Assembly: GCF_001514065.1 (NCBI RefSeq)
Contig: NZ_KQ948422.1
Span: forward strand, 310,001 to 374,000
DNA from: Streptomyces antibioticus
GTDB lineage: Bacteria > Actinomycetota > Actinomycetes > Streptomycetales > Streptomycetaceae
Direction of reading: 5' to 3'
Length of the DNA: 64,000 bases
The notes below the pieces were generated by a model that had not been told where the DNA came from, did not search any database, and saw nothing but the letters and a program-made list of their open reading frames with translations. This document shows, piece by piece, positions 1 to 64,000 of this stretch. Each line of letters begins with the position of its first letter. Position 1 is the first letter of the stretch. Position numbers and translations under genes: made by a program.

Positions 1-475
1 CCGGAAAGGGAGTCCACTGCGCAGACGGGCGGCCGGACCGGCAGGGATTCGCGATCGCCGCAACCACGTTGTAGCGACCCTGGCTGCGGGCGAAGGTTTC
101 CGACACCGACCGATCCGCGCTCGTGGAGATGTAGCCGCTGCCGTCGCCGCCGTGCAAGTGGTTCGGGAGGTCGTAGTTGGTACCGCGCGCCGTGAAGCCG
201 TCTCTGAAGATCTCGTACGGCGACCGCGCGTCCCCGCGGAACACCTCGTTCGGCAACTGCCGTTCGCTGACCGTGTCGGTGTTGACGATGTTGGAACACG
301 AGGAGCCGTTGCCGAAGCCGCCCGCGCAGAAGCCGTACCCTGCCGCGTGCGCTGGGCTGGTCGAGACGAGGGTCTGGGTCAGGATGACCGCGACGGCGGC
401 GAGGAACACCGCGAGTGCTGATATCCGGTAGCGCATCTGCCACTTGGGCAGACACGTTGCTGCTCGATTGAACAT
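1..475 (-). CDS. Secreted mono-ADP-ribosyltransferase-like protein (3' end outside window)
   Basis: The minus-strand reading frame starts at ATG 475 behind a GGAGA ribosome binding site and runs open off the left edge (158 codons visible). The first 44 residues form a signal peptide with a hydrophobic stretch (residues 19-36) ending in AHA. The mature part carries VFRGD with Arg80, an IF-DGF-RG-N-DL-H block (residues 89-107) and YISTS (residues 115-119). This order matches the R-S-E class of ADP-ribosyltransferases typified by scabin and pierisin, which modify DNA or nucleotides. The catalytic E-x-E would lie beyond the edge, so activity cannot be confirmed. It faces a LAL regulator copy across a divergent promoter. 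Secretion is well supported; the family call is by motif reading only. Confidence 0.6.
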   Translation of the reverse strand, partial: MFNRAATCLPKWQMRYRISALAVFLAAVAVILTQTLVSTSPAHAAGYGFCAGGFGNGSSCSNIVNTDTVSERQLPNEVFRGDARSPYEIFRDGFTARGTNYDLPNHLHGGDGSGYISTSADRSVSETFARSQGRYNVVAAIANPCRSGRPSAQWTPFP

Positions 476-629
476 GGGCTCTCCGTGTCGGGGAGGGGTT
501 GCGGCCGTGCCACTGCACGCGCCGGTTGGTGGAGTGCGAGAGAGCGTTCTCACGCGTTCTCGCGGCTTCCACCTGCAGGGATGGCATCGACGATCCAGGT
601 GAAGGACAGGCCGAAACAATGGGGGACGC

Positions 630-650
630 ATTGAATGGGTAGGCGGCCGC
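630..650. repeat. Direct repeat copy 1 (promoter duplication)
   Basis: This 21-bp segment recurs at 1012-1032 with one mismatch. Both copies are preceded by a similar CAATG-GG-ACGCA block (618-630 and 989-1001), with an 11-bp insertion in the second. Each copy sits just upstream of sequence from the LAL gene, so it appears to be a duplicated promoter. TTGAAT at 631-636 would be the -35 element. Confidence 0.75.
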
Positions 651-690
651 TTCAGGATGGGTAGGGCCGATGACGGGCAAGTCCGGCCAG

Positions 691-750
691 GCCGGTGGTG
701 GACGCGCTCGGCAAGGTGGGTCCGTGGCTGCCCGCCACCGGGCTGCCGCC
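691..750 (+). pseudogene. Remnant of a second LAL regulator gene
   Basis: These 60 bases match 1373-1432 inside the intact LAL gene with only about two mismatches. They encode the same stretch (GPVVDALGKVGPWLPATGLP). A short preceding piece, GGGCAAGTCC at about 676-685, recalls the Walker A codons of the LAL gene. With the duplicated promoter just upstream, this is best read as a LAL gene copy reduced by internal deletions. It has no usable open frame of its own. Confidence 0.7.
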
Positions 751-751
751 C

Positions 752-890
752 CCGGGTGGAAGGTGGGGTTGGTGCCCTCGGCGTGCGCGCTCGGCGCGTT
801 GACGAGCGGACCGAGTAACGCCGTGAGTGCCAGCGTGATGGCGGCCCACGCGATGGCGGCAGGACGCGGCGGCGACGGTCGTCGGGCCAT
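752..890 (-). pseudogene. Truncated 5' end of a secreted-protein gene
   Basis: From ATG 890 the minus strand encodes a clear signal peptide: a basic start (MARRPSPPRP), a hydrophobic core (AAITLALTALLGPLV) and an AHA cleavage motif, followed by about ten mature residues. At about position 752 the frame runs into antisense LAL remnant sequence, so the gene is cut at a rearrangement breakpoint. The frame stays open further left, but that stretch is antisense to other features and is unlikely to be genuine protein. The original function is unknown. Confidence 0.5.
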
Positions 891-1011
891 CCCAGGCCCG
901 GGGCCCTCATGGTGTGACGGTCTCTGTTCGGACGCCCATGACATTGGTGGAACGACACCGACGATGCAGATCCGCGGTGCGGCGAAGCAATGAGGAACGC
1001 ATCACAAACGT

Positions 1012-1040
1012 ATTGAATGGGTAGGCAGCCGCAATAAAGT
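1012..1040 (+). promoter_or_regulatory. Direct repeat copy 2 and likely LAL promoter
   Basis: This is the second copy of the 21-bp repeat. TTGAAT (1013-1018) and TAAAGT (1035-1040) are separated by 16 bp and form a plausible -35/-10 pair for the LAL gene downstream. The first copy has the same spacing with CAGGAT as a weaker -10 element. Confidence 0.45.
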
Positions 1041-1133
1041 GGGTACCGCCGACGAGGGCGGGCCGACCAGCCTCCGCCGGTCACCTTCCGTCACCAGTCG
1101 GGCCATGATGTGTCCGCAAGGGACGGTGCTCAG

Positions 1134-4010
1134 GTGGCTGACCAGCAAGGCTCCCCCGGTCTTGGCCGGGGCTTCACGTTCGTCGGTCGCCGGCAGGAAC
1201 TCGATCTGCTACTCGCCGTCACCAGACAGCCGCCCGCCGTGGTCATGATCGAGGGCGAGGCCGGCATGGGCAAGTCCCGGCTGGTGCGCGAGGCCACCGC
1301 GATCCTCAAGACCGAGGGGTGGCGGGTAGTGACGGGCTTCTGCTGCCCACTGCGCGAACCCCTGCCGTACGGGCCGGTGGTGGACGCGCTCGGCAAGGTC
1401 GGTCCGTGGCTGCCGGCCACCGGGCTGCCGCCGACGGCCGGGGCACTGGCTCCGCTGCTGCCGGACCTGGCCGACCGCCTTCCGCCGGCGCCCACAGCAC
1501 CGGGCCACCCAGGTGCGCTGCGGCACCAGTTGATCCAGGCCGTGCGCTCCGTGCTCGACGCGGTCGGGCGGGTGATCCTGGTCGTCGAGGACCTGCACTG
1601 GGCCGACGACGCCACCCGCGAACTGCTCCTGCTGCTCGCCCGCGACCTGCCCGACCAGTTCGTCCTGGTGGTCACCTACCGGGCCGAGGACCTGCCGCCC
1701 GGGGCCGCAGCCCTGGGCGCGGCCTACCGCCCGCCACCCTGCACCAGCGGCACCGTGATCCGGCTGTCACCGCTGACCGAGAACGACGTGGCGGATCTCG
1801 CCGGCGCTGCGCTGGGCAGCCATGCCACGCCGGAGCTGTGCGCGGTGCTTCACCGCCGCAGCGAGGGCCTGCCGCTGGTCGCCGAGGAAGACCTGATCAC
1901 GCTACGGGACCAGGCGTGTCGCGACGTCAGGGAACTGGAGCGGGCCGAGGTGCCGGGCGGTCTGCGGGAAGCGGTCAGCGAACGGCTGACCTCGCTGTCG
2001 CCGATCGGCGCCGCGGTCGTGGACGCGGCGGCGGTGCTGGCCGTACCGGCCACCGAAGAACTGCTGGCTGAGGTCGCCGGCCTGGACGGTGACGCGGCGG
2101 CCGAGGGGTTGGTCGACGCGCTGCGGGCGGCGGTGCTGCGCGTGACCGATACCGGCCGCTACACCTTCCGTCACGTGCTGGCCCAGCAGGTCGCCTACCG
2201 GCACATCCCGTGGCCTCGCCGGGCCCGTCTGCACCGGCGGGCCATCGACGAGCTCCAGACCCACGACCCGGTCCCGCTGGTGCAGATCGCCCGCCACACG
2301 CTGGCGACCGGCGACCGGCGGGGCTGGCTCGACCAGATCGAGCAGGCCGTCGACCAGGCCGTCACGCTCGGCGACACCGGCACCGCGGCCACTCTCCTGC
2401 ACCAGATCCTGGACCAGCCCGGAGTGGACACCGAACGGCGGTCCCAAGCCGCGCTCACGCTCGCCCGGTTCGTCAGCTACGGCGTCGACTACGCCGTGAC
2501 CGTCCGCGAACTGCGGACCGTGCTGGACGATCCGAAGCTGCCGGATGCCATCCGGGGCGAGATCCGCCTGGGGCTCGCTCTGGTCATGCTCAACGTCGGC
2601 GCCGACCCGGCCGGTTTCCGCGAGCTCGCCCACGCCGTCGACGAGCTGGCCACACAGCCGCACAAGGCGGCTGTGGCGATGACCAACCTGGCCCTCAACG
2701 AGCGGGACGGTGCCGCCGCGCAGGCGTGGGACTGGCAAGGCCGAGCCGAGCGGACCGTCCGCGAGAGCGCCGACGAGTCGAGTCGGAGAACAGTCCAGAT
2801 CAACCGGCTCATCCTGATGGCCCGGGACGGCGATCCCGCCGCCTGGCCGCTGCTGGACCGGCTACCGCGCCGAGATGCCGCTGGAGCGGTGCTGCGCCAC
2901 GTCACCCACGGGCTGTACGCCCTCGCCGAGGTGGCAACCCAGCTCGGCCACGACCGGCGGGCCCGCGGTCTGCTGCGCGAGGTCGAGGACTTGGTCGAAC
3001 ACGCAGCCGACGGGCGCATCGAGTGCCTCCCCCGAGTTGTGGAGCTGCGCCTGGACTGGATGGCCGGGCGCTGGACCCGGCTGGACGAGGATTACGCGGC
3101 CCTGGCGCATGCCCACCCCGACGTGAAGCAGATCAACATCGACCGGGCTGTGTGCCAGGGACACCTCGCCTTCTCTCGGGGGCGGCGCTCCCTCGCCCAC
3201 GACCACTTCGTCACCGCGGCGGCGGCCGCCAGGGGTACGAGCGAGGTGGACGTGAGCCTCAGGACCGCCGCCGCGCTCGCAGGGTTCCGGCTCGCTGAGG
3301 GTGACCCGCAGGAGGCCTGGGCAATCGCCGAACCCGCGCTGTCGATGTTGCGAGGACTCAGGTCCTGGGCTCGGACCATGGACCTCGTCCCGGTCGCGGC
3401 CGAGGCCTCGCTGGCCTGTGGGCACCACGCGTTGGCCGAACGACTCGTGGCGGAGGCCGAGTCGGACCTGTGCGACCGCGACGCGCCGGCCGCCTCGGCC
3501 GAACTGGCGATGGCCCGGGGTGTGTTGCTGCGCGCCACCGATCCGGAGCGGGCCGCCGAGCACTTCGCCGAGGCCCAGCACAGATGGCAGGACATCGGGC
3601 GGCCCTACGAGGTCGCCAAGGCCGCCGAACGCCGGGGTGAAGCCTTGACCTGCTCGTCTCCCGACAACGCGGCGGCGCACCTGGCCGACGCCGCGCGCGG
3701 CTTCACCGAGCTCGGCGCGACCGGCGACGCCGCACGCTGCCAACAACGGCTGCGCGAACTCGGTGTCCAGACGTCGCGGCGACCGGGACGCCGCGGCTAC
3801 GGCGGCGAGCTGTCGCCCCGTGAACGGGAAGTCGCCAAGCTGCTCGCCGACGGCGCCACCAACCAGGACATCGCCCAGACCCTGTTCCTGTCCCCCCGCA
3901 CTGTCGAGAAGCACGTGGCCCGCGTCCTGACCAAATTGGGCACCGAGCGGAAGGGCGTCCAAGGCGGCCTGCCGAACTCCGACAGGCCCGGATCCCACGA
4001 ACCCGCCTGA
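1134..4010 (+). CDS. LAL-type LuxR-family transcriptional activator
   Basis: This is a large cytoplasmic ATP-binding regulator of about 958 residues, normal for LAL proteins. An N-terminal AAA/NACHT-like ATPase has Walker A GEAGMGKS (residues 41-48) and Walker B VILVVEDLHWADD near residue 150. A long helical TPR-like middle follows. A C-terminal LuxR helix-turn-helix has LSPREREVAKLLADG and a TVEKHVARVLTKL recognition region in the last 60 residues. GTG 1134 was chosen because AAGGGA lies 11 bp upstream; GTG 1110 is an alternative. Such proteins activate nearby biosynthetic or secretion genes in response to a small ligand. Here the natural target would be the divergent secreted-protein gene that has been truncated. 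Confidence 0.9.
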   Translation: MADQQGSPGLGRGFTFVGRRQELDLLLAVTRQPPAVVMIEGEAGMGKSRLVREATAILKTEGWRVVTGFCCPLREPLPYGPVVDALGKVGPWLPATGLPPTAGALAPLLPDLADRLPPAPTAPGHPGALRHQLIQAVRSVLDAVGRVILVVEDLHWADDATRELLLLLARDLPDQFVLVVTYRAEDLPPGAAALGAAYRPPPCTSGTVIRLSPLTENDVADLAGAALGSHATPELCAVLHRRSEGLPLVAEEDLITLRDQACRDVRELERAEVPGGLREAVSERLTSLSPIGAAVVDAAAVLAVPATEELLAEVAGLDGDAAAEGLVDALRAAVLRVTDTGRYTFRHVLAQQVAYRHIPWPRRARLHRRAIDELQTHDPVPLVQIARHTLATGDRRGWLDQIEQAVDQAVTLGDTGTAATLLHQILDQPGVDTERRSQAALTLARFVSYGVDYAVTVRELRTVLDDPKLPDAIRGEIRLGLALVMLNVGADPAGFRELAHAVDELATQPHKAAVAMTNLALNERDGAAAQAWDWQGRAERTVRESADESSRRTVQINRLILMARDGDPAAWPLLDRLPRRDAAGAVLRHVTHGLYALAEVATQLGHDRRARGLLREVEDLVEHAADGRIECLPRVVELRLDWMAGRWTRLDEDYAALAHAHPDVKQINIDRAVCQGHLAFSRGRRSLAHDHFVTAAAAARGTSEVDVSLRTAAALAGFRLAEGDPQEAWAIAEPALSMLRGLRSWARTMDLVPVAAEASLACGHHALAERLVAEAESDLCDRDAPAASAELAMARGVLLRATDPERAAEHFAEAQHRWQDIGRPYEVAKAAERRGEALTCSSPDNAAAHLADAARGFTELGATGDAARCQQRLRELGVQTSRRPGRRGYGGELSPREREVAKLLADGATNQDIAQTLFLSPRTVEKHVARVLTKLGTERKGVQGGLPNSDRPGSHEPA

Positions 4011-4024
4011 GAAACGGGTCGCCC

Positions 4025-5569
4025 TCAACGGTCGAGCGCCTTGCGCAGGCCGCTTCGCGACGCGTCTGCCCATACGGCCGGCAGCTCCCGTTCGCGGCGG
4101 TCGGCCACGGCTTGTTCCTGTCCGTACAACAGCCCCCAGGCGAAGCCGGTTTCCCCGGCGGCGTGGGCTGCCAGGGCTATCTCTCGCAGGGCGTCCCGTG
4201 CCACGACGCTGTCCTGGTGGTCCCCGAGCACCTTCTGGACGGCCTTGACGCGCTTGCCGAGTCGCTTGGCGGGCTTTCCGAGGGCGTCGCGCGCCGGTTC
4301 CGTGGCGTACCGCGTCCGTTTGGCCGCCTTGCGGGCCTCGTGGAGGGCCGTGTCGCGTTCCGTGCCGGGCGCGAGGTCCAGCGCGAAGGTCACGCGGTCG
4401 GACAGCCGGTCGTACTCCTTGACTATGGCCTTGGTCATGACCTTCTTCGGTTTCCGGGCGGCCTTGGCGCGTAGCGGGGGCCGTTCCGTCAGCGCTGCCA
4501 GAGAGTCCAGAAGGGCCAGGTAGCGGTCCGATTTCAGGGCGTCCAGAGTGCGTCGGCGGGCCTCGGAACTCCTGCCCGCGTCCCAGATCTGAAGCCGGGC
4601 CGAGACGGGCCCGAAGGCCAGCTCCTGAGGCAGCGCCTCGAGCCTTGAGCTCAGCCGTTCCAGGAGGACCTCCTGGTCGCGTTCCGCGCCCAGCTCAGCG
4701 CCCAGCCACTTGAGCTCCTTGCGGACCGGGTCGGTGGCCTTGCGGTCCAGGACCGCCCGGTAGGAGCGCAGGACGCTGCGCAGCCGCCGGCAGGCGACGC
4801 GCATCTTGTGCACGGAGTCGGGCAGGTCACGCCGTACCGCGGGGTCCAGCTTGACCAGGGTGCTGATCTGATCCACCACATGGGCGAGGACCGCTTCGCC
4901 GGCGGATCCGCGGGCCACGGTCTCTCCGGCACGTTCGCCCGCAAGACGAGGCGCTCCCACCGCTGTCTCCTCCAGAGCCCGGGCCAGCTTCGACGGGGAG
5001 TCGGCACGCTCCACACCGCTCTTGCGCAGCGTCTTGTCCACGACGTCCAAAAACGCCGGGTCGCCGTCCGGTGCGAGCTCGACCTCCATCTCGGTCCAGG
5101 AAGCGACCGGCGTGCCGGTGGCGAGCAGTGATTCGGCGCGGACCGCGTCGATGCTCAGCTCGGCGAGGACGGTGCCCTGCGAACCGACGAGCTGACGCAC
5201 ACCACGGGTGGAACGGATACGGACGACCGGCCGCAGCTCCGCGCCCCGGGTACGGGAGAGAGCCAGGTCACTCAGCGTGTCCGGAACAGTGTCGGAGAGT
5301 GGGGCCCGGACCTCTTCCCTGCTGTCTCCCGGCAGCGGCAGCTTGAGATGCCAGCCCTCGTCCGCCCCGCCCGTCCTTCTGCGGAGCGTCACCGAGGTAC
5401 CGGCCAATCGCAGGTCGTCGGTGTCGTAGTACACGGCGTCCAATTCCTGGGTGCCCTGGTCCACGACGGACTCGATCCCACCCACACCTGCGAGGTCGGG
5501 CAGCCAGGCGGTGCCGTCGGTCGACGGGGCTTCGTACTTTCGCTCTGTTTCCCGCTGGGACTCGGTCAT
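4025..5569 (-). CDS. CYTH and CHAD domain protein
   Basis: This 514-residue protein has an N-terminal CYTH domain (residues about 1-200). It starts with the triphosphate-tunnel motif TERKYE and continues with YYDTDDLRL, TLRRRTGG and WHLKLP. A C-terminal CHAD domain (residues about 225-510) is rich in conserved His/Arg/Lys in VHKMRVACRRLRSVLRSY and HEARKAAKRTRY. CYTH domains bind or hydrolyse triphosphate compounds, and CHAD domains bind inorganic polyphosphate, so a role in polyphosphate metabolism is likely. The two domains are commonly fused in actinobacteria. It is convergent with the LAL gene, with only 14 bp between stop codons. Confidence 0.92.
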   Translation of the reverse strand: MTESQRETERKYEAPSTDGTAWLPDLAGVGGIESVVDQGTQELDAVYYDTDDLRLAGTSVTLRRRTGGADEGWHLKLPLPGDSREEVRAPLSDTVPDTLSDLALSRTRGAELRPVVRIRSTRGVRQLVGSQGTVLAELSIDAVRAESLLATGTPVASWTEMEVELAPDGDPAFLDVVDKTLRKSGVERADSPSKLARALEETAVGAPRLAGERAGETVARGSAGEAVLAHVVDQISTLVKLDPAVRRDLPDSVHKMRVACRRLRSVLRSYRAVLDRKATDPVRKELKWLGAELGAERDQEVLLERLSSRLEALPQELAFGPVSARLQIWDAGRSSEARRRTLDALKSDRYLALLDSLAALTERPPLRAKAARKPKKVMTKAIVKEYDRLSDRVTFALDLAPGTERDTALHEARKAAKRTRYATEPARDALGKPAKRLGKRVKAVQKVLGDHQDSVVARDALREIALAAHAAGETGFAWGLLYGQEQAVADRRERELPAVWADASRSGLRKALDR

Positions 5570-5726
5570 GCCTTACGCGTACACGCCTGGGCGCCGAACA
5601 AACACCGCAGGTCGTCTGACCGAGCTGCCATGTACCCCGCGCCGCCATTCAGAGCAGCACCGCTCGCCGGACAGGAGCCGCGTTCCTAGGGTCACAGTGA
5701 CGACAACCACCCCAAAGGAGACGTTC

Positions 5727-6140
5727 ATGGGCATACGTATCGGTGGCCTCCTCGCCGCGACGGTGATGTTCGCCGCCGGCCCGCTCGGCGGCCCCGCACA
5801 CGCTCAAACCGACCTGGACTGCAGCGACTTCACCTACCAGGAGGACGCACAGGCGGAGTTCGACCGCAACCCCAACGACCCGTATCGGCTGGACGAGGAC
5901 CAGGGGCCGGACGACGGCATCGCCTGCGAGATCCTCCCCCGCAGGAACACCGCGGCCCCAGCGACGGTCACCGTCACCGCTGTACCCACCCTCGGCGTCC
6001 AGGGCGGCCTGGGCGGCGCCACAGGGCCCGCCGACTTCGAGCGGGTGCTCGGCGTCGGCCTCGTCCTCGGGGCCGCTGCGCTCGCAGGCGCCTACACGGT
6101 TCGGCGGCGCCGGCACTCCAGGAATGCTGGAAACGCCTGA
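5727..6140 (+). CDS. Secreted/anchored excalibur-type calcium-binding protein
   Basis: This is a 137-residue envelope protein. ATG 5727 follows AAAGGAG closely, which makes it a better start than upstream codons in the same frame. It has a signal peptide (residues 1-26, ending PAHA) and one excalibur-like module with DLDCSDF, DRNPNDPYRLDEDQGPDDG and IACE. The two cysteines and Asp-rich loop resemble a calcium-binding EF-hand-like motif. A threonine/valine-rich linker follows, then a C-terminal membrane segment (FERVLGVGLVLGAAALAGAY) ending in a basic RRRRH tail, suggesting cell-surface anchoring. The function is unknown; the neighbours give no operon partner. Confidence 0.8.
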   Translation: MGIRIGGLLAATVMFAAGPLGGPAHAQTDLDCSDFTYQEDAQAEFDRNPNDPYRLDEDQGPDDGIACEILPRRNTAAPATVTVTAVPTLGVQGGLGGATGPADFERVLGVGLVLGAAALAGAYTVRRRRHSRNAGNA

Positions 6141-6317
6141 ACACCTGGGGCGAGGCAAGGTCTGTCGGCCGCGGTCCGGCCGGTGGCGCGGGCGGCACCT
6201 CATCAGGCTCTGGGGAGAAGTGTGCCGCCCCCTGCCGACCATTGGCCAAGGGGCTCTGTATCGTCCGCTCCGTTGCCCTGGGTCCGCAGAGCAGCGGCTC
6301 GTACGAGGAGGAGCACC

Positions 6318-8079
6318 ATGGCCGAGCACCGGCAGGGAACCGAGCCGGATGACGGTGCCGCGTCGCGAGCGGGAGCGCGCGACACGGTGCGCCTGGCGGT
6401 GGTCATCGGTGCGCTCGGTGTCGTGTTCGGTGACATCGGCACCAGCCCGATCTACACCCTGCAGACGGTGTTCAATCCCGGCGACCCGCACCCCGTCCCG
6501 GTCAGCACGGACAACGTGTACGGCGTGGTGTCGCTGGTGTTCTGGTCGGTGATGATCATCGTCACGGTCACCTACATCCTGCTGGCGATGCGCGCCGACA
6601 ACGACGGCGAGGGCGGCATCATGGCGCTCATCACCCTGTTGCGCAGGTTGAGTTCGCAGCGGGGGCGTAAAGCGGCTGTCGTCCTGGCCGCGCTCGGCAT
6701 CTTCGGTGCGTCGCTGTTCTTCGGCGACAGCATGATCACTCCGGCGATCTCGGTGCTGTCCGCGGTCGAAGGGCTCAAGGTCGTCGAGCCGTCCCTGGGG
6801 GACGCCGTCGTGCCGATCACCGCGGTGATCTTTCTTCGCCCTGGCCGCGATCGTGCTCGCCGTCACGGGCGCCGAGGCGCTCTACGCGGACATGGGCCAC
6901 TTCGGCCGCCGGGCGATCACCCGGGGCTGGCTGTTCCTCGTGCTGCCCGCCTGCGTCCTGAGCTACATGGGGCAGGGCGCGTTGATCCTCGACGATCCGG
7001 ACAACATCAGCAGTCCGTTCTTCCTCCTCGTGCCCGACTGGGGGCGCTGGCCGATGGTCCTCTTGGCGACGGCGGCGACCGTGATCGCCTCCCAGGCCGT
7101 GATCACCGGTGCGTACTCGGTCGCCTCCCAGGCCGCCCAGCTGGGCTATCTGCCGAGGCTGCGTATCGCGCACACCTCCGAGTCGACGATCGGTCAGATC
7201 TACGTCCCCTGGATCAACTGGCTCCTGATGGTCTCGGTCCTCACGCTGGTCTTCGCCTTCCGCTCCTCCGCGGAACTGGCCTACGCCTTCGGCATGGCGG
7301 TCACCGGCACCATCACCATCACCACCCTGCTGTTCCTCTACGTCGCCCGCGCCAAATGGGGCACGCCCACGTGGCTGATCGCCATCGGCGGAGGCCTGCT
7401 CCTCTGCGTGGACTTGCTGTTCGTGGCGGCCAACATGACCAAGCTCGTGCACGGCGCGTGGCTGCCGCTGCTCATCGGCCTCACGGCGTTCACCGTCATG
7501 ACGACCTGGCAGCGCGGCCGTGAACTCGTCACGGAGCAACGGGCGCGTGCCGAAGGGTCGCTGACCGAGTTCGTCGACGACCTCCGCAGCGGCGAGGCCG
7601 TCGCGCGCCAGGTCCCCGGCACGGCCGTCTTCCTCAACCGGGGCAAGGAGACCGCGCCGCTGGCCATGCGGGCCAACGTCGAGCACAACCATGTGCGGCA
7701 CGAGCAGGTCGTGATCCTCTCCATCAAGACCGAGCCCGTGCCACGTATGCCCGTCGAGCAGCGGATCGTGGTCGACGACCTCGGCTACACCGACGACGGG
7801 ATAGTCCATGTCACCGCCCGCTTCGGCTACATGGAGACACCGGACGTACCCGGCACCCTGGCCCTGCTCGACCCGGCGGAAACCGAAGGCCCGCTCCAAC
7901 TCGACCAGGCGTCCTACTTCCTCTCCAAGATCGAGCTCCGGCGCGGGAAGGCTCCGACGATGGCCCCCTGGCGCAAGCGGCTGTTCATCGCCACCTCCTA
8001 CATCACGGCCGACGCGGCCGAGTACTTCAGCCTGCCCCGCGACCGCACGGTCATCATGGGCTCGCAGATTGAGGTGTAG
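6318..8079 (+). pseudogene. kup: kup potassium uptake transporter, inactivated by internal deletion
   Basis: The N-terminal part starts at ATG 6318 behind GAGGAGGAG and reads as a typical Kup K+ transporter (GALGVVFGDIGTSPIYTLQ, FFGDSMITPAISVLSAVEG). Near 6830 the reading frame changes. The rest resumes in another frame as VLAVTGAEALYADMGHFGR and continues normally to the C-terminus at 8079. Compared with usual actinobacterial Kup (about 650 residues), about 75 residues between ITAVI and the GAEALYADMGHFG helix are missing. This is therefore a real deletion of roughly 230 bp plus a frameshift, not a single-base sequencing error. The product should be non-functional, and decay looks recent because both halves are otherwise well conserved. 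Confidence 0.85.
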
Positions 8080-8524
8080 GCGGCCTGTCCGTTGCGGCCT
8101 GGCCCAGACTGCGGCAGCACGAAGGGCGTCGTCCGGTGACCGCCTCATAGAGATCCTGGTGCCTGGTGCATGGAGGTGGAGGCGCAGTTCTCTATGGCCG
8201 TACGGGCAGGCGAGCCGGGGCCGTAGTCGAACCCCACGACGTCACTTGCCCACATGTGTTCGCGCTGTTCGATGTGTGGCCGATCCGCCCACGCCCGATC
8301 CGCACCCGCATGCCTGATGAACCCCACACCGACTGACGTGCTGCCAGATGCCTTGTCAGGCCTCTCGGTCGCTCGACCGATGCGTGCTGTGCTCACACAG
8401 TCGGGGGCCAGGCCAGCTGGGAGGCTGCCGGCAAGGCGGTCACCGAGGCGCATACGACCGGCCCGAGCTGGTCGCCTGAAAAGCGTTCGTCGACCGTCGT
8501 CCAGCGGCGCTAACCTCGCTGATC
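8080..8524. other. Intergenic, no gene recognised
   Basis: This is a 445-bp gap between the kup pseudogene and the next gene. No open frame with convincing coding character, no RNA gene and no clear terminator hairpin was recognised. Confidence 0.5.
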
Positions 8525-9502
8525 ATGGGAGCACGAGCGCAGTACGTGGTGGTCGAGAACCGCACCTGGCAGCGGTATTACTCGCACTGGGCCGCCGACC
8601 GGGTGGTCGATGATCTGCTGCCCGGACCGGTCGCGGCGACACGCTGCTTCCGCGCCAACCGGGAGATCGACGAATGGCTCGACGACGTGTGGTGCGAGGG
8701 CGCCGCACTCGTCGACCACGACCGCCGAATCCTGCTGTGGTTCGCCTTCGCGGACAGCTGGGCCGACCACCTTGCCGCCCGTGCCGTACTGGCCCGGACA
8801 TGGCCCGGCTGGGACGTCCGCTTCGCGCACGACGGCATGGGCGATCTGACCGACCACCTGGGCCTCGGCAGGGACCTGACCCGTTCGCCAGGGTGGTTCG
8901 AGACCTTCGAGCCTTCCGGGTTCGCGGCCACCGAATTCACCGAGCCCTGCTCCGTCGCCTCCCTGCGCCTGCCCGACGGCAGCGTTCGCGCATGGGGCAG
9001 CGACTGGGAGCCCATCGAGCATCTCGCCGGCGGCCCGGGCCTGATCGACCTGATCGCCGCGTCGCCGAACAGCCCGGCGCTCACCGACATGCCGTACGGC
9101 GGCGTCCATTTCGACCCGGAGGCCCGCACCGTCTCGCTCTGGGCCGTGCAGAATGTGGCCGGCATCCACAACTGGCCGCTGCCGGGCTGGGAGAACTGGG
9201 TCCTGGACTTCCGCGGCGACGACCACACCCAGCAGGCGCGGCTGCTGCCCGCAGACTTCCCCTTCCCGCACCCCCCACTCGCACCCGCACTGCGAAGGCT
9301 CGTCGACAGCCTTGGCACCCCGCCGCCCGACACCGGCACGCTCCTTGCCCGCGCCACGGCCGCACCCGGTCCGCAAGGAACCGTCCCCGTGACGAACCCC
9401 GCAGCGCTGGTGCCGCACGAACCGACTGATCCCACGGGGGCCGAACTGGCCGCGCTGCGCACAGCGCTCGATGCGCTCATCGCAGAAACGGAGGTCGACT
9501 GA
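8525..9502 (+). CDS. Conserved-looking hypothetical cytoplasmic protein
   Basis: A 325-residue protein with no recognised family. ATG 8525 is the first start of a strongly GC3-biased frame. The sequence is rich in aromatic and acidic residues (VVENRTWQRYYSHW near the start, GIHNWPLPGWENWVLDFRGDDH in the middle) and has no signal peptide, membrane segment or recognisable nucleotide-binding loop. The C-terminal 60 residues are Pro/Ala-rich and probably flexible. Its neighbours are the kup pseudogene and a gene-poor stretch, so context does not suggest a role. Confidence 0.8.
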   Translation: MGARAQYVVVENRTWQRYYSHWAADRVVDDLLPGPVAATRCFRANREIDEWLDDVWCEGAALVDHDRRILLWFAFADSWADHLAARAVLARTWPGWDVRFAHDGMGDLTDHLGLGRDLTRSPGWFETFEPSGFAATEFTEPCSVASLRLPDGSVRAWGSDWEPIEHLAGGPGLIDLIAASPNSPALTDMPYGGVHFDPEARTVSLWAVQNVAGIHNWPLPGWENWVLDFRGDDHTQQARLLPADFPFPHPPLAPALRRLVDSLGTPPPDTGTLLARATAAPGPQGTVPVTNPAALVPHEPTDPTGAELAALRTALDALIAETEVD

Positions 9503-10130
9503 CCACCCTTTCCGGGGACTGAGGCAGGACAGCACCTCGGCCATCTCCTCGGCATGCGCGACGTGCAGCGGACAGCAGGCCAGCGGCCTGCCCCTGAGGT
9601 CCCTGGGACACGAAGTACTCACACCGCAACCGCCGACGGGCGCTCGACGAGCCGACCGCGTTCGAAGCGGGCCCCGGCGCCAACGAGACCGACGAGTGGG
9701 GCGCGTTGACCACCCGCCATCGCCGCTCGGCGCGGCATGGGCAAGGCAATGCTGGCGTTCCCGGGCTCCGACCTGGTGGACGAGGTGCTGGCCGCGCATC
9801 GTCATTGAGCAGATCCAGTTGTCCGGCCTCGCTACGAGGAGAAGAGCAGGAAGCCGCGCCGGCAGTCAGCTGAAGTCAGCTGCTTCGCTCGCCGGTCTTC
9901 GACGAAGCGACGGCGGTGGGTGCTCTGTTGGTCGCCGGGCCGTGCGTCCGGTTCCACCCCGCCCGGCCGGCGTCGGCCGTGCACACCTCCGCCCTCGCCC
10001 TGTCCCTCTGTCGCCTGCGGGCAGCACGCAGCGTGGCGCCTCTTCTTGAGACGTCGCCGGGCGGCCGGCACGGCCCGGTGGATTTGCCCTGCTCGGACAG
10101 GTGGACCCTTAAATCACCCCTGCCGCGATC
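9503..10130. other. Intergenic, possible degraded sequence
   Basis: About 630 bp without a gene I can support. Short stretches show coding-like base bias in changing frames, as expected for decayed sequence, but none could be assigned to a family. Confidence 0.4.
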
Positions 10131-10159
10131 TTGACGCCTGCTCCCCGCCACTCTTAATG
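10131..10159 (+). promoter_or_regulatory. Promoter of the Tat-exported amidohydrolase
   Basis: TTGACG (10131-10136) and TTAATG (10154-10159) are separated by 17 bp, a good vegetative promoter arrangement. The -10 element touches the first of two operator-like repeats, so a repressor bound there would block transcription. The transcript would carry a leader of about 130 bp before ATG 10303. Confidence 0.55.
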
Positions 10160-10194
10160 TAGCGATCGCTCCAGTCACTGTAGTGAACACTACA
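10158..10194. promoter_or_regulatory. Tandem operators O1 and O2 (TetR-type, candidate)
   Basis: Two 16-bp near-palindromes lie 21 bp apart: TGTAGCGATCGCTCCA (10158-10173) and TGTAGTGAACACTACA (10179-10194). The second extends to an 18-bp dyad with a 2-bp centre. They share the pattern TGTAG-GA-C-CT-CA with a second tandem pair at 15290-15323, next to the TetR gene of the catabolic cluster. They overlap the -10 and the likely transcription start, as expected for repression. Confidence 0.65.
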
Positions 10195-10302
10195 GGAGGG
10201 CAGGTGTCGGCGCGCATCCTGCTGCCGAGCTCTGTGGCTGCCCGACATGCGCCTGGCCTTCCCGCGGCCCCATTCCCCTTCGCTCCCTCGGTGAGGTGTT
10301 CT

Positions 10303-11466
10303 ATGGCTGTTCCCGGACAAGCTGACCCGCACGGCATGAGACGACGTGGCCTGCTCAAGGCGGCGTTGCCGTTGGGAGTGGCTGCGACAGCGCTCGGCGC
10401 AGTCCCGGCGAGCGCGGTCGACAGTGCGTCCCCGGATACCCCGGCACCCCGCGGCCGGGACCGTATCGACGTGCACTGCCATCTGATCCCTGACTTCTAC
10501 CGCGAGTCCCTGGCGGCGCACGGCGTCACCTCGATCGGGGGCGTACCGGTCCCGGCATGGAGTCCCGCGCTCGCGGTCGACTTCATGAACCGCTACGGCA
10601 TCCAGACCCAGGTGGTGTCGGTCTCCGAGCCCGGAGTCACGTACCTGTCCTCCGCCGAGGAGCGGGTCGCGATGGCGCAGCGTCTGAACACCTACACCAG
10701 TCGGCACCTGGTCCACACGAGGTCCGCGCCGCTGAAGGGACGCTTCGGCGGATTCGCCGTACTGCCTCTCGGCGACGCCGTCGACGAGCGCGACGTCGCC
10801 CGTGCCGTCACTGAAACCAGGCGTGCCGTGAGCGATCTGAAGCTGGACGGCGTGGGCATCTTCAGCAGCTACGGCGGAACGTACCTGGGCGATCCCGTCT
10901 TCGCGCCTTTGATGAAGACGCTCGACGACCTCGGTGCCATGGTGTTCATCCACCCGGTGACCCCGCAGGGCTACCCCGACCTCGGACTGCCGCCGTTCCT
11001 GTACGAGTTCACGTTCGACACCACCCGCGCACTGGTCAACATGCTCTACAAGGGGGTGTACCAGCGCTACCCGCGCATCCGGTGGCTCGCCGCCCACGCG
11101 GGGGGCACCCTGCCCTACATCTCCTACCGCACCAGCCTGCTGACTCTCACGCCGGCGATAGCCCAGCAGGTGGGCGCCACCGGTGCGGACGCCAGCAGCC
11201 CGTACTTTCGCAAGCTCTTCTACGACACCGCCCTGTCGCCCGCGCCCCAGACCATGAAGTCGGTGCGTGAACTGGCCGGTACCCCGCACATCCTCTTCGC
11301 GACCGACTGGCCCTTCAGCAGCGCCCTGTTCCCAGCGGCCGGAGACCCCGCACCGCAGCTGGACGAGACATTCGCGCCTGCTGAGCGGCTGGCTGTCGAA
11401 CGATCCAACGCCCTGGCTCAGTTTCCCGCGCTGGCCGCGAGGATCGGGGCCGCCGATTCGGCCTGA
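10303..11466 (+). CDS. Tat-exported amidohydrolase (ACMSD/amidohydrolase-2 family)
   Basis: This is a 387-residue metal-dependent amidohydrolase-fold enzyme. Metal ligands are visible as HCH (His58 and His60), His217 in FIHPV, His265 in AAHAGG and Asp335 in FATDWPFS. This set is typical of the ACMSD/gamma-resorcylate decarboxylase family, which acts on carboxylated aromatics or ring-cleavage products. The N-terminus has a Tat motif (MRRRGLLKA) and a hydrophobic stretch ending ASA, so export is predicted, which is unusual for this family. ATG 10303 was chosen because GAGGTG precedes it and it places the Tat motif near the N-terminus; ATG 10183 lies inside the operator. Shared operators connect it to the meta-cleavage cluster. 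The substrate is unknown. Confidence 0.85.
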   Translation: MAVPGQADPHGMRRRGLLKAALPLGVAATALGAVPASAVDSASPDTPAPRGRDRIDVHCHLIPDFYRESLAAHGVTSIGGVPVPAWSPALAVDFMNRYGIQTQVVSVSEPGVTYLSSAEERVAMAQRLNTYTSRHLVHTRSAPLKGRFGGFAVLPLGDAVDERDVARAVTETRRAVSDLKLDGVGIFSSYGGTYLGDPVFAPLMKTLDDLGAMVFIHPVTPQGYPDLGLPPFLYEFTFDTTRALVNMLYKGVYQRYPRIRWLAAHAGGTLPYISYRTSLLTLTPAIAQQVGATGADASSPYFRKLFYDTALSPAPQTMKSVRELAGTPHILFATDWPFSSALFPAAGDPAPQLDETFAPAERLAVERSNALAQFPALAARIGAADSA

Positions 11467-11724
11467 GCCCGGCGCAACGAAGGCGTCCCAGTCCTGCCGC
11501 TCTGAGCGGGTCGCCTTGCACGCAGACCCACGACTGCAGATGCCCGAGGTGGCCCTGCGACGTGGGCCGCCGCCGACCAAACTGTGGGACGAGTGCCCGC
11601 CGAAGAGCTGGTGCGGCGGATGCCCGGCCGGGGCGCGAGGGGCGGATGTGTGGTTCGCCCGCCCTGCCGGAAAAACGGCGAGTACGGTCACCCCGCCGTT
11701 GGTGGTGAGGTGACCGTTTGCGGA

Positions 11725-12744
11725 TCAGTCGTCTGCGATTCCCGCGCCGCTGAGCGCGGGGACGGTGTTCTCCGAGCGGGCCAGGGAGCGGGCGCCGACG
11801 CGGAACTGATGGAGCTTGTCCACAATGGTCTGGCCCACGGGGAGATGTCCCCACACGCTGATGCCCTGGTGGGTGGTGGGTTCCCAGGTCGTCTCGTCGA
11901 TGACGATCGGGTTCCAGCCGACTTCCCACTCGAAGCCCGAGGGGGTGCGGGCGTAGTAGGAGAGTTCCAGGTCGTTGGTGTGCTGGCCGACGGACAGGGC
12001 CATGTCGAAGCCGAGTTCGTGCACGCGCTGGTAGCTCTGGGCGACGTCGTCGAGGCTCGCGGCCTGGATGTTGAGGTGCTGCACGCGGGTGCGTATCGGG
12101 TCGATCGGCAGGCCGCGGGTGGTGGCGACGGCGACGGAGTGGTGGCGTTCGTTGACGCGCAGGAAGCGGATCTTGAGTTTGACGCCGCTGATGGTCTCGT
12201 CGATGTAGTCGGTCAGGCGGGCATCGAAGACGGTGTTGAAGTAGCCGCGGATCTGCGCGGGCTTGGTGGAGGTCAGCGCGATGTGTCCCATGCCCGAGTC
12301 CCCGGTGACGAAGCCGGAGGCGAGCATGTGCAGCGGCTCGGCCGACGTCACCGGGCTGGTGTAGATCTCCTGGGTGATGCCCTTGGGTCCGGGGAAGCGC
12401 AGCAGGCGTTCGACGCCCCGCAGCGCTGTCTCCTCGTCCGTACCGACGCTGAGAGGGACGCCGTGGGCGCGGATGCGGGCCTCGATCTGCTCGAACGCGG
12501 TGTGGTCGTCGATGTGCCAGCCGGTGGCGACGACGTCCTCGGCGGGGCCGCGCCGCAGCAGGAAACGGCACTCCTGATCGTCCAGGCGAAAGCGCATCAG
12601 GTCGTGGGAGAGAGCGTCGTGGTGCATGCCGATGGCGTCCGTGCCGAACCGGCGCCAGTCGGTGAAGCGGTTGGTCTCGATGACGATATAGCCGAGATGG
12701 ACGGCTCCGAAGACGGAGGCGCCGGTGGTCGCTTCGCTGCTCAT
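11725..12744 (-). CDS. Extradiol ring-cleavage dioxygenase (two VOC domains)
   Basis: This 339-residue protein is built like BphC-type dioxygenases, with an N-terminal VOC half (residues 10-130) and a catalytic C-terminal half. Fe(II) ligands appear as His154 (GMGHIAL), His223 (RVQHLNIQ) and Glu274 in the signature YARTPSGFEWE. Such enzymes open catechol rings next to the hydroxyl pair using O2, giving a coloured 2-hydroxymuconic semialdehyde-type product. ATG 12744 overlaps the stop of the upstream hydrolase gene (ATGA), which indicates translational coupling and fixes the start. It is the last gene of the three-gene minus-strand operon. The substrate is probably a substituted catechol made by the adjacent hydroxylase. 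Confidence 0.9.
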   Translation of the reverse strand: MSSEATTGASVFGAVHLGYIVIETNRFTDWRRFGTDAIGMHHDALSHDLMRFRLDDQECRFLLRRGPAEDVVATGWHIDDHTAFEQIEARIRAHGVPLSVGTDEETALRGVERLLRFPGPKGITQEIYTSPVTSAEPLHMLASGFVTGDSGMGHIALTSTKPAQIRGYFNTVFDARLTDYIDETISGVKLKIRFLRVNERHHSVAVATTRGLPIDPIRTRVQHLNIQAASLDDVAQSYQRVHELGFDMALSVGQHTNDLELSYYARTPSGFEWEVGWNPIVIDETTWEPTTHQGISVWGHLPVGQTIVDKLHQFRVGARSLARSENTVPALSGAGIADD

Positions 12745-13616
12745 CGACGGCCCGCCAGGAAGTCGGCGCACAGCCGGTTGAACAGCTCGGCGCGCTCGAA
12801 CTGGACCCAGTGCCCGGTGTTGGCGACCAGGTAGAGGTCGCAGTTGGGCAGGCGCTCGGCCAGCATCCGGCCCCCGGACGGCCGGTTGACCTTGTCCTTT
12901 GCTCCCCACAGCACCAGCGTGGGCACGGGCAGCCGGGACAGGCGGGCGTCGCGGGTGAAGTCCATCTTCCACACGGTCCGCAGGGCGCCCGGTCCCGAAG
13001 GCCGTCGCAGCGGCGGTGCTGCGATCACCTCGGGGTCGATGCTGGCCCGGTAGCGCTCGTCGATCACGGAGTCCGGGACGTCGGCGGCGTTGAAGACGAG
13101 ATGGTTGCGGATGAACTTCTCCAGCTTGTGCCGCGAAGGTCCGTCGCCGGTGTAGTAGTTCAGCAGGCTGTTGAGGCCGGCGGTGGGCAGGGTGCGGGTG
13201 GTGCCGATGCCGCCGGGGCCCATGAGGACCATGCGCCCGACCCGGTCGGGGGTGTCCAGGGCCAGGCGCAGGGCGCAGGCGCCGCCGTAGGAGTTGCCGA
13301 CCAAGTGCGCTTTCTCCAGGCCGAGTTCGTCGAGCAGTCCACGGATGCCGTCGGCCAGGTACCCGAAGGGGTCGGCGCCGTCGACGCCCTTGGTGCTGCG
13401 GCCGTAGCCGGGCAGGTCGGGCACGATGACCCGGTACTCCTTGGCCAACTCCGCGATGTTGCGGGCGTAGTTGGAGACGCCGGAGGCTCCTGGGCCGCCG
13501 CCGTGCAGCAGCAGGACGGGCGGGCCGTCTCCGGTCTGAGCGGCGAAGATCTTCCGCCCGCCGATGTCGTACGTCGTCTCCTGCATCGTCGGCAGGCCGG
13601 TCGGGGTGGTCGTCAT
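12741..13616 (-). CDS. Alpha/beta hydrolase, meta-cleavage product hydrolase
   Basis: This 291-residue alpha/beta hydrolase resembles MhpC, BphD and HsaD. It has the oxyanion motif HGGGPGASG (residues 39-47) and nucleophile Ser109 in GNSYGG. Asp in LWGAKDKVN and His in NTGHWVQFE complete the triad near residues 240 and 270. These enzymes hydrolyse the C-C bond of the vinylogous diketone produced by extradiol cleavage, releasing a carboxylic acid and 2-hydroxypenta-2,4-dienoate, which fits the flanking dioxygenase and the hydratase at 16015. It begins 13 bp after the hydroxylase stop and overlaps the dioxygenase start by 4 bp. Confidence 0.93.
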   Translation of the reverse strand: MTTTPTGLPTMQETTYDIGGRKIFAAQTGDGPPVLLLHGGGPGASGVSNYARNIAELAKEYRVIVPDLPGYGRSTKGVDGADPFGYLADGIRGLLDELGLEKAHLVGNSYGGACALRLALDTPDRVGRMVLMGPGGIGTTRTLPTAGLNSLLNYYTGDGPSRHKLEKFIRNHLVFNAADVPDSVIDERYRASIDPEVIAAPPLRRPSGPGALRTVWKMDFTRDARLSRLPVPTLVLWGAKDKVNRPSGGRMLAERLPNCDLYLVANTGHWVQFERAELFNRLCADFLAGRR

Positions 13617-13629
13617 GATGCCGGGGTCC

Positions 13630-15234
13630 TCACTGGGCGGCGGACGCGGTCGGGCGGGAGGTCGTGGACGGGGTGAAACCGCGAGGTGGGGGCGGGAGGG
13701 GGGTGCCTTCGGGAGCCGCGGCGTAGACGTAGGCGTCGGGGCGCAGGGCGAGCGTGGCGGCGCCGTGCCTGGTCATCCAGGGCAGCAGGATGCCGTCGCT
13801 GTCGACGAGGGTGCCCTCGGCGGGCCGGGAGCCGACGGGGGTGACGGTCAGGGAAGGGATGCCCGAGGGCCAGGCGGACTGGGGCGTGGCCGTGCCGGCG
13901 TGCAGGAGGAGCCATCGGCCGCCGAGTGCGTCGTCGAGGCGGACGCGGCTGCCGTCGGGCGCGGTGACCCAGGGCTGGGGGACCTGGTGGCCGGTCGCCC
14001 TGGTGCGCGGGCGGGCCTGCAGGCCGGCGTCGTAGCGGGCGACGGGGATCCAGTTCGAGTCCTGCATCCAGTCGCCGAAGCCCGGTATGCGGTCCAGGGC
14101 GCGCAGGGCGCCGTTGCGGACGCGCGCGAGAGGCAGGCGGCGTTCGGTGATGATCCGGCCGACGAACACCGCCCGCTTGGTGACCTCCTTGACGTGCGGC
14201 TTGCGCTCGGCCTCGTAGCTGTCGAGCACGGTCTCGGGCAGTTCGCCGCGCAGCACGGCGTCGAGTTTCCAGCAGAGGTTGGCCACGTCGCGCACGCCGG
14301 CGGCCATGCCCTGGCCGATCCACGGGGGCATGGCGTGGGCGGCGTCGCCGGCGAGGAAGACCCGGCCCATGCGGAAGCGGGTGGCGAAGCGGACGTGGTG
14401 GCTGTAGACGGTGGCGCGCAGGACCTCGATGCTGTCGCGGGAGATGCCGTACCGGGCGACCAGCCGGTACACGGCCTCCTCGGAGGTCAGCTGCTTCTCG
14501 TCGTCGCCGGGCAGGATCGGGAACTCCCACCGGTGGTGGCCGAGCGGGGTCGGACAGTCCACCGCGGGACGGGCCGGGTCGCAGTGGAAGCGCAGCTTGT
14601 CGTGGTCCGGCCAGGGCTTGAGCATCTTCGTGTCGATGACCACCCAGCGGTCCTCGTACGTCCTGCCCTCGTAGCCGATGTTGAGCTGGGCGCGGGTGAG
14701 GCTGGAACCGCCGTCGGCCGCGATCACATAGGAAACACGCAGACGGTGAACGGAGTCGTCGGCCTTGCCGATCACCGTCAGTTCCACCCCGTCTGCGTTC
14801 TGGCGCACGCGCAGGCACTCGTGGCGCAGCAGCACCCGCACATTGGGGTATCGGTCGACGCCGTCGCGCAGGACCTGCTCCAGAGCGGGCTGGTAGATGA
14901 ACATCTGCGGCGGATGGCCGTGGCCGCGCGAGGCGGGGCGGGCGCTGAGGAACGGGCGACCGTTCGCGTCGACGAAGGCGACGGGCCGTTCGGTCAGCAT
15001 GTCCTGCTTGAGCCGCTCGGCCAGGCCGATCCGCTGCCAGATGCGGACGACTTCCTCGTCGGTGGAGATCGCCCTGGCACGGCTGAAGATCTCCGCATCG
15101 CTCTCCAGGACGACGACGCGCAGGCCCATCGCCCCCAGCAGATTCGCGGCGGTCACGCCCGTGGGCCCGTAACCGATCACCGCCACGTCGTAGTCACTGT
15201 TCTCAGTCTCTGTTCCGGCCCTGATCTCACTCAC
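13630..15234 (-). CDS. FAD-dependent aromatic hydroxylase (MhpA-like)
   Basis: This 534-residue class A flavoprotein monooxygenase of the p-hydroxybenzoate hydroxylase fold has the FAD dinucleotide motif GYGPTG (residues 21-26), the DG motif IAADGGSSLTR near 172 and the GD motif RVFLAGDAAHAMPP near 291-305. The length and C-terminal thioredoxin-like tail match 3-(3-hydroxyphenyl)propionate hydroxylase relatives, which use NAD(P)H and O2 to hydroxylate a phenol to a catechol. GTG 15234 was chosen over an upstream ATG because GAGGTGG precedes it and the upstream codons overlap the operator region. It is the first gene of the catabolic operon and divergent from the TetR gene. Confidence 0.92.
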   Translation of the reverse strand: MSEIRAGTETENSDYDVAVIGYGPTGVTAANLLGAMGLRVVVLESDAEIFSRARAISTDEEVVRIWQRIGLAERLKQDMLTERPVAFVDANGRPFLSARPASRGHGHPPQMFIYQPALEQVLRDGVDRYPNVRVLLRHECLRVRQNADGVELTVIGKADDSVHRLRVSYVIAADGGSSLTRAQLNIGYEGRTYEDRWVVIDTKMLKPWPDHDKLRFHCDPARPAVDCPTPLGHHRWEFPILPGDDEKQLTSEEAVYRLVARYGISRDSIEVLRATVYSHHVRFATRFRMGRVFLAGDAAHAMPPWIGQGMAAGVRDVANLCWKLDAVLRGELPETVLDSYEAERKPHVKEVTKRAVFVGRIITERRLPLARVRNGALRALDRIPGFGDWMQDSNWIPVARYDAGLQARPRTRATGHQVPQPWVTAPDGSRVRLDDALGGRWLLLHAGTATPQSAWPSGIPSLTVTPVGSRPAEGTLVDSDGILLPWMTRHGAATLALRPDAYVYAAAPEGTPLPPPPRGFTPSTTSRPTASAAQ

Positions 15235-15289
15235 ACCCGGCCACCTCACTGTCGTCCCTAGCGCACGGCTCGCACTGCACGGCTCTTGC

Positions 15290-15323
15290 TGTAATGCTTG
15301 CTCCAATTGGAATGACCGCTACG
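15290..15323. promoter_or_regulatory. Tandem operators O3 and O4 (TetR-type, candidate)
   Basis: TGTAATGCTTGCTCCA (15290-15305) and TGGAATGACCGCTACG (15308-15323) each match 12 of 16 positions of O1 at 10158 (O4 in the inverted sense of the near-palindrome). They lie 18 bp apart in the divergent region between the hydroxylase and TetR genes. Their position and similarity to O1/O2 make them likely binding sites for the adjacent TetR protein, which would control both divergent transcripts. Confidence 0.6.
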
Positions 15324-15385
15324 GTAAGCTCGTCGTCGGAGACGGTCAAGAGCCGGCGCGAACGGCACAAGGAGGGGCATCGGCC

Positions 15386-16018
15386 ATGACCAGGCCGCAG
15401 ACGACCCGCAAGAAGCGCGCGAACGGGATGGAGTCGCGGCAGCGCATCCTCGACGCCACCGTGGAGATCGCGGGCGAGCGGGGATACGAGGGCACGTCGA
15501 TCGCGGCGGTCAGCGCCAAGTGCGCACTGCCCGCCAGCTCGATCTACTGGCACTTCAAGGACAAGGACGACCTGATCGCCGCGGTCATCGAACGCAGCTT
15601 CGACACCTGGCTGGCCTCGGTCACGCTTCCGGACCACGAGACGGGCACCCCACTGGAGCGGATCACCGCCATGGCGGGCAACGTGGCGAAGTCACTGACC
15701 GACGCCCCCGACTTCCTCCGCCTGGGACTGATGCTCGCCCTGGAACGACGTCCCGCCGAGCCCCGCGGCCGCACCGTGTTCCTCCAGGTCCGCGCCATCG
15801 CGCACGCGAAGGTCGCCGAGGTGATCGAATCGCTCTTCCCCGCCCTCGACGAGGAGGCCGTCCGCATGCTGGCGACCTACGCCGTCGCGTCCGCCGACGG
15901 ACTGTTCGTCCACCGGGAGATCAACGGCGACGCCGTCGACCTCGTGGCGCTGTTCGAACTGCACGCCCAGCTCGTCTACGACGCGGCGACGCGCATGCCG
16001 GCAAGGAGCAAGGCATGA
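15386..16018 (+). CDS. TetR/AcrR-family regulator of the aromatic cluster
   Basis: This 210-residue protein has an N-terminal TetR helix-turn-helix (residues about 17-65: RQRILDATVEIAGERGYEG, TSIAAVSAKCALPASSIYWHF) and an all-helical ligand-binding C-terminal domain. ATG 15386 follows AAGGAGGGG at good spacing. It is divergent from the hydroxylase operon and overlaps the hydratase gene by 4 bp (ATGA), so it is co-transcribed with catabolic genes. The likely role is a repressor released by a pathway substrate or intermediate. Two tandem operator pairs support control here and at the amidohydrolase 5 kb away. Confidence 0.9.
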   Translation: MTRPQTTRKKRANGMESRQRILDATVEIAGERGYEGTSIAAVSAKCALPASSIYWHFKDKDDLIAAVIERSFDTWLASVTLPDHETGTPLERITAMAGNVAKSLTDAPDFLRLGLMLALERRPAEPRGRTVFLQVRAIAHAKVAEVIESLFPALDEEAVRMLATYAVASADGLFVHREINGDAVDLVALFELHAQLVYDAATRMPARSKA

Positions 16019-16803
16019 CCCCGCCGGACATGCCACGCGCGGAAGCCGCCCGGCTACTGCGCGAGGCCGAACGCCGTGCGACACCGATCGCACCGCTCTC
16101 CACGACACTGCCCGGCCTCGATCTCGCCGACGCCTACGCCGTCCAGCAGGACAACGTCGCCCGCCGCGTGGCCACCGGAGCGACAGTGATCGGCCACAAG
16201 GTGGGCCTGACCTCCGCCCCGATGCAGCAGCTCCTCGGCGTGCACGAGCCGGACTTCGGGCACCTGCTGGACGACATGGTCCACCGCGACGGCGGCACCG
16301 TACGCGCCGCCCGCTACTGCGCCCCGCGCGTCGAACCCGAGATCTGCTTTCGCCTCGCCCGGCCCCTGTACGGCCCCGGGGTGACCACCAACGACGTACT
16401 GGCCGCCACCGAGGCGGTCGCTCCCGCACTGGAGATCGTCGACAGCCGCATCCGCGACTGGCGCATCACCCTGATCGACACCGTCGCGGACAACGCCGGC
16501 TCCGCGGGACTGGTCTGCGGCTCCTGGACACCGATGGAGTACGCGCCCGACCTCGCGGCGGTCACCGTGGACCTGTACGTGAACGGTGACTACGCGGCCT
16601 CCGGCAGCGGCAAGGAGGTCCTGGGCCACCCGGCGGCCGCGGTCGCCTGGCTCGCCAACACCCTTGCCGCCTTCGGTACCGGCCTGGACCCCGGACACGT
16701 GGTCCTGCCGGGCGCCATGACCACCGCTCCCTTCGTCGGCGCCGGACAGAGAGCGCAGGCCCGCTTCGGAGCCCTCGGCTCGGTCTCGGTGTCCTTCGCC
16801 TGA
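16015..16803 (+). CDS. 2-hydroxypenta-2,4-dienoate hydratase (MhpD-like)
   Basis: A 262-residue member of the fumarylacetoacetate hydrolase-like hydratase/decarboxylase superfamily. Recognisable features are GHKVGLTSAPMQQLLGVHEP (residues about 61-80), the metal-binding region VEPEICFRLARPL and a C-terminal LPGAMTTAPFVGAGQ. Family members add water to 2-hydroxypentadienoate, the product of the ring-cleavage hydrolase, giving 4-hydroxy-2-oxovalerate. ATG overlaps the TetR stop, which fixes the start. The next pathway steps (aldolase and acylating aldehyde dehydrogenase) have no genes in this window. Confidence 0.92.
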   Translation: MTPPDMPRAEAARLLREAERRATPIAPLSTTLPGLDLADAYAVQQDNVARRVATGATVIGHKVGLTSAPMQQLLGVHEPDFGHLLDDMVHRDGGTVRAARYCAPRVEPEICFRLARPLYGPGVTTNDVLAATEAVAPALEIVDSRIRDWRITLIDTVADNAGSAGLVCGSWTPMEYAPDLAAVTVDLYVNGDYAASGSGKEVLGHPAAAVAWLANTLAAFGTGLDPGHVVLPGAMTTAPFVGAGQRAQARFGALGSVSVSFA

Positions 16804-16887
16804 CCGAACATCCCGCCCGCCAACCCACCGGAGACATCGAAGGCTTCCCCGCCCTACGACGCCCACCCGCATGAAAGGTCACACCTC

Positions 16888-17937
16888 ATGTCCCCTTCGG
16901 CACAGCGCATCGATGTCCACCAGCACGTGGTGCCCGACTTCTACCGGGCGGAGCTCGCCAAGGCCGGTATCGCAGACGCCGGCGGCCGGGCCCTGCCCGA
17001 CTGGAGCGCCGAGTCGGCACTGGAACTGATGGACCTGCTGGGCACCAGCACCTCGATCCTCTCCGTCTCCACGCCCGGCGCCGGCTTCCTCACCGGCCCC
17101 GGCGAGGCCGCCGACCTGGCCCGACGCCTCAACGACCACTCCGCCGCCCTGACCGCCGGCCACCCCGGCCGCTTCGGCTTCTTCGCCACCCTGCCCATGC
17201 CCGACGCAGACGCCTCCGCCGCCGAGGCTGCGCGGGCCCTGGACGACCTGCGCGCCGACGGCGTCACCCTGCTTGCCAACAACCGGGGCACCTACCTCGG
17301 CGCCGACGGCCAGGACAGGCTGTGGCGCACCCTGAACGACCGCGGTGCGGTGGTCTTCGTCCACCCGGCGGAGCTGCCCGCACCCCCCGTCGACGGCATC
17401 CCCGCCTTCGCCGCCGACTTCCTCCTGGACACCACCCGCGCCGCCTACCTCCTGGTCCGCAACGGCATCCCGCGCCGCTACCCCCACATCCGGTTCATCC
17501 TCAGCCACGCCGGCGGCTTCGTCCCCTACTCCTCGCACCGCATGGCCATCACCATCGCCAACGACACCGCGCGCAGCCCCCTCGACGTACTGGACGACTT
17601 CCGCTCCTTCTACTTCGACACAGCCCTGTCCTCCAGCCCTGCCGCCCTGCCCACCCTGCTCGCCTTCGCCCGCCCCGGACACATCCTCTTCGGCAGCGAC
17701 TGGCCCTTCGCCCCCACTCCCGCCGGCCAGTACTTCGCCAACGGCCTCGACAGCAACGTCGACTCGGGCACGCTGGTGGCCGTCAACCGCACCAACGCCG
17801 AGGCGCTCTTCCCGCGTCTGGCCGCCACTCCCCCCGCGCCGTCCCCAGCCCTTCCGGCAACGGTGCGCCTGCGCCAGGCAGCCCAGCGCACAGCCGCGCG
17901 CCTTGCCTTCAAGCTCGTCCAGCCCGGCACCGACTAA
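16888..17937 (+). CDS. Cytoplasmic amidohydrolase (ACMSD/amidohydrolase-2 family)
   Basis: This 349-residue protein is clearly paralogous to the Tat-exported amidohydrolase at 10303. The metal set is His11 and His13 (VHQH), His158 (FVHPAE), His206 (LSHAGGF) and Asp270 (FGSDWPFAP). There is no signal peptide, so it should act in the cytoplasm. The family decarboxylates or hydrolyses carboxylated aromatic or muconate-type compounds, so it could remove CO2 from a substrate before or after ring cleavage. It sits 84 bp behind the hydratase gene in the TetR operon. Having an exported and a cytoplasmic form in one regulon is notable. Confidence 0.87.
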   Translation: MSPSAQRIDVHQHVVPDFYRAELAKAGIADAGGRALPDWSAESALELMDLLGTSTSILSVSTPGAGFLTGPGEAADLARRLNDHSAALTAGHPGRFGFFATLPMPDADASAAEAARALDDLRADGVTLLANNRGTYLGADGQDRLWRTLNDRGAVVFVHPAELPAPPVDGIPAFAADFLLDTTRAAYLLVRNGIPRRYPHIRFILSHAGGFVPYSSHRMAITIANDTARSPLDVLDDFRSFYFDTALSSSPAALPTLLAFARPGHILFGSDWPFAPTPAGQYFANGLDSNVDSGTLVAVNRTNAEALFPRLAATPPAPSPALPATVRLRQAAQRTAARLAFKLVQPGTD

Positions 17938-17949
17938 GACAGGTTCCTC

Positions 17950-18230
17950 ATGTCCGCAGCCTCGCTCCGCAAGCCCGGCGACCATGCCGTAGCCACACAG
18001 GAAGCCGTCGCGACGGCCGCGACGGCCGCCGCGGCGTCCTCTTCGCCATGTGCCTGTACTTGGTCCTGGCCGTCGCCCCCGTCTCCCGCGTCCAAACTCG
18101 CCCTGCCCGACCTGGCCATCGACCTGCCGGCTGCCAACAGCTCGCTGGCCCAGGGGGCAGCCCTCGTCCTCGCGTACCCCGCGCCACGGCAAGGCGTTGA
18201 GCTGTTCCCCCACCTTCGGCGGGAACATGA
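17950..18230 (+). pseudogene. Remnant of a DHA2-type MFS transporter
   Basis: Just after the second amidohydrolase the sequence encodes, in alternating frames, the N-terminal signature of a 14-TM EmrB/QacA-type transporter. It reads a Met start, GRRGVLFAMCLYLVLAV near 18026-18075, then ALPDLAIDLPAANSSLA near 18097-18147 in another frame. At least two frameshifts and loss of everything after the first membrane segments make it a pseudogene. Its place at the end of the catabolic operon suggests the cluster once had its own transporter. Confidence 0.7.
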
Positions 18231-18328
18231 CGACCGCACTGGACCTGCCCCCTGGACGGGCCTGCCCAGTCACCTCCGAGAGAAATCGCTCGCTGCCCGA
18301 GGCCGACGCTTCTAGCCTGCGGGGGGTG

Positions 18329-18815
18329 ATGACAGCTGATGACGTGTTGTTCGTCCTGGCTTTGTTGCAGGAGGCGCAGGCCGACGTCTGGGTCGGAGGT
18401 GGATGGGGGATCGACGCTCTGATCGGCGAGCAGACCCGAGACCACCGCGACCTGGACTTGATGCACCGACAAGACCAGGAAGCCGCCGTGCTGACGGCCC
18501 TCTCCGCCGCAGGTTTCATGGAGAGCCTGCAGGCCCGTCCGATTCGTCGTGAAGGCTCCGGACGGCCGTGAGATCGACCTTCATCCGCTGGTCTTCAGCG
18601 ATGACGGCTCAGCAGTGCAGGCATCACCCGAACCGCAACGTCTCTTCGCCTATCCCTCCTCCTGCTTCGTGACGGGCACCATCCAGGGGACGCCCGTCCC
18701 GTGCTTGTCAGCCGAGCAGCAGGTCTACTTCCATCAGGGATACGAACCAACGGAACGCGACCGGCACGACATGGCACAACTCCGCCGCGCCTTCGGCATC
18801 GTCACGCACTTTTGA
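18329..18815 (+). pseudogene. Aminoglycoside nucleotidyltransferase-like gene with a frameshift
   Basis: The first part from ATG 18329 reads VWVGGGWGIDALIGEQTRDH followed by RDLDLM, the nucleotide-transfer motif of ANT(2'')/LinB-type enzymes (G-GGWG-D, H-D-D). Near 18536-18545 the frame shifts by one base. The continuation FVVKAPDGREIDLHPLVF, YPSSCFVTGTIQGTPVPCLS and HQGYEPTERDRHDM completes the family pattern to the stop at 18815. Joined, the product would be about 160 residues, a normal family length. A single frameshift could be a sequencing error or early decay. The family includes resistance enzymes, but many such chromosomal genes have unknown substrates. Confidence 0.7.
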
Positions 18816-18828
18816 CCGCGTCGAGGCG

Positions 18829-19026
18829 GTGTCAAAAATCACCGACATCCTCACGCTCACGAAGCATGAACCGACGTTAGAGCTCATCGGCATGCAGGAG
18901 CAGGACCTGGTCCCGTCGGTCGGGGCCGCGTCGCCAGGAGTGCTGCGATTCACCGAGGAACGCAACCCGATCCCCCGCACCCAGTTCGTGCAGCTACGCG
19001 TCATCGATCATGAGGGCCCGTCCTGA
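18829..19026 (+). CDS. Small hypothetical ORF or gene fragment
   Basis: A 65-residue frame from GTG 18829 has good GC3 bias and no recognised family. It contains LELIGMQEQDLVPSVGAASP and ends FVQLRVIDHEGPS. No clear ribosome binding site precedes it, and it follows the frameshifted nucleotidyltransferase by 13 bp. It may be the tail of a larger decayed gene rather than an independent gene. Confidence 0.3.
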   Translation: MSKITDILTLTKHEPTLELIGMQEQDLVPSVGAASPGVLRFTEERNPIPRTQFVQLRVIDHEGPS

Positions 19027-19245
19027 CCGCGCGGCATCGAGGCCGCCACCCGCTGGGGTCGTTTCCCGTGGGGGGTGTAGTCACGGGACATGACCCGCCG
19101 CCAGCACCGAGCCGCAGCGATCAGACCTTTACCCGACGTCTGGCCTCACCCTCCACCATGACCGTCCGCCCCATACACAGGGCCGCGCCACGGTCTTCTG
19201 TCAGAGCCCGCTCACCACAGCCCTGTGCAGCACCGCTTTCGGCGT

Positions 19246-20109
19246 TCAGGCAGGTGGGTCTGAGCGCGTCCGGTCCAGCTGTTCGCGCAGCCGACTCACT
19301 TCCGCGTTCGCACGCTGACGGAGCAATTCCTCGTAGCGGGCCCAGTCGAAGTTGAGCACGGCGCGCCGGTCGTTGAGGTCGCTCTCCTCCTTGAGCAGAG
19401 CGACTTTATCCGCGTCGATCTCCGCGAACTGGGCCCGCAGGTCATTGAGTTGCTTGCTCAGTGCCGCGCGCTGCTGCTTCAGCGAGGCGACCTCGCGTTC
19501 GAGTCGCTCCTTGTCGCCCCGTTCCTGTTCGAGGAGTGAAGTGAGCCGGCTCAGTTCCGCTGCCACGCGAGCTTGCTCATCAAGGACTTGACGGAACTCG
19601 GTGCGCACTCGCTGTTCGTGTTCCTGAAGGTTGTTCAGGATGTCCCGCAGATCCGACTTGGCGGATTCCAGTTCCAGCAGCGTCGCGCCGTCCGGAGGAG
19701 GAACGTACCCGGCGTCCGTGCGGAACGAGTCTCCCGGCCCTGTGTCGGGGTCGCCCGCGCCCGCGCCCGCGTCCGACTGCCGGGCCCTGTCCCGTAACAG
19801 CAGCACACGCGTGCGCCGTTCCTCCCATCGCCGCAGGCGGGGGTCCTCGCGACTGACCGGCTTTTCGTCCTGCACCTCGTACAGGACCCGGACGAGGGCG
19901 TTCAGGAAGTCCCGGCTGGGCAGCCGCCTCCCACGCAGGGTCTCGGCGATCCCGGACGGCGACAACACGATCGGCGAGCGATCCCCGATCTGGCGGTAGG
20001 TGATGTCGCAGGCCAGCTGCAGGTCTTTTAGATCCCGGGCAAAAGCGGCCTGCTCTGCCTGGTACGCCTCTTCCGCCGATTCCGTAGGGCCATGGATCGG
20101 AGTAGCCAA
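19246..20109 (-). CDS. HTH plus long coiled-coil protein
   Basis: This 287-residue protein is presumably cytoplasmic. Residues about 18-75 resemble a Cro/XRE-like helix-turn-helix (FARDLKDLQLACDITYRQIG, then SPSGIAETLRGRRLPSRDFL). A variable Gly/Asp-rich linker follows (residues 110-135), then a continuous heptad-rich coiled coil from about residue 145 to the end (LLELESAKSDLRDILNNLQ and ELSRLTSLLEQERGDKERLE are examples). Such HTH/coiled-coil proteins occur in Streptomyces with no defined role; a DNA-binding oligomer or scaffold is possible. It stands alone, facing away from the IS element. Confidence 0.75.
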   Translation of the reverse strand: MATPIHGPTESAEEAYQAEQAAFARDLKDLQLACDITYRQIGDRSPIVLSPSGIAETLRGRRLPSRDFLNALVRVLYEVQDEKPVSREDPRLRRWEERRTRVLLLRDRARQSDAGAGAGDPDTGPGDSFRTDAGYVPPPDGATLLELESAKSDLRDILNNLQEHEQRVRTEFRQVLDEQARVAAELSRLTSLLEQERGDKERLEREVASLKQQRAALSKQLNDLRAQFAEIDADKVALLKEESDLNDRRAVLNFDWARYEELLRQRANAEVSRLREQLDRTRSDPPA

Positions 20110-20186
20110 CAGTCCCCCTCACACCACGTGACAGCCATGCTAAAACGTGCGTGCCATCGGTGCGCCGAACTCTCCTGAACATCCCG

Positions 20187-20203
20187 GAACACTCGCGGTG
20201 TTC
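20187..20203. promoter_or_regulatory. Short inverted repeat upstream of the HTH/coiled-coil gene
   Basis: GAACAC and GTGTTC are separated by 5 bp, about 80 bp upstream of the minus-strand HTH/coiled-coil gene. Several further GAAC/GTTC half-sites lie within 60 bp. This may be an operator, possibly for self-regulation; no known consensus matches. Confidence 0.3.
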
Positions 20204-20304
20204 GCCAGAATTCGCTCATGTTCGGCGTTGCAGGCGCCGTGTTCGGGTTCGTTCTCCCGAATTCCCTTTCCTCGCCGCCCGCTCCACTCGGCTGGTCAAC
20301 TTGA

Positions 20305-20480
20305 CCCGGCCCTAAAGGACCGGGCTTGGAGGTAGCGCCCAACTGGCTGCTGGGTTGACTCCTCCGTCCAGACACCCCTATCGGGTGGCAGGGACGCGTG
20401 ACTCACGCCCCGCGTTCCACACGCTCTCGCCACGGGTGGCGATGTTGTGGGAAGCATTCCGGTCGGCGTGGACAACGACC
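20305..20480 (-). ncRNA. Probable reRNA (omega RNA) region of tnpB
   Basis: In IS605 elements the guide RNA used by TnpB is made from the 3' end of tnpB through the right-end hairpin, with the guide reading into flanking DNA. Here that corresponds to the last part of tnpB and the hairpin at 20305-20324. The flank beyond about 20301 (toward lower coordinates) would act as guide. This is inferred from family knowledge and element architecture; the boundaries are approximate. Confidence 0.45.
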
Positions 20481-21544
20481 CCGCACCCCCGGCAGATGAA
20501 AAGTTGCTGGTCGACACGGTTGCGTTTGTCGACGTGGCCGCACTCGGCGCATGTCTGGGACGTGTACGCGGGATCGACGAAGACCAGGGGCACGCCTGCC
20601 CGCTTGGCCTTGTAGACGATGAATTCTCCCAGCTGGGCGAAGGCCCAGGAGTGGAGCGCGACCCGTTGGGGCTTGCGGAGCCGTACCCTCTGCCGGATTC
20701 CCTTGAGTTCTTCCAGGGAGATCCCGGCCGAGGTGCGTTCAGCCTCGGTCACGATCGTCTTGGCGATGCTGTGGTTGGTGTTCTTGACGTGCCGCGTCTC
20801 GCGGCGGGAGCGCTCCTTGAGCCGGCGCCTGGCGGACTTGGTGCGCTTCTTCTGGAGCTTGGCCCGCAGGGCAAGCTGCCTCTTGCGATACCGGTTCAGG
20901 GCGCGTCCGGCGGCCTGATAGCCGGTGGATGTGGTGGCGATGTTGACGATGCCGAGGTCCACGCCGATGAAGCCGTCCGGCTCGTACGTCTCGGCCTCGG
21001 GAACCTCGCACGTGGCGATCAGATAGAAGACCCCGTCACGCTCGATCAGGTCGGACTCGCCCTTGCGGTACTGCTGGAGCACCTTGAGCGCATGAGCCGA
21101 GCACACGAACCGCACGCCCTTCAACCGGCCGTCGGTGGTCCAGATCGAGACCGTTTGCTGGTCGTGCTGCCAGCTCAAACACCGGTCGTCATACGGCTGC
21201 GCGGCATTGGGACGGAACGTGATCGGCTTCGACTCCGCCTTGCGGCGGCGCTTCGACTTCGGCGTGCCGAGGTTCCCGGCCCGGATGTTCGCCCTCAAGG
21301 TGGTGTAGGCGTCGCGCACCTTCTTGATGGTGTGCTGGGCGGCCTGCGCCCCGAGACCTTCGGCCTTCAGACGTGAGTACGTGTGCTTGCGCAGCTCGTA
21401 CTCACGCGGCATCCCGTGGGTGAACGCCACTTCGGAGACCCAGCACGCCAGAGCGTTGACCGCGCGCAGGGTCGCGGACAGCGCGGCGGCCTGCTCGGCA
21501 TCCGGCATCAGCTTCACCTGCGTCACGATCTTCACTACGACCAT
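20378..21544 (-). CDS. tnpB: TnpB, RNA-guided nuclease of IS605 element
   Basis: This 388-residue TnpB has all expected parts. It has an N-terminal HTH/wedge region and a RuvC nuclease split into Asp196 (GFIGVDLGIV), Glu278 (ISLEEL) and Asp361 (HADRNASHN). A four-cysteine zinc ribbon between the last two motifs uses Cys332, Cys335, Cys351 and Cys354. TnpB is known to cut DNA next to a target-adjacent motif under guidance of an RNA from its own 3' end, helping the element persist. All catalytic residues are present, so it is predicted to be active. It is divergent from tnpA. Confidence 0.95.
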   Translation of the reverse strand: MVVVKIVTQVKLMPDAEQAAALSATLRAVNALACWVSEVAFTHGMPREYELRKHTYSRLKAEGLGAQAAQHTIKKVRDAYTTLRANIRAGNLGTPKSKRRRKAESKPITFRPNAAQPYDDRCLSWQHDQQTVSIWTTDGRLKGVRFVCSAHALKVLQQYRKGESDLIERDGVFYLIATCEVPEAETYEPDGFIGVDLGIVNIATTSTGYQAAGRALNRYRKRQLALRAKLQKKRTKSARRRLKERSRRETRHVKNTNHSIAKTIVTEAERTSAGISLEELKGIRQRVRLRKPQRVALHSWAFAQLGEFIVYKAKRAGVPLVFVDPAYTSQTCAECGHVDKRNRVDQQLFICRGCGVVVHADRNASHNIATRGESVWNAGRESRVPATR

Positions 21545-21561
21545 CGTACTACGGTTGATCT

Positions 21562-21990
21562 ATGTCACCACGCTGGGAGTCAAACCCCAACATTCGCAGG
21601 GGCCGTACGGTCGTCTACTCCCTCCACGCCCATTTGGTCTTCACACCCAAGTATCGGCGCGGACCGTTCACCGACGAGATCCTCACGCGCTGCGAAGAGA
21701 TCATGCGGGCCGTGTGCGCCGACTTCGAAACTGAGCTGATGGAGTTCAACGGCGAGCGTGATCACGTCCACCTGCTCGTGCACTACCCGCCCAAGGTCGC
21801 CATCTCGCGGTTGGTCGGCTCCCTCAAGGGGGTGTCCGCCCGCAGGCTCCGTCAGGAGTTCCCCGGCCACATCCGCAAGTACCTGTGGGGCGACCACTTC
21901 TGGTCCCCGTCCTACTTCGCCGCATCCGGCGGCGGCGCACCGCTAGAGATCATCAAGGAGTACATCGAGAACCAGAAGCGACCCGACTGA
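21562..21990 (+). CDS. tnpA: TnpA, IS200/IS605 Y1 transposase
   Basis: This 142-residue Y1 HUH transposase has the HUH pair at His68 and His70 (RDHVHLLV) and the catalytic tyrosine at Tyr134 (IIKEYIENQ). It also shows the conserved FTPKYRRGPF and SYFAASGGG segments. The enzyme moves single-stranded DNA by recognising subterminal hairpins and joining ends through a phosphotyrosine link. The length is normal and no frameshift is seen. The start could also be a few residues downstream. Confidence 0.95.
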   Translation: MSPRWESNPNIRRGRTVVYSLHAHLVFTPKYRRGPFTDEILTRCEEIMRAVCADFETELMEFNGERDHVHLLVHYPPKVAISRLVGSLKGVSARRLRQEFPGHIRKYLWGDHFWSPSYFAASGGGAPLEIIKEYIENQKRPD

Positions 21991-22270
21991 GGGCAACAGT
22001 GCAGACCCGTGCGCCCGTGCAGGTCACCCCTATCTTGAGAAGCGCTTCCTCCCGAGCGTGAACGCCCAGGGTTCCGCGCTAGATCATGCTGAACCATCAG
22101 ACTGATAGGCAGACCCGGTTCAGGCCGAGCCTCCACCCCCGCCCGAACCGGTGCCGCACACAGGCGCTGCCTGTACCCGTGGCCGCCCGGACAACGCCGT
22201 ACACGCCCGCGACTTCCCCCGCTCCCTGCGGAATACCCGCCGTCCGGGCGCCCTTCCGCGCCAGAAGCGG

Positions 22271-22897
22271 TCACACCATCCAGGGAGCCGGCCCGGTGTG
22301 GGTTGCCCAGGCGGCGAGTGCGGCCCCGTCGACCAGCCGAATGTTGTTGGTGACCGCATACTGCGCAGCCGGCTTGGTGAAGACCGAGGTCGTGACGACC
22401 GCAGCGACGTGGGCTCCGTGAACGCTGTAGCAGGTGCCCCCGAACCTTTGCAGATCCGGGCTGCCGACCTTCGTGGTGGGTCCGTACCGCTTGCACTGGA
22501 TGACGATGCGCCGCCCGTCGAGAGCCGTGGCGAGGACGTCAGCGCCGAGGTCACCGGCGCCGCCTACAACCTGGACGTCAAGGCACCCATCGCGCTCGCA
22601 CAGGAATGCAATCGCGTGCTCGAAATCGCGTGGACTCATGGCGTGGTAGCGCGCCACCTCGGTGGACTGCAGCATGCGGATGTGCCGCAGCTCCGCGGTC
22701 TGGCGCGCCCGGCGCTTGCCGAGCGCGATGCCCCCACCGGCGAGGAGCAGGAGCAGGAACACAGCACCGGCACCGTTCCCGTCGGCCCACATCAGCAGCA
22801 GCGCCGGAACGAGGAGCGCGGCCACAGCCGCGAAGAGACAGCCGCCGCCGTTTAATGGCGCGGACGGTTGCGCGGTACGGCGTACAGGCACGCCCAT
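22271..22897 (-). CDS. Membrane-anchored Mrr-type restriction endonuclease-like protein
   Basis: This 208-residue protein starts at ATG 22897 behind GGGGGGC. Residues about 15-60 form two membrane segments (LFAAVAALLVPALLLMW and AVFLLLLLAGGGIALG). A cytoplasmic Mrr-cat/PD-(D/E)xK nuclease-like domain follows. Visible motifs are MSPRDFEHAIAFLCERDG, then GAGDLGADVLAT (Asp) and IVIQCKRYG (Gln-x-Lys). Mrr-type proteins cut modified or foreign DNA. Two TM helices joined to this nuclease fold are seen in Streptomyces proteins whose role is not settled. It stands beside the IS605 element and has no methyltransferase partner here. Confidence 0.85.
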   Translation of the reverse strand: MGVPVRRTAQPSAPLNGGGCLFAAVAALLVPALLLMWADGNGAGAVFLLLLLAGGGIALGKRRARQTAELRHIRMLQSTEVARYHAMSPRDFEHAIAFLCERDGCLDVQVVGGAGDLGADVLATALDGRRIVIQCKRYGPTTKVGSPDLQRFGGTCYSVHGAHVAAVVTTSVFTKPAAQYAVTNNIRLVDGAALAAWATHTGPAPWMV

Positions 22898-23137
22898 GAA
22901 GCCCCCCGAGATGTGCGAGATGAGGATGCTACCGACTGCACGACCGCCGAGGGACACAATGCCCGCAATGTCTCAACATCCCCCACGCCCACGCAATGCG
23001 ACACCCACCGAAGGGAAAGGCCCGGCGAGGACCGCAGCTAGGACCGCTCGCCCGCGGGTGGTTGGTCGTGAACGCCGATACGCCCGGGTCCCGCGATCGA
23101 CTGATCACGAGCCGCGGAAGATCGGACTCAATGCCCC

Positions 23138-23716
23138 TCAGGGCTTCGCTGATCTCAGGGTTGCGCGCTGATTGGCGTTGAAGCGTGCCTTTTTCTGGCG
23201 ATTCCCGCACGTGTTCATGTCACACCATTTGCGGGTGCGACTTTGGCTGGTGTCGAAGAAGGCGGCTTGGCAGGTTGGAGATGCGCACAAGGCCAGTCTC
23301 CCGTCTCGCTCGCCTGCGATGATGCTGATCGCGTCTGCGGCGATCACGCTGAGGGCGTCCTCCACGCAGGATGCCGAGCTGAGCCGCCATTGCCGCTTGC
23401 CCTCGGGCGTCAGGATCGCTGCGGCCCGTCCTTGAGTGCTGCGGTCGTTGATGACCTGGACGGCAGGGACAGGGAGAGTGGCCTGGAGCGCGGCCGCTGT
23501 CGCGGCGGCGTGAATCGACTCCCTCAGTTCCCGGGCAAGGTCGAGTTGGGCAGGGGTGCAGGAGTCCACGGCGAGGCCGTTCACCGTCAGCCAGTCAACG
23601 AGCCGGTGCGGCACGGGAATGCGCTCCACCGCGTTGCCGTGACGCTCGGACAGCGTCCCCGTGAAGCTGGTCGCCAGCACGTTGCCGAGGCGGAAGTCAG
23701 GGAATCCAGCACGCAT
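23138..23716 (-). CDS. ABATE/CGNR zinc-finger regulator
   Basis: A 192-residue protein with an N-terminal ABATE-type domain (residues about 5-140, starting DFRLGNVLATSF) and a C-terminal CGNR zinc finger. The finger has cysteines in LCASPTCQAAFFD and WCDMNTCGNRQKKARF, where CGNR gives the family its name. These proteins are putative stress-responsive transcription factors in actinobacteria. It is divergent from the epoxide hydrolase gene, 82 bp away, and could control it. Confidence 0.9.
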   Translation of the reverse strand: MRAGFPDFRLGNVLATSFTGTLSERHGNAVERIPVPHRLVDWLTVNGLAVDSCTPAQLDLARELRESIHAAATAAALQATLPVPAVQVINDRSTQGRAAAILTPEGKRQWRLSSASCVEDALSVIAADAISIIAGERDGRLALCASPTCQAAFFDTSQSRTRKWCDMNTCGNRQKKARFNANQRATLRSAKP

Positions 23717-23798
23717 GGAACCACCTTAGCCGGTTGCAGAGTGGCCCGGAGAACTGTTAGAACCGTCTTAGCTGGTTCCGCGATGGTCAGGAGATCTC

Positions 23799-24980
23799 AT
23801 GCCCCGTCTACCCAGCGACGTGCAAGCATTTGAAGCCCGCACACCTGACGCCGACCTCGACGAACTGCGCGCACGCCTGGCCGCGGCGCGACTACCGGAG
23901 GCCGAGACGGTCTATCGCGCCGCACCCGATCCCCGCCGATGGTTGCAGGGCGTTCCGCTCGCCGACCTCGTCGAGGTCGTGAACTACTGGCGCACCGGGT
24001 ACGACTGGCGGTCGTTCGAAGCGCGCCTCAACGGGATCGGCCAGTTCCGCACGACCATCGATGGTCTCGGAATCCACTTCCTGCACCGCCGCTCCGCGCG
24101 CGCAGACGCCACTCCTCTGATCCTGACGCACGGCTGGCCGGACAGCATTGCTCGGTTCATCGACGCAGTGGACGAACTGGCCGATCCCAAAGAAGCAGAC
24201 GCGCCGGCGTTCCACGTCGTGGTCCCTTCCCTGCCAGGCTTTGGTTACAGCGACAAGCCCGCCACGACCGGGTGGGGAACCGAAAAGATCGCGGCCGCAT
24301 GGGTGGAGCTGATGGGAAGGCTCGGCTACGGCGAGTTCGTGGCCCACGGCGGAGACTGGGGAGGCAATGTCACCACGGTCCTCGGCGGCAGGTTCCCGGC
24401 GCACGTTCGCGGCATCCACACAACGTTCGCGGACGGACCGCCCGGATTGACGACGGACGGGCTGACAGCGGTCGAGCGCAAGTGGGCCGAGGAGACCCGC
24501 GATTTCTGGCACGACCGCGCGGCGTACGCGAAACAGCAGGCGACCCGGCCACAGACCATCGGCTACTCACTCGTCGACTCACCGGTCGGGCTTCTGGCCT
24601 GGATCCTCGACAAGTTCGCCGAGTGGTCGGACACCGAAGACAGCCCGTTCGAAACGATCTCCAGGGACCGCATCCTCGACAACGTCACTCTGTATTGGCT
24701 GACGCGCACCGGTGCATCGGCAGCCCGCATCTACTACGAAAGCCACCTCTCGCTCGACCCCGAACTCCGGGTCGACGTCCCGACAGCAGTCACCATGTAT
24801 CCCCGCGACGTCGAGAAGTGCCCGCGCCCCTGGGCACAGGAGCGGTACCGGCAGATCGTCCGATGGAGGTCGCCCGAAATCGGGGGACACTTCCCGTCAC
24901 TGGAAGTTCCCGAGTACTTCGTCAAGGACCTGCAAGAGGGCCTCGCAGCAGTACTGGCCGCTGCCCCGCACGACGGATAA
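23799..24980 (+). CDS. Epoxide hydrolase (alpha/beta hydrolase with EHN domain)
   Basis: This 393-residue enzyme has the microsomal-type epoxide hydrolase N-terminal domain (residues about 8-105, with FEARTPDADLDELRARLA) and an alpha/beta hydrolase core. Visible are HGWPDSI (oxyanion), the nucleophile in HGGDWGG, a lid region with aromatic residues and the catalytic histidine in IGGHFPSLE near the C-terminus. It would open epoxides to diols through an ester intermediate. ATG 23799 follows CAGGAG. It is divergent from a CGNR regulator and has no co-transcribed neighbour. Confidence 0.9.
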   Translation: MPRLPSDVQAFEARTPDADLDELRARLAAARLPEAETVYRAAPDPRRWLQGVPLADLVEVVNYWRTGYDWRSFEARLNGIGQFRTTIDGLGIHFLHRRSARADATPLILTHGWPDSIARFIDAVDELADPKEADAPAFHVVVPSLPGFGYSDKPATTGWGTEKIAAAWVELMGRLGYGEFVAHGGDWGGNVTTVLGGRFPAHVRGIHTTFADGPPGLTTDGLTAVERKWAEETRDFWHDRAAYAKQQATRPQTIGYSLVDSPVGLLAWILDKFAEWSDTEDSPFETISRDRILDNVTLYWLTRTGASAARIYYESHLSLDPELRVDVPTAVTMYPRDVEKCPRPWAQERYRQIVRWRSPEIGGHFPSLEVPEYFVKDLQEGLAAVLAAAPHDG

Positions 24981-25662
24981 ACCACACGGTGTCCGAAGTG
25001 CCATCAGACACCCCCGCGCCAGTCATCCATGTCCACGAACCGCGCCCCCGTACGCTCGCCGACCAGACCATGAGCGTGAGGCCCTCACCCCCCGCCAGCA
25101 CGGCCGGGCAAGCAGGAGCAGCCTCTCAACGCCGCCCACTCTGCACGCCCTGGCCTTCCCCCTGCCAGATGACCGCGCCGACCAGATGGAAGTCCCGGCC
25201 CCCGGCGGCCTGGCCGTGAGCGCCTGGGTCAGGACGGCAGCATCCCGCAGCGAGCTGTTCGCGCCGGCGCCGAAACGTACGGCCACTGGGAAGAGTCGAG
25301 GCCTCGATGCGGTCGGCGGCTTCGGCCGGCACCGGATGTCCACAGGTCCGGCAGGCACCCGGCAGGCGAACGGACTGCCGGGTCGGAGGCCGAGATTGAC
25401 CATGATGTATGGGTCGACTGGGTCGATGCGGGCGCCCGGCGCCAGTTCGGAGACCTGCGCGGTGAAGGGGTCTTCGAGGCTTCGACACTTCGGAGATCAG
25501 CAGGTGGACGTCCATCTATGCGGGCATCAGCCTGAAGATGTGGCACCGCCGCATCCGACGCGTGTTGCTGACCGGACAGGCCGGCCCGTCTTCCAGCGTT
25601 CCGAGTTGGCGCTCCGCGGGGTTCGGTATCGTCCCAGCGGCGGTGTGATCTTAGGGGGGCGT
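24981..25662. other. Intergenic, no gene recognised
   Basis: About 680 bp. Some frames are open on both strands but none has a convincing start, ribosome binding site or family resemblance. It may hold degraded coding sequence. Confidence 0.4.
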
Positions 25663-26466
25663 GTGAACGATGCCGGCACGGAAACGGGGATACCCGAGTC
25701 GAGCTGTTTGGTCGGCAGCTGGCTGGTCGGGGGCAGGAATCCGATGCAGGCCGTCATGGGCGAAACTCTGGCACTTGCCGAGGACGGCTACCTGCGGGCG
25801 ACAGCGCACGCAGACGGCTACGTGATACTTCCCGGCACCCGGTCCGGTGCCGGGCTTCCCCAGGACCGGGCCGCCTTGCTGGACGCGATCCTGGGCGGGG
25901 AAGGTGAGCTGCGGCTGCGGCGCGAGCTCGGTCCGCCGGCCTTGCCCCGCGGTACCAGGATCAGCCTGGCGCAGATTCAGGAGGGGGTCACCAAGGCTGC
26001 CCGTGAGCGCGGTTACTTGGCCCGGCCGTATTACGTGCTGTTCAGCATGGCGATTGCCGTACTGTCCGGTGGGTTCCTGCTGTGGAGGGGGAACGCTTCC
26101 GCGGCTGTGTTGCTGTGCGTGGCAGCGGCCTTGCTGGGCACGTGGTCGCTGCGGAAGGTTCATCTCAGCAAGGCTGGTGCCGCCGAGCAACGACGTCTCC
26201 TCGCGTTGCAAGACCGTCTCCGGCATCCGGGCCGGCCTGCACATGCGGAGGCGGGAACCTCGCCCGGTTATGGTCTGCTGCCCTGGGCCATGCTTCTGCT
26301 TGACAGTGACGATTTTGGTCGCTGGTACGCCGACAACCTGCTCGACGTCGAGTTGCCCCGGTGGTGGGCGCAGGATCCGGACGGCCAGGACCCGGCCTTG
26401 CGGTTCGTGTCCCAGGAAGGGATGCGGGGGCTCCTGCATTCACTGCTGCACCACGTCGGCCCGTAG
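25663..26466 (+). CDS. Membrane protein of unknown function
   Basis: This 267-residue protein starts at GTG 25663 behind TAGGGGGGC, the best ribosome binding site in the frame. After a soluble N-terminal part (about 125 residues, with LALAEDGYLRATAHADG and a Leu/Arg-rich helix) there are two membrane segments (YYVLFSMAIAVLSGGFLLW and AAVLLCVAAALLGTWSL). A further weakly hydrophobic stretch (GYGLLPWAMLLL) precedes an acidic, Trp-rich C-terminus. It loosely recalls the TIGR04222-type membrane proteins of actinobacteria, but the match is uncertain. No operon partner is seen. Confidence 0.65.
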   Translation: MNDAGTETGIPESSCLVGSWLVGGRNPMQAVMGETLALAEDGYLRATAHADGYVILPGTRSGAGLPQDRAALLDAILGGEGELRLRRELGPPALPRGTRISLAQIQEGVTKAARERGYLARPYYVLFSMAIAVLSGGFLLWRGNASAAVLLCVAAALLGTWSLRKVHLSKAGAAEQRRLLALQDRLRHPGRPAHAEAGTSPGYGLLPWAMLLLDSDDFGRWYADNLLDVELPRWWAQDPDGQDPALRFVSQEGMRGLLHSLLHHVGP

Positions 26467-26817
26467 CCATAGATCACGCGTTCGGATTGCGTGTCACTTC
26501 GAACACCGCGATCTGCTCGCCTGGCACGGCCCCTACGGCGGGAACCTCCGTGGCCACCGACCCGGAGGACGCTGCCGTGCAGGTTCGGGCTGGGCGGCCT
26601 CGGGCAGTGCCGCCAGGTCCGCACGTTCGGGATCGCTCTGCTTGACGATGATGGGCCTGCGTCACATGGCGCGGAAACAGCGGGCCCTCAACTGACGACC
26701 AACCTCGCCGAGTTCGACTCTCCGCACGCCCTGGCGGTCCTCGCAGGCGCCGCGCCCGGGCCATATGGCCGCTTCCTGCGCACAGCCCCCGTCCCGCCTC
26801 GGTCCGGTGCCGAGAAC
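26467..26817. other. Intergenic, no gene recognised
   Basis: About 350 bp before the terminator hairpin. No supported gene or regulatory site was seen. Confidence 0.45.
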
Positions 26818-26853
26818 GGCTGGTGCCGCAGCAGGAAAGCTGCGGCACCAGCC
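26818..26853. terminator. Strong terminator hairpin
   Basis: A perfect 14-bp stem (GGCTGGTGCCGCAG at 26818-26831, complement at 26840-26853) surrounds an 8-nt loop. It lies 34 bp beyond the stop of the minus-strand APC permease, so it should end that transcript. It could also stop transcription arriving from the left. Confidence 0.85.
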
Positions 26854-26887
26854 GATTCATATCGGGAGCATGGGGCCTTCCCCTCCC

Positions 26888-28333
26888 CTACGCGGCGGAG
26901 ATCGCGCGCTTGGCGATCAGCCGCTGCCGCAGCACCGCGATGCCCACCACTGCGAGCGCGACCACCGTGGACAGCACTACCTGGTCGCGGCCGCCACCGG
27001 AGGCGGTGTCGGTGAGCATGTAGCCGAGGACGAACACGATCAGTGCGATGGTCGCCCAGGTGAGGTACGGGAAGAGCCACATCCGCACGACCAGTTTCTC
27101 CGGCGACTCGGCCTGGATGATCCGGCGCATCCGCAGCTGCGAGAAGCAGATCACCAGCCACACGAACAGCGCGATCGCACCGGAGGAGTTGAGCAGGAAC
27201 AGGAAGACGGTGTCGGGGTAGGCGTAGTTGAAGTAGACCGCCACGAATCCGAAGACCACGGATGCCAGGATCGCCGTCTGGGGCACGCCCTGGCGGGCCG
27301 TGCGGCCGAAGGCGGCGGGGGCGTCGCCGCGGCGGCCGAGGGAGAAGGCCATGCGGGAGGCGGTGTAGAGGCCGGAGTTGAGGCAGGACAGGACGGAGGT
27401 CAGGACGATGAAGTTCATGACCTGGCCGGCGTGCGCGATGCCGAGCGAGTCGAGCGCGGCGACGTAGGAGCCGTCCTTGGTGATGGAGGGAGAGTTCCAG
27501 GGCAGCAGGGTCAGCACGATGAAGATCGAGCCGAGGTAGAAGACGGCGATCCGCCAGATGACGCTGTTGGTGGCCTTGGTGACCGCGCGCTGGGGGTCCG
27601 CGGACTCACCGGCGGCCAGGGTGACGATCTCGCTGCCCATGAAGGAGAAGACGACCATCAGCACACCGGTGAGGATGGCGCCGGGGCCGTTGGGCAGGAA
27701 GCCGCCGTGCGACGTCAGGTTGGACAGCCCGGCCGTGTCGCTGTGGACGCCCGGCAGGATCCCGAAGACCGCCAGCAGGCCGACCCCGATGAACGCGGCG
27801 ATCGCCACGACCTTGATCCCGGCGAACCAGAACTCGAACTCCCCGTAGGAGGCGACCGACGCGAGGTTGGAGGCGGTCAGCACGACCATCACGATCAGCG
27901 CCCACCCCCACTGGGGCACGGCCGGGATCCAGCCCTCCAGGATCTTGGCCCCGGCTGTCGCCTCGACCGCCAGCACGACGACCCAGAAGAACCAGTACAG
28001 CCAGCCGATCGAGAACCCGGCCCAGCGGCCCAGAGCCCGGTCCGCGTAGGCGGAGAACGAACCGGAGGTCGGGTTGGCGGCGGCCATCTCGCCGAGCATC
28101 CGCATGACGAGGACGACCAGCACGCCGACCAGGGCGTACGACAGCAGGATGCCGGGGCCCGCGGCCGCGATACCGGAGCCGGAGCCGACGAACAGACCGG
28201 CGCCGATCACGCCGCCGATGGCGATCATGGACAGATGACGGTTCTTCAGCCCGGCCTGGAGGCCGGATCCTGCGGTGGGGTTCTCACCGTCGGTCTCGGG
28301 GGTGGCGGCCGGAAGAGGGGGACGTGTCTTCAT
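26888..28333 (-). CDS. APC-family amino acid permease (GABA/aromatic amino acid type)
   Basis: A 481-residue membrane transporter with twelve predicted helices. Family marks are LKNRHLSMIAIGGVIGAGLFVGSG at the first helix (the unwound substrate-binding G-IG-GLF motif), GEMAAANPTSGSFSAYA, and ESADPQRAVTKAT in the loop after helix 6. This subgroup (AAT, including GabP, AroP and similar) imports amino acids with protons. It is divergent from the GntR regulator gene by about 520 bp and followed by a strong terminator. The specific substrate cannot be read from sequence. Confidence 0.92.
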   Translation of the reverse strand: MKTRPPLPAATPETDGENPTAGSGLQAGLKNRHLSMIAIGGVIGAGLFVGSGSGIAAAGPGILLSYALVGVLVVLVMRMLGEMAAANPTSGSFSAYADRALGRWAGFSIGWLYWFFWVVVLAVEATAGAKILEGWIPAVPQWGWALIVMVVLTASNLASVASYGEFEFWFAGIKVVAIAAFIGVGLLAVFGILPGVHSDTAGLSNLTSHGGFLPNGPGAILTGVLMVVFSFMGSEIVTLAAGESADPQRAVTKATNSVIWRIAVFYLGSIFIVLTLLPWNSPSITKDGSYVAALDSLGIAHAGQVMNFIVLTSVLSCLNSGLYTASRMAFSLGRRGDAPAAFGRTARQGVPQTAILASVVFGFVAVYFNYAYPDTVFLFLLNSSGAIALFVWLVICFSQLRMRRIIQAESPEKLVVRMWLFPYLTWATIALIVFVLGYMLTDTASGGGRDQVVLSTVVALAVVGIAVLRQRLIAKRAISAA

Positions 28334-28856
28334 CTCGACATCCAGAGAGTGGGTTCGGGCAGGGGAGGGCGCCGGCGGGTTCGGGCGGGGTGGCCGCGTG
28401 GAAGTCGCCGAGGCGGGATGGGCGTACGGCCTGGTACGTCGCGGGTGATCACCTGTCGAACGGGGTGACGCCGAGGAAAATAGTTCACGTCGATCAGAAA
28501 TAACAAGGGGGTCGGATCGCCCGTTTTCACCGCGGCGTGCGAGCCAGCCCCCACCTCCGGCCGGGCCTCACCCCAGCTGACCTGCGCATCCCGAGCGGGG
28601 GCGGTCGGCGGACGGAGTCTTGTTTAAATGTTCATAGTGCTCTAATTTTTCATGCACCACCGCGGCTGCTCCTCCAGTTGGGACGTCCGCGCCGTGCCAC
28701 GGCTGTTCCGGGAAGTCCGGAGACCCCCTCCCGACACCTCCTCCCGGCACCCCCTCGCCCTGGGAGCCCCCATGCGCAACGCCTGCCTGATCCGGACCGC
28801 CCGCGACGGCCCCAGCGGTTGCGCCACCGCGTTCGGCGGGCCGTTAGGGTGGCGTC
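28334..28856. other. Divergent intergenic region with AT-rich patches
   Basis: A 523-bp gap between the divergent permease and GntR genes. Two AT-rich patches stand out in this GC-rich DNA (about 28475-28505 and 28619-28652) and probably hold the promoters. No clean GntR dyad could be identified by eye. Confidence 0.4.
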
Positions 28857-29603
28857 GTGGTGAACGCAGCGGGCAAGTTCGGGCCTTACAGCCAGCCCGG
28901 TCCGGCACGAACGGCGCCTGTCACCGGTGTGGGACACGCCCGTGCCCTGCCCGGCGGCGGCCAGACCGGATCCGAGCACGTCCGTTCGCGGATCGCGCTG
29001 CGCGTACGCCTGGCGTCCGTGCTCCCGGGTGACCGGCTGCCCGACACCGGCGTCCTCGCCGACGAGTTGGGGATCAGCGAGATCACCGTCCGCCGCGCAC
29101 TGGAGGGCATGTGCCAGGACGGCCTGCTCGACCGTCGACGCGGGCGTGCGGGCGGAACCTTCATCGCGCCGGGCTGGGACGCGGTCGTCGCCCTGCTGCA
29201 CGACGCCGAGGAGGCGGCCTCACTGGACGCGTTCCACCTTCTGCTCGAATGCGGCCTCGTGGCGCACAGCGCGGGTGAGATCCCGGCCGAGCGCCTGGAC
29301 CCGCTTCAGTCGCTGGTCACGGAGATGGACACGACCGACGACTCGACGCGGCTGCTCCAACTGGAGACCCGTTTCCACCTGGACCTCGCGGAGACGCTCG
29401 GCGGCCCCGGAATCCGCGAGTTCGCCGCCGACCTCCTCGGCCGGCTCTGCCTGCTGCAGCCCGCTCCTGCACCCGCGGTCGTACGGGCGCGGAACCGCTG
29501 CCACGCCGACCTGCTCGTCGACCTCGGCCGTGGCGCGATGGACCAGGCCGTACGGGCGGTGAAGGCACACCAGCAGGCACCCCAGCGCGCCCACCCGAGC
29601 TGA
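28857..29603 (+). CDS. GntR-family (FadR-like) transcriptional regulator
   Basis: A 248-residue regulator. A winged helix-turn-helix (residues about 42-105) shows VRSRIALRVRLASVLPGDRL, LADELGISEITVRRALEGM and LLDRRRGRAGGTFI. A helical FCD-like effector domain follows. It lies between two APC permease genes, divergent from one and 89 bp upstream of the other, so it may control amino acid uptake. The GTG start at 28857 is the earliest plausible; about 35 residues precede the HTH and the true start could be later. Confidence 0.85.
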   Translation: MVNAAGKFGPYSQPGPARTAPVTGVGHARALPGGGQTGSEHVRSRIALRVRLASVLPGDRLPDTGVLADELGISEITVRRALEGMCQDGLLDRRRGRAGGTFIAPGWDAVVALLHDAEEAASLDAFHLLLECGLVAHSAGEIPAERLDPLQSLVTEMDTTDDSTRLLQLETRFHLDLAETLGGPGIREFAADLLGRLCLLQPAPAPAVVRARNRCHADLLVDLGRGAMDQAVRAVKAHQQAPQRAHPS

Positions 29604-29692
29604 TCCCCCGATCGCACCACCCCGAGAGCCACCGGCCGGCGCCGACCCCGCGCACACCACTCGGGCCACCACACCGCACAAGGAGTTCCCGC

Positions 29693-31165
29693 ATGACCGA
29701 CCACGGAGCCGTCGGCCCTCCGCCGATGCCGGGTCCCGTCGGCGGCGCGCCCCAGCGCCTGCGCGGCGGAGTCCTCGGCATGGCGGACATCGCCGCCGCC
29801 ACGATGGCCAACGTCGGCCCGGCCATGAGCTTCTTCTTCGGCTTCGCCTTCCTGGGCACCGCCGCGGGCATCGCCTCCCCGCTGACGATCGTCGCCGCCG
29901 GTGTCGCGGTCGCGCTCCTGGGCAACACGCTGGCCCAGTTCTCCCGGGCACACCCCTCCGCGGGCAGCTTCATCACCTTCGTCGGCAAGACCTTCGGACC
30001 GGTCAGCGCGGTGACCACGGCCCTGCTGGCCGGCCTCGGCTACATCATCGCGATGGCCTCCGTCATCGCGATCTCGGGCGGGTTCGTACAGATCACGCTC
30101 TACCACTACACCGGCGTCGACCTGCCGTGGATCATCTGGACGCTGCTGCTGACCGGACTCTCGGTCGTACTGATGCTGCGCGGGGTGGTGGTCTCCACCA
30201 AGTGGGCCGGCTACTTCTTCGGCGTGGAGATGCTGGTACTGGTGGTGGTGTCGATCGCGGCCCTCGTCCAGCACCATGGCAGTCTCTCCGCCGACCCGTT
30301 CCTGCCCAGCCACATCCATCACGGCCTCAGCGGCCTGGCGGCAGGCTTCCCCCTGGCCGTCTATCTGTTCATCGGCTGGGAGAACTCGGCGGCTCTGGCG
30401 GAGGAGACGCAGGATCCCCGGCGCAACGTCGGCCGTGCCGTGTTCCTCTCCGTCGCCATCATGACCGTGAGCTACATCCTCTTCTCCTACGCCACGGTGA
30501 CCGCCTTCGACAACGACATGGCAAGGCTCGGCGAAGCCCGCATCCCCTTCATCGAGGTCGCCCACGACACACTGGGCGCGCTGGCGTTCGTCGCCTACGT
30601 CGGGGGCCTGACCTCCACCCTCGGCGTACTGATCTCGGGCATCAACTCCCAGGCCCGCCTGGTGTTCAACGCCGGACGCGAGGGACTGCTCCCGTCCTTC
30701 TTCGGCTATGTGCATCCCATCCGGCGTACACCGAACAACGCGATCGTCACCTTCGCCGTCACCGCACTCCTGATCATCGGAGGCTGGGGCCTGGGCCATC
30801 TGCTCGGATCCGGCGGCGGCTCGATGAACCCGGTGGTCTTCTTCACCGAGTCCTCCAGCCTGGGCGCCATCCTGATCCTGCTGGTCTACCTCGCGTCCAA
30901 CATCGCCCTGCCGCTGTACTACCGCAGGTACCGCCCGCAGGAGTTCCGGACCGTCCGGCACCTGGTGCTGCCCGCGATCGGCGCCTTGGCCATCCTGGTT
31001 CCGCTCTACTACCTCGCCAAACCCGGCCAGCCCGCGCCCTACAACTGGTTCCCCTACGCGGCTTTGGCCATCCTGCTCCTCGCCGTCGGCTACGCGGCCC
31101 TCCTGGTCCGCCGCGACCCCACTCTGGCTGAACGCGTGGGCTCCATCGTCGCCGACGTGGACTGA
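29693..31165 (+). CDS. APC-family amino acid permease
   Basis: A 490-residue integral membrane protein with about twelve helices and the APC-superfamily order. The unwound first-helix region is MADIAAATMANVGPAMSFFFG, LAQFSRAHPSAGSFITFVGK marks helices 2-3, and FIGWENSAALAEETQDPRRNVGRAVF marks the helix 6 region. It differs from the other permease at 26888 and is closer to APC members for diverse amino acids or amines. It follows the GntR gene by 89 bp, close enough for co-transcription. ATG 29693 has AAGGAG just upstream. Confidence 0.9.
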   Translation: MTDHGAVGPPPMPGPVGGAPQRLRGGVLGMADIAAATMANVGPAMSFFFGFAFLGTAAGIASPLTIVAAGVAVALLGNTLAQFSRAHPSAGSFITFVGKTFGPVSAVTTALLAGLGYIIAMASVIAISGGFVQITLYHYTGVDLPWIIWTLLLTGLSVVLMLRGVVVSTKWAGYFFGVEMLVLVVVSIAALVQHHGSLSADPFLPSHIHHGLSGLAAGFPLAVYLFIGWENSAALAEETQDPRRNVGRAVFLSVAIMTVSYILFSYATVTAFDNDMARLGEARIPFIEVAHDTLGALAFVAYVGGLTSTLGVLISGINSQARLVFNAGREGLLPSFFGYVHPIRRTPNNAIVTFAVTALLIIGGWGLGHLLGSGGGSMNPVVFFTESSSLGAILILLVYLASNIALPLYYRRYRPQEFRTVRHLVLPAIGALAILVPLYYLAKPGQPAPYNWFPYAALAILLLAVGYAALLVRRDPTLAERVGSIVADVD

Positions 31166-31550
31166 ACGCCGGCGCCTTACGGGCGCCTCTGGCACACCCC
31201 CTCGACGGACCCGCACATCTGCGCGACGGCGCCCCCAGGGGCCGCGCTCCGCCGCGTCGACGAGGGCCCGCTCGACGGCGCAAGGGCGAGCGCACGACCA
31301 CCTGCTCCGTCGATGTCGAGGCCTACGGCGGATCCGGCACCGCTCCCTGCACGTACACCCTCACCAGGGCCTGAACCGCCAGGTCGCGACCGCAGGTGGT
31401 GCGCCGAACCGGCTGGTCCGCGCTCGACAGGGCAACCGGGCATCCCGAGGGGCCGGCATGCCTCACTGCAGCGCATGTTCGACGACCCGCGCTCCACCCC
31501 TCGTGACCACGACTCGCCCCAGGTGCCGGTCCCGCCGTGAGCGAAGGGGC
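31166..31550. other. Intergenic with a possible gene tail
   Basis: A 385-bp gap. Around 31285-31374 a plus-strand frame ends TTTCSVDVEAYGGSGTAPC plus seven residues and a stop. It looks like the C-terminus of a lost protein but has no start. No other feature was recognised. Confidence 0.35.
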
Positions 31551-32249
31551 TCAGCGCAGCCGTCGCGCACGCAGGACCACGTCGTCGGTGTGGTGCGCGC
31601 CGGCGCCCCCGTCGGGTGCCACACGTGGTCGCTGCTCGTTCACCTCCACTTTCCAGTCGTCGGTGAGGAGGGCAGCGACCATCGAGGGCCAGACGTAGTC
31701 AGCCGGGTCGAAACCGCTGTCGTGCGTGTGCCGGGTGTCCATTCCCGCGTGATGCACGAGCAGCAGCACACCGCCGGGCGCGACGGCCGCGAGCAGCGCT
31801 CGCTCGGCTGCGGCGTCCGGTGTGCGCAGCAGAGCGGGATACTGCGCGGAGACCAAGTCGAAGGAGGCCGGCGGGAGCGCCGCCTCCGTCAACGCGGCAT
31901 GTACCCAGCGAACGGAGACGCCTGCGTCCCGCGCGTGCCCGGCCGCCCGCTCCAGCGCCACACCCGAGACCTCGAGCGCCGTCACGTCCCAGCCGCCGCG
32001 CGCCAGCCAGACCGCGTCCGCGCCCTCGCCGCAGCCGACGTCGAGCACCCGTCCGGGCGTGAGCCCGGCGACCTCGGCCACGAGAGCACCATTGGGCCGG
32101 CCGCTCCACAGCTGTTGCCGGTCGGCGTACCGGTTGTCCCACTCCGCCCGCACCGCGGGGTCGCCGAGGTATCCCTCGCCAGGCAGGAAAGTGTCAGACG
32201 CGGGCGATCCCGCTGCGATGTCGTCGCTCACGGGCCCAACGTCACCCAT
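31551..32249 (-). CDS. SAM-dependent methyltransferase (class I)
   Basis: A 232-residue methyltransferase if read from ATG 32249; GTG 32231 and TTG 32288 in the same frame are alternatives. The SAM-binding glycine-rich loop is VLDVGCGEGADAVWLA (residues about 75-90), followed by an acidic residue region VTALEVSG and FDLVSAQYPAL (motif IV-like). A short N-terminal extension includes WDNRYADRQQLWSGRPN, typical of tellurite/thiopurine-type and related small-molecule methyltransferases. The substrate is unknown. It is followed, 63 bp upstream on the same strand, by the phospholipase D gene, so the two may share a transcript. Confidence 0.87.
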   Translation of the reverse strand: MGDVGPVSDDIAAGSPASDTFLPGEGYLGDPAVRAEWDNRYADRQQLWSGRPNGALVAEVAGLTPGRVLDVGCGEGADAVWLARGGWDVTALEVSGVALERAAGHARDAGVSVRWVHAALTEAALPPASFDLVSAQYPALLRTPDAAAERALLAAVAPGGVLLLVHHAGMDTRHTHDSGFDPADYVWPSMVAALLTDDWKVEVNEQRPRVAPDGGAGAHHTDDVVLRARRLR

Positions 32250-32312
32250 CGGGGTCCAGTCGTGCCACTCCCGTTGCTGATCCGGCAAAACGGTGTCCCC
32301 GGGGGCAGGTCG

Positions 32313-33536
32313 TCACAGGAAGCGGCGGATGGGTGTGACGGCTGTTTCCTTTGCGCGCTGGAGCAGTGCCCGTCGTCTCCAGCGGGTGAGATCGATGTCC
32401 ACGCTGTCTTTCAGGTCCTCTTCGTAGTCGCGGTCGAGTGACGCCGTGAAGGTCTCGTCCAGGACCGCGAGCATGACCTCTTCGTCGTGGTCCATGGAGC
32501 GGCGGTTGAAGTTGGTGGAACCGATCAGCGCGGCCACCGAGTCCACCGTGATGATCTTGGCGTGCATCATGGTCGGCTGGTACTGCCGGATGTGCACGCC
32601 GGCCTCCAGCAGGCGCGCGTAATGGTGTTGACCAGCCAACTGGCAGGCACGCTGATCCGTATGAGGGCCGGGGAGCAGGATTTCGACCCGTACGCCGCGC
32701 CGGGCGGTCTGGCAGAGCAGATCGATGAAGTACGTGTCGGGTGCGAAGTAGGCGGTAGCGAGCCGGAAGCGTTCCTCGGCGGAGGTGAGCATGACACGGA
32801 TGAGTGTCTGCATGTCCTGCCAGCCGATGCTGGCCGACCCGCGCACGACCTGAACGACGGCCGAACCGGCCTGCTGGTGCTCGGTGAAGCGGTCGCGGTC
32901 GTCGAAGAGTTCCTCATGACACTCGGCCCAGTTCTGCGCGAACGCGGCCGCGATGCCGTCGACGGCCGGACCGCGCACCTGGACATGGGTGTCCCGCCAT
33001 TCGCCCGGGCCCCGGGCGTCACCGCACCATTCCTCGGCGATACCGACACCTCCGGTGAAAGCGGTGTGCTCATCCACGATGAGGGCCTTGCGGTGGCAGC
33101 GGTGGTTCTGCTTGAAGGGCGACAGCCACACGGGTTTACGGAACCACGCCACCTGCACGCCCGCTTCGTCCATCAGATCGAGCAGCTGCCGTTCGATCTT
33201 CTGGGCGCCGAAGCCGTCCAGAAGCAGCCGGACCCGCACTCCCGCCCGCGCCCGGTCGGCCAGCGCGCGGGCGAAGTCCCGGGCGATCTCGCCCCGCCAG
33301 TACACGAACGTCATCATGTCGATGGTGTGCCGAGCCGAGCGGATGACCTGGAGCATCGCGGGAAAGATCTCATCGCCGTTGCGCAGCCGGACGAGTTCGT
33401 TCCCCTCGGTGGCAGCCACACCGATGAGCCGCTCCAGTCGACGACGCAGGCGCTGCTTGCGCGCCTCGGGTGCGGCGAGCGCAGGGGCGGAAACCGGAGC
33501 GTCGGCTGGGGGTGTCGATATGCCGTCCTGAATCAC
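32313..33536 (-). CDS. Phospholipase D-family protein (cardiolipin synthase-like)
   Basis: This 407-residue protein has two complete HKD motifs, His148-x-Lys150-x4-Asp155 (HRKALIVDEH) and His325-x-Lys327-x4-Asp332 (HAKIITVDS), each followed by a GG or GSTNFN-R tail. This arrangement matches bacterial cardiolipin synthase-like phosphatidyltransferases. There are no N-terminal membrane helices, so it resembles the soluble ClsB/YbhO type. It probably joins phosphatidylglycerol with another head group or hydrolyses phospholipids. GTG 33536 follows GGGAGA. It lies next to, but on the opposite strand from, the lipid operon beginning at 33833. Confidence 0.9.
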   Translation of the reverse strand: MIQDGISTPPADAPVSAPALAAPEARKQRLRRRLERLIGVAATEGNELVRLRNGDEIFPAMLQVIRSARHTIDMMTFVYWRGEIARDFARALADRARAGVRVRLLLDGFGAQKIERQLLDLMDEAGVQVAWFRKPVWLSPFKQNHRCHRKALIVDEHTAFTGGVGIAEEWCGDARGPGEWRDTHVQVRGPAVDGIAAAFAQNWAECHEELFDDRDRFTEHQQAGSAVVQVVRGSASIGWQDMQTLIRVMLTSAEERFRLATAYFAPDTYFIDLLCQTARRGVRVEILLPGPHTDQRACQLAGQHHYARLLEAGVHIRQYQPTMMHAKIITVDSVAALIGSTNFNRRSMDHDEEVMLAVLDETFTASLDRDYEEDLKDSVDIDLTRWRRRALLQRAKETAVTPIRRFL

Positions 33537-33832
33537 GCGCTGTCTCCCGTCGGATCATGAGCTGGGCTCGCTGCAGACTGAGCAGCAAGCCCGAGTAGCC
33601 GCTTGCCCTGTCGAGACGGCGGCACTCCTCGAAACAGACACCTTCGTGCAGAAGCAGTGAATGCCTGTCCACCGGCGGCGTCCCTGGCCTCGGACGCGTC
33701 CGCCGACGGCCTTCACCCCACCCAGACCCGTCGCCACGCGTCTGGGCCGAAGATCAGCGGGCATACGGCGATGAGCCAGCGGACGAGCCTCGGCCCGTCC
33801 ACCGCCGTAAGACGTTGATCAGGGGGGCAGCC

Positions 33833-35587
33833 ATGCCGACCGCCGTATCGGGAAGACCAGCCGAGTTGCCTGGCGAGAGACCCGCGGGAAATCTCGCAGC
33901 CCTCGGTCATCGCCCCGCGGCACCGCGCGGGACGGGTTGGGCCGTGCGCTGGATCGGGGCGCTGGCGATCTGCCAGGCGGCGCTGATGGTGGGCATCGGT
34001 CTGCTGATCACCGGCCCGGCCCACGGCCTGTGGCCCATGACGGTCGAGGACCAGGTCAACTCGGCCTTCGAACGGATGCGCACGCCCACCCTCACCGCGC
34101 TGTCCTCGATCGCTTCCGAGGCCGGCAACACCGAGACCGTGATCGCCGTGACCCTGGTGAGCTGCCTCGGTCTGCTCCTGCTGCCGAAGCTGCCCAGGTG
34201 GCGGCAGGCGACGTTCCTGGCGCTCGCCGTGTCGTTGCAGTCACTGGTCTTTCTGGTCATCACGGTCGCCGTGGACCGGCAGCGTCCCGACGTGCACCGC
34301 CTCGACGGCTCACTACCCACGTCCAGTTACACCTCAGGCCACACCGGCGCGGCGACGGCCGTCTACGGCGGACTGGCCGTCCTCGTCCTCTCCCGCATAC
34401 GCAGCCCGTGGCGGCGCGTCATGGCCGCCGCCCTGTTCCTGGTCCCGATCCTGGTGGGCATCGCCCGGCTCTACCGAGGCATGCACCACCCCACCGATGT
34501 CGTGGGCGGACTCGTGAACGGCGGCCTGTCGCTCTGGATCGTCGGGCGCGCCGTACTCGCCGACGGATTCCTCACCGCTCCCCCGGCATCCGCGGCCGGC
34601 ACGATGCCGCAGGCCACGGCCGAGGGCCACGAACAGCGCTCGGGCCACGTCGCAGTCATCATCAATCCCACGGTCACCGACGCCGGCGACCGTGACGCGC
34701 TCCGGCAGGTCCTCGCGCGATACGGCCACCACGCACCGGAGTTCATCGAGACCACCGCCGACGATCCCGGCGGCGGCCAGACCAGCGAAGCGGTACGCAA
34801 CGGCGCGACCCTCGTGGTGGTCTGCGGCGGCGACGGCACGCTCCGGGCAGCGGCCACCGCCCTGGCGGGCAGCACGGTCCCGCTCGTACTCATCCCCTGC
34901 GGAACCGGCAACCTCCTGGCCCGCAACCTCGGTCTGCCCCTGTCTGCCGCGCATGCCCTTGACGCCGCACTGCGCGGCACCGTCCACCGCGTCGACCTCG
35001 GCCGCATCGAGGCAGACGGCCTGCCCCCTACGCATTTCGCCGCCATGTGCGGCGCCGGGCTGGACGCCGCCATGCTGCAACGCGCCAACGCCCACGACAG
35101 CACGAAGTCCCTCCTGGGCTGGCCCGCCTATGTGCTCGCCCTCCCCCGGGCCTGGCGGCGCACTCCCCGCATGACCGTGGACGTACGGCTGGACGGCGCC
35201 CCGGCTGTTCGGCGCACCGCCCGCATGGTGCTGATCGGCAACGTCGGCGCGGTGCAGGGCGGCATGCGCCTGCTCCCCGACGCGCGCTGCGATGACGGGC
35301 GGCTCGATCTGCTGATCCTCGATCCGCATGGCCTGGGCGGCTGGATCAGGGCCCTGTGGACGCTGCTGCGCGGCACAGCCTCACCGCAGTCGGCCGCGAA
35401 CACCCCTGGCGAGCAGCAGGGCGCCCACGCGCCGGTGGCCTTCTTCACCTTCCGGCGCGCCGAGTTCACCTTCGACCGGGCCCAGCCCCGCGAACTGGAC
35501 GGCGACCCCGTGACGCCCGGGCACCGCCTCAGCGTCGAGGCGAGCCCCGGCGCGCTGACGATGCTGCTGCCCGCGCGGGAGAAGTAG
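33833..35587 (+). CDS. PAP2 phosphatase fused to diacylglycerol/sphingosine kinase-like domain
   Basis: A 584-residue two-part membrane protein starting at ATG 33833 behind AGGGGGGC. The N-terminal half (residues about 40-245) is a PAP2-type phosphatase with six helices and the three motifs as DRQRPD, SYTSGHTG and ARLYRGMHHPTD. The C-terminal half (residues about 265-580) is a DAGK catalytic domain with CGGDGTLRAAA and PCGTGNLLARNLG. The pairing joins dephosphorylation and phosphorylation of lipid substrates in one chain. It heads a tightly packed operon with a BrkB-type protein and a second PAP2 protein, suggesting a lipid or undecaprenyl carrier cycle. Confidence 0.9.
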   Translation: MPTAVSGRPAELPGERPAGNLAALGHRPAAPRGTGWAVRWIGALAICQAALMVGIGLLITGPAHGLWPMTVEDQVNSAFERMRTPTLTALSSIASEAGNTETVIAVTLVSCLGLLLLPKLPRWRQATFLALAVSLQSLVFLVITVAVDRQRPDVHRLDGSLPTSSYTSGHTGAATAVYGGLAVLVLSRIRSPWRRVMAAALFLVPILVGIARLYRGMHHPTDVVGGLVNGGLSLWIVGRAVLADGFLTAPPASAAGTMPQATAEGHEQRSGHVAVIINPTVTDAGDRDALRQVLARYGHHAPEFIETTADDPGGGQTSEAVRNGATLVVVCGGDGTLRAAATALAGSTVPLVLIPCGTGNLLARNLGLPLSAAHALDAALRGTVHRVDLGRIEADGLPPTHFAAMCGAGLDAAMLQRANAHDSTKSLLGWPAYVLALPRAWRRTPRMTVDVRLDGAPAVRRTARMVLIGNVGAVQGGMRLLPDARCDDGRLDLLILDPHGLGGWIRALWTLLRGTASPQSAANTPGEQQGAHAPVAFFTFRRAEFTFDRAQPRELDGDPVTPGHRLSVEASPGALTMLLPAREK

Positions 35588-36541
35588 ATGGGTACGGCGA
35601 CAAAGGTCCCCGAGACACGCGACATGACCGGCGAGGAACTGTCCGGCGACGAGGCCTGGGCAGCTCTGCGCCGGTACGGCGGCTGGCCTCTGCTGCGTGA
35701 CGCGTTCGTCCGCTTCCGCTACGCCGACGGCTTCAGCCACGCCCGGGCCCTCGCTCTGCAAACGGTCCTGGCGGTCATCCCCCTCGCCATCGCCTTCGTC
35801 GGCCTGTCCACCAGCCTGCACACCGAGAACGTCGGCAGGCTCGCGGAGTTGACCATTCACCGGATAGCCCAGGGGCCGAGCGCGGCCGTCGTCGACGACG
35901 CACTCGACCGCAGCCGGCGCAACTCCGGATCAGGCGCCGAGGTCGCTCTCTGGTTCGGCGCCGTCTTCTCCCTGGTCAACGTCACCACCGCCATGTGCCA
36001 GATCGAACGGGGCGCCAACCGGATCTACGGCAACGAACGCGACCGCCCCTTCCACCTCAAGTACCTGCGCGGTCTGGTGATGGCGCTGAGCGCCGGCCTG
36101 CCGCTGGGTCTCGGATTCATCCTCATGGTGGCCGGCGACGACCTCGCCGCGGCGGCGGTCACCGTCTACGACCTGGGCGACAGCACCCTGCACGCCTGGG
36201 ACATCCTGCGCTGGCCCCTCGGGTTCCTGCTCGCCCTCATCTCAGCGAGCGTCGTCTTCCGCCGTTCGCCACGCCGCAACCAACCTGGTTACACCTGGCT
36301 CGCGTTCGGCGCGGCCGTGTATCTCGTGCTGTGGATGGCCCTGACCTGGGTACTGAGCCTCTACCTCGACCTCAGCGGTTCCTTCGACACGATCTACGGC
36401 CCCCTCAGCGCGTTCATGTCCCTGCTGCTGTGGGCCTACCTCACGTCCATCGCCCTGCTGCTCGGCCTGTCCTTCGCAGCACAGCTGGAAGCGGCACGCG
36501 GTCGGCGTCCCGGACCGATCCAGGACGACCCAGGAGTCTGA
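35588..36541 (+). CDS. YihY/BrkB-family membrane protein
   Basis: A 317-residue membrane protein with about six helices. Family features include ALALQTVLAVIPLAIAFVGL near the start, a long first loop with VDDALDRSRRN, and the GFILMVAG and TYGPLSAFMSLLLWAYLTS-like region (here TIYGPLSAFMSLLLWAYLT) near the C-terminus. Members of this family are widespread but of debated function; some are linked to lipid or envelope transport. The ATG directly follows the TAG of the PAP2-DAGK gene, so translation is likely coupled. Confidence 0.88.
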   Translation: MGTATKVPETRDMTGEELSGDEAWAALRRYGGWPLLRDAFVRFRYADGFSHARALALQTVLAVIPLAIAFVGLSTSLHTENVGRLAELTIHRIAQGPSAAVVDDALDRSRRNSGSGAEVALWFGAVFSLVNVTTAMCQIERGANRIYGNERDRPFHLKYLRGLVMALSAGLPLGLGFILMVAGDDLAAAAVTVYDLGDSTLHAWDILRWPLGFLLALISASVVFRRSPRRNQPGYTWLAFGAAVYLVLWMALTWVLSLYLDLSGSFDTIYGPLSAFMSLLLWAYLTSIALLLGLSFAAQLEAARGRRPGPIQDDPGV

Positions 36542-37324
36542 ATGAGCACGAACGCAATGTTGCGGAACCTCCGGGCACGCCGCCGACAGGCCGACCGCAG
36601 GTACGGTGCGCGACTGCTGGCCTCCGCCGGCCTCGCCTCCGTGAGTGCGGTCCTGTTCGGGCTGGTGCTCATCCTGGTCGAAGGGCAGTGGCGGCCGTTG
36701 CAACGGCTGGACACGTCAGCCGCGCAACGCCTGCACAGCACGGTCCTCGACCATCCCGCGTGGGCGAGCACCCTGCACGTGCTCTCCGACCGGGTCTGGG
36801 ACCCGGTGACGCTGCGCCTGGCCGTCGCGGTGCTGACCGTGTGGCTGCTGTACCGCAGGGCGTGGCGCCTGGCCGCCTGGGCTGCGGTGACCGCCGTGGC
36901 AGGCGGGCTCATCGGCCTGCTGGTCAAGACGGTGGTGGAACGGGCCAGGCCGGACCTGCAGGATCCGGTCGCCCACGCGCCGGGCTACTCCTTTCCCTCC
37001 GGTCACGCCATGACGGCCACCACGTGCTTCGGCATCTTCCTGCTCGTGCTGCTGCCGCTGATCCCGCGGGCCTGGCACATCGTGTTCTGGTGCCTGGCCA
37101 CGATCTCCGTCCTCGGCGTCGGCTTCACCCGAGTCGCTCTCGGCGTGCACTGGTGCAGCGACGTTCTGGGCGGCTGGCTCCTCGGCCTCGCCGTCGTCGC
37201 CGCCACCGCCTGGTCCTTCCAGACCTGGCGCGCCGAAGTGGGACGAGGCCACACGGCAGTGACGGACGGTCTGGAACCGGAAATCACCCATGACGCACCC
37301 GAGGACGACACGGCCCGGCCATAG
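36542..37324 (+). CDS. PAP2-superfamily membrane phosphatase
   Basis: This 260-residue phosphatase has about six helices and the full PAP2 signature: KTVVERARPD, SFPSGHAM and RVALGVHWCSDVLGG (catalytic His in the second and third motifs). It would remove phosphate from lipid phosphates such as undecaprenyl pyrophosphate or phosphatidic acid at the membrane. Its ATG immediately follows the BrkB stop, and it ends the three-gene operon before a hairpin terminator at 37432-37464. Confidence 0.92.
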   Translation: MSTNAMLRNLRARRRQADRRYGARLLASAGLASVSAVLFGLVLILVEGQWRPLQRLDTSAAQRLHSTVLDHPAWASTLHVLSDRVWDPVTLRLAVAVLTVWLLYRRAWRLAAWAAVTAVAGGLIGLLVKTVVERARPDLQDPVAHAPGYSFPSGHAMTATTCFGIFLLVLLPLIPRAWHIVFWCLATISVLGVGFTRVALGVHWCSDVLGGWLLGLAVVAATAWSFQTWRAEVGRGHTAVTDGLEPEITHDAPEDDTARP

Positions 37325-37431
37325 GTGGGCGTCACGGCCGCGGCGACGACACCCTGGCAGGCCGTCGGCCCGGGGGCCATGGAGTTCTGAGGCGACGGGA
37401 CGGCAGTCGAACGAAGATCGGGGCCCATCGA

Positions 37432-37496
37432 GGTCGCCGCGGCATCGGGCCGGCCGCGGCGACCGGTTCTCGGGTGGTTCCTCAGACCTGAGGAAC
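37432..37496. terminator. Two hairpins between convergent genes
   Basis: A perfect 12-bp stem (37432-37443 with 37453-37464, 9-nt loop) is followed by a 9-bp palindrome (GTTCCTCAG at 37477-37485 with 37488-37496). The second contains the MFS stop codon. They lie between the convergent PAP2 and MFS genes and probably terminate both. Confidence 0.75.
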
Positions 37497-38759
37497 GGTG
37501 GCAGGGGTCCGGCTCAGGCGCAGGCGCTGCGCGAGCAGTGCCAGGGCGCACAGTGCGGCGACCGTGGCCGCATAGGTGACGAAGGTGTCCTTCAGGCCGG
37601 CGTGCGTGGTGGCGATGCCTGCGATCACGGCGGGGATGCTGAAGGCCAGGTAGGAGATGACGAAGGCGACGGAGAACAGTTCGCTGCGTTCGGCGGGGCG
37701 GGCTATCCGAGCCAGGGTGCCGAAGCTGGCCAGGGCGGAGCCGCCGAATCCGACGCCCGCGATGGCGGTGCCGAGCGCGGCCGCGGTCAGGGAGTGCGCT
37801 TCCACACCGGTCAGGGCGACGGCCGTGCCGAGAAGGAGCAGGGTCGCGCTCACGGCGAGGGTGCGGCCGACGGGCCAGCCGCGCAGGGCGAGGGCGGTGA
37901 GGAAGGCCGGGCCGGTGAGCAGGGTGACCACGAGTCCGCCGACGACGTGGTTGGAGAGGCCGAACAGGCCGGCGGCGACGGACGGGCCGAGGGAGAGGTA
38001 GAGGCCGCCGAGTGCCCAGCTCGCGATGAGGATCGGGACCAGGCTCAGCAGGTCGGCCCGCAGGTGGGGGGCGATGCGCAAGCGGGGCTGGAGGGATCGG
38101 GCGGCGCCGGGGCGCCGCAGCGAGGTCTCGGGCATAGCCGACAGCAGGGCACCGGCCACCACCAGAGCAAGGAGCAGCAGCACGTAGACGAGGCGGGTGG
38201 GGTGCGGGCCGTACTCGATCAGGAGCCCGCATCCGAGTGAGCCCAGTCCGAGTCCGAAGGTGGGCGCGGTACCCGTGACGAGACCCGCCCGGTGCGGGGC
38301 GTGCGCGGGGTTGAGGTCGGACAGGGCGGCGCCGAGCGTGGTCATCGCCGCCCCGGTGGCGATGCCCTGGATGAAGCGTGCCGTCAGCAGCAGGCCGACG
38401 CTCCCCGCGGTGAGGAACACAACCATGGAGACGGCTTCAAGCGCGATCGCGGAGAGCAGGACCGGACGGCGGCCGAGGTGGTCGGAGAGGGCGCCGAGGA
38501 CGAGGAGCGCCCCGATCATGCCGAGCACGTAGACGGCGAAGACCGTGGTGAGGGTGGTGGCGGAGAAGTGCCATTCCTGCTGGTAGACGACATAGAGCGG
38601 GGAGGGCGCGCTGGAGGCGGCCATGAAGAGCACGAAGACGACCGCGAGAGAGGCGAAGGCGACGGGACGGCTCAGTCGTCGTCGCCTCTCGTCCGGTGGC
38701 GCTGTGCGGTCGGTGGGCGGCGGGGAGGCCTGGAGCGGGGACGAGGTGGGACCGGACAC
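37482..38759 (-). CDS. MFS transporter (DHA1-like, 12 TM)
   Basis: A 425-residue transporter with twelve predicted helices. Motif A is intact as GALSDHLGRRPVLL between helices 2 and 3, and the helix 4-5 region reads ARFIQGIATGAAMTTLG. The GTG start at 38759 gives a short basic N-terminus (DERRRRLSRP) before the first helix; an upstream extension would cover the operator region. It is divergent from a TetR gene with a shared dyad, the usual layout of a drug exporter and its repressor. The substrate is unknown. Confidence 0.88.
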   Translation of the reverse strand: MSGPTSSPLQASPPPTDRTAPPDERRRRLSRPVAFASLAVVFVLFMAASSAPSPLYVVYQQEWHFSATTLTTVFAVYVLGMIGALLVLGALSDHLGRRPVLLSAIALEAVSMVVFLTAGSVGLLLTARFIQGIATGAAMTTLGAALSDLNPAHAPHRAGLVTGTAPTFGLGLGSLGCGLLIEYGPHPTRLVYVLLLLALVVAGALLSAMPETSLRRPGAARSLQPRLRIAPHLRADLLSLVPILIASWALGGLYLSLGPSVAAGLFGLSNHVVGGLVVTLLTGPAFLTALALRGWPVGRTLAVSATLLLLGTAVALTGVEAHSLTAAALGTAIAGVGFGGSALASFGTLARIARPAERSELFSVAFVISYLAFSIPAVIAGIATTHAGLKDTFVTYAATVAALCALALLAQRLRLSRTPATVPQV

Positions 38760-38774
38760 GGCGAACTCCAAAAG

Positions 38775-38821
38775 CAGTGATCGATGCGTTTGGGACGCTA
38801 CCACTAACGCAGCGATCAGTG
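38775..38821. promoter_or_regulatory. Operator dyad between MFS and TetR genes
   Basis: CAGTGATCGATGCGTT (38775-38790) and AACGCAGCGATCAGTG (38806-38821) form a 16-bp inverted repeat with two mismatches and a 15-bp centre. It spans most of the 75-bp divergent region, a typical TetR-dimer operator controlling both genes. GATAAT at 38823-38828, six bases before ATG 38835, suggests a nearly leaderless TetR transcript. Confidence 0.7.
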
Positions 38822-38834
38822 CGATAATTTCCGC

Positions 38835-39401
38835 ATGGCTGACTCGTCGACTCAGGTACGTCCCGGCGGCCGCTCCGCGAAGGTGCGGGCGGCCGTTCAT
38901 CGCGCTGTCGCGGAACTCCTCGCCGAGGAAGAAGCGGAGACTTTGACCCTGCCCTCGGTGGCCACACGCGCCGGTGTGCACCCCACCACCCTGTACCGGC
39001 GCTGGGGATCCATCGCCCAGCTCCTCACCGACGTCGCCAGCAGCCGCTTCACCGACGACCTGGTCGTCCCCGACTCCGGCTCCTTGGCCGGGGACCTCCA
39101 ACGCTGGCTCGCCGACGTGGCCACCGACGTCGCCGACCCCGACACCCTCGCCCTCATGCGGGCGACCATCGGCTCCGGACCGGCAGGCGGCTGCGCCTGC
39201 GTCGAGGACCGCCACCGCCAGCTCGCCGCCATCATCCAGCGCGAACAGGACCGCGGGGGAACGGCAACCGACGTGGAGAGCGCGGCGGACTTCCTCCTCG
39301 GCCCCCTCTACTACCGCGCCGTCTTCACCCCCGAACCCGCCACCGCAGACTGGGCCCGCACCCTGGTGACCACCTACCTGGCCACGCTCAATACACCCTG
39401 A
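38835..39401 (+). CDS. TetR-family regulator of the MFS exporter
   Basis: A 188-residue TetR protein. HTH residues about 15-65 include VRAAVHRAVAELLAEEEAETLT and the recognition pair VATRAGVHPTTLYRRWGS. The C-terminal helical domain resembles the AefR/TetR_C_11 type (GPLYYRAVFT near residue 160). It is divergent from the MFS gene and the dyad lies between them. It probably represses the exporter and itself until an exported compound binds. Confidence 0.88.
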   Translation: MADSSTQVRPGGRSAKVRAAVHRAVAELLAEEEAETLTLPSVATRAGVHPTTLYRRWGSIAQLLTDVASSRFTDDLVVPDSGSLAGDLQRWLADVATDVADPDTLALMRATIGSGPAGGCACVEDRHRQLAAIIQREQDRGGTATDVESAADFLLGPLYYRAVFTPEPATADWARTLVTTYLATLNTP

Positions 39402-39519
39402 GGCGCCCCTGACCGCAGGAGTGCGACGCGGCTCAGGCACAGATGCCCATCCTCCAGCCGCAGACCGCCTGGCCCGTCTTGCCAGCGCCTGCGCCGAGGG
39501 CGGCTTGCGGCGCTCGGGG

Positions 39520-39752
39520 CAGTGTCGACCGCCTGGCACGGGTCACCGTCCGGGCGTCCACCAGCCTCCCCCGAGGCCTGACCACTCAGGTGGCCGAGTC
39601 GGTCACCGAGACCGCCGAGACGTCCGGCGCTGATCTGATCGCGCTGACCCGCATCACCGGGGTTCCGGCGAGGCGTTGTTCCGTCCCCGGGAGAGTGACG
39701 CGGTCGCGCATCACACCGGTGCGGCGGTGCCGCTGCCCCGGAGGAAGCCGCG
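39520..39752 (+). pseudogene. Remnant of a universal stress protein (UspA) gene
   Basis: A plus-strand stretch encodes LARVTVRASTSLPRGLTTQV, a short linker, then ETSGADLIALTRITG, after which the frame shifts to GEALFRPRESDAVAHHTGAAVPL. Joined, these match the C-terminal half of UspA proteins (ADLIALTTHG then GSVADAVAHHT-AAVLLV pattern). There is no N-terminal half and a frameshift is present, so this is a decayed fragment. Confidence 0.55.
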
Positions 39753-39942
39753 TCGGGCCGTTACCCGCCGATCCAGCGGACGGGGGCCCACAGCCCGGAG
39801 CGGCGCAGGGACTGTGGGCAGTGCAGGCAGAACTCGTCCATCTCCCGCCGCTTCGTGGAGGCTGCCACGTGCCGCGACCGGCGCCGCCATGTCCACCTCG
39901 GCATCACGGGATGACTCAGTACGGCTGCCATCAGCGCCCGCG

Positions 39943-40119
39943 TCAGCGTCTGCGGCCGCCACGCGACCAACCGCTGCCGATCCCCGCGAGATGCAGAGCA
40001 AGCGCGGTCAGCCCGAGGAGCATCACATTGGTCGAACTGAAGGTGTCATTGGTCGAGATGTCAGCCGCGTTGATCAGGAAAGCGATGAAGAACAGGACTG
40101 CGGAAACGATGGCCAACAT
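39943..40119 (-). CDS. Small membrane protein (58 residues)
   Basis: A short gene with ATG 40119 behind an excellent AAGGAG. The protein has two membrane segments: MLAIVSAVLFFIAFLIN at the start and VMLLGLTALALHLAGIG after a polar DISTNDTFSST loop. It ends in a basic GGRRR tail. The sequence type (FLIN-loop-FS-T-LL-GL-ALHLAG) is common among small Streptomyces membrane proteins of unknown role. It stands alone between the UspA remnant and the Sua5 gene. Confidence 0.75.
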   Translation of the reverse strand: MLAIVSAVLFFIAFLINAADISTNDTFSSTNVMLLGLTALALHLAGIGSGWSRGGRRR

Positions 40120-40374
40120 GGTGATGTCTCCTTCGGGTTGGAGTTCTTCGCTCGTGTGCCGTGCGAATGCCCCTCAATAGCCGAAACACACAGCTGCGAA
40201 CCCTCAAGCCGTCTCGGCCATGCGCGCTGCGGGAGAAATCTCGTGCTGTCGACCGGAGCCCTGACGGCTTTCGTGCCTCTGGACTCCTGTCGGCGACGGT
40301 TCGATGTCATGCGCCGATAGGGCCCAGGACCACGGAAAACAGAGAGCGGGATCAGTGAGAGGATTGCGCGCGTG

Positions 40375-41364
40375 ATGGCAAGAACCACTGACATCGAAAC
40401 GGCGGCCGGTGTGTTGCGCGACGGGGGCCTGGTGGCCATCCCGACCGAGACCGTCTACGGCTTGGGCGCCAACGCCGAGGATCCCGCCGCCGTCGCGCGT
40501 ATCTTCCACGTCAAGGGGCGGCCGCCCTCCCACCCGCTCATCGTCCACATCGGCGGTGCGGAGCAGCTGGCCGAATGGGTCGAGGAGGTGCCGGCCACCG
40601 CACGCCTGCTGGCCGAGCACTTCTGGCCCGGGCCCCTGACGCTGGTCCTGCGGCGCGGCCGCCGGGTACCCCTCGAAGCCACCGGTGGCCTGGAGACGGT
40701 GGCCGTGCGCGTGCCCGACCACCCCCTCACACTCGCGCTACTGTCGGCCTTCGGCGGCGGTGTGACAGCCCCGTCCGCCAACCGCTTCGGATCTGTCAGC
40801 CCCACCACGTCGGACCATGTCCGTGCCGAGCTCGGGGATGCCGTCGACTTCGTGCTGGACGGCGGCCCCTGCGAGGTCGGCGTCGAATCGACCATCGTCG
40901 ATGTCACGGGCGAGATCCCGAGCATCCTCCGGCCCGGCGGGGTGTCACGCGAAGACCTCGAAGCGGTGCTGGGCCACCCGCTGACGCTCCCCACGACGAG
41001 CAGCGTCCGGGTGCCGGGCCAGCACCCGTCGCACTACGCCCCCCGGGCACGGGTCATCCTCGTCGAGCCCGAGAAGGTCGTCGCCGAAGCGCAAAGCGCG
41101 CAGGAGCAGGGCCACCAGGTCGGCGTCCTGCTCCCTGCCCCCTTCGCCGACGCTCCGGTGAAGGCGCACTTCGTTGTGGCCCTCCCTGATTCGATGGCCG
41201 CCTACGCGCGCGGGCTGTACGGGTTCCTGCGCGAACTCGATCAGCAAGGGTGCGATCTGATCATCGCGTCCTTGCCGCCGGAGGACGGGCTGGGTCTGGC
41301 GATCGCCAACCGCCTCCGCCGCGCCGCCGGCCCCCGCCCCTCCCTCGGCAACGCCCGACAGTGA
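40375..41364 (+). CDS. Threonylcarbamoyl-AMP synthase (Sua5/YrdC family)
   Basis: This 329-residue protein has the YrdC domain (residues about 1-205) with IPTETVYGLGANAEDP, HVKGRPPSHPLIVHIG and APSANRFGSVSP. A C-terminal Sua5 extension (residues about 215-325) begins PGQHPSHYAPRARV. The family makes threonylcarbamoyl-AMP from threonine, bicarbonate and ATP for the t6A base in tRNA. Most actinobacteria also have a shorter YrdC copy elsewhere, so this may be a second, accessory copy. ATG 40375 is used; GTG 40372 is adjacent. Confidence 0.88.
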   Translation: MARTTDIETAAGVLRDGGLVAIPTETVYGLGANAEDPAAVARIFHVKGRPPSHPLIVHIGGAEQLAEWVEEVPATARLLAEHFWPGPLTLVLRRGRRVPLEATGGLETVAVRVPDHPLTLALLSAFGGGVTAPSANRFGSVSPTTSDHVRAELGDAVDFVLDGGPCEVGVESTIVDVTGEIPSILRPGGVSREDLEAVLGHPLTLPTTSSVRVPGQHPSHYAPRARVILVEPEKVVAEAQSAQEQGHQVGVLLPAPFADAPVKAHFVVALPDSMAAYARGLYGFLRELDQQGCDLIIASLPPEDGLGLAIANRLRRAAGPRPSLGNARQ

Positions 41365-41544
41365 CGGGCTGATCTGCAGTCGCGACGGGGCATCGGCAGT
41401 GACATCCGGAACCCGGGCTGTGGCCCGGGCTACACGGTCGCCCTGTTGCCCCGTCGGGCTGTCCCGGGGATCCGGCTGTTGACGCCGCCCCGGCTCGGCT
41501 GAACAAGACAAGTAACGGGCGGCGCGCCTCACAGCAGAATGGCT

Positions 41545-41597
41545 GCCTCCCCTGCAAGGGGAGGCGGTTGAGGACGGCCGCCTGCTGGATCAGGCGG
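41545..41597. terminator. Two hairpins between convergent Sua5 and GH30 genes
   Basis: A perfect 9-bp stem (GCCTCCCCT, 41545-41553, with 41557-41565) has a 3-nt loop. A second 7-bp stem (CCGCCTG, 41578-41584, with 41591-41597) follows. They sit just beyond the stop of the minus-strand GH30 gene and beyond the plus-strand Sua5 gene, so they may end both transcripts. Confidence 0.75.
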
Positions 41598-41605
41598 TGC
41601 CAGGT

Positions 41606-42913
41606 TCAGCGGATCACAAAGGTCGTCACGCTCTGAGCGGGCAGCGAACCGGTGAAGGAGCCGTTCGACATGCCGACCGCGCCCTGGGACGCTACATTCC
41701 TGCTCGCGTCGGTCAGCCAGGAAGCGACACTGGAACCGGCGCCGTTCACCATGGTGAACGACTGACTGACCGCGGCCGTCCCCTTGTTCACCGCGACGAC
41801 GACCGTGGAGCCGCCGCCCCGGTACGCGGAGACGTAGACGTTCGCCGCGGGGTTCGCCGTCGCGCCGATCCGCACATACCCCGGCCGCACGAACCGGGCG
41901 AAGTGCGCCATGGCGGCGCCGCGCTTGCTCATCCTGCCGTCCTCGCGCATGGGGCCGTAGCTGCGCCGGATGTACCACCAGATGTAGGCCTGGAACTCGG
42001 CGTCCACCATGGCCCGGTGGATGTGCTCCCCCACACCGAGAGCCTGCGGCCAAAGGTCCGCCGAATCCGAGCTGTTGGGGTAGTACACCTCCGTCATCCA
42101 GAGCTCTTTGCCCGCACCCTTCTGCTGGAAGAGGGGATAGGGGAAGTTGCCGAACGAAGTGCCGTACAGGTGGGCTCCGATCACGTCCACGTTGGCGAGC
42201 GCCACCGGGTCGTTGAGGATCGGGTCCGACATGTTCTTCAGGTACTGGAAGGACTCCGGCGCGATGACCCTGGTACCGATCGAGCCGGCGTTCTCCCTCA
42301 GGAACCGCACCATTTCGGCCGGGGTCCACCACGTCCAGTCCTGGGCGTAGTCGGGCTCGTTCTGCACGGAAATGCCGTACAGATTCACTCCGTTGTTGCG
42401 GAGGTAGGTGTTGAAGTCGTTCAGGTGCTGGGCGTAGGCGCCGTACATGCTGTACCTGAGACGACGTGCGTTGGTCTGGGTGCCGTGGACGAAGGTCTCC
42501 ACCATGGAGGCGGGCGGGTTCCAGGGTGACGCGATGACGGCGGCCCCGAGCTGCACCGCACGCTTCGCGGTCGCCAGATCGGGGCTCCAGGTCGCCCGGT
42601 CCTCGGGCACCGGGATCCGTAACAGGGTGAATCCCAACTGCCCGTCCCCGGTCCCGAATGCCATGTCCCGCTGAGCCGCGGTGAGGTCGCCGATCCACGC
42701 GGCATGCGCCATACCGCCGAAGCCCCGGATCGTCTGCCGCGTCACCGACGGGTCGATGACCACCGCGGCGGCGGCCGTCGCGGACCCGGCGTCCGAGGCC
42801 CTCGCGAACGATGCCGTGGCGGCGAGGAGGGGCAGGGCGCCCATCGACGCCACGATGGCCCTCCTGCTCGCTGACCTTCGCCCTTCGACAGGCTCATTCC
42901 GACTCTGCGCCAT
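41606..42913 (-). CDS. Secreted GH30 glucuronoxylanase (XynC-like)
   Basis: A 435-residue secreted glycoside hydrolase of family GH30, subfamily 8. ATG 42913 follows GAGGAGGAGA, an excellent ribosome binding site. The N-terminus has a twin-arginine-like stretch (RRSASRRAIV) and a signal peptide of about 40 residues. Acid/base Glu186 lies in SVQNEPDY and nucleophile Glu275 in LWMTEVYY. The YIRRSYGPM segment supplies the arginine that in this subfamily binds the glucuronic acid branch of xylan. It would cut glucuronoxylan at substituted positions. A CebR-type operator upstream suggests induction by cello- or xylo-oligosaccharides. Confidence 0.93.
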   Translation of the reverse strand: MAQSRNEPVEGRRSASRRAIVASMGALPLLAATASFARASDAGSATAAAAVVIDPSVTRQTIRGFGGMAHAAWIGDLTAAQRDMAFGTGDGQLGFTLLRIPVPEDRATWSPDLATAKRAVQLGAAVIASPWNPPASMVETFVHGTQTNARRLRYSMYGAYAQHLNDFNTYLRNNGVNLYGISVQNEPDYAQDWTWWTPAEMVRFLRENAGSIGTRVIAPESFQYLKNMSDPILNDPVALANVDVIGAHLYGTSFGNFPYPLFQQKGAGKELWMTEVYYPNSSDSADLWPQALGVGEHIHRAMVDAEFQAYIWWYIRRSYGPMREDGRMSKRGAAMAHFARFVRPGYVRIGATANPAANVYVSAYRGGGSTVVVAVNKGTAAVSQSFTMVNGAGSSVASWLTDASRNVASQGAVGMSNGSFTGSLPAQSVTTFVIR

Positions 42914-42986
42914 GTCTCCTCCTCGTGACTGCAGCGCGCACTCCGGCACCTTCTCGGCTGCGCCCGCCCGAACAGGCCGCACACCA

Positions 42987-43000
42987 TGGGAGCGCTCCCA
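42987..43000. promoter_or_regulatory. CebR-type operator
   Basis: TGGGAGCGCTCCCA is a perfect 14-bp palindrome identical to the CebR consensus known from Streptomyces cellulose-use genes. It lies 74 bp upstream of the GH30 start codon, where a bound LacI-family repressor would block the promoter. CebR is known to be released by cellobiose or cellotriose. Confidence 0.8.
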
Positions 43001-43309
43001 CTTTCATGAATGAGCCCGCTCGAACTGTTTCAGCCGTACATGGTGTCGATCATCACGCAGTGCTGTGCGGCGACCGCCCGGGCGCCAACGCCGTTCGATA
43101 TCATGAACGTTGTCCAAGTGGCAGACCCCACGAAGTTAGCGACGCCGGTCACCACGGTCAACCCACGCGGCACAGTCGCCCCACTGAGGCGTCCCTCAAG
43201 TGCGGCGGCGCCGGCCCGCTCGCCCACCCGGTGTCGCCGAACGGAGGAGCAGTACCGACCGTGCCGTGCGGGGAGCGGCCAGTGCTGGACCGGTCGACGG
43301 TTCCGCCGC
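43001..43309. other. Intergenic, no clear gene
   Basis: A 309-bp stretch. A minus-strand frame at about 43030-43227 has mixed coding-like character (VTGVANFVGSATWTTFMIS) but lacks a good start and ribosome binding site, so it is not called as a gene. Confidence 0.35.
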
Positions 43310-43567
43310 TCAGTCCCCTTCGTCGTCCTCGAAAACGAAGTACACGCTCAGCACGCAGGAGAACTCCTCCCCGGCGGGGGCGTTCTCCCAAGCCGTGTCG
43401 AGGACGCGGACATCGTGCGCCGCGATCCATTCGGCGGCTTCGGCGAAGGGGTCGGCCATCCGCGAGCCGAAGAACATCTTCCGTGCCACGGGATGCACTT
43501 GGGAATCGGCGTCGGAATCGTCGAAGCGGTCGGGAACCATCAGATGGAGATCGGGTTCACTTCTCAC
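43310..43567 (-). CDS. Small hypothetical protein (85 residues)
   Basis: GTG 43567 follows GGAAGAGGTG. The 85-residue product is acidic and soluble, with MVPDRFDDSDADSQVHPVAR, MFFGSRMADPFAEAAEWIA and a terminal YFVFEDDEGD. No family was recognised. Codon bias is strong, so it is probably a real gene. Confidence 0.65.
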   Translation of the reverse strand: MRSEPDLHLMVPDRFDDSDADSQVHPVARKMFFGSRMADPFAEAAEWIAAHDVRVLDTAWENAPAGEEFSCVLSVYFVFEDDEGD

Positions 43568-43929
43568 ACGGCACCTCTTCCGGCAGTCGGGCGCCTGTTC
43601 GCGGCGCTCACGGAGGGAGACCCTCATGGTGGTCCGCCAGGTTGCTCGTCGCGCCCCGGACTTCTGTTCGCGCATCGGCGCACAGCAGTCCCGGGCAGTT
43701 AGGGGACGGCCTGCTGTCCGTTGCCGACGGATGTGTCCCAGCGGCCACCGGCGCGCCCAACCCGCCGTCCTGGCGTTCGTATCCGCGGCACGGCACACCG
43801 CCTGAACTCCACAGCCGGCACCGGCCCCTGGAGGTCCCGGATTCAGGCGCAAGCTACGTGCACCACCTCCCCGCCGGCCTGTCCGTGCCGCCCGGTACGG
43901 TCGCTCATGATCGACGAATGGGAGAGCAG
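43568..43929. other. Intergenic, no gene recognised
   Basis: About 360 bp without a supported gene. Frames open through it are shadows of the neighbouring gene. Confidence 0.45.
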
Positions 43930-44568
43930 ATGACGATCCAGCGGCCGGGACTGCCGGAGGACCTTCCGGACCCCGAGGTGCTGTGGGCGCGGTGGGCGCT
44001 CGTGGCCGTCGTGGCGGCGACCACCGAGGCCGAGCGTGCGCGCCACCGGACCGGCACCTGGATCGATGACGAGGGACTACACCTCGACGACAGCGGCTGC
44101 ACCTGGTGGACGTTCTCCCGCTTGGGCGGTGGCCGGTACGTGCTGTACGGCGAGGACGAATCCAGCGCATGCAAGTGGTACGAGCCGCCGGTCGACATGC
44201 TGGCGGGCGGCCCTGACTGGCTTCCCCACGAAGAGCTGCGCGACCGCCTCGCGGGGAATGAACTTGGCTGCGTCTACTGGTACGCCAACGGCGCCTGGGC
44301 CCGCGCCCCCTACCCCGAGGACCTCGAGGACGACGGTCTGGACTGCGGGTTGAGCCGGTTCGTGGAGCGCGACAAGGCCCACAGACTGCTGGACGAGTAC
44401 GTCGGATACGGCAGGCCCGCCCGCGCGCTCCTCATGGAGCACGCCGAGGCCCGCCGGCTGACACCGGAACTGCTCGCACAACACGTCTCCTCGCCGGAGG
44501 GAGGCGCCCCGGACCTACCGGCGATGACCAGGGCGCTGCGACGTGCCGGGCTGGACGCCCCGCTCTAG
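43930..44568 (+). CDS. Hypothetical protein
   Basis: A 212-residue acidic, Trp-rich protein with no signal peptide or membrane segment. ATG 43930 has GGGAGAG closely upstream; ATG 43918 in frame is an alternative. Features include RTGTWIDDEGLHLDDSG, WYANGAWARAPYPEDLEDDG and a C-terminal helical stretch. No family was recognised. There is no operon partner. Confidence 0.7.
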   Translation: MTIQRPGLPEDLPDPEVLWARWALVAVVAATTEAERARHRTGTWIDDEGLHLDDSGCTWWTFSRLGGGRYVLYGEDESSACKWYEPPVDMLAGGPDWLPHEELRDRLAGNELGCVYWYANGAWARAPYPEDLEDDGLDCGLSRFVERDKAHRLLDEYVGYGRPARALLMEHAEARRLTPELLAQHVSSPEGGAPDLPAMTRALRRAGLDAPL

Positions 44569-45208
44569 CGACTCCTCGAGTACTCGTCCGTGAAGGCGCC
44601 GAAGAAAAGTGCCCTCGGTCCTCCGCCCTGAGTTCGCTCGCGGCCCTGCTCGCCGAGTCGGTGTGCTCGGTGCCATCAAGGCCTGCGATGCGCACCAGCC
44701 GGGTGGTGCGGGCCGTCGGTAAGCCCGGCAGGACGGCTTGGGCGGCTTTGCCGTGCCCGCCCCTGTGGACGCGCACTCCGAACGCCGCCGTCAGACGGGC
44801 CGCGTGATGCTCGCCTGCCCAGGCCGTCGCATGACTGCACCGCGACAAGCCAGGGGCCCAGGCTGGCGCTGCCGTGCGTGGACGTGGCAGCGGGAGGCCG
44901 ACCCCGATCATCGAACGAACGTGCGATAACTGCTGCTGGTTCGGCCCGTGCGGAGCCGGCTCGCCGCATGCTCCGGCAACGCTGCGGCTGCTGACCGGGC
45001 TGCAGAACATCGTGCATCACGCCCGGCCGGTGCCGGCCAGGCATGCGCTGCGGCAGACCGGACAGGGCGGCATTTGCGCCACCGAGTCGAACCTCTGCGC
45101 GCCGGGGCGACTCGGACACCCTAATCGGGGAACCGGGAGAGGAGCACTTGACACACAAGAGGCGCCGGAGGTGAGCGGCCCGGCCCTCGCAGCGCAGGAG
45201 AGGCGACG
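44569..45208. other. Intergenic, no gene recognised
   Basis: About 640 bp. TTGACA at 45148-45153 stands out but lacks a matching -10 element at the usual distance. No supported gene was seen on either strand. Confidence 0.4.
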
Positions 45209-45826
45209 ATGGCGCGCGAACACGACCTGCAACAGGCTGACCCGGACCCTGCACGGACAACCGCCAGCGACGGCGGCACACGGCGTCGGCCGCTGCGAGA
45301 GCGGCACGTCGAGGAGACGGTCGAGGTCAGCGTGCCGGTGCGGACGGCGTACGACCAGTGGACACAGTTCAAGACGTTCCCCCGGTTCTCGACCGTGGTG
45401 CGCGACGTCGAGCAGCTCAGGCCGACCGTGACCGCTTGGACCCTCGGCTACGGCCCGCTGCGCCACCGCTTCGCCGTGGAGATCGTCGAGCAGGATCCCG
45501 ACGCCTATCTGGCCTGGCGCGGTCTGGAGCAGCGCCCCTCGCACCAGGGGGAGGTGGAGTTCCGGCCGACGCAAGGGGGCGGCACGGCCGTTACCGTCCG
45601 GATACTGCTGCGGCCACAGGGAGCAATGAAGGCGCTCGCCGGGTCCCCGCGCGTCGCGCGGCTGATCGCCCCGCTGCTGCGCCGCGAGCTGCGGAACTTC
45701 AAGGCGTTCATCGAGGGCCTGGGGCAGGCCGGCGGAGCGTGGCGGAGCACCATCCGCAACGGCCGGGTGCAGCACGACGACCCGGAACCGGCCCGTAGCC
45801 GTGTGGCTCACTGGCCCGTCGGCTGA
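45209..45826 (+). CDS. SRPBCC-family (polyketide cyclase/dehydrase-like) protein
   Basis: This 205-residue protein has a START-like SRPBCC domain (residues about 30-160). It begins EETVEVSVPVRTAYDQWTQF with FPRFSTVVRDVEQL after it, then WRGLEQRPSHQGEVEFRPT, and ends with a long C-terminal helix. Such proteins bind small hydrophobic molecules. ATG 45209 follows CAGGAGAGG. It lies 38 bp upstream of the molybdopterin oxidoreductase gene, so the two are probably one operon and may act on the same pathway. Confidence 0.85.
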   Translation: MAREHDLQQADPDPARTTASDGGTRRRPLRERHVEETVEVSVPVRTAYDQWTQFKTFPRFSTVVRDVEQLRPTVTAWTLGYGPLRHRFAVEIVEQDPDAYLAWRGLEQRPSHQGEVEFRPTQGGGTAVTVRILLRPQGAMKALAGSPRVARLIAPLLRRELRNFKAFIEGLGQAGGAWRSTIRNGRVQHDDPEPARSRVAHWPVG

Positions 45827-45864
45827 CCCTCGCACCGGAACCCGGCAAGAGAAAGGCGTACCCC

Positions 45865-48180
45865 ATGCCGAACCCGCCCGCTGAGGAGTCGGAGACCACC
45901 CTTTCCGTGACGCCACCGAAGAAGTGGGCGGCCGGAGTCCCGGCGGTCGTGCACGCGCTGGAGTACTCCCTGGAACAGGCCTCCCCGCGTAAGACAGGCG
46001 TGGACCTGCTGGCCATGAACCAGGTCGGCGGCATCGACTGTCCTGGTTGTGCCTGGGCGGATCCGGCTCCCGGGCAGCGCCATCGCAACGAGTACTGCGA
46101 GAACGGTGCCAAACACATCAATGACGAGGCGACCAGGCGCCGTATCACCGCCGACTTCTTCCGGCAGCACAGCGTCTCCGATCTCGCCGGACGCTCCGAC
46201 ATGTGGCTGAACCAGCAGGGGCGGCTCACCGAGCCGATGATCAAGCGTCCGGACTCCGACCACTACGAGCCCATCAGCTGGGACGACGCCCTGGGCGTGC
46301 TCGCTGACGAACTCACCACGCTCGACTCCCCCGACGAGGCCGTCTTCTACACCTCGGGGCGCGCCAGCAACGAGGCCGCCTTCGTCCTGCAGCTCTTCGC
46401 CCGCGCCTTCGGCACCAACAACCTGCCCGACTGCAGCAACATGTGTCACGAGTCCAGCGGATTCGCCCTCAACGAGACGCTGGGCACCGGCAAGGGCACG
46501 GTCAGTCTCGACGATCTCCACCATGCCGACCTGATCTTCCTGGTCGGGCAGAACCCCGGAAGCAATCATCCCCGCCAGCTCACCGCACTGGAGGCGGCCA
46601 AGCGCAACGGGGCCAAGATCGTCGCGGTCAATCCGCTGCCGGAGGCGGGGCTGCGGCGCTTCAAGAATCCGCAGAAGCCGCGAGGAGTCGTCGGCCGCGG
46701 CACCCAGATCGCCGACCGCTTCCTGCACATCAAGCCCGGCGGCGACCTCGCCCTGTTCCAGGCCCTCAACCGCCTGCTGCTGGAGGCCGAGGACGCCCGG
46801 CCGGGAACCGTCCTGGACCACGACTTCATCGACGCCCACACCTCCGGCTTCGAGGAGTTCGCCCGGCACGCCCGCACCGTCGACTGGGACGACGTACGCG
46901 CCGCGACCGGACTGAGCCGCCAGGAGATCGAGCAGGTCCGCGACGAGGTCCTGCAAAGCGAACGCGTCATCGTCTGCTGGGCGATGGGCGTCACCCAGCA
47001 CAAGCACGGGGTGCCCACCGTCCGGGAGATCGTCAACTTCCTGATGCTGCGCGGGAACCTCGGGCGGGCCGGCACCGGCGCCTGCCCGGTGCGCGGACAC
47101 AGCAACGTCCAGGGCGATCGCACCATGGGCATCTGGGAGCAGATGCCCGACTCCTTCCTCGACGCGCTCCAGAAGGAGTTCGCCTTTGATCCGCCGCGTC
47201 CGCACGGGCTGGACTCGGTGAACTCGATCAAAGCGATGCGCGAGGGCCGGGTGAAGGTGTTCCTCGCACTGGCCGGGAACTTCGTACGGGCCGCCCCCGA
47301 CAGCGCGGTCACCGAGGAGGCCATGCGTACCTGCCGGCTGACCGCTCACATCTCCACCAAGCTGAACCGGTCGCACACCGTCTGCGGCGCCACGGCACTG
47401 ATCCTGCCGACCCTCGGCCGTACCGAACGTGACCTGCAGGCCTCGGGCGAACAGTTCGTCACTGTGGAGAACTCCATGAGCCAGGTGCACACCTCCCAAG
47501 GGCGCCTGGAACCGGCTTCCCCCGTCCTGCTCAGCGAGGTCGCGATCCTGTGCCGACTGGCCCGGCGCACTCTCGACGGCCGGGCGGACATCCCCTGGGA
47601 CGACTTCGAAGGGGACTACGGCACGATCCGCGACCGCATCGCCCGCATCGTCCCGGGGTTCCACGACTTCAACGCGCGCGTCACCCGCCCGGGCGGCTTC
47701 GAGCTGCCCAACGCCGTGAACGAAGGCGTGTTCCGCACGGCGGTCGGCAAAGCGCTGTTCACCTGCAACGAACCGGTGGTGCCGCGCGCGCCCGCGGGCC
47801 ATCTGCTGCTGCAGACCCTGCGCTCGCACGACCAGTGGAACACCGTCCCGTACACGCAGAACGACCGCTACCGCGGCATCCACGGCAGCCGCCATGTCGT
47901 ACTCGTCAACCCCGCCGACCTCCGCGAGCTCGGTCTCGCCGAAGGTGACCAGGTCGACCTGGTCAGTGTCTGGGGGGACGGCACCGAGCGGCGCGCCGAG
48001 GAGTTCGCAGTGGTCCCCTATCCGACGGCCCAGGGCTCGGCCGCCGCCTACTACCCGGAGACGAACGTCCTGGTGCCGCTGGACAGCGTCGCCGACATCA
48101 GCAACCAGCCCACCTCCAAGGGCATCGTCGTGCGCCTCGAAACCCGCTCCCCCGGCACGACGACGCCCACATCCGGCTGA
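45865..48180 (+). CDS. Molybdopterin oxidoreductase (YdeP/FdhF-like)
   Basis: A 771-residue molybdenum or tungsten bis-MGD enzyme of the formate dehydrogenase alpha-like group closest to YdeP. Marks are GGIDCPGCAWADP (residues about 52-64), YEPISWDDALGVLADEL, NLPDCSNMCHESSGFALNET, HADLIFLVGQNPGSNHP and GNLGRAGTGACPVRGHSNVQGDRTMG. The C-terminal MopB-binding domain covers about residues 620-760. The usual Cys motif for an N-terminal 4Fe-4S cluster is reduced. YdeP has been linked to acid resistance, but its substrate is not established. ATG 45865 follows GAGAAAGG. Confidence 0.9.
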   Translation: MPNPPAEESETTLSVTPPKKWAAGVPAVVHALEYSLEQASPRKTGVDLLAMNQVGGIDCPGCAWADPAPGQRHRNEYCENGAKHINDEATRRRITADFFRQHSVSDLAGRSDMWLNQQGRLTEPMIKRPDSDHYEPISWDDALGVLADELTTLDSPDEAVFYTSGRASNEAAFVLQLFARAFGTNNLPDCSNMCHESSGFALNETLGTGKGTVSLDDLHHADLIFLVGQNPGSNHPRQLTALEAAKRNGAKIVAVNPLPEAGLRRFKNPQKPRGVVGRGTQIADRFLHIKPGGDLALFQALNRLLLEAEDARPGTVLDHDFIDAHTSGFEEFARHARTVDWDDVRAATGLSRQEIEQVRDEVLQSERVIVCWAMGVTQHKHGVPTVREIVNFLMLRGNLGRAGTGACPVRGHSNVQGDRTMGIWEQMPDSFLDALQKEFAFDPPRPHGLDSVNSIKAMREGRVKVFLALAGNFVRAAPDSAVTEEAMRTCRLTAHISTKLNRSHTVCGATALILPTLGRTERDLQASGEQFVTVENSMSQVHTSQGRLEPASPVLLSEVAILCRLARRTLDGRADIPWDDFEGDYGTIRDRIARIVPGFHDFNARVTRPGGFELPNAVNEGVFRTAVGKALFTCNEPVVPRAPAGHLLLQTLRSHDQWNTVPYTQNDRYRGIHGSRHVVLVNPADLRELGLAEGDQVDLVSVWGDGTERRAEEFAVVPYPTAQGSAAAYYPETNVLVPLDSVADISNQPTSKGIVVRLETRSPGTTTPTSG

Positions 48181-48234
48181 CCCCGAGACGCGCGTCGCAG
48201 CGACGGGCCGACCGGTGGCCGGGGTGCCGCCCGG

Positions 48235-48541
48235 GCGGCACCGGTGCCCAGGGGGTGGGGTCGCCTTCGGCGGTGGCGTTCAGCGCGACGTAGTCCTTGT
48301 GCAGCGTCGTGGTCACGCGGCTGGCGGCTTCGGCTTGGCAGGCTTCGAACCACGGGATGGCCAAGGGGAGCTGTTCGGCGACGCCTTGCACTAGCGGGTA
48401 GCGGGCCGCTCCCATCGAGATGAAGTACATGCCCGGCAGCCGGGACTCGGCGCCGGGCTGCGGGTCGGGCGCGTGCTGGTAGACGCTGCTGATCCGGTTC
48501 CGGAGTCGCCGGTTGGCGGTGATTTCTGTCCACGTGCCGTG
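48235..48541 (-). pseudogene. Fragment of an unidentified gene
   Basis: A minus-strand stretch with strong coding bias reads TEITANRRLRNRISSVYQHA, then LPGMYFISMGAARYPLVQ and AIPWFEACQAEAASRVT to about 48240. It is preceded by the in-frame stop of the gene at 48542 and has no start codon of its own except an internal ATG at 48430. The frame loses coding character near 48235. It looks like a piece of a larger cytoplasmic protein, cut at both ends. The family was not recognised. Confidence 0.5.
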
Positions 48542-49102
48542 TCACGCGTCCGAAGCGTCGGGCGCCGCCTGGGTACTGGCAGCCCCCTGGGCACGGTAGT
48601 GCCGCAGAAGGCGTACATAGCGCCGATAATCGGAAAGGCCACCCAGCACATACAAGAGGTTGCGCGATATCGGGAGGAGAAGCGCGAGCATCGGAGCGTA
48701 CGCGACCCACGCGAACCCGGCCCCCAACGCCGCTGCACAGAACAGGGCCACGCCCGAAGCCGTTTCCGTCGGGGACCCGGTCAGCCACAGCAGGGACGCG
48801 AGCTCGGCGAGGAACAACAGTGTGATGATCGCGACGGCGGACAGGACGTACAACACCATGCTCAGACCTGCCCGTGCGCTCACATTCGTCGCCCGCATCT
48901 GCCGTGCAACGTCTTCCACCTGCTGTGCGGAAGGATCACCGCCTTCGCGGAACATCGCACGGATCAGGGTGATGGGGCCCGTGAGGGATTCGTACAACTC
49001 ACGCACCCTGTGACGGCGGTTGTTGATCTCGACCACTGCCACCAACAGGATCACCGGTGCCACTGCGGCGACGGTGGCGGCGTAGGTTTCTGTCATCTTC
49101 AC
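48542..49102 (-). CDS. Membrane protein of unknown function
   Basis: A 186-residue protein with an N-terminal helix (TYAATVAAVAPVILLVAVVE), a cytoplasmic middle part with a basic NNRRHRVRE stretch, and two or three central helices (LSMVLYVLSAVAIITLLFL, VALFCAAALGAGFAWVAY, MLALLLPISRNLLYVLG). A basic tail (DYRRYVRLLRHYR) follows. No family was recognised. ATG 49102 follows GTGAAG weakly; its neighbours do not suggest a role. Confidence 0.7.
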   Translation of the reverse strand: MKMTETYAATVAAVAPVILLVAVVEINNRRHRVRELYESLTGPITLIRAMFREGGDPSAQQVEDVARQMRATNVSARAGLSMVLYVLSAVAIITLLFLAELASLLWLTGSPTETASGVALFCAAALGAGFAWVAYAPMLALLLPISRNLLYVLGGLSDYRRYVRLLRHYRAQGAASTQAAPDASDA

Positions 49103-49219
49103 CGCGACAGTCTGCCCTCACCTCACTCATTCGTGTCACGGGAACAGCACCGTGCCTCCCTGCCGACTCCACGCGCCACATGATGCTCTCTCAGATCACG
49201 CACCATGGTGGGGGACCAC

Positions 49220-49639
49220 ATGCGCACACCTACTGTTGCGGCCGCGCTCGCTGCCGCAGCGCTGCTCACACTCGCGGCCTGCGAGGGCAGCGACGGCTCC
49301 GGCTCCAGCTCGTCGCACAGCAGCGTCCAGGGCACCGGCGGCTCGGCGGAGGACCATGCCGCGCAGGACGCAGCCCCGTCCGCGCCCGCCGTCGAGGACG
49401 AGGCCGACGCGGAGACCGCGACGCTGCCCGATCTGGTGGGCCAGGACCTGCAAGCCGCGCAGGACGAGGCGCAGGCCGCCGGGTTCTATGTACTCGATGA
49501 TCAGGACGCCAGCGGACAGGGCCGCCTGCAGATCTATGACCGCAACTGGACGGTGTGCAGCCAGGAGCCGCAGGCCGGCACGCACGCTACGGACACGCCG
49601 GTGACCTTGTACGCGGTCAAGGACGACGAGAGCTGCTGA
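49220..49639 (+). CDS. PASTA-like domain lipoprotein
   Basis: This 139-residue lipoprotein has a signal peptide ending in a lipobox LAAC (about residues 18-21) and a serine/glycine-rich linker. A single PASTA-like domain (residues about 73-139) reads LPDLVGQDLQAAQDEAQAAG and VCSQEPQAGTHATDTPVTLY. PASTA domains bind peptidoglycan or beta-lactams. ATG 49220 puts the signal peptide at the N-terminus and follows GGGGGA; ATG 49205 in frame is less likely. It is convergent with an NlpC/P60 hydrolase gene. Confidence 0.85.
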   Translation: MRTPTVAAALAAAALLTLAACEGSDGSGSSSSHSSVQGTGGSAEDHAAQDAAPSAPAVEDEADAETATLPDLVGQDLQAAQDEAQAAGFYVLDDQDASGQGRLQIYDRNWTVCSQEPQAGTHATDTPVTLYAVKDDESC

Positions 49640-49795
49640 CACTCCCCCACCGGCTGGCCCGGCCGCCCCCGAGTCCCGGGCCATCTCCGGCCGGGCACCC
49701 CGGAGGCTCCGCGGCGCCGCGTCCGGTTTCGATCGGCCGGCTCGGCCGGCTGGCTCGCGAGGACGTCCGGGAACCGACCCGAGCAGGGGCCGGCG

Positions 49796-50827
49796 TCAGC
49801 CTGTCACACGGACGCCGAACTGGAACGATCCGATCGTGCTCATCGACTCGTAGCGTACGTAGGCACCCGGGTACGGGGCGTGCAGTACCTGGTTGTTGCC
49901 CGCGTAGAGGCCGACGTGCTCGGTGTTGTTGAAGAAGACCAGGTCACCGGGCTTGAGTGCATTCATCCCGATCCGGGTTCCGTCGTTGACCTGCGTGTAG
50001 GTGACGCGGGATATGTGCACCCCGGCCTGCGCGTACGCCCACTGTGTGAGGCCGGAGCAGTCGTACGAGTTGGGGCCGGTGCCGCCGCGCGCGTACGGCT
50101 TGCCGATCTGGGAAGCGGCGGCGTTGAGGGCTGCCGCACCGAAGGGAGAGGCGGCCGTCTCGTTGCCGAGGTCGACGCGCTCCGCCGCCGTGCGGCTGGC
50201 ACGCGCCTCGGTGTCGGCGATCTCCTGACGCTCGGCTGCGGTGAGGGTGTTCAGCAGCTTCTGCGCCTTGCTGAGCTTGGCCTGGATTTCCTTCTTCTTC
50301 GCGCCCAGTTCGGTGCGGGTGGCGGCGAGGTCCTTCAGCTTCTCCGTCGCCTCGGCACGCTGCTGGGCCAGCTCACGCTGTTTCGTCTGCACCTTCTTCA
50401 GCGACTCGAGTTGCTGCGCGGACAGCGACTGGAGCGTGGAGGCCTTGTCGAGGTAGTCGTCCGGGTCGGCGGAGAGCAGGAGTTGGACCGAGGGGTCGAT
50501 GCCTCCGGAGCGGTACTGGGCGCTTGCCATGGTTCCCAGCCCCGTGCGCAGTTCATTGAGTTCGTCCTGCTCGCGGGCGACCTTGTCCTGGATCAGGCCG
50601 ATCTCCTTCTGGAGTTTCTCCTGCTTCTCCTTGGCCCCGTCGTACTGGTTGGTGGCTCGCTCCGCCTCTTCGTAGAGCTTGTCGACCTGTGACTTCACCT
50701 CGCTCTTGGTCGGCTTCGGGGCCGCATTGGCGGCCTGCGAGGTGAGAGCCACGGCAGCGGCCGCGGTCGCGGTGAGCACACTCACGCGGGTGCGGTTCTG
50801 CGGCTTGGGTCGGCGGTGAAGCGCCAC
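49796..50827 (-). CDS. Secreted NlpC/P60 cell-wall endopeptidase
   Basis: A 343-residue secreted peptidoglycan hydrolase. The signal peptide (residues 1-36) ends ANA. A long coiled coil (residues about 40-220) separates it from the C-terminal NlpC/P60 domain (residues about 228-343). The catalytic residues are Cys257 (YDCSGLTQ), His304 (EHVGLY) and a third polar residue, here His316 (LHAPYPG). These enzymes cut the stem peptide of the cell wall and are common in Streptomyces growth and sporulation. The upstream leader holds a strong hairpin (50881-50927). Confidence 0.93.
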   Translation of the reverse strand: MALHRRPKPQNRTRVSVLTATAAAAVALTSQAANAAPKPTKSEVKSQVDKLYEEAERATNQYDGAKEKQEKLQKEIGLIQDKVAREQDELNELRTGLGTMASAQYRSGGIDPSVQLLLSADPDDYLDKASTLQSLSAQQLESLKKVQTKQRELAQQRAEATEKLKDLAATRTELGAKKKEIQAKLSKAQKLLNTLTAAERQEIADTEARASRTAAERVDLGNETAASPFGAAALNAAASQIGKPYARGGTGPNSYDCSGLTQWAYAQAGVHISRVTYTQVNDGTRIGMNALKPGDLVFFNNTEHVGLYAGNNQVLHAPYPGAYVRYESMSTIGSFQFGVRVTG

Positions 50828-50880
50828 GAAGACGAACTCCTTCTTCCTTCACCGCCCACAGGACAGCCACGTAGACGGCG

Positions 50881-50927
50881 CCCTCGCACGGCCGCTCACG
50901 TCGTGCGAGCGATCATCCGTGCGAGGG
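50881..50927. promoter_or_regulatory. Long hairpin in the NlpC/P60 leader
   Basis: CCCTCGCACGG (50881-50891) and its perfect complement (50917-50927) form an 11-bp stem closing a 25-nt loop that contains a second GCTC/GAGC stem. It lies 54-100 bp upstream of the hydrolase start, within the probable 5' untranslated region. Some Streptomyces wall hydrolase genes have c-di-AMP (ydaO) riboswitch leaders, but the conserved ydaO core was not seen here, so the function is open. Confidence 0.45.
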
Positions 50928-51039
50928 TTGCGAGATCTCACTTTAGTGATCTTCTTGTAATCATTTCAAAGTTTGACGCGAACAACTTCGGCCAGGTTCT
51001 TCACTCTTGGCGTCCGCATCGTTCACACCGGTGGGTCGG

Positions 51040-51738
51040 TCAGAAGTCGTCGGCGCCGTTGCGGAGTTCGGGGGTCCAGTAGCCGACCAGGGCCTGGGCG
51101 GGATCAGCCGCGATGCCGTCCGAGCCGGGCGCGGTGACGGCGATGACCGTCGAGTCGCCCTCCAGCGTGACCGAGAACGCCGACACGGGTTCGTTGTCCT
51201 CGTCGGTTCCGCCGTCCGAGACCTTGAGCAAGGCGTACGCCGGGGCTCCCGCGGACAGCACGACCGGGGCGGCGGGCTTGCTCTTGGCGACGGACGCCAC
51301 GTCCTGCTTGTGGCTCTCCAGGAGCTGGACGTGCGGGAAGCCCGCCAGGCGGCAGGAGTGCCCCGAGGTGTTCTTCGCGGTGAGGACGAGGTGCGTGTAG
51401 GGCGGGCCGTCCTGCTTGGCCGCGGTGACGGTGACGTCGGCGGCGGCGCACGCCGGCGTGGAGGTGCTCGCCTGCCGGCCGGTCGAGTCGTCGTCGGTGC
51501 CGGAGCCGGCCGAGCCCGAGGTCTTGTCCGACCCCGTCGCACCGGCCGAGTCCGCGGTCGCGGCCGGGGCGGACGCGCTTGCCGTCGCCGTCGCGGTGGC
51601 CGAAGTGGGCGGCGTGGTCGCCGCGTTGTCGTCCTCGCTGCCCTGGCAGGCGGTGAGCGAGAGGGCCAGTGCCGTACCGGCGACGGCCAGCATCGTGGAA
51701 CGGGCCAGCATCGTGGAGCGGGCGAAGACAGCGGTCAT
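51040..51738 (-). CDS. DUF4232-domain lipoprotein
   Basis: This 232-residue lipoprotein starts at ATG 51738 behind GGGGGAAC. The signal peptide ends in the lipobox LTAC (about residue 31). A long Ala/Thr/Ser-rich linker follows (residues about 35-95), then a DUF4232-type domain with CAAADVTVTAAKQDG, LTAKNTSGHSCRLAGFP and a beta-rich C-terminus. DUF4232 proteins are common in actinobacteria with no known function. It is divergent from the XRE-NB-ARC-TPR regulator across a strong inverted repeat. Confidence 0.87.
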   Translation of the reverse strand: MTAVFARSTMLARSTMLAVAGTALALSLTACQGSEDDNAATTPPTSATATATASASAPAATADSAGATGSDKTSGSAGSGTDDDSTGRQASTSTPACAAADVTVTAAKQDGPPYTHLVLTAKNTSGHSCRLAGFPHVQLLESHKQDVASVAKSKPAAPVVLSAGAPAYALLKVSDGGTDEDNEPVSAFSVTLEGDSTVIAVTAPGSDGIAADPAQALVGYWTPELRNGADDF

Positions 51739-51921
51739 GGTGGGTTCCCCCGGTGAAGTGGTGCACAGCCACCGGCCTGTTGCCGGTGGCCGCAACGATC
51801 GGTCGGCTACGACACGTGCGGCAGTCCGGCCGCGCCCTGGTACGAGCCCGAGCGGACTTGCGACGCCGTTCGCGTCGGGCCTCAGTCGATCACCGTGAAA
51901 CCCTCGCCACCAGGCGGTTCT

Positions 51922-51957
51922 CCCGGCAGAAGTACCCTCCGTCATACTTCTGCCGGG
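51922..51957. promoter_or_regulatory. Perfect 13-bp inverted repeat upstream of the XRE regulator
   Basis: CCCGGCAGAAGTA (51922-51934) is repeated inverted at 51945-51957 with a 10-nt centre. It lies 40-75 bp before the XRE-NB-ARC-TPR start and about 185 bp from the divergent lipoprotein start. It may be an operator for the XRE protein or a terminator-like hairpin in the leader. Confidence 0.5.
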
Positions 51958-51997
51958 GGCTCGCACAGGGAGAGCCGGACGATCGGGGATCTCAACG

Positions 51998-54349
51998 GTG
52001 CGCGGTGCCATGCCGGCCAGCGACGAATTCAGGCAGCAACTGCGGCACTTCCGGACCCGTGCCGGACTCAGCCAGGAGGCGCTCTCCGAGGCGGCAGGAG
52101 TCAGCGTCAGGGCCCTGGCCGACATGGAACGCGGGCGCACGCTCGGCCCGCAGCGCCGCACGGTCCAGGCACTCGCCGAGGCACTGAAGCTGGACGACGA
52201 CGAGGCGGCGGATCTGGAGAAGTCCGCCGCACTGGGCCGACCACGTCCTCGCGCCGCCACCGCTCCAGCCGGGCCGAACCCTCTGGCCCTGCCACGCGAC
52301 ATCCGGGACTTCACCGCACGGGGCCCGGCACTCGCACGCCTGCTGGAGCTGGCAGCAACCCTCGACCACGGGAAACCGGGCGGCGACGAGCCCGCGCCAC
52401 CTACGCCCGTCTCCCCGGTCTCCGTGATCACCGGTCAACCCGGTCTGGGCAAGACGGCCTTCGCCGTCCACGCCGCGCATCGCCTCGCCCCGCGCTTCCC
52501 CGACGGACAGTTCGCCCTGGACCTGCGCGGCATGGACGCAGAGCCGACACCGCCCAGGGACGCACTGGCCCGGCTCCTCGCCGCGTCGGGCATCACCGAC
52601 GCCGCGATACCCAACGGCCTCGACGAACGCGCCGCCCTGTGGCGGTCACTGCTGAGTGAGCGCCGGGTGCTCCTGCTGCTCGACAACGCCGTCGACGAGG
52701 ACCAGGTCCTCCCCCTGCTGCCCGGTTCCGGGCCCTCACTGACCCTGGTCACCAGCCGCAACTCCCTGGCGGGCCTGAACTCCGTCCACCGCACCGATCT
52801 GGCACTGCTGCGTCGCGAGGAGGCCGTGGAACTCCTGACCCGTATCCTCGGCCCCGAACGCGTCCTGGCCGAGGCCCAGGCGGCCCGCGACCTCGCCGAC
52901 CTGTGCGGGCACCTGCCGCTGGCGGTCCGCATCGCCGGACAGCGCCTCCTCAGCCGGCCGCACGAACGCCTCACCAAACTCGTCACCCGCCTGGCCGCCG
53001 AAGGACGCCGCCTCGACGGGCTCCAGGCCGGCAGCCTGCAGGTGCGGGCCGCGTTCGCCCTCTCCTACCGTCAACTCCCGCCCCCCACACGGACCTTCCT
53101 GCGCCGCGCCGCGCTGGCCGCGGGCCCAGACTTCAGCCCTGAGACCGGTGCCCTGCTGGCCGGCCTCTCCGTCGACGCGGCCGTCGACTGCGCCGAGGAG
53201 CTCACCGATGCCGGCCTGCTCCAGAGCGACGCCGTCGCCGAGCGGTACCGCTTTCACGATCTGCTCAGGCTCTACGCCCTCGAACAGGCCCAGTCGGAGG
53301 ACGGTCCCGCCATCCGCGACGCCGCCTTGGACCGTACGGCGCGCTGGATGCTCGAACGGGCCACCGCCGCCGCGCTCCACTACGAGGTCCACCAGGAGCG
53401 GGCCACGCCCGCCCAGGACCCCGATCCCGACACGGCACCGGTCGGCAAGAGCGAGGCACGGGGGTGGCTGGAGGCCGAGCGGGCGCAGTGGCTGGCCGCG
53501 CTGCACCGGGCGCACCGGTCCGGCTGGCACCAGGAAGTTCTGGACACCGCGCAGGCCATGCACTGGTTCTCCGACATGACCCAGCACTGGGAACAGTGGG
53601 TGGAGGTGTTCACCTGCGCCACCGACTCGGCACGCGCCCTGGGCGACCGCCGGCAAGAAGCGGTCCACCTCAACTATCTGGCCTGGGCCCACAACCTCTG
53701 CGCGCACAACCCGGAGGCCGCCCTGACCGCGGCCGACGCCGCGCTGGAGGCCGCCCGTGAGTGCGGGGACGGGCTTCAGGAGGGCTGGGCGCTCGGCTAC
53801 GGCGCAGGCGCCCTCCACCGGCAGGGCAGGGCCGAGGACGCGCACGACCGGCTGCGGGAGTCGGCCCGCTGCCTGGCGGCGCTGGACGCCCCCGAGGCCC
53901 GGCCGGCCGAGCTGACCATCCTCAACACCCTGGGCAACCTGCTGCGGCACACCGGCCGGGCGGCCGAGGCGCTGGAGATCCACCGCCGCAGCGAGCGGAT
54001 CTGCCGTACGGGGTTTCCCGGCCGCACGGACGAGTTGGTGAGCCTGTATCACGCCGTCGCCCGGCAGCAGATCGGCAACGACCTGGTGGCCCTGGAACGC
54101 TGGCACCAGGCCGAAGCGCCACTGCGCCACGCGCTCGCCGACTTCGAGGCGGCACACATGCCCATCTGGGCCGAGCAGGCCCGCCTGGACCTGGGGCGTG
54201 CGCTCTGCGGCATCAGGCACCCCGAGGCCCGGCAGACGCTGCTCACCGCCCGGGACGCTCTGGCGGCGCTGAACAGTCCGCTCCACGTCGAGGCGACGGC
54301 TGCACTCGCTGCCCTCGACACCCGAGACGGTGCCTCCACCGCCGGCTGA
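51998..54349 (+). CDS. XRE-NB-ARC-TPR (STAND-type) regulator
   Basis: A 783-residue multidomain protein. An N-terminal XRE helix-turn-helix (residues about 8-65) reads LRHFRTRAGLSQEALSEAAG and VSVRALADMERGRTLGPQRR. An NB-ARC/AP-ATPase (residues about 115-430) has Walker A VITGQPGLGKTAF, a Walker B-like RRVLLLLDNAVDEDQV, and LVTSRNSLAGL. TPR repeats follow, through about residue 770. STAND proteins of this class act as molecular switches; in Streptomyces such SARP-less XRE regulators are common but rarely characterised. GTG 51998 follows GGGGAT; ATG 52010 is an alternative. Confidence 0.9.
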   Translation: MRGAMPASDEFRQQLRHFRTRAGLSQEALSEAAGVSVRALADMERGRTLGPQRRTVQALAEALKLDDDEAADLEKSAALGRPRPRAATAPAGPNPLALPRDIRDFTARGPALARLLELAATLDHGKPGGDEPAPPTPVSPVSVITGQPGLGKTAFAVHAAHRLAPRFPDGQFALDLRGMDAEPTPPRDALARLLAASGITDAAIPNGLDERAALWRSLLSERRVLLLLDNAVDEDQVLPLLPGSGPSLTLVTSRNSLAGLNSVHRTDLALLRREEAVELLTRILGPERVLAEAQAARDLADLCGHLPLAVRIAGQRLLSRPHERLTKLVTRLAAEGRRLDGLQAGSLQVRAAFALSYRQLPPPTRTFLRRAALAAGPDFSPETGALLAGLSVDAAVDCAEELTDAGLLQSDAVAERYRFHDLLRLYALEQAQSEDGPAIRDAALDRTARWMLERATAAALHYEVHQERATPAQDPDPDTAPVGKSEARGWLEAERAQWLAALHRAHRSGWHQEVLDTAQAMHWFSDMTQHWEQWVEVFTCATDSARALGDRRQEAVHLNYLAWAHNLCAHNPEAALTAADAALEAARECGDGLQEGWALGYGAGALHRQGRAEDAHDRLRESARCLAALDAPEARPAELTILNTLGNLLRHTGRAAEALEIHRRSERICRTGFPGRTDELVSLYHAVARQQIGNDLVALERWHQAEAPLRHALADFEAAHMPIWAEQARLDLGRALCGIRHPEARQTLLTARDALAALNSPLHVEATAALAALDTRDGASTAG

Positions 54350-54522
54350 GCCCGAAGGGGCATGAGGCGGGGCCGGCTCGACCAGTGCAGGTGAGCGGCG
54401 TGCGCTGCGCCGGGCAAAGCAACGCAAAGACAGCCCAGCAGGACGCCGGTCGATGGCCCAGTCACGACCGCCGGAACCCGCGTACGAGTATCAATGTCAG
54501 TGGCAGGAGGGATGATCCGTTG

Positions 54523-54936
54523 ATGACTTCACTGCTGGACGACGTGCGCGCGAGTGCGGATTGGATCGCTTCCGCTCTCGGCTCTTCGGGATACCAGGCG
54601 GATTTCTCCCCGGGCAGCCTGCGTGATGTCGAGCGATTCATGACTGAGCACAGCAACTCGGGTGCGGCAGTGGAGGGCGGCCTGTTGACCGCTGGTCTTG
54701 GGGCGCGCCTGTTCGGCGTGGGCTGCTATGTCGGCGAAACGATCAGGCTCGGTCTAGGCGGTGCCTGGGAGGCGGACGACGCCGACCCGGCAGGCGAGCT
54801 GAATGTCAGGATCCGGCTCGCTGGTGGATCGGTGATCTGGCCGGTCCAGCGTGTGGTCAAGCGGTTCCAGAATGGCCCTGAGGACAGCCTCACCGCCTAT
54901 GCGGTCTTCCTCGGTCTGCACGTGCCTGTCGACTGA
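54523..54936 (+). CDS. Hypothetical protein (137 residues)
   Basis: ATG 54523 follows AGGAGG. The soluble 137-residue protein contains LLDDVRASADWIASALGSSG, DFSPGSLRDVERFMTEHSNS and GLGARLFGVGCYVGETIRLG, and ends VFLGLHVPVD. The pattern suggests a compact alpha/beta protein, but no family could be named. It follows the XRE regulator by about 170 bp and might share its transcript. Confidence 0.7.
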   Translation: MTSLLDDVRASADWIASALGSSGYQADFSPGSLRDVERFMTEHSNSGAAVEGGLLTAGLGARLFGVGCYVGETIRLGLGGAWEADDADPAGELNVRIRLAGGSVIWPVQRVVKRFQNGPEDSLTAYAVFLGLHVPVD

Positions 54937-55128
54937 ACAGGCAGTCAGCCATCCGCAGCCGCCGGTTTCCTCGGCCAGAGGGCAGCCACACCGATCACCG
55001 AGCACGACGCCAGGGTGTCCCCCACTACCAGTGGCAGTGCCGCTTATCGAGTTGAGCGTGAAGATCATCCCATGCTACTTCTGCAGATTCGTGAAGCTGA
55101 TCACCAAGCACTGGAAAGGCTGGCCGAC

Positions 55129-55653
55129 ATGGTGCTCGGAGACCTGGTGAAGCTGCGGCCGATGGAGCCGTCGGATGCCGAGGCACTGTGGCGCTGGAAC
55201 CACGACCCCGACGTGATGCGCTGGATGGACGATGGCTACGCCCAGCCGCTGGCCCAGGTCAGGAGGCGGATGGAGGAACGACCGCGCAACGCGTACGGCG
55301 ACGTGCTCCTAGGTATCGAGATACTCGCCGACGCACAGCTCATCGGCCTGGTCCGATTGCGCGACGCCGAGCCGGAGACCGGATGCGCCGAACTCGACAT
55401 CTATCTCGGCGAGAAGGACTACTGGGGACGCGGCTATGCCACCGACGCCATGCGGACGATCTGCCGCTACGGCTTCGAGAAGATGCGCCTACACAAGATC
55501 ACGCTGACCGTCGTCACCGAGAACCACGCTGCTCACCACGTCTACCAGAAGGTCGGTTTCGTCGACGAGGGCAGGTTGCGCCAGGTCTTCCGACGCGACG
55601 GCCAGTGGTACGACATGTTCACGATGGGCCTGCTGGAAGGTGAACTCCGCTGA
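55129..55653 (+). CDS. GNAT-family N-acetyltransferase
   Basis: This 174-residue acetyltransferase is of the RimJ/RimL-like type. KLRPMEPSDAEALWRWNHDP opens the domain, LGEKDYWGRGYATDAMRT supplies the acetyl-CoA pyrophosphate-binding loop, and FEKMRLHKITLTVVTENHAA with VYQKVGFVDEGRLRQ completes the fold. It transfers acetyl from acetyl-CoA to an amine of unknown identity. ATG 55129 has GGAAAGG upstream; ATG 55072 in frame is an alternative. Confidence 0.88.
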   Translation: MVLGDLVKLRPMEPSDAEALWRWNHDPDVMRWMDDGYAQPLAQVRRRMEERPRNAYGDVLLGIEILADAQLIGLVRLRDAEPETGCAELDIYLGEKDYWGRGYATDAMRTICRYGFEKMRLHKITLTVVTENHAAHHVYQKVGFVDEGRLRQVFRRDGQWYDMFTMGLLEGELR

Positions 55654-55689
55654 TGAACCTGCCCGTGCCGTGTTGCACTGCGGTCGAGT

Positions 55690-55850
55690 GCCCGGGGCCA
55701 GGCCGGTTCCGGCGAGGCAGCCGGCGATGAGATGAGGCCGGTATGGATCTCCCTCAGCGACCAGAGGCCCTCGACGGGGTTGAGGCCGGGTGCGCACGAG
55801 CGGGCCTCCCTGCTGCTGATGCGCGGTGAAGAGCAGGTCGCGGTAGCTGA
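55690..55850 (-). mobile_element. Remnant of an IS630-family transposase
   Basis: Pieces of the transposase C-terminal half survive in order on the minus strand, in three frames: SYRDLLFTAHQQQGGPLV, then APGLNPVEGLWSL, then DPYRPHLIAGCLAGTGLA. The intervening blocks (including the WDNLN segment) are missing. The element is dead and no ends are recognisable. Confidence 0.7.
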
Positions 55851-56009
55851 CTTACGGTTCGGCGACGCCGCCTGCGGCCGGATCGCGACGCGCACCGAAC
55901 CGGACACGTGCCGCACCCGGCCCACCCGGGACCCGACGGCCAGCTCAGACGATGAGGGTTCACAAAAAGGCGGGCCTGGGGGACAGGGCCTCACGACTAC
56001 GCTGCGGGC

Positions 56010-56363
56010 ATGACAAGCGAAGGCGCTGAAAGCAGCAAGGGCTGGACGAGGAACGCGAGTTGGGGCGCTCTGGCACTGTTCCTGATCGCCTTCGCGGGTT
56101 TCGAGAGCGTCAAGTACGGCCTTCCGACCACAGCCGCCGCGCTGGTGTTCTTCGCGCTGCCCGACCTGGCCCGGCTGGCGGGGGTCCGCCCACCAGGTCT
56201 CCTCTACCAGTCCGTGCACCGCGTATGGATCCCGCTGGCGGTGGTTGTGGGCTACTCCCTCGGGCCCGTCGTATGGCCACCACTGTTCACTGCCGGCCTC
56301 GGCTGGCTCACACGGATCGCCATCGACAGAACGCTCGGCCAGCGGCTTCCCGCCGGATCCTGA
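56010..56363 (+). CDS. Small membrane protein (DUF4260-like, tentative)
   Basis: This 117-residue protein has three or four membrane segments (ASWGALALFLIAFAGFESV, TTAAALVFFALPDLARLAG, SVHRVWIPLAVVVGYSLGP, PPLFTAGLGWLTRIAID) and a short polar N-terminus. The FF-LPDL and LTRIAIDRTLG features recall DUF4260 membrane proteins, but I cannot confirm this. No operon partner is seen; the IS630 remnant lies just upstream. Confidence 0.65.
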   Translation: MTSEGAESSKGWTRNASWGALALFLIAFAGFESVKYGLPTTAAALVFFALPDLARLAGVRPPGLLYQSVHRVWIPLAVVVGYSLGPVVWPPLFTAGLGWLTRIAIDRTLGQRLPAGS

Positions 56364-56526
56364 TCCGAGGCGACGGCTCCCGGGAAATGCCGGCCGCTAC
56401 TTCACGCACCTTCCCAGCGACTGAGGTTGAACTCGTGATGTCGCCGCGTGGCTTAGGTGGGTCTGATGGGGGCGGGCCGGTCCCGGTGAGGCGGCCGTCT
56501 TTGGCCAGACCGCTGGCCGCCGCTGA

Positions 56527-56931
56527 TTACCTGGGGCGCTCAGTGCGGACGTCGTACTGTTCGCGGGCGGTGATGACTTCCTCGATGTGCAGCACGGACC
56601 ACTCCGTGAGCGCCTTCAGCGGTTCCCGCAGCGTCTGGCCGAGCGGGGTCAGCTCATACTCCACGTGCGGCGGCACCTCTGGGTAGACGGTCCGGCTGAG
56701 CAGCCCGTCGCGTTCGAGGGTGCGCAGCGTCTGGGTGAGCATCTTCTCGCTCACGCCCGCCAAGGCCTGCCGGAGTTGGCCGAACCGGGAGGTGCCGTTC
56801 CGGCCGAGTTCGCCCAGCACGAGGACCGCCCATTTGCTGCCGATCTGGTCGAGCAGGTCCCTCGACGGGCAGCCACGCTCGTACGGATCGAAGGACGGTG
56901 TGGGCCCGGTCACGTTTTCCACAACAGCCAT
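56527..56931 (-). CDS. HxlR-family redox-type regulator
   Basis: A 134-residue winged-helix protein of the HxlR family. Features are the N-terminal cysteine Cys21 in YERGCPSRDLLDQIGSKWAV, the DNA-binding segment FGQLRQALAGVSEKMLTQTL and the wing RTVYPEVPPHVEYELTPLG. In HxlR regulators such as QorR and HypR, a cysteine at this place senses quinones or oxidants. It is divergent from an NmrA/QorB-like gene, as in other characterised pairs, so it probably represses that gene and itself. Confidence 0.9.
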   Translation of the reverse strand: MAVVENVTGPTPSFDPYERGCPSRDLLDQIGSKWAVLVLGELGRNGTSRFGQLRQALAGVSEKMLTQTLRTLERDGLLSRTVYPEVPPHVEYELTPLGQTLREPLKALTEWSVLHIEEVITAREQYDVRTERPR

Positions 56932-56960
56932 CGGCTCACCTCAATGCTATCGGCCAGGTA

Positions 56961-56985
56961 AGTACCCTACCAAGAAGTGGCTACT
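56961..56985. promoter_or_regulatory. Candidate HxlR operator
   Basis: AGTACCCTAC and AGTGGCTACT form an imperfect dyad with a 5-bp centre in the divergent region between the HxlR and QorB-like genes. GGTA/TACC half-sites also occur within it. Its position suits a regulator site; the assignment is tentative. Confidence 0.35.
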
Positions 56986-57074
56986 CCCCAACGGAGAGCG
57001 TGCAGGTCAGTCTGTATTCCATCCCGCCGCGGACTCACCGCGGCAGGCGTGCGAGGCACGCGCGGAAGGAAGGA

Positions 57075-57947
57075 ATGACCATCATGCCGATCGTCGTCAC
57101 CGGAGCCACCGGCCAGCTGGGCAGGCTCACCGTCGAGGCACTGCTGCGGCGCGGGATCCCGGCCGCGGACATCATCGCGACCGGCCGGGACATCGCCGGG
57201 ATCAAGGATCTGGCCGACCGGGGCATCACGGTCCGCCGCGCCGACTTCGCGGACACCGACGGCCTGGCCGAGGCATTCGCGGGGGCGGACCGGCTGCTGC
57301 TGATCTCGGCCTCGGTCCCCGTGGGCGAGCGGGTCGCCAACCACCGCCGCGTAATAGACGCCGCGGCATCGGCAGGCGTGTCGCTGGTGGCGTACACGAG
57401 CACGACGCACGCGGACACGGCAACCACCGTCATCGGTGCCACGCACGGCGAGACCGAGGCGTATCTGCGGGACCGCGGAATCCCCAGCGTGCTGCTGCGC
57501 AACGGCTGGTACCTGGAGAACTACACCAGCCAACTGCCGCAGATCCTGCAGAACGGCGCGGTCGTCGGCGCCGCAGGCGAGGGGCGGATCAGCGCCGCGT
57601 CCCGCGCCGACTACGCCGAGGCCGCAGCGGTCGTCCTCACCACTGAAGGCCACACCGGCGCCGTGTACGAGCTCGGCGGCGACGAATCCTTCACCCTGAC
57701 CGAGCTCGCCGCCGCGATCTCCGCTGCGGCCGGAAAGCAGATTACCTACGCCGACCTCCCGGTGGCCGACTTCGCCCAGGTACTGGCCGCCGCGGGCCTG
57801 CCCGCCGAGCTGGCGGAGGTCCTCGCTGACGCTGACCGCGGCATGAACCGCGGCGAGATGTACACCGAGTCCGGCGACTTGCGCCGCCTGATCGGCCGCC
57901 CGCCCGTGACCCTGGCCGAGGCACTCGCGACCGCCCTGCATCACTGA
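57075..57947 (+). CDS. NmrA/QorB-like NAD(P)H quinone oxidoreductase
   Basis: A 290-residue Rossmann-fold protein of the NmrA-like atypical SDR group. The dinucleotide loop is VVTGATGQLGRLTVEALL (residues about 6-23), followed by LLLISASVPVGERVANHR and LLRNGWYLENYT, typical of quinone oxidoreductase 2 (QorB/YtfG). It would reduce quinones with NADPH. ATG 57075 and ATG 57084 are both plausible with the GGAAGGA site. The divergent HxlR gene is its likely repressor, giving induction by quinone stress. Confidence 0.88.
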   Translation: MTIMPIVVTGATGQLGRLTVEALLRRGIPAADIIATGRDIAGIKDLADRGITVRRADFADTDGLAEAFAGADRLLLISASVPVGERVANHRRVIDAAASAGVSLVAYTSTTHADTATTVIGATHGETEAYLRDRGIPSVLLRNGWYLENYTSQLPQILQNGAVVGAAGEGRISAASRADYAEAAAVVLTTEGHTGAVYELGGDESFTLTELAAAISAAAGKQITYADLPVADFAQVLAAAGLPAELAEVLADADRGMNRGEMYTESGDLRRLIGRPPVTLAEALATALHH

Positions 57948-58066
57948 GGTTGAAAAACCGGCAAATTCCGTCAGAGCCGTCCTTGCGAAAACCATTGGTG
58001 CCCGGCTTGCTCCGCTGATGGACTGACGTCCTACCGTGAGTCCGCCGCGTGACGGGGGTAGTGGTC

Positions 58067-58822
58067 GTGACGGCTTATGACGTGCTTGCCGAGGTGTACG
58101 AATGGCTCATCTCGGATGCAAAGTTGCCTCCAGCCGAATTCGCTGCGTCGTTCGACGACGTCCTCAATCCCCTGCCGTCGAACGCTCGCGTTCTCGACTG
58201 TTCCTGCGGAACCGGGCAGTTGGCGGTCGGCCTCGCCGGTCGTGGCATGCAGGTTGTCGCAACTGACGCCAGTGAGGCGATGGTTCGTCGGACTGCACAG
58301 TTGTCTGAGGAGTTCGGGACGTCCGTCCGGGCCGTACGGGCGAACTGGGAAGAGTTGCCCGGCCATTTCCAGGACAACACGTTCGACATGGTGTTCTGCG
58401 TGGGCAACTCGCTTCACCATGCCACGGGCGCGACAGGCAGAGGTGCTGCTCTGGAGTCGATGTCACGGCTTCTGCGCCCCGGCGGGCGCTTGGTACTCAC
58501 ATCCCGCACGTGGGAACTCGTGAGAGCCAGAGGTTCCCGGCTGGAGATCGGTGACCGACTCGTCCGCCGGAACGGTCGCGATGCCGTCGTGGTCTACCGC
58601 TGGGAGATTGCGCCGCATTGGGAGGAGGAGCACCACATCGAGATTGCGATCGCGCAAGTTGATGCGACCGGGTTGGTTTTTGTCCGCTCGGAACTGCTCT
58701 CCTGCTGGCCCTACCGGTACGAGGAACTCGAAGCCGAGCTGCACCGGGTCGGACTTCAGACGGAACTGAGCACGTTCGATCTTGAGGCCGAGAACTACAT
58801 GGTGGTCGCGCGGAAGGCATAG
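58067..58822 (+). CDS. SAM-dependent methyltransferase (class I)
   Basis: A 251-residue methyltransferase with motif I VLDCSCGTGQLAVGLAGRG, motif II VVATDASEAMV and motif IV DNTFDMVFCVGNSLHHA. A C-terminal half with aromatic residues likely holds the substrate pocket. It resembles glycine/sarcosine- and small-molecule-type methyltransferases, with no clear specificity. GTG 58067 was chosen because GGGGG precedes it; GTG 58049 is an alternative. Codon use is somewhat less biased than in its neighbours. Confidence 0.85.
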   Translation: MTAYDVLAEVYEWLISDAKLPPAEFAASFDDVLNPLPSNARVLDCSCGTGQLAVGLAGRGMQVVATDASEAMVRRTAQLSEEFGTSVRAVRANWEELPGHFQDNTFDMVFCVGNSLHHATGATGRGAALESMSRLLRPGGRLVLTSRTWELVRARGSRLEIGDRLVRRNGRDAVVVYRWEIAPHWEEEHHIEIAIAQVDATGLVFVRSELLSCWPYRYEELEAELHRVGLQTELSTFDLEAENYMVVARKA

Positions 58823-58909
58823 ACACCGGACTCTCAGTCCCCTGGCCGGATCGTGACTCGTCTCGATCCCTCAACTGACGACGAGTTGGGCCGGTCAAAG
58901 GGCATCGGG

Positions 58910-60475
58910 TCAGCTGCTGGTCGTGGTGAGTTCGACCGGTTGAGCCTCGGGCGCGGGCTGATGCGGGGGCTGGGCGGGCAGGAAGGCGGCGGAGAGCAGG
59001 GCGCCTGCGAGGGCGACGAGTCCGGCTACGACGCATCCGACGCTCAGTCCGTGGTCGAAGGCGGCGATGGCGGTCGTCCGCACGGTGTCGGCCAGGTCCG
59101 ACTGTCCGTGGGCGGCGAGCTGGCCGGAGACCCCGAACGCTGCACCGACCGACTGGTGGGCCAGGTCGCCGAGTCCGGTGGGCAAGGAGGCCGGCAGGCC
59201 GGTGTCGAGCCGGGCGCTGTACAGGGTAGCGGAGACGCTTCCGATGATCGCCACGCCGAGGGTGCCGCCGAGCAGGCGGGTGGAGTCGTTGACCGCGGAG
59301 CCGACGCCGGCCTTGTCCGCGCTGACCGCGCCCATGATGGATTCGGTGGCGGGGGCGGAGGTGAGGCCCATGCCCAGGCCGAAGAGGACCATCTGCACGG
59401 CGATGACCCCGTAGCCGAGGGTCGGGGACATGGTGGCGGCGACCCAGAAGTAGAAGGCCGCCTGGAAGACCAGCCCGGCGGTGACGATCGCCTTGGTGCC
59501 GATCCGCACCGCAAGTCGCGTACCCAACGTGGAGCCGACGGCGACGGAGGTCGCGACCGGCAGCAGGTGCACCCCGGCCGACAGGGCGCTGTAGCCGCGC
59601 ACGAACTGGAAGTACTGGGTGATCAGGAAGATGAAGCCGAACAGCGTGAAGAACGCGATCGTCACCGAAGCGCTCGCCGCGCTGAACCGCATGTCCTTGA
59701 ACAGCCGCACGTCCAGCATCGGTTCGGTGGCCCGGCGCTCACTGAGGATGAAGGCGGCCAGCAGCACCGCCGCTCCGGCGAAACCTGCCAGCGAGGCGGG
59801 CGAGCTCCAGCCGCGGGTGGGGGCCTCGATGATGGTGTAGACGAGCAGCCCCATGAAACCGCTGGACATCACCAGACCCAGATAGTCCAGCCGGTGCGGA
59901 ACCGCCTCCTTGGAGCGCGGCACAAACAGGGCCACCAGCACGATGACGGCCAGCGAGAGAGGGCCGAGCAGGGTGAGGATGCTCGCCCAGGAGTAGTGAG
60001 CGAGCAGGAATCCGCCCACGATCGGGCCCAGCGCGATGGCGACCCCGGCCGTCGCGCCCCACAGGCCGATCGACAAGGCCCGCTCCTTGCGGCTGGTGAA
60101 CACGCCGGTGAGCAGCGCGAGGGTGGACGGGAACGTCATCGCGGCGCCCAGGCCCATCACCGCGCGGGCGGCGATCAGTTGCTCGGGGGAGGTGGCGTAG
60201 CCGCCGAGGAAGCTGGACGCCCCGAAGACCAGCAAGCCGGCCATGAGCATGCCCTTGCGACCGAACCGGTCGGACAGGCTCCCCGCGGTCAGCAGCAGTG
60301 CGGCGAAGACGAGGTTGTAGGCGTCCACGACCCACTGCAGCTGCGAGATCGAGGTGCCCAGCTCCCGCGTCAGCGCAGGCAGCGCAACGTTGACCAGGGT
60401 CGTGTCGAGGTTGATCAGGAACGAGGCCGTCAGGAGGGCGACCAGCATGAGGGGTTTCGATGGCGATCGAGTCAT
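58910..60475 (-). CDS. DHA2-family MFS drug exporter (EmrB/QacA-like, 14 TM)
   Basis: A 521-residue transporter with fourteen predicted helices. The first helix reads LINLDTTLVNVALPALTREL, motif A is GSLSDRFGRKGMLMAGL, and motif C is present as GATAGVAIALGPIVGGFLL. Such proteins export drugs and natural products with proton antiport. It is divergent from an HxlR gene whose short spacer suggests direct control. The -10-like TATATT ends six bases before the ATG, so the transcript may be leaderless. Confidence 0.92.
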   Translation of the reverse strand: MTRSPSKPLMLVALLTASFLINLDTTLVNVALPALTRELGTSISQLQWVVDAYNLVFAALLLTAGSLSDRFGRKGMLMAGLLVFGASSFLGGYATSPEQLIAARAVMGLGAAMTFPSTLALLTGVFTSRKERALSIGLWGATAGVAIALGPIVGGFLLAHYSWASILTLLGPLSLAVIVLVALFVPRSKEAVPHRLDYLGLVMSSGFMGLLVYTIIEAPTRGWSSPASLAGFAGAAVLLAAFILSERRATEPMLDVRLFKDMRFSAASASVTIAFFTLFGFIFLITQYFQFVRGYSALSAGVHLLPVATSVAVGSTLGTRLAVRIGTKAIVTAGLVFQAAFYFWVAATMSPTLGYGVIAVQMVLFGLGMGLTSAPATESIMGAVSADKAGVGSAVNDSTRLLGGTLGVAIIGSVSATLYSARLDTGLPASLPTGLGDLAHQSVGAAFGVSGQLAAHGQSDLADTVRTTAIAAFDHGLSVGCVVAGLVALAGALLSAAFLPAQPPHQPAPEAQPVELTTTSS

Positions 60476-60542
60476 GGTTTAAATATAGGCACGGCTGGTT
60501 TATTTTTTCTACCACATGCTTTATCTGAGGTAAGGTCGTCGT
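60476..60542. promoter_or_regulatory. Divergent, apparently leaderless promoter region
   Basis: Both flanking genes lack ribosome binding sites. TATATT on the minus strand (60487-60482) and TAAGGT on the plus strand (60531-60536) each end six bases before their start codon, as in leaderless actinobacterial transcripts. The centre is AT-rich, in contrast to its surroundings, and probably binds the HxlR protein. Confidence 0.5.
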
Positions 60543-61211
60543 ATGCGGAGCTATGACCAGTACTGCTCGATCGCCCGAGGGCTCGACGTCGTCGGGGACC
60601 GCTGGACACTGCTGATCGTTCGGGAGCTCTTGGTACAGGGCCCATGCCGGTTCACAGATCTCAAAAACGGGCTGCCCGGAATCGCGACGAACCTGCTCTC
60701 GACCCGCCTCAAGGAACTCGAGTCGGCCGGGCTGATCACACGTGAGGACGCGCCGCCGCCCGTCGCCACCGTCCTGTACCGATTGAGCGAGAGCGGGCGG
60801 GAGTTGGAGCCCGTCCTCAAGGCACTGGGCATGTGGGGGCTGCGGTTCATGACCGAGGAACGCCCGAAGGACACGTTCCGGGCCCAGTGGCTGGCCTACG
60901 CCCCGGCGTGGTTCACCGTCGACGCCGACCCCGGCGCCCCGCCCGCCGTCATCCAGCTCATCGCGGCCGGCGAGACGGCCGTCATCGAGCTGCGCGACGG
61001 ACAGGTCCACACCCGGACCGGCAGAAGCAGCGACCCCGACCTCATCCTGGACGGCCCGCCCCGCGCCGTCCTCGGACTGCTCGGCGGCATCCTCGACCTC
61101 GACTCCGCCGGCCACCTCGGCCTGACCGCCACCGGCCGAGTCGGCCTGCTCGCTCGTCTGCGCCCCGTCCCGCAGGACCAGGCTCCTGGCCGGCACGAAG
61201 CGCGCCGATAG
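60543..61211 (+). CDS. HxlR-family regulator with SCP2-like C-terminal domain
   Basis: This 222-residue protein has an N-terminal HxlR winged helix (residues about 1-100: YDQYCSIARGLDVVGDRWTL, LKNGLPGIATNLLSTRLKEL). A C-terminal domain of about 110 residues resembles a sterol carrier protein 2 fold (FTVDADPGAPPAVIQLIAAG, DLILDGPPRAVLGLLGG). Such two-domain HxlR proteins occur in actinobacteria, where the second domain could bind a hydrophobic ligand. It is divergent from the DHA2 exporter and probably represses it until the exported compound binds. Confidence 0.88.
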   Translation: MRSYDQYCSIARGLDVVGDRWTLLIVRELLVQGPCRFTDLKNGLPGIATNLLSTRLKELESAGLITREDAPPPVATVLYRLSESGRELEPVLKALGMWGLRFMTEERPKDTFRAQWLAYAPAWFTVDADPGAPPAVIQLIAAGETAVIELRDGQVHTRTGRSSDPDLILDGPPRAVLGLLGGILDLDSAGHLGLTATGRVGLLARLRPVPQDQAPGRHEARR

Positions 61212-61422
61212 ACCACGACGACCGCCCCGACCCCGCGTGACACAACCGATGGGGCCTACTTCACCTGGTGCGTGGTCGAGGACGGCTGGCCGCTGCGCCA
61301 GGCAGCCGAACGTTCCAGGTCAGTCGCAGCATGGCCATCCGAGCGTCACCGCCAATTGCTTCCAGGACCGCCGAAAAGTGCCCGGCTGCAATGCTTCCTC
61401 CATGCGCCGGCTGGGATTGCCT

Positions 61423-62418
61423 TCAGGTGAAAAGGCTCTGCTCCAGCAGGGCGATGCCCAGTGACGTGACTGTGTGGTGGACCGCCTTGCCCTCGCGTCG
61501 GGTGGCAATCAGGCGGGCGTTGCGCAGCACCGTCGCATGGTGGCTCGCGGTCGCCGGCGAGATGTGCAGGCGGCGGGCCAGCTCCGTGGTGCCGCATCCT
61601 CCGACGGCCGCCCTCAGCACTGCGGCCCTGGTACGTCCCAGTAGGTCGTCGAGTGAGGGGGCGGTGGACTCGACGCTCTCCCACAGCGCGGTGTCGAGCG
61701 AGGGCCCACTGAGGGTGGGGACGGCCAGAACGGGTGCCCGATCCGGGTCCAGCGGCGGGTACAAAAGGTTCACCTGCTGGGTCGAGAACATCGTCGGCGC
61801 AATGACGAGACCTCGCCCGTTCAGGTGGACGTCGGCATCGTGGGTGTGGACCACTTCGAGCACGGGCGGCCGCCAGCGGACCAACGGACCGCAGAGTGAG
61901 GTGAGGAGCTGCTCGACCCCGCCGTCGGCCATCGTGTCCACGTACCCGGCCCGTACCTCACTCAGATGGGAGCGCACCCTGCTCCAGTAGGGGGCGACGG
62001 TGACGCTGTGGCAGGACCGGAGTGCCGTGGCCACCTGGAGGCGAGCTTCCCGGTCGCCGTCCATCAGGTGCCGGGCCCAGGTGCGGTGGGTGGGGTGGAG
62101 GTCGAGGTTCTCCAGTTCGATGCGCATCAGGGCGCGGGGAGCCGCCATCAGGTTGTCCACCGCTTCGTCGATGGATGCCGTGTCTCCCATCAGGCTCGTC
62201 GCGTCGATCAGCGGTCCCCGTGTGGGCATCAACGCGGCGAGTGGGCCTGCCTGTTGGCCCACACGTCCACGTACCGACAGGTGCCAGCGGCGGAAGGCAA
62301 GACTGGCATCGCGGTCCTTCAACAGTTTCACGGTGTCGAACGTCTCCGCCGCCACGCCGATCGTCGTGGCCACACGGGTCCGCGCCAGGTCCTCCGCCGT
62401 GAAGTGGATGCGTTTCAC
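61423..62418 (-). CDS. ArsR-like winged-helix transcriptional regulator
   Basis: A 331-residue protein starting at GTG 62418; the frame is open further upstream but without a better start. The C-terminal part (residues about 255-320) holds an ArsR/HTH_20-type winged helix with LLGRTRAAVLRAAVGGCGTT, ARRLHISPATASHHATVLRN and GKAVHHTVTS. The long N-terminal part has no recognised domain and may bind a ligand. This layout is common in Streptomyces (DUF5937-like regulators). It is divergent from the flavin reductase by about 200 bp. Confidence 0.82.
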   Translation of the reverse strand: MKRIHFTAEDLARTRVATTIGVAAETFDTVKLLKDRDASLAFRRWHLSVRGRVGQQAGPLAALMPTRGPLIDATSLMGDTASIDEAVDNLMAAPRALMRIELENLDLHPTHRTWARHLMDGDREARLQVATALRSCHSVTVAPYWSRVRSHLSEVRAGYVDTMADGGVEQLLTSLCGPLVRWRPPVLEVVHTHDADVHLNGRGLVIAPTMFSTQQVNLLYPPLDPDRAPVLAVPTLSGPSLDTALWESVESTAPSLDDLLGRTRAAVLRAAVGGCGTTELARRLHISPATASHHATVLRNARLIATRREGKAVHHTVTSLGIALLEQSLFT

Positions 62419-62615
62419 CGAGCGCCCCGTTCTGCGCGTCACTGTTCGGCCCACAGCAGTCTCGGTTCCCGACGGGAACCACGCAATGATCAATCAGGCC
62501 ACGGCAGGCAGCCGAGGAGAAAGGGCAGGATCACCCTCGCACCCCGCGGGCGCAGGGCACGGAGCTGGTGAATGCTTGACCTCTGTCCCATCTCTTGAGC
62601 GGGGAGACGAATACC

Positions 62616-63104
62616 GTGACCGATCTCGATCCCTTCACCGACCTGCTCGACTACCCGATGTACGTCGTGACCGCGCAGGCCGACGGGGAAAAGGCCGGAT
62701 GCCTGGTCGGATTCGCCTCGCAGTGCTCGATTCAGCCTGCCCGGTTCATGGTCTGGCTGTCCAAAGCCAACCGAACCTACCGTGTGGCCGAGCGCACCGA
62801 CCGACTCGCGGTCCATCTTCTGCGCCGCGGCCAGGACCAGCTCGCCCGACTCTTCGGCGGTGAAACCGGCGACGACACCGACAAGTTCACCCAGGTCCAG
62901 TGGCACGCGGGACCGGGCGGTCTACCGGTCTTGGACGAGGCTCCCGCCTGGTTCGTCGGTCACGTGGAGAACCGGATCGACGGCGGCGACCACGTCGGTT
63001 TTCTGCTCGCCCCGGAGGCGACGGAGCGTCTTATGGGCAGCCGCACCCCGGTGCTGACATTCAGCGACACCCATGACATCGCTCCGGGCCACCCAGCGAA
63101 CTGA
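62616..63104 (+). CDS. Flavin reductase-like FMN-binding protein
   Basis: A 162-residue split-barrel FMN-binding protein. GTG 62616 follows GGGGAGA. Features are YPMYVVTAQADGEKAGCLVG (FMN-binding opening strand), SIQPARFMVWLSKANRTYRV, VHLLRRGQDQLARLFGGETG and a C-terminal FSDTHDIAPGH. Related proteins supply reduced flavin to a monooxygenase or act on their own. No partner oxygenase is adjacent. It is divergent from the ArsR-like regulator, which may control it. Confidence 0.8.
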   Translation: MTDLDPFTDLLDYPMYVVTAQADGEKAGCLVGFASQCSIQPARFMVWLSKANRTYRVAERTDRLAVHLLRRGQDQLARLFGGETGDDTDKFTQVQWHAGPGGLPVLDEAPAWFVGHVENRIDGGDHVGFLLAPEATERLMGSRTPVLTFSDTHDIAPGHPAN

Positions 63105-63509
63105 GCGGCACGCCCTGGTCGTCGCGACCCTCCTCGATCACGATCCGCCGGCGCACTACCTCTCCGGCCGGGCCATCCACACCACTCGGACAAGAGGCCA
63201 CACGGCCACCGTGCAGGACGCGCCGGCAGACATCGCCGAGGCCATCGTCACCGCGCCCCCCCCCAGACATCCGGCTCATCATCGCCTTGGCCGCCGTCGG
63301 ACTCGGCCCGGCCGACGAGCTCTGGACCACCCGGGGCCGCCCGCAAGCTGCCCCCCTCTCGAACGGCTCCGCATCGACAGACAACTCGAGGAGGCCCTCA
63401 CCCCACGGCGCCGACCCGCTACGCCGAATCCGCCCGCAAGCTGCTCGGATCCGAACCCCGAATGGGCCCGGGTCGTTCTCCATGAACCGCACATCCCAGA
63501 ATCGTTTGA
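63105..63509. other. Intergenic, possibly degraded
   Basis: About 405 bp. Coding-like bias appears in short stretches in different frames around a C-run at about 63255-63263, as expected for decayed sequence, but no family could be named. Confidence 0.4.
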
Positions 63510-64000
63510 TCAGCCGAGCAGAGCCTCGGTGATCTGGCGGGTGGTCTGCGCGGCAACCCGGGGATTTACAGCGGCGTAGGAGGTGTAGGCGTTCAGGCCG
63601 GTGGCCAGGGCCCAGCCTCGGCCCCGGGTCCAGGTGGCGTCGTCGACGCCGAGCGTGGCGCGGAAGACAGCCCGGCTCTCAGCAGACATCAGGGTGAAGG
63701 CGATGGTCAGGTCGCAGGCCGGGTCGCCGATGCCGAGCTCGCCGAAGTCGATGACCGCGCTGAGGCGGCCGGCGACGGTCAGCAGGTTGCCGGTGTGGAA
63801 GTCGCCGTGGAACCAAACTGGCGGGCCATCCCATCCGGGGGCGCTCAGCGCCGCATCCCACAGCTCGGTCATGGCCGCGGCGTCGAACGCACCGTCAACC
63901 TCCGCGATAGCGGCTCGCGTCGCGCGGTCCCGGTCGGTCAGCTGCCGATCAGTGAGGTCCTCGCGAGCGTTCTCGACCGGGAAGTCCTCGGGGACGAATG
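63510..64000 (-). CDS. Aminoglycoside/hydroxyurea-type phosphotransferase (5' end outside window)
   Basis: The visible 163 residues are the C-terminal half of an APH-family phosphotransferase. The catalytic loop is VWFHGDFHTGNLL (Asp and Asn of HGD-x4-N) and the metal-binding segment is AVIDFGELGIGDPACDLTIA (DFG-like). The reading frame continues off the right edge, so the N-lobe and start are not visible. The family phosphorylates aminoglycosides, macrolides or other small molecules; many such chromosomal copies have no known substrate. Confidence 0.85.
   Translation of the reverse strand, partial: FVPEDFPVENAREDLTDRQLTDRDRATRAAIAEVDGAFDAAAMTELWDAALSAPGWDGPPVWFHGDFHTGNLLTVAGRLSAVIDFGELGIGDPACDLTIAFTLMSAESRAVFRATLGVDDATWTRGRGWALATGLNAYTSYAAVNPRVAAQTTRQITEALLG

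Follow-up and report, generated by a model that had tools for sequence, protein, structure and literature searches.

Paired inverted-repeat sites predict a local TetR-type regulon joining a meta-cleavage gene cluster and a separately transcribed amidohydrolase gene in Streptomyces antibioticus

Two pairs of similar 16-bp sites, one at the promoter of the amidohydrolase gene AH1 and one between the divergent hydroxylase and TetR genes of a cluster for aromatic meta-cleavage, raise the question of whether a single regulator controls both. We addressed this in a window of 64 kb, meaning the whole stretch of DNA that was analyzed (Table 1). The initial annotation had set AH1 apart from the cluster by an unrelated gap, a description that does not hold: 259 bp separate the end of AH1 (11466) from that of the convergent dioxygenase gene (11725). 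The start codon of AH1 is our choice, the list of open reading frames having 10183. Both AH1 and the second amidohydrolase, AH2, fit the ACMSD-like class, with PF04909 and, by eye, the HxH and DWPF motifs; the best PDB match of AH2 is the metal-dependent hydrolase 2f6k, with further matches to decarboxylases such as gamma-resorcylate decarboxylase. The dioxygenase scores 227 bits against TIGR03213, under the cut-off of 366, and its relatives in the PDB are 2,3-dihydroxybiphenyl dioxygenases. The hydroxylase reaches the MhpA-type subfamily NF004829 (443.1 bits, cut-off 390) and stays under the cut-off of the equivalog NF004831 (443.4 of 546 bits). The regulator has the N-terminal HTH domain and the size of about 200 aa of the TetR family, together with a candidate inverted-repeat operator in its own, divergent promoter; the LPASSIYWHF of its recognition-helix region is kept in 77 of 81 rows, and its score against the ScbR/gamma-butyrolactone receptor model NF041196 is 61.4 bits, below the cut-off of 150.

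Table 1. Genes, candidate operators and predicted promoters of the locus (window coordinates)
Feature	Position	Strand	Details
AH1, amidohydrolase-2, ACMSD-like	10303..11466	+	PF04909 4.9e-25; Tat-like N-terminal signal (by eye)
Extradiol ring-cleavage dioxygenase, VOC/BphC type	11725..12744	-	PF22632, PF00903
Alpha/beta hydrolase, HsaD/BphD-like, meta-cleavage product type	12741..13616	-	NF045632 231 bits, under cut-off 400
FAD aromatic hydroxylase, MhpA-like	13630..15234	-	PF01494
TetR-family regulator, proposed repressor	15386..16018	+	PF00440 3.4e-14, 52.8 bits, cut-off 24; 210 aa
2-Hydroxypentadienoate hydratase, MhpD/DmpE-like	16015..16803	+	PF01557; TIGR03220 243 bits, under cut-off 409
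AH2, second amidohydrolase-2 protein	16888..17937	+	PF04909 8.8e-30; no signal seen
Candidate operator 1	10158..10173	+	TGTAGCGATCGCTCCA; palindromic at 14/16; overlaps AH1 -10 and predicted start point
Candidate operator 2	10179..10194	+	TGTAGTGAACACTACA; palindromic at 14/16
Candidate operator 3	15290..15305	+	TGTAATGCTTGCTCCA
Candidate operator 4	15308..15323	+	TGGAATGACCGCTACG; overlaps hydroxylase -10
AH1 promoter	10131..10160	+	TTGACG (10131-10136), TTAATG/TAATGT (10154-10160)
Hydroxylase gene-row promoter	15321..15349	-	TTGACC (15349-15344), 17 bp, TACCGT (15326-15321)

All four sites of the initial annotation are present, in two pairs spaced by 21 bp (10158/10179) and 18 bp (15290/15308). 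Their likeness had been put at about 12 of 16 positions, which is correct for site 1 against each other site (site 4 reversed), whereas for the remaining pairings the best values are 11, 11 and 10. A better reading than the consensus given there is the inverted repeat YGKARYRNNYRYTMCR, which fits 8/8 half-sites. Likeness to site 1 of at least 12/16 occurs at five places in the window, the four sites and 6257, and 60 Markov-1 simulations gave a mean of 5.1 per 64 kb; because the simulations reach 12/16 as often as the window does, this likeness was rejected as a measure of significance. The YGKARYRNNYRYTMCR pattern is found at exactly four places in the window against 0.17 expected, a count to be read knowing that the pattern was built from these same sites. 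Across the 10.1-Mb genome there are 27 matches compared with 78 for the backward control, and single matches are therefore not enriched. These 27 include three close pairs, where random placement gives 0.001, two of the three being the pairs that defined the pattern. What stands above chance is thus the inverted-repeat form and the close pairing, not the 12/16 likeness.

The genome scan that had been proposed for additional regulon members yielded none that was convincing. Four of the 27 matches lie in the window, two form the sole other close pair, on contig C4, and the other 21 occur singly. A different TetR gene (PF00440 25.0 bits, cut-off 24) lies 29 bp downstream of the C4 pair, which is most likely the own operator of that gene and was therefore left out of the regulon. 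The surroundings of 14 of the 21 single matches, with genes predicted by a rough GC-position rule, place nine inside predicted genes and five between genes. The sole acetaldehyde dehydrogenase found in the same genome (C1:656271) has no nearby match among the 27.

The TTGACG-17-TTAATG promoter described at the first pair is present in the sequence, and two readings of it are equally good, TTGACG-17 bp-TTAATG (10154-10159) and TTGACG-18 bp-TAATGT (10155-10160). The hydroxylase and AH1 promoters have the same layout, with sites touching the -10. Both were assigned from sequence reading and conservation; an E. coli-type sigma-70 scan of 9900-18300 reported no promoter, neither that of AH1 nor that of the hydroxylase. 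Among the 42 loci that have an 18-bp pair, the window included, 41 show TTGAC at a distance of 26-27 bp from the proximal site; these 42 loci, also used for column conservation, were chosen by pattern match, and the loci compared in this work are related by descent.

Relatives of the TetR gene were examined at 79 distinct loci, the best of 254 found, 1.23 Mb in all, with the pattern taken from the window. Among these best 79 loci, 47 TetR copies have an adjacent divergent hydroxylase gene, and two sites are found at 35 of them, one site at 12 and none at 0; where the divergent gene is the hydrolase only, 5/5 TetR copies have at least two sites. The 29 copies in the same 79 loci that lie apart from hydroxylase and hydrolase carry no site in 20 cases, one in five and two in four, and elsewhere in the 79 loci there is one pattern match. 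By eye, many of the copies lying apart carry a related but different sequence. The spacing is 18 bp in 33/35 two-site cases, the exceptions being L123 (24 bp) and L125 (50 bp), and the two-base linker of the 18-bp pairs, free in the pattern, is conserved like the sites (1.70 bits). A search based on the hydroxylase in 199 genomes found 14 loci: the window, seven already in the TetR set, five new ones, and L144, which is cut at the hydroxylase start. Two sites are present in 13 of the 14, including 5/5 new loci (L135, L141, L142, L145 and L146); at L145 they are kept without a TetR gene beside the hydroxylase, a TetR gene lying elsewhere in that genome. On Rhodococcus plasmids, L149 has two sites 19 bp apart, and L148 has one between TetR and hydroxylase and another before an MFS transporter gene, where it comes with TTGACC-17-TTACCGTAGCGATC. 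Sites were seen in Streptomyces and relatives, Rhodococcus, Gordonia, Amycolatopsis, Kutzneria and Pseudonocardia, and at the sequence level the paired arrangement is conserved in related actinobacteria.

AH1 is rare (2/199 genomes at E <= 1e-80). Among its 14 homologues in the best 79 of 254 loci, nine have a pair, spaced 21-24 bp, one has a single site and four have none. The single-site homologue, L092, has a near-match second site by eye. The site-less homologues are the second copy in L060 (71%), L064 (67%), L120 (43%) and L125 (46%); in L120 the homologue follows the dioxygenase gene after 94 bp, on the same strand, and may need no site of its own. In 10/10 site-bearing homologues the first site is 26 bp after TTGAC (27 bp in the window), and in 8/10 the -10 is TTACCGT or TTACTGT. 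On the Rhodococcus fascians plasmid pA21d2, the hydroxylase gene row includes a 48%-identical AH1 relative, placed after the dioxygenase gene, and this is a separate link of AH1 to the pathway. The proposal of one TetR over the cluster and AH1 is strongly supported by the upstream sites, at least one at 47/47 hydroxylase-divergent TetR copies and 10/14 AH1 homologues, by the like-built promoters and by the R. fascians row. The four sites are probably two predicted repressor-binding pairs that would put the separately transcribed AH1 under the same switch as the cluster.

Very probably, the TetR protein encoded at 15386-16018 acts as local repressor of the hydroxylase/TetR and AH1 promoters through the paired sites, with a pathway compound as inducer. 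In the mechanism that we infer from the sequence, including the binding by this TetR and the transcription units, one dimer would bind each 16-bp repeat, so that two dimers would share each promoter region, the first covering the -10 and start point and the second lying just downstream. The dimers would bar RNA polymerase from the divergent hydroxylase/TetR promoters and from the AH1 promoter. An aromatic-pathway substrate or early intermediate would free TetR from the DNA, and hydroxylase, hydrolase, dioxygenase, TetR, hydratase and AH2 would be switched on together with AH1. Counted against the regulon is that spacings of 18 and 21 bp would give the two dimers different relative positions around the helix. 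In QacR-type TetR proteins two dimers bind one operator region; two dimers per promoter region are likewise proposed here, but each on a 16-bp repeat of its own, with the repeats spaced by 18-24 bp.

Among the alternatives, a real if minor possibility is that the sites are read by a paralogous TetR (G000:C7:288122), or by both paralogues, the regulon then being shared or wired in trans. This paralogue is 73% identical and differs at one position within residues 34-72, where the DNA-binding helices lie, so it might also bind the sites; the 19.5 kb around its gene hold no pattern match, and L145 keeps its sites with no adjacent TetR. Against this, sites accompany all 47 hydroxylase-divergent TetR copies, and methylmalonyl-CoA mutase and MeaB genes immediately precede the C7 gene, neighbours that suggest another role; a search of the 79 other TetR loci (best 79 of 254) found no relatives of these two genes. 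It is very unlikely that the conservation reflects overlapping divergent promoters (TACCGTAG -10 element) and no repressor site: the hydroxylase -10 does lie within the well-conserved end CTACGGTA, but conservation is equally high in the linker and inner half-sites, outside the -10 (TCCAATTGGA), and the same two-site element occurs in AH1 promoters. Equally improbable is that TetR activates from these sites, the one point in favour being that TetR-family activators exist, whereas at both promoters the proximal site covers the -10 together with the predicted start point. Chance likeness of the four sites, suggested by the roughly five 12/16 matches per 64 kb, can practically be dismissed given the sites upstream of 47/47 TetR copies versus one match elsewhere in the best 79 of 254 loci.

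The predicted regulon, in which a local TetR would repress a meta-cleavage pathway, would be of a known type, of which it is a well-supported new member. It offers a transferable operator for this TetR group, YGKARYRNNYRYTMCR repeats with the first one 26-27 bp after TTGAC, and would assign the orphan-looking, Tat-signalled AH1 to a pathway for aromatic meta-cleavage. Ligand screening with such a repressor, its operator being defined, would also give a ready route to the pathway substrate. A more doubtful extension is that a single TetR works through a common promoter-operator module whose spacing, 18 bp at hydroxylase/TetR versus 21-24 bp at AH1, grades the response, and that a Tat-exported, decarboxylase-like AH1 prepares a plant-derived aromatic outside the cell; if so, an extracellular AH1 step would precede the full intracellular ring-cleavage route.

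EdcR of Caenibius tardaugens is a TetR repressor of estradiol catabolism and, like the regulator predicted here, acts on an aromatic/steroid ring-degradation cluster (PMC8700777). Its palindromic operator has been proposed to cover the -10 at several promoters in one cluster, the copy at its own promoter being less conserved; it is one 23-bp palindrome of a different sequence, TnnCnnTACnAnTnGTAnnGnnA (PMC8700777), whereas the window has two 16-bp sites per promoter. The fde/ifc systems for flavonoid A-ring degradation in Herbaspirillum and Variovorax, likened here by description and considered as a pathway to which the sites may belong, share the FAD hydroxylase, glyoxalase-type dioxygenase and alpha/beta hydrolase, but cupin proteins are named and the main text of that report lacks the word amidohydrolase (PMC11069340). 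Titles and abstract starts of the open-licence PMC literature gave no description of the regulon by operator spelling or by TetR/pathway terms.

The cluster also resembles the mhp (3-hydroxyphenylpropionate) meta-cleavage pathways in having hydroxylase, ring-cleavage dioxygenase, hydrolase and hydratase. Those pathways are run by the IclR-type MhpR. In the window, by contrast, TetR stands over the upper genes, with no IclR-type regulator over the hydroxylase, the dioxygenase is of VOC type and two amidohydrolases are added. In R. fascians, aldolase and dehydrogenase genes lie beside the hydroxylase gene row, and in some relatives IclR-type genes were seen near hydratase genes.

The initial annotation had placed four 16-bp sites in two pairs, one over the promoter of an amidohydrolase gene (AH1) and one between the divergent hydroxylase and TetR genes, and a check of the sequence found all four positions (10158, 10179, 15290 and 15308; sites 1 to 4) and the TTGACG-17-TTAATG element to be exact. 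The likeness of about 12 of 16 positions stood for site 1 against each other site (site 4 in reverse), but the remaining pairings reach at best 10-11. As a measure of significance this likeness failed: in Markov-1 simulations 12/16 to site 1 occurred about 5 times per 64 kb, as often as in the window, and so the likeness as claimed is not evidence. Judged by sequence, the inverted repeat YGKARYRNNYRYTMCR is the useful description of the sites. Sites 1 and 2 are palindromic at 14/16; strict palindromy is only 6/16 in sites 3 and 4, but the half-sites of these two differ by transitions and at the T/G position, and YGKARYR covers each of the eight half-sites. The pattern, which was derived from these sites, matches the window four times, at sites 1 to 4 and nowhere else, relative to 0.17 matches expected. 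Across the genome, the scan proposed earlier gave a divided answer: single matches are not enriched, since 27 were found compared to 78 for the backward control, whereas close pairs are far above expectation, with three present against 0.001 expected under random placement, two of the three having defined the pattern. The signal is the close pairing, not the single matches.

The window (G000:C1:310001-374000) lies within a 10.1-Mb genome. AH1 is convergent with the dioxygenase gene and ends only 259 bp from it, and there is thus no unrelated gap of the kind first described between AH1 and the cluster; the distance of 5 kb holds from promoter to promoter, but not as a separation of the gene from the cluster. 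In L047 and L067, two of the compared loci, a sodium:solute symporter gene (PF00474) is located between AH1 and the dioxygenase gene; it is absent from the window, where the alignment to L047 breaks at 11514-11652. Behind the second amidohydrolase gene (AH2), at 18036-18147, there is a short frame-broken remnant of only the start of an MFS transporter gene that is intact in relatives (e.g., L048 10730-12289). The missing symporter gene and the fragmentary MFS gene suggest that the cluster lost both putative transporters.

Genes of the cluster, in order of position in the window
Genes	Position	Strand
AH1, amidohydrolase	10303-11466	+
VOC extradiol dioxygenase, alpha/beta hydrolase, MhpA-like FAD hydroxylase (in that order)	11725-15234	all -
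TetR, MhpD-like hydratase, second amidohydrolase AH2 (in that order)	15386-17937	all +

With the TetR protein as query and one genome per species, 254 stretches encode a relative. The best 80 of these, in which the closest relatives are from Streptomyces, represent 79 distinct loci and 81 TetR copies, and sites were counted in these loci with the window-derived pattern; the compared loci share descent. Among the 47 copies in this set with a divergent, adjacent hydroxylase gene, 35 have two sites in the 150 bp upstream, 12 have one and 0 have none; an 18-bp spacing is found in all but two of the 35 pairs (33). Where only the hydrolase gene is divergent, 5/5 copies have at least two sites. The other 29 copies have no site (20), one (5) or two (4), and in one of these last four (L077) the sequence ends before any hydroxylase could show. 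Nine of 14 AH1 homologues are preceded by a site pair with a step of 21, 22 or 24 bp, one by a single site and four by none (67-71% identity in two of the four, 43-46% in two). Elsewhere in these loci (1.23 Mb) there is one further match. Over 42 loci with the 18-bp pair, window included, the sites hold 1.50 and 1.48 bits per column, figures inflated by selection of the loci through pattern matches, relative to 0.58 and 0.84 for the flanking columns; for the linker, which the pattern leaves free, the value is 1.70. A hydroxylase search of 199 same-genus genomes gave a match in 13, and two sites are present in 13 of the 14 loci found, among which L144 ends at the hydroxylase start. These loci are only partly new (one is the window, seven are contigs of the TetR-found set, five are new), and all five new ones (L135, L141, L142, L145 and L146) have two sites. 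In L135 and L142 the operator pair can still be made out, although most of the hydroxylase-adjacent TetR gene is absent or the gene is internally shortened.

On the hydroxylase strand, TTGAC is located 26 or 27 bp ahead of the proximal site in 41/42 loci, and the -10 element (TTACCGT) extends into the operator. For AH1, the distance from TTGAC to the first site is 27 bp in the window; in 10/10 site-bearing relatives it is 26 bp, with TTACCGT or TTACTGT in 8/10. Because the AH1 promoter is built like that of the hydroxylase, the two read as one promoter-operator module used twice, with differing operator-to-operator distance. An E. coli-type promoter scan reported neither promoter. The sites, promoter layout and conservation are direct observations; binding, repression and inducer are what we infer, and ordinary TetR repression is likely at these promoters. 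One TetR dimer would occupy each inverted repeat, the proximal dimer would cover the -10 element and the start point, and a pathway compound would free both dimers. The relatives gave a clean comparison, and the motif can be put to use. No description of the regulon was found in open-licence PMC literature, judged by title or start of abstract; it is a further case of a known type, since TetR repressors of catabolic clusters likewise with operators at several promoters include EdcR (PMC8700777).

The enzyme set suggests phenol hydroxylation, extradiol cleavage, hydrolysis and a hydroxypentadienoate route, with one or two decarboxylase-like amidohydrolases. Gamma-resorcylate and 2,3-dihydroxybenzoate decarboxylases are among the PDB relatives of AH2, whose best match there is an unnamed metal-dependent hydrolase. 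On the Rhodococcus fascians plasmid pA21d2 (L148), amidohydrolase and TetR genes are divergent from a hydroxylase-hydrolase-dioxygenase-amidohydrolase row. The last amidohydrolase of this row, with a Tat-like signal at its start (by eye), shares 48% identity with AH1 over 342 residues and, despite 47% identity with AH2 over 280 residues, scores 288 bits with AH1 vs 223 with AH2, so that an AH1-like gene is placed in the hydroxylase row; the other amidohydrolase is closer to AH2 (258 vs 177 bits). This AH1-like gene in pA21d2 links AH1 to the pathway separately from the hydroxylase-type operators shared in the window. pA21d2 also encodes a hydratase, an acetaldehyde dehydrogenase and a 4-hydroxy-2-oxovalerate aldolase, with which a meta-cleavage pathway is complete. 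The TetR-hydroxylase interval contains one full and one near match (by eye) in pA21d2, and two sites 19 bp apart in a Rhodococcus pyridinivorans plasmid (L149). The pA21d2 MFS transporter gene has TTGACC-17-TTACCGTAGCGATCATTACA upstream.

The sites accompany the adjacent TetR gene; this holds as well for L108, L109 and L116, where the pair and TetR occur with no hydroxylase in the stretch examined. Upstream of TetR in these three loci, the two sites fuse into a perfect or near-perfect 34-bp palindrome (TGTAATGCCTGCTCCAATTGGAGCAGGCATTACG in L108). A second TetR in the same genome (L127 9123-9749) is 73% identical to that of the window, has an almost unchanged DNA-binding stretch (residues 34-72 differ at one position) and could also bind the window's sites; its gene immediately follows methylmalonyl-CoA mutase and MeaB genes, and the surrounding 19.5 kb has no pattern match. 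The genome's third close pair (C4; L126 9581-9614), TGTAGCGACTGCTACA / CGTAGCAGTCGCTACA with an 18-bp step, is 29 bp ahead of another TetR gene and most likely serves as the operator of that protein; different TetR proteins may thus use very similar tandem operators. TetR genes of this group located apart from the hydroxylase (L071, L072, L080, L084, L085, L088, L093, L095, L098 and L105) have in common an upstream element that resembles the sites without being the same, approximately CTGTAGGGGATGCTCCAATTAGAGTGG (by eye); a sister regulator may use it as its operator.
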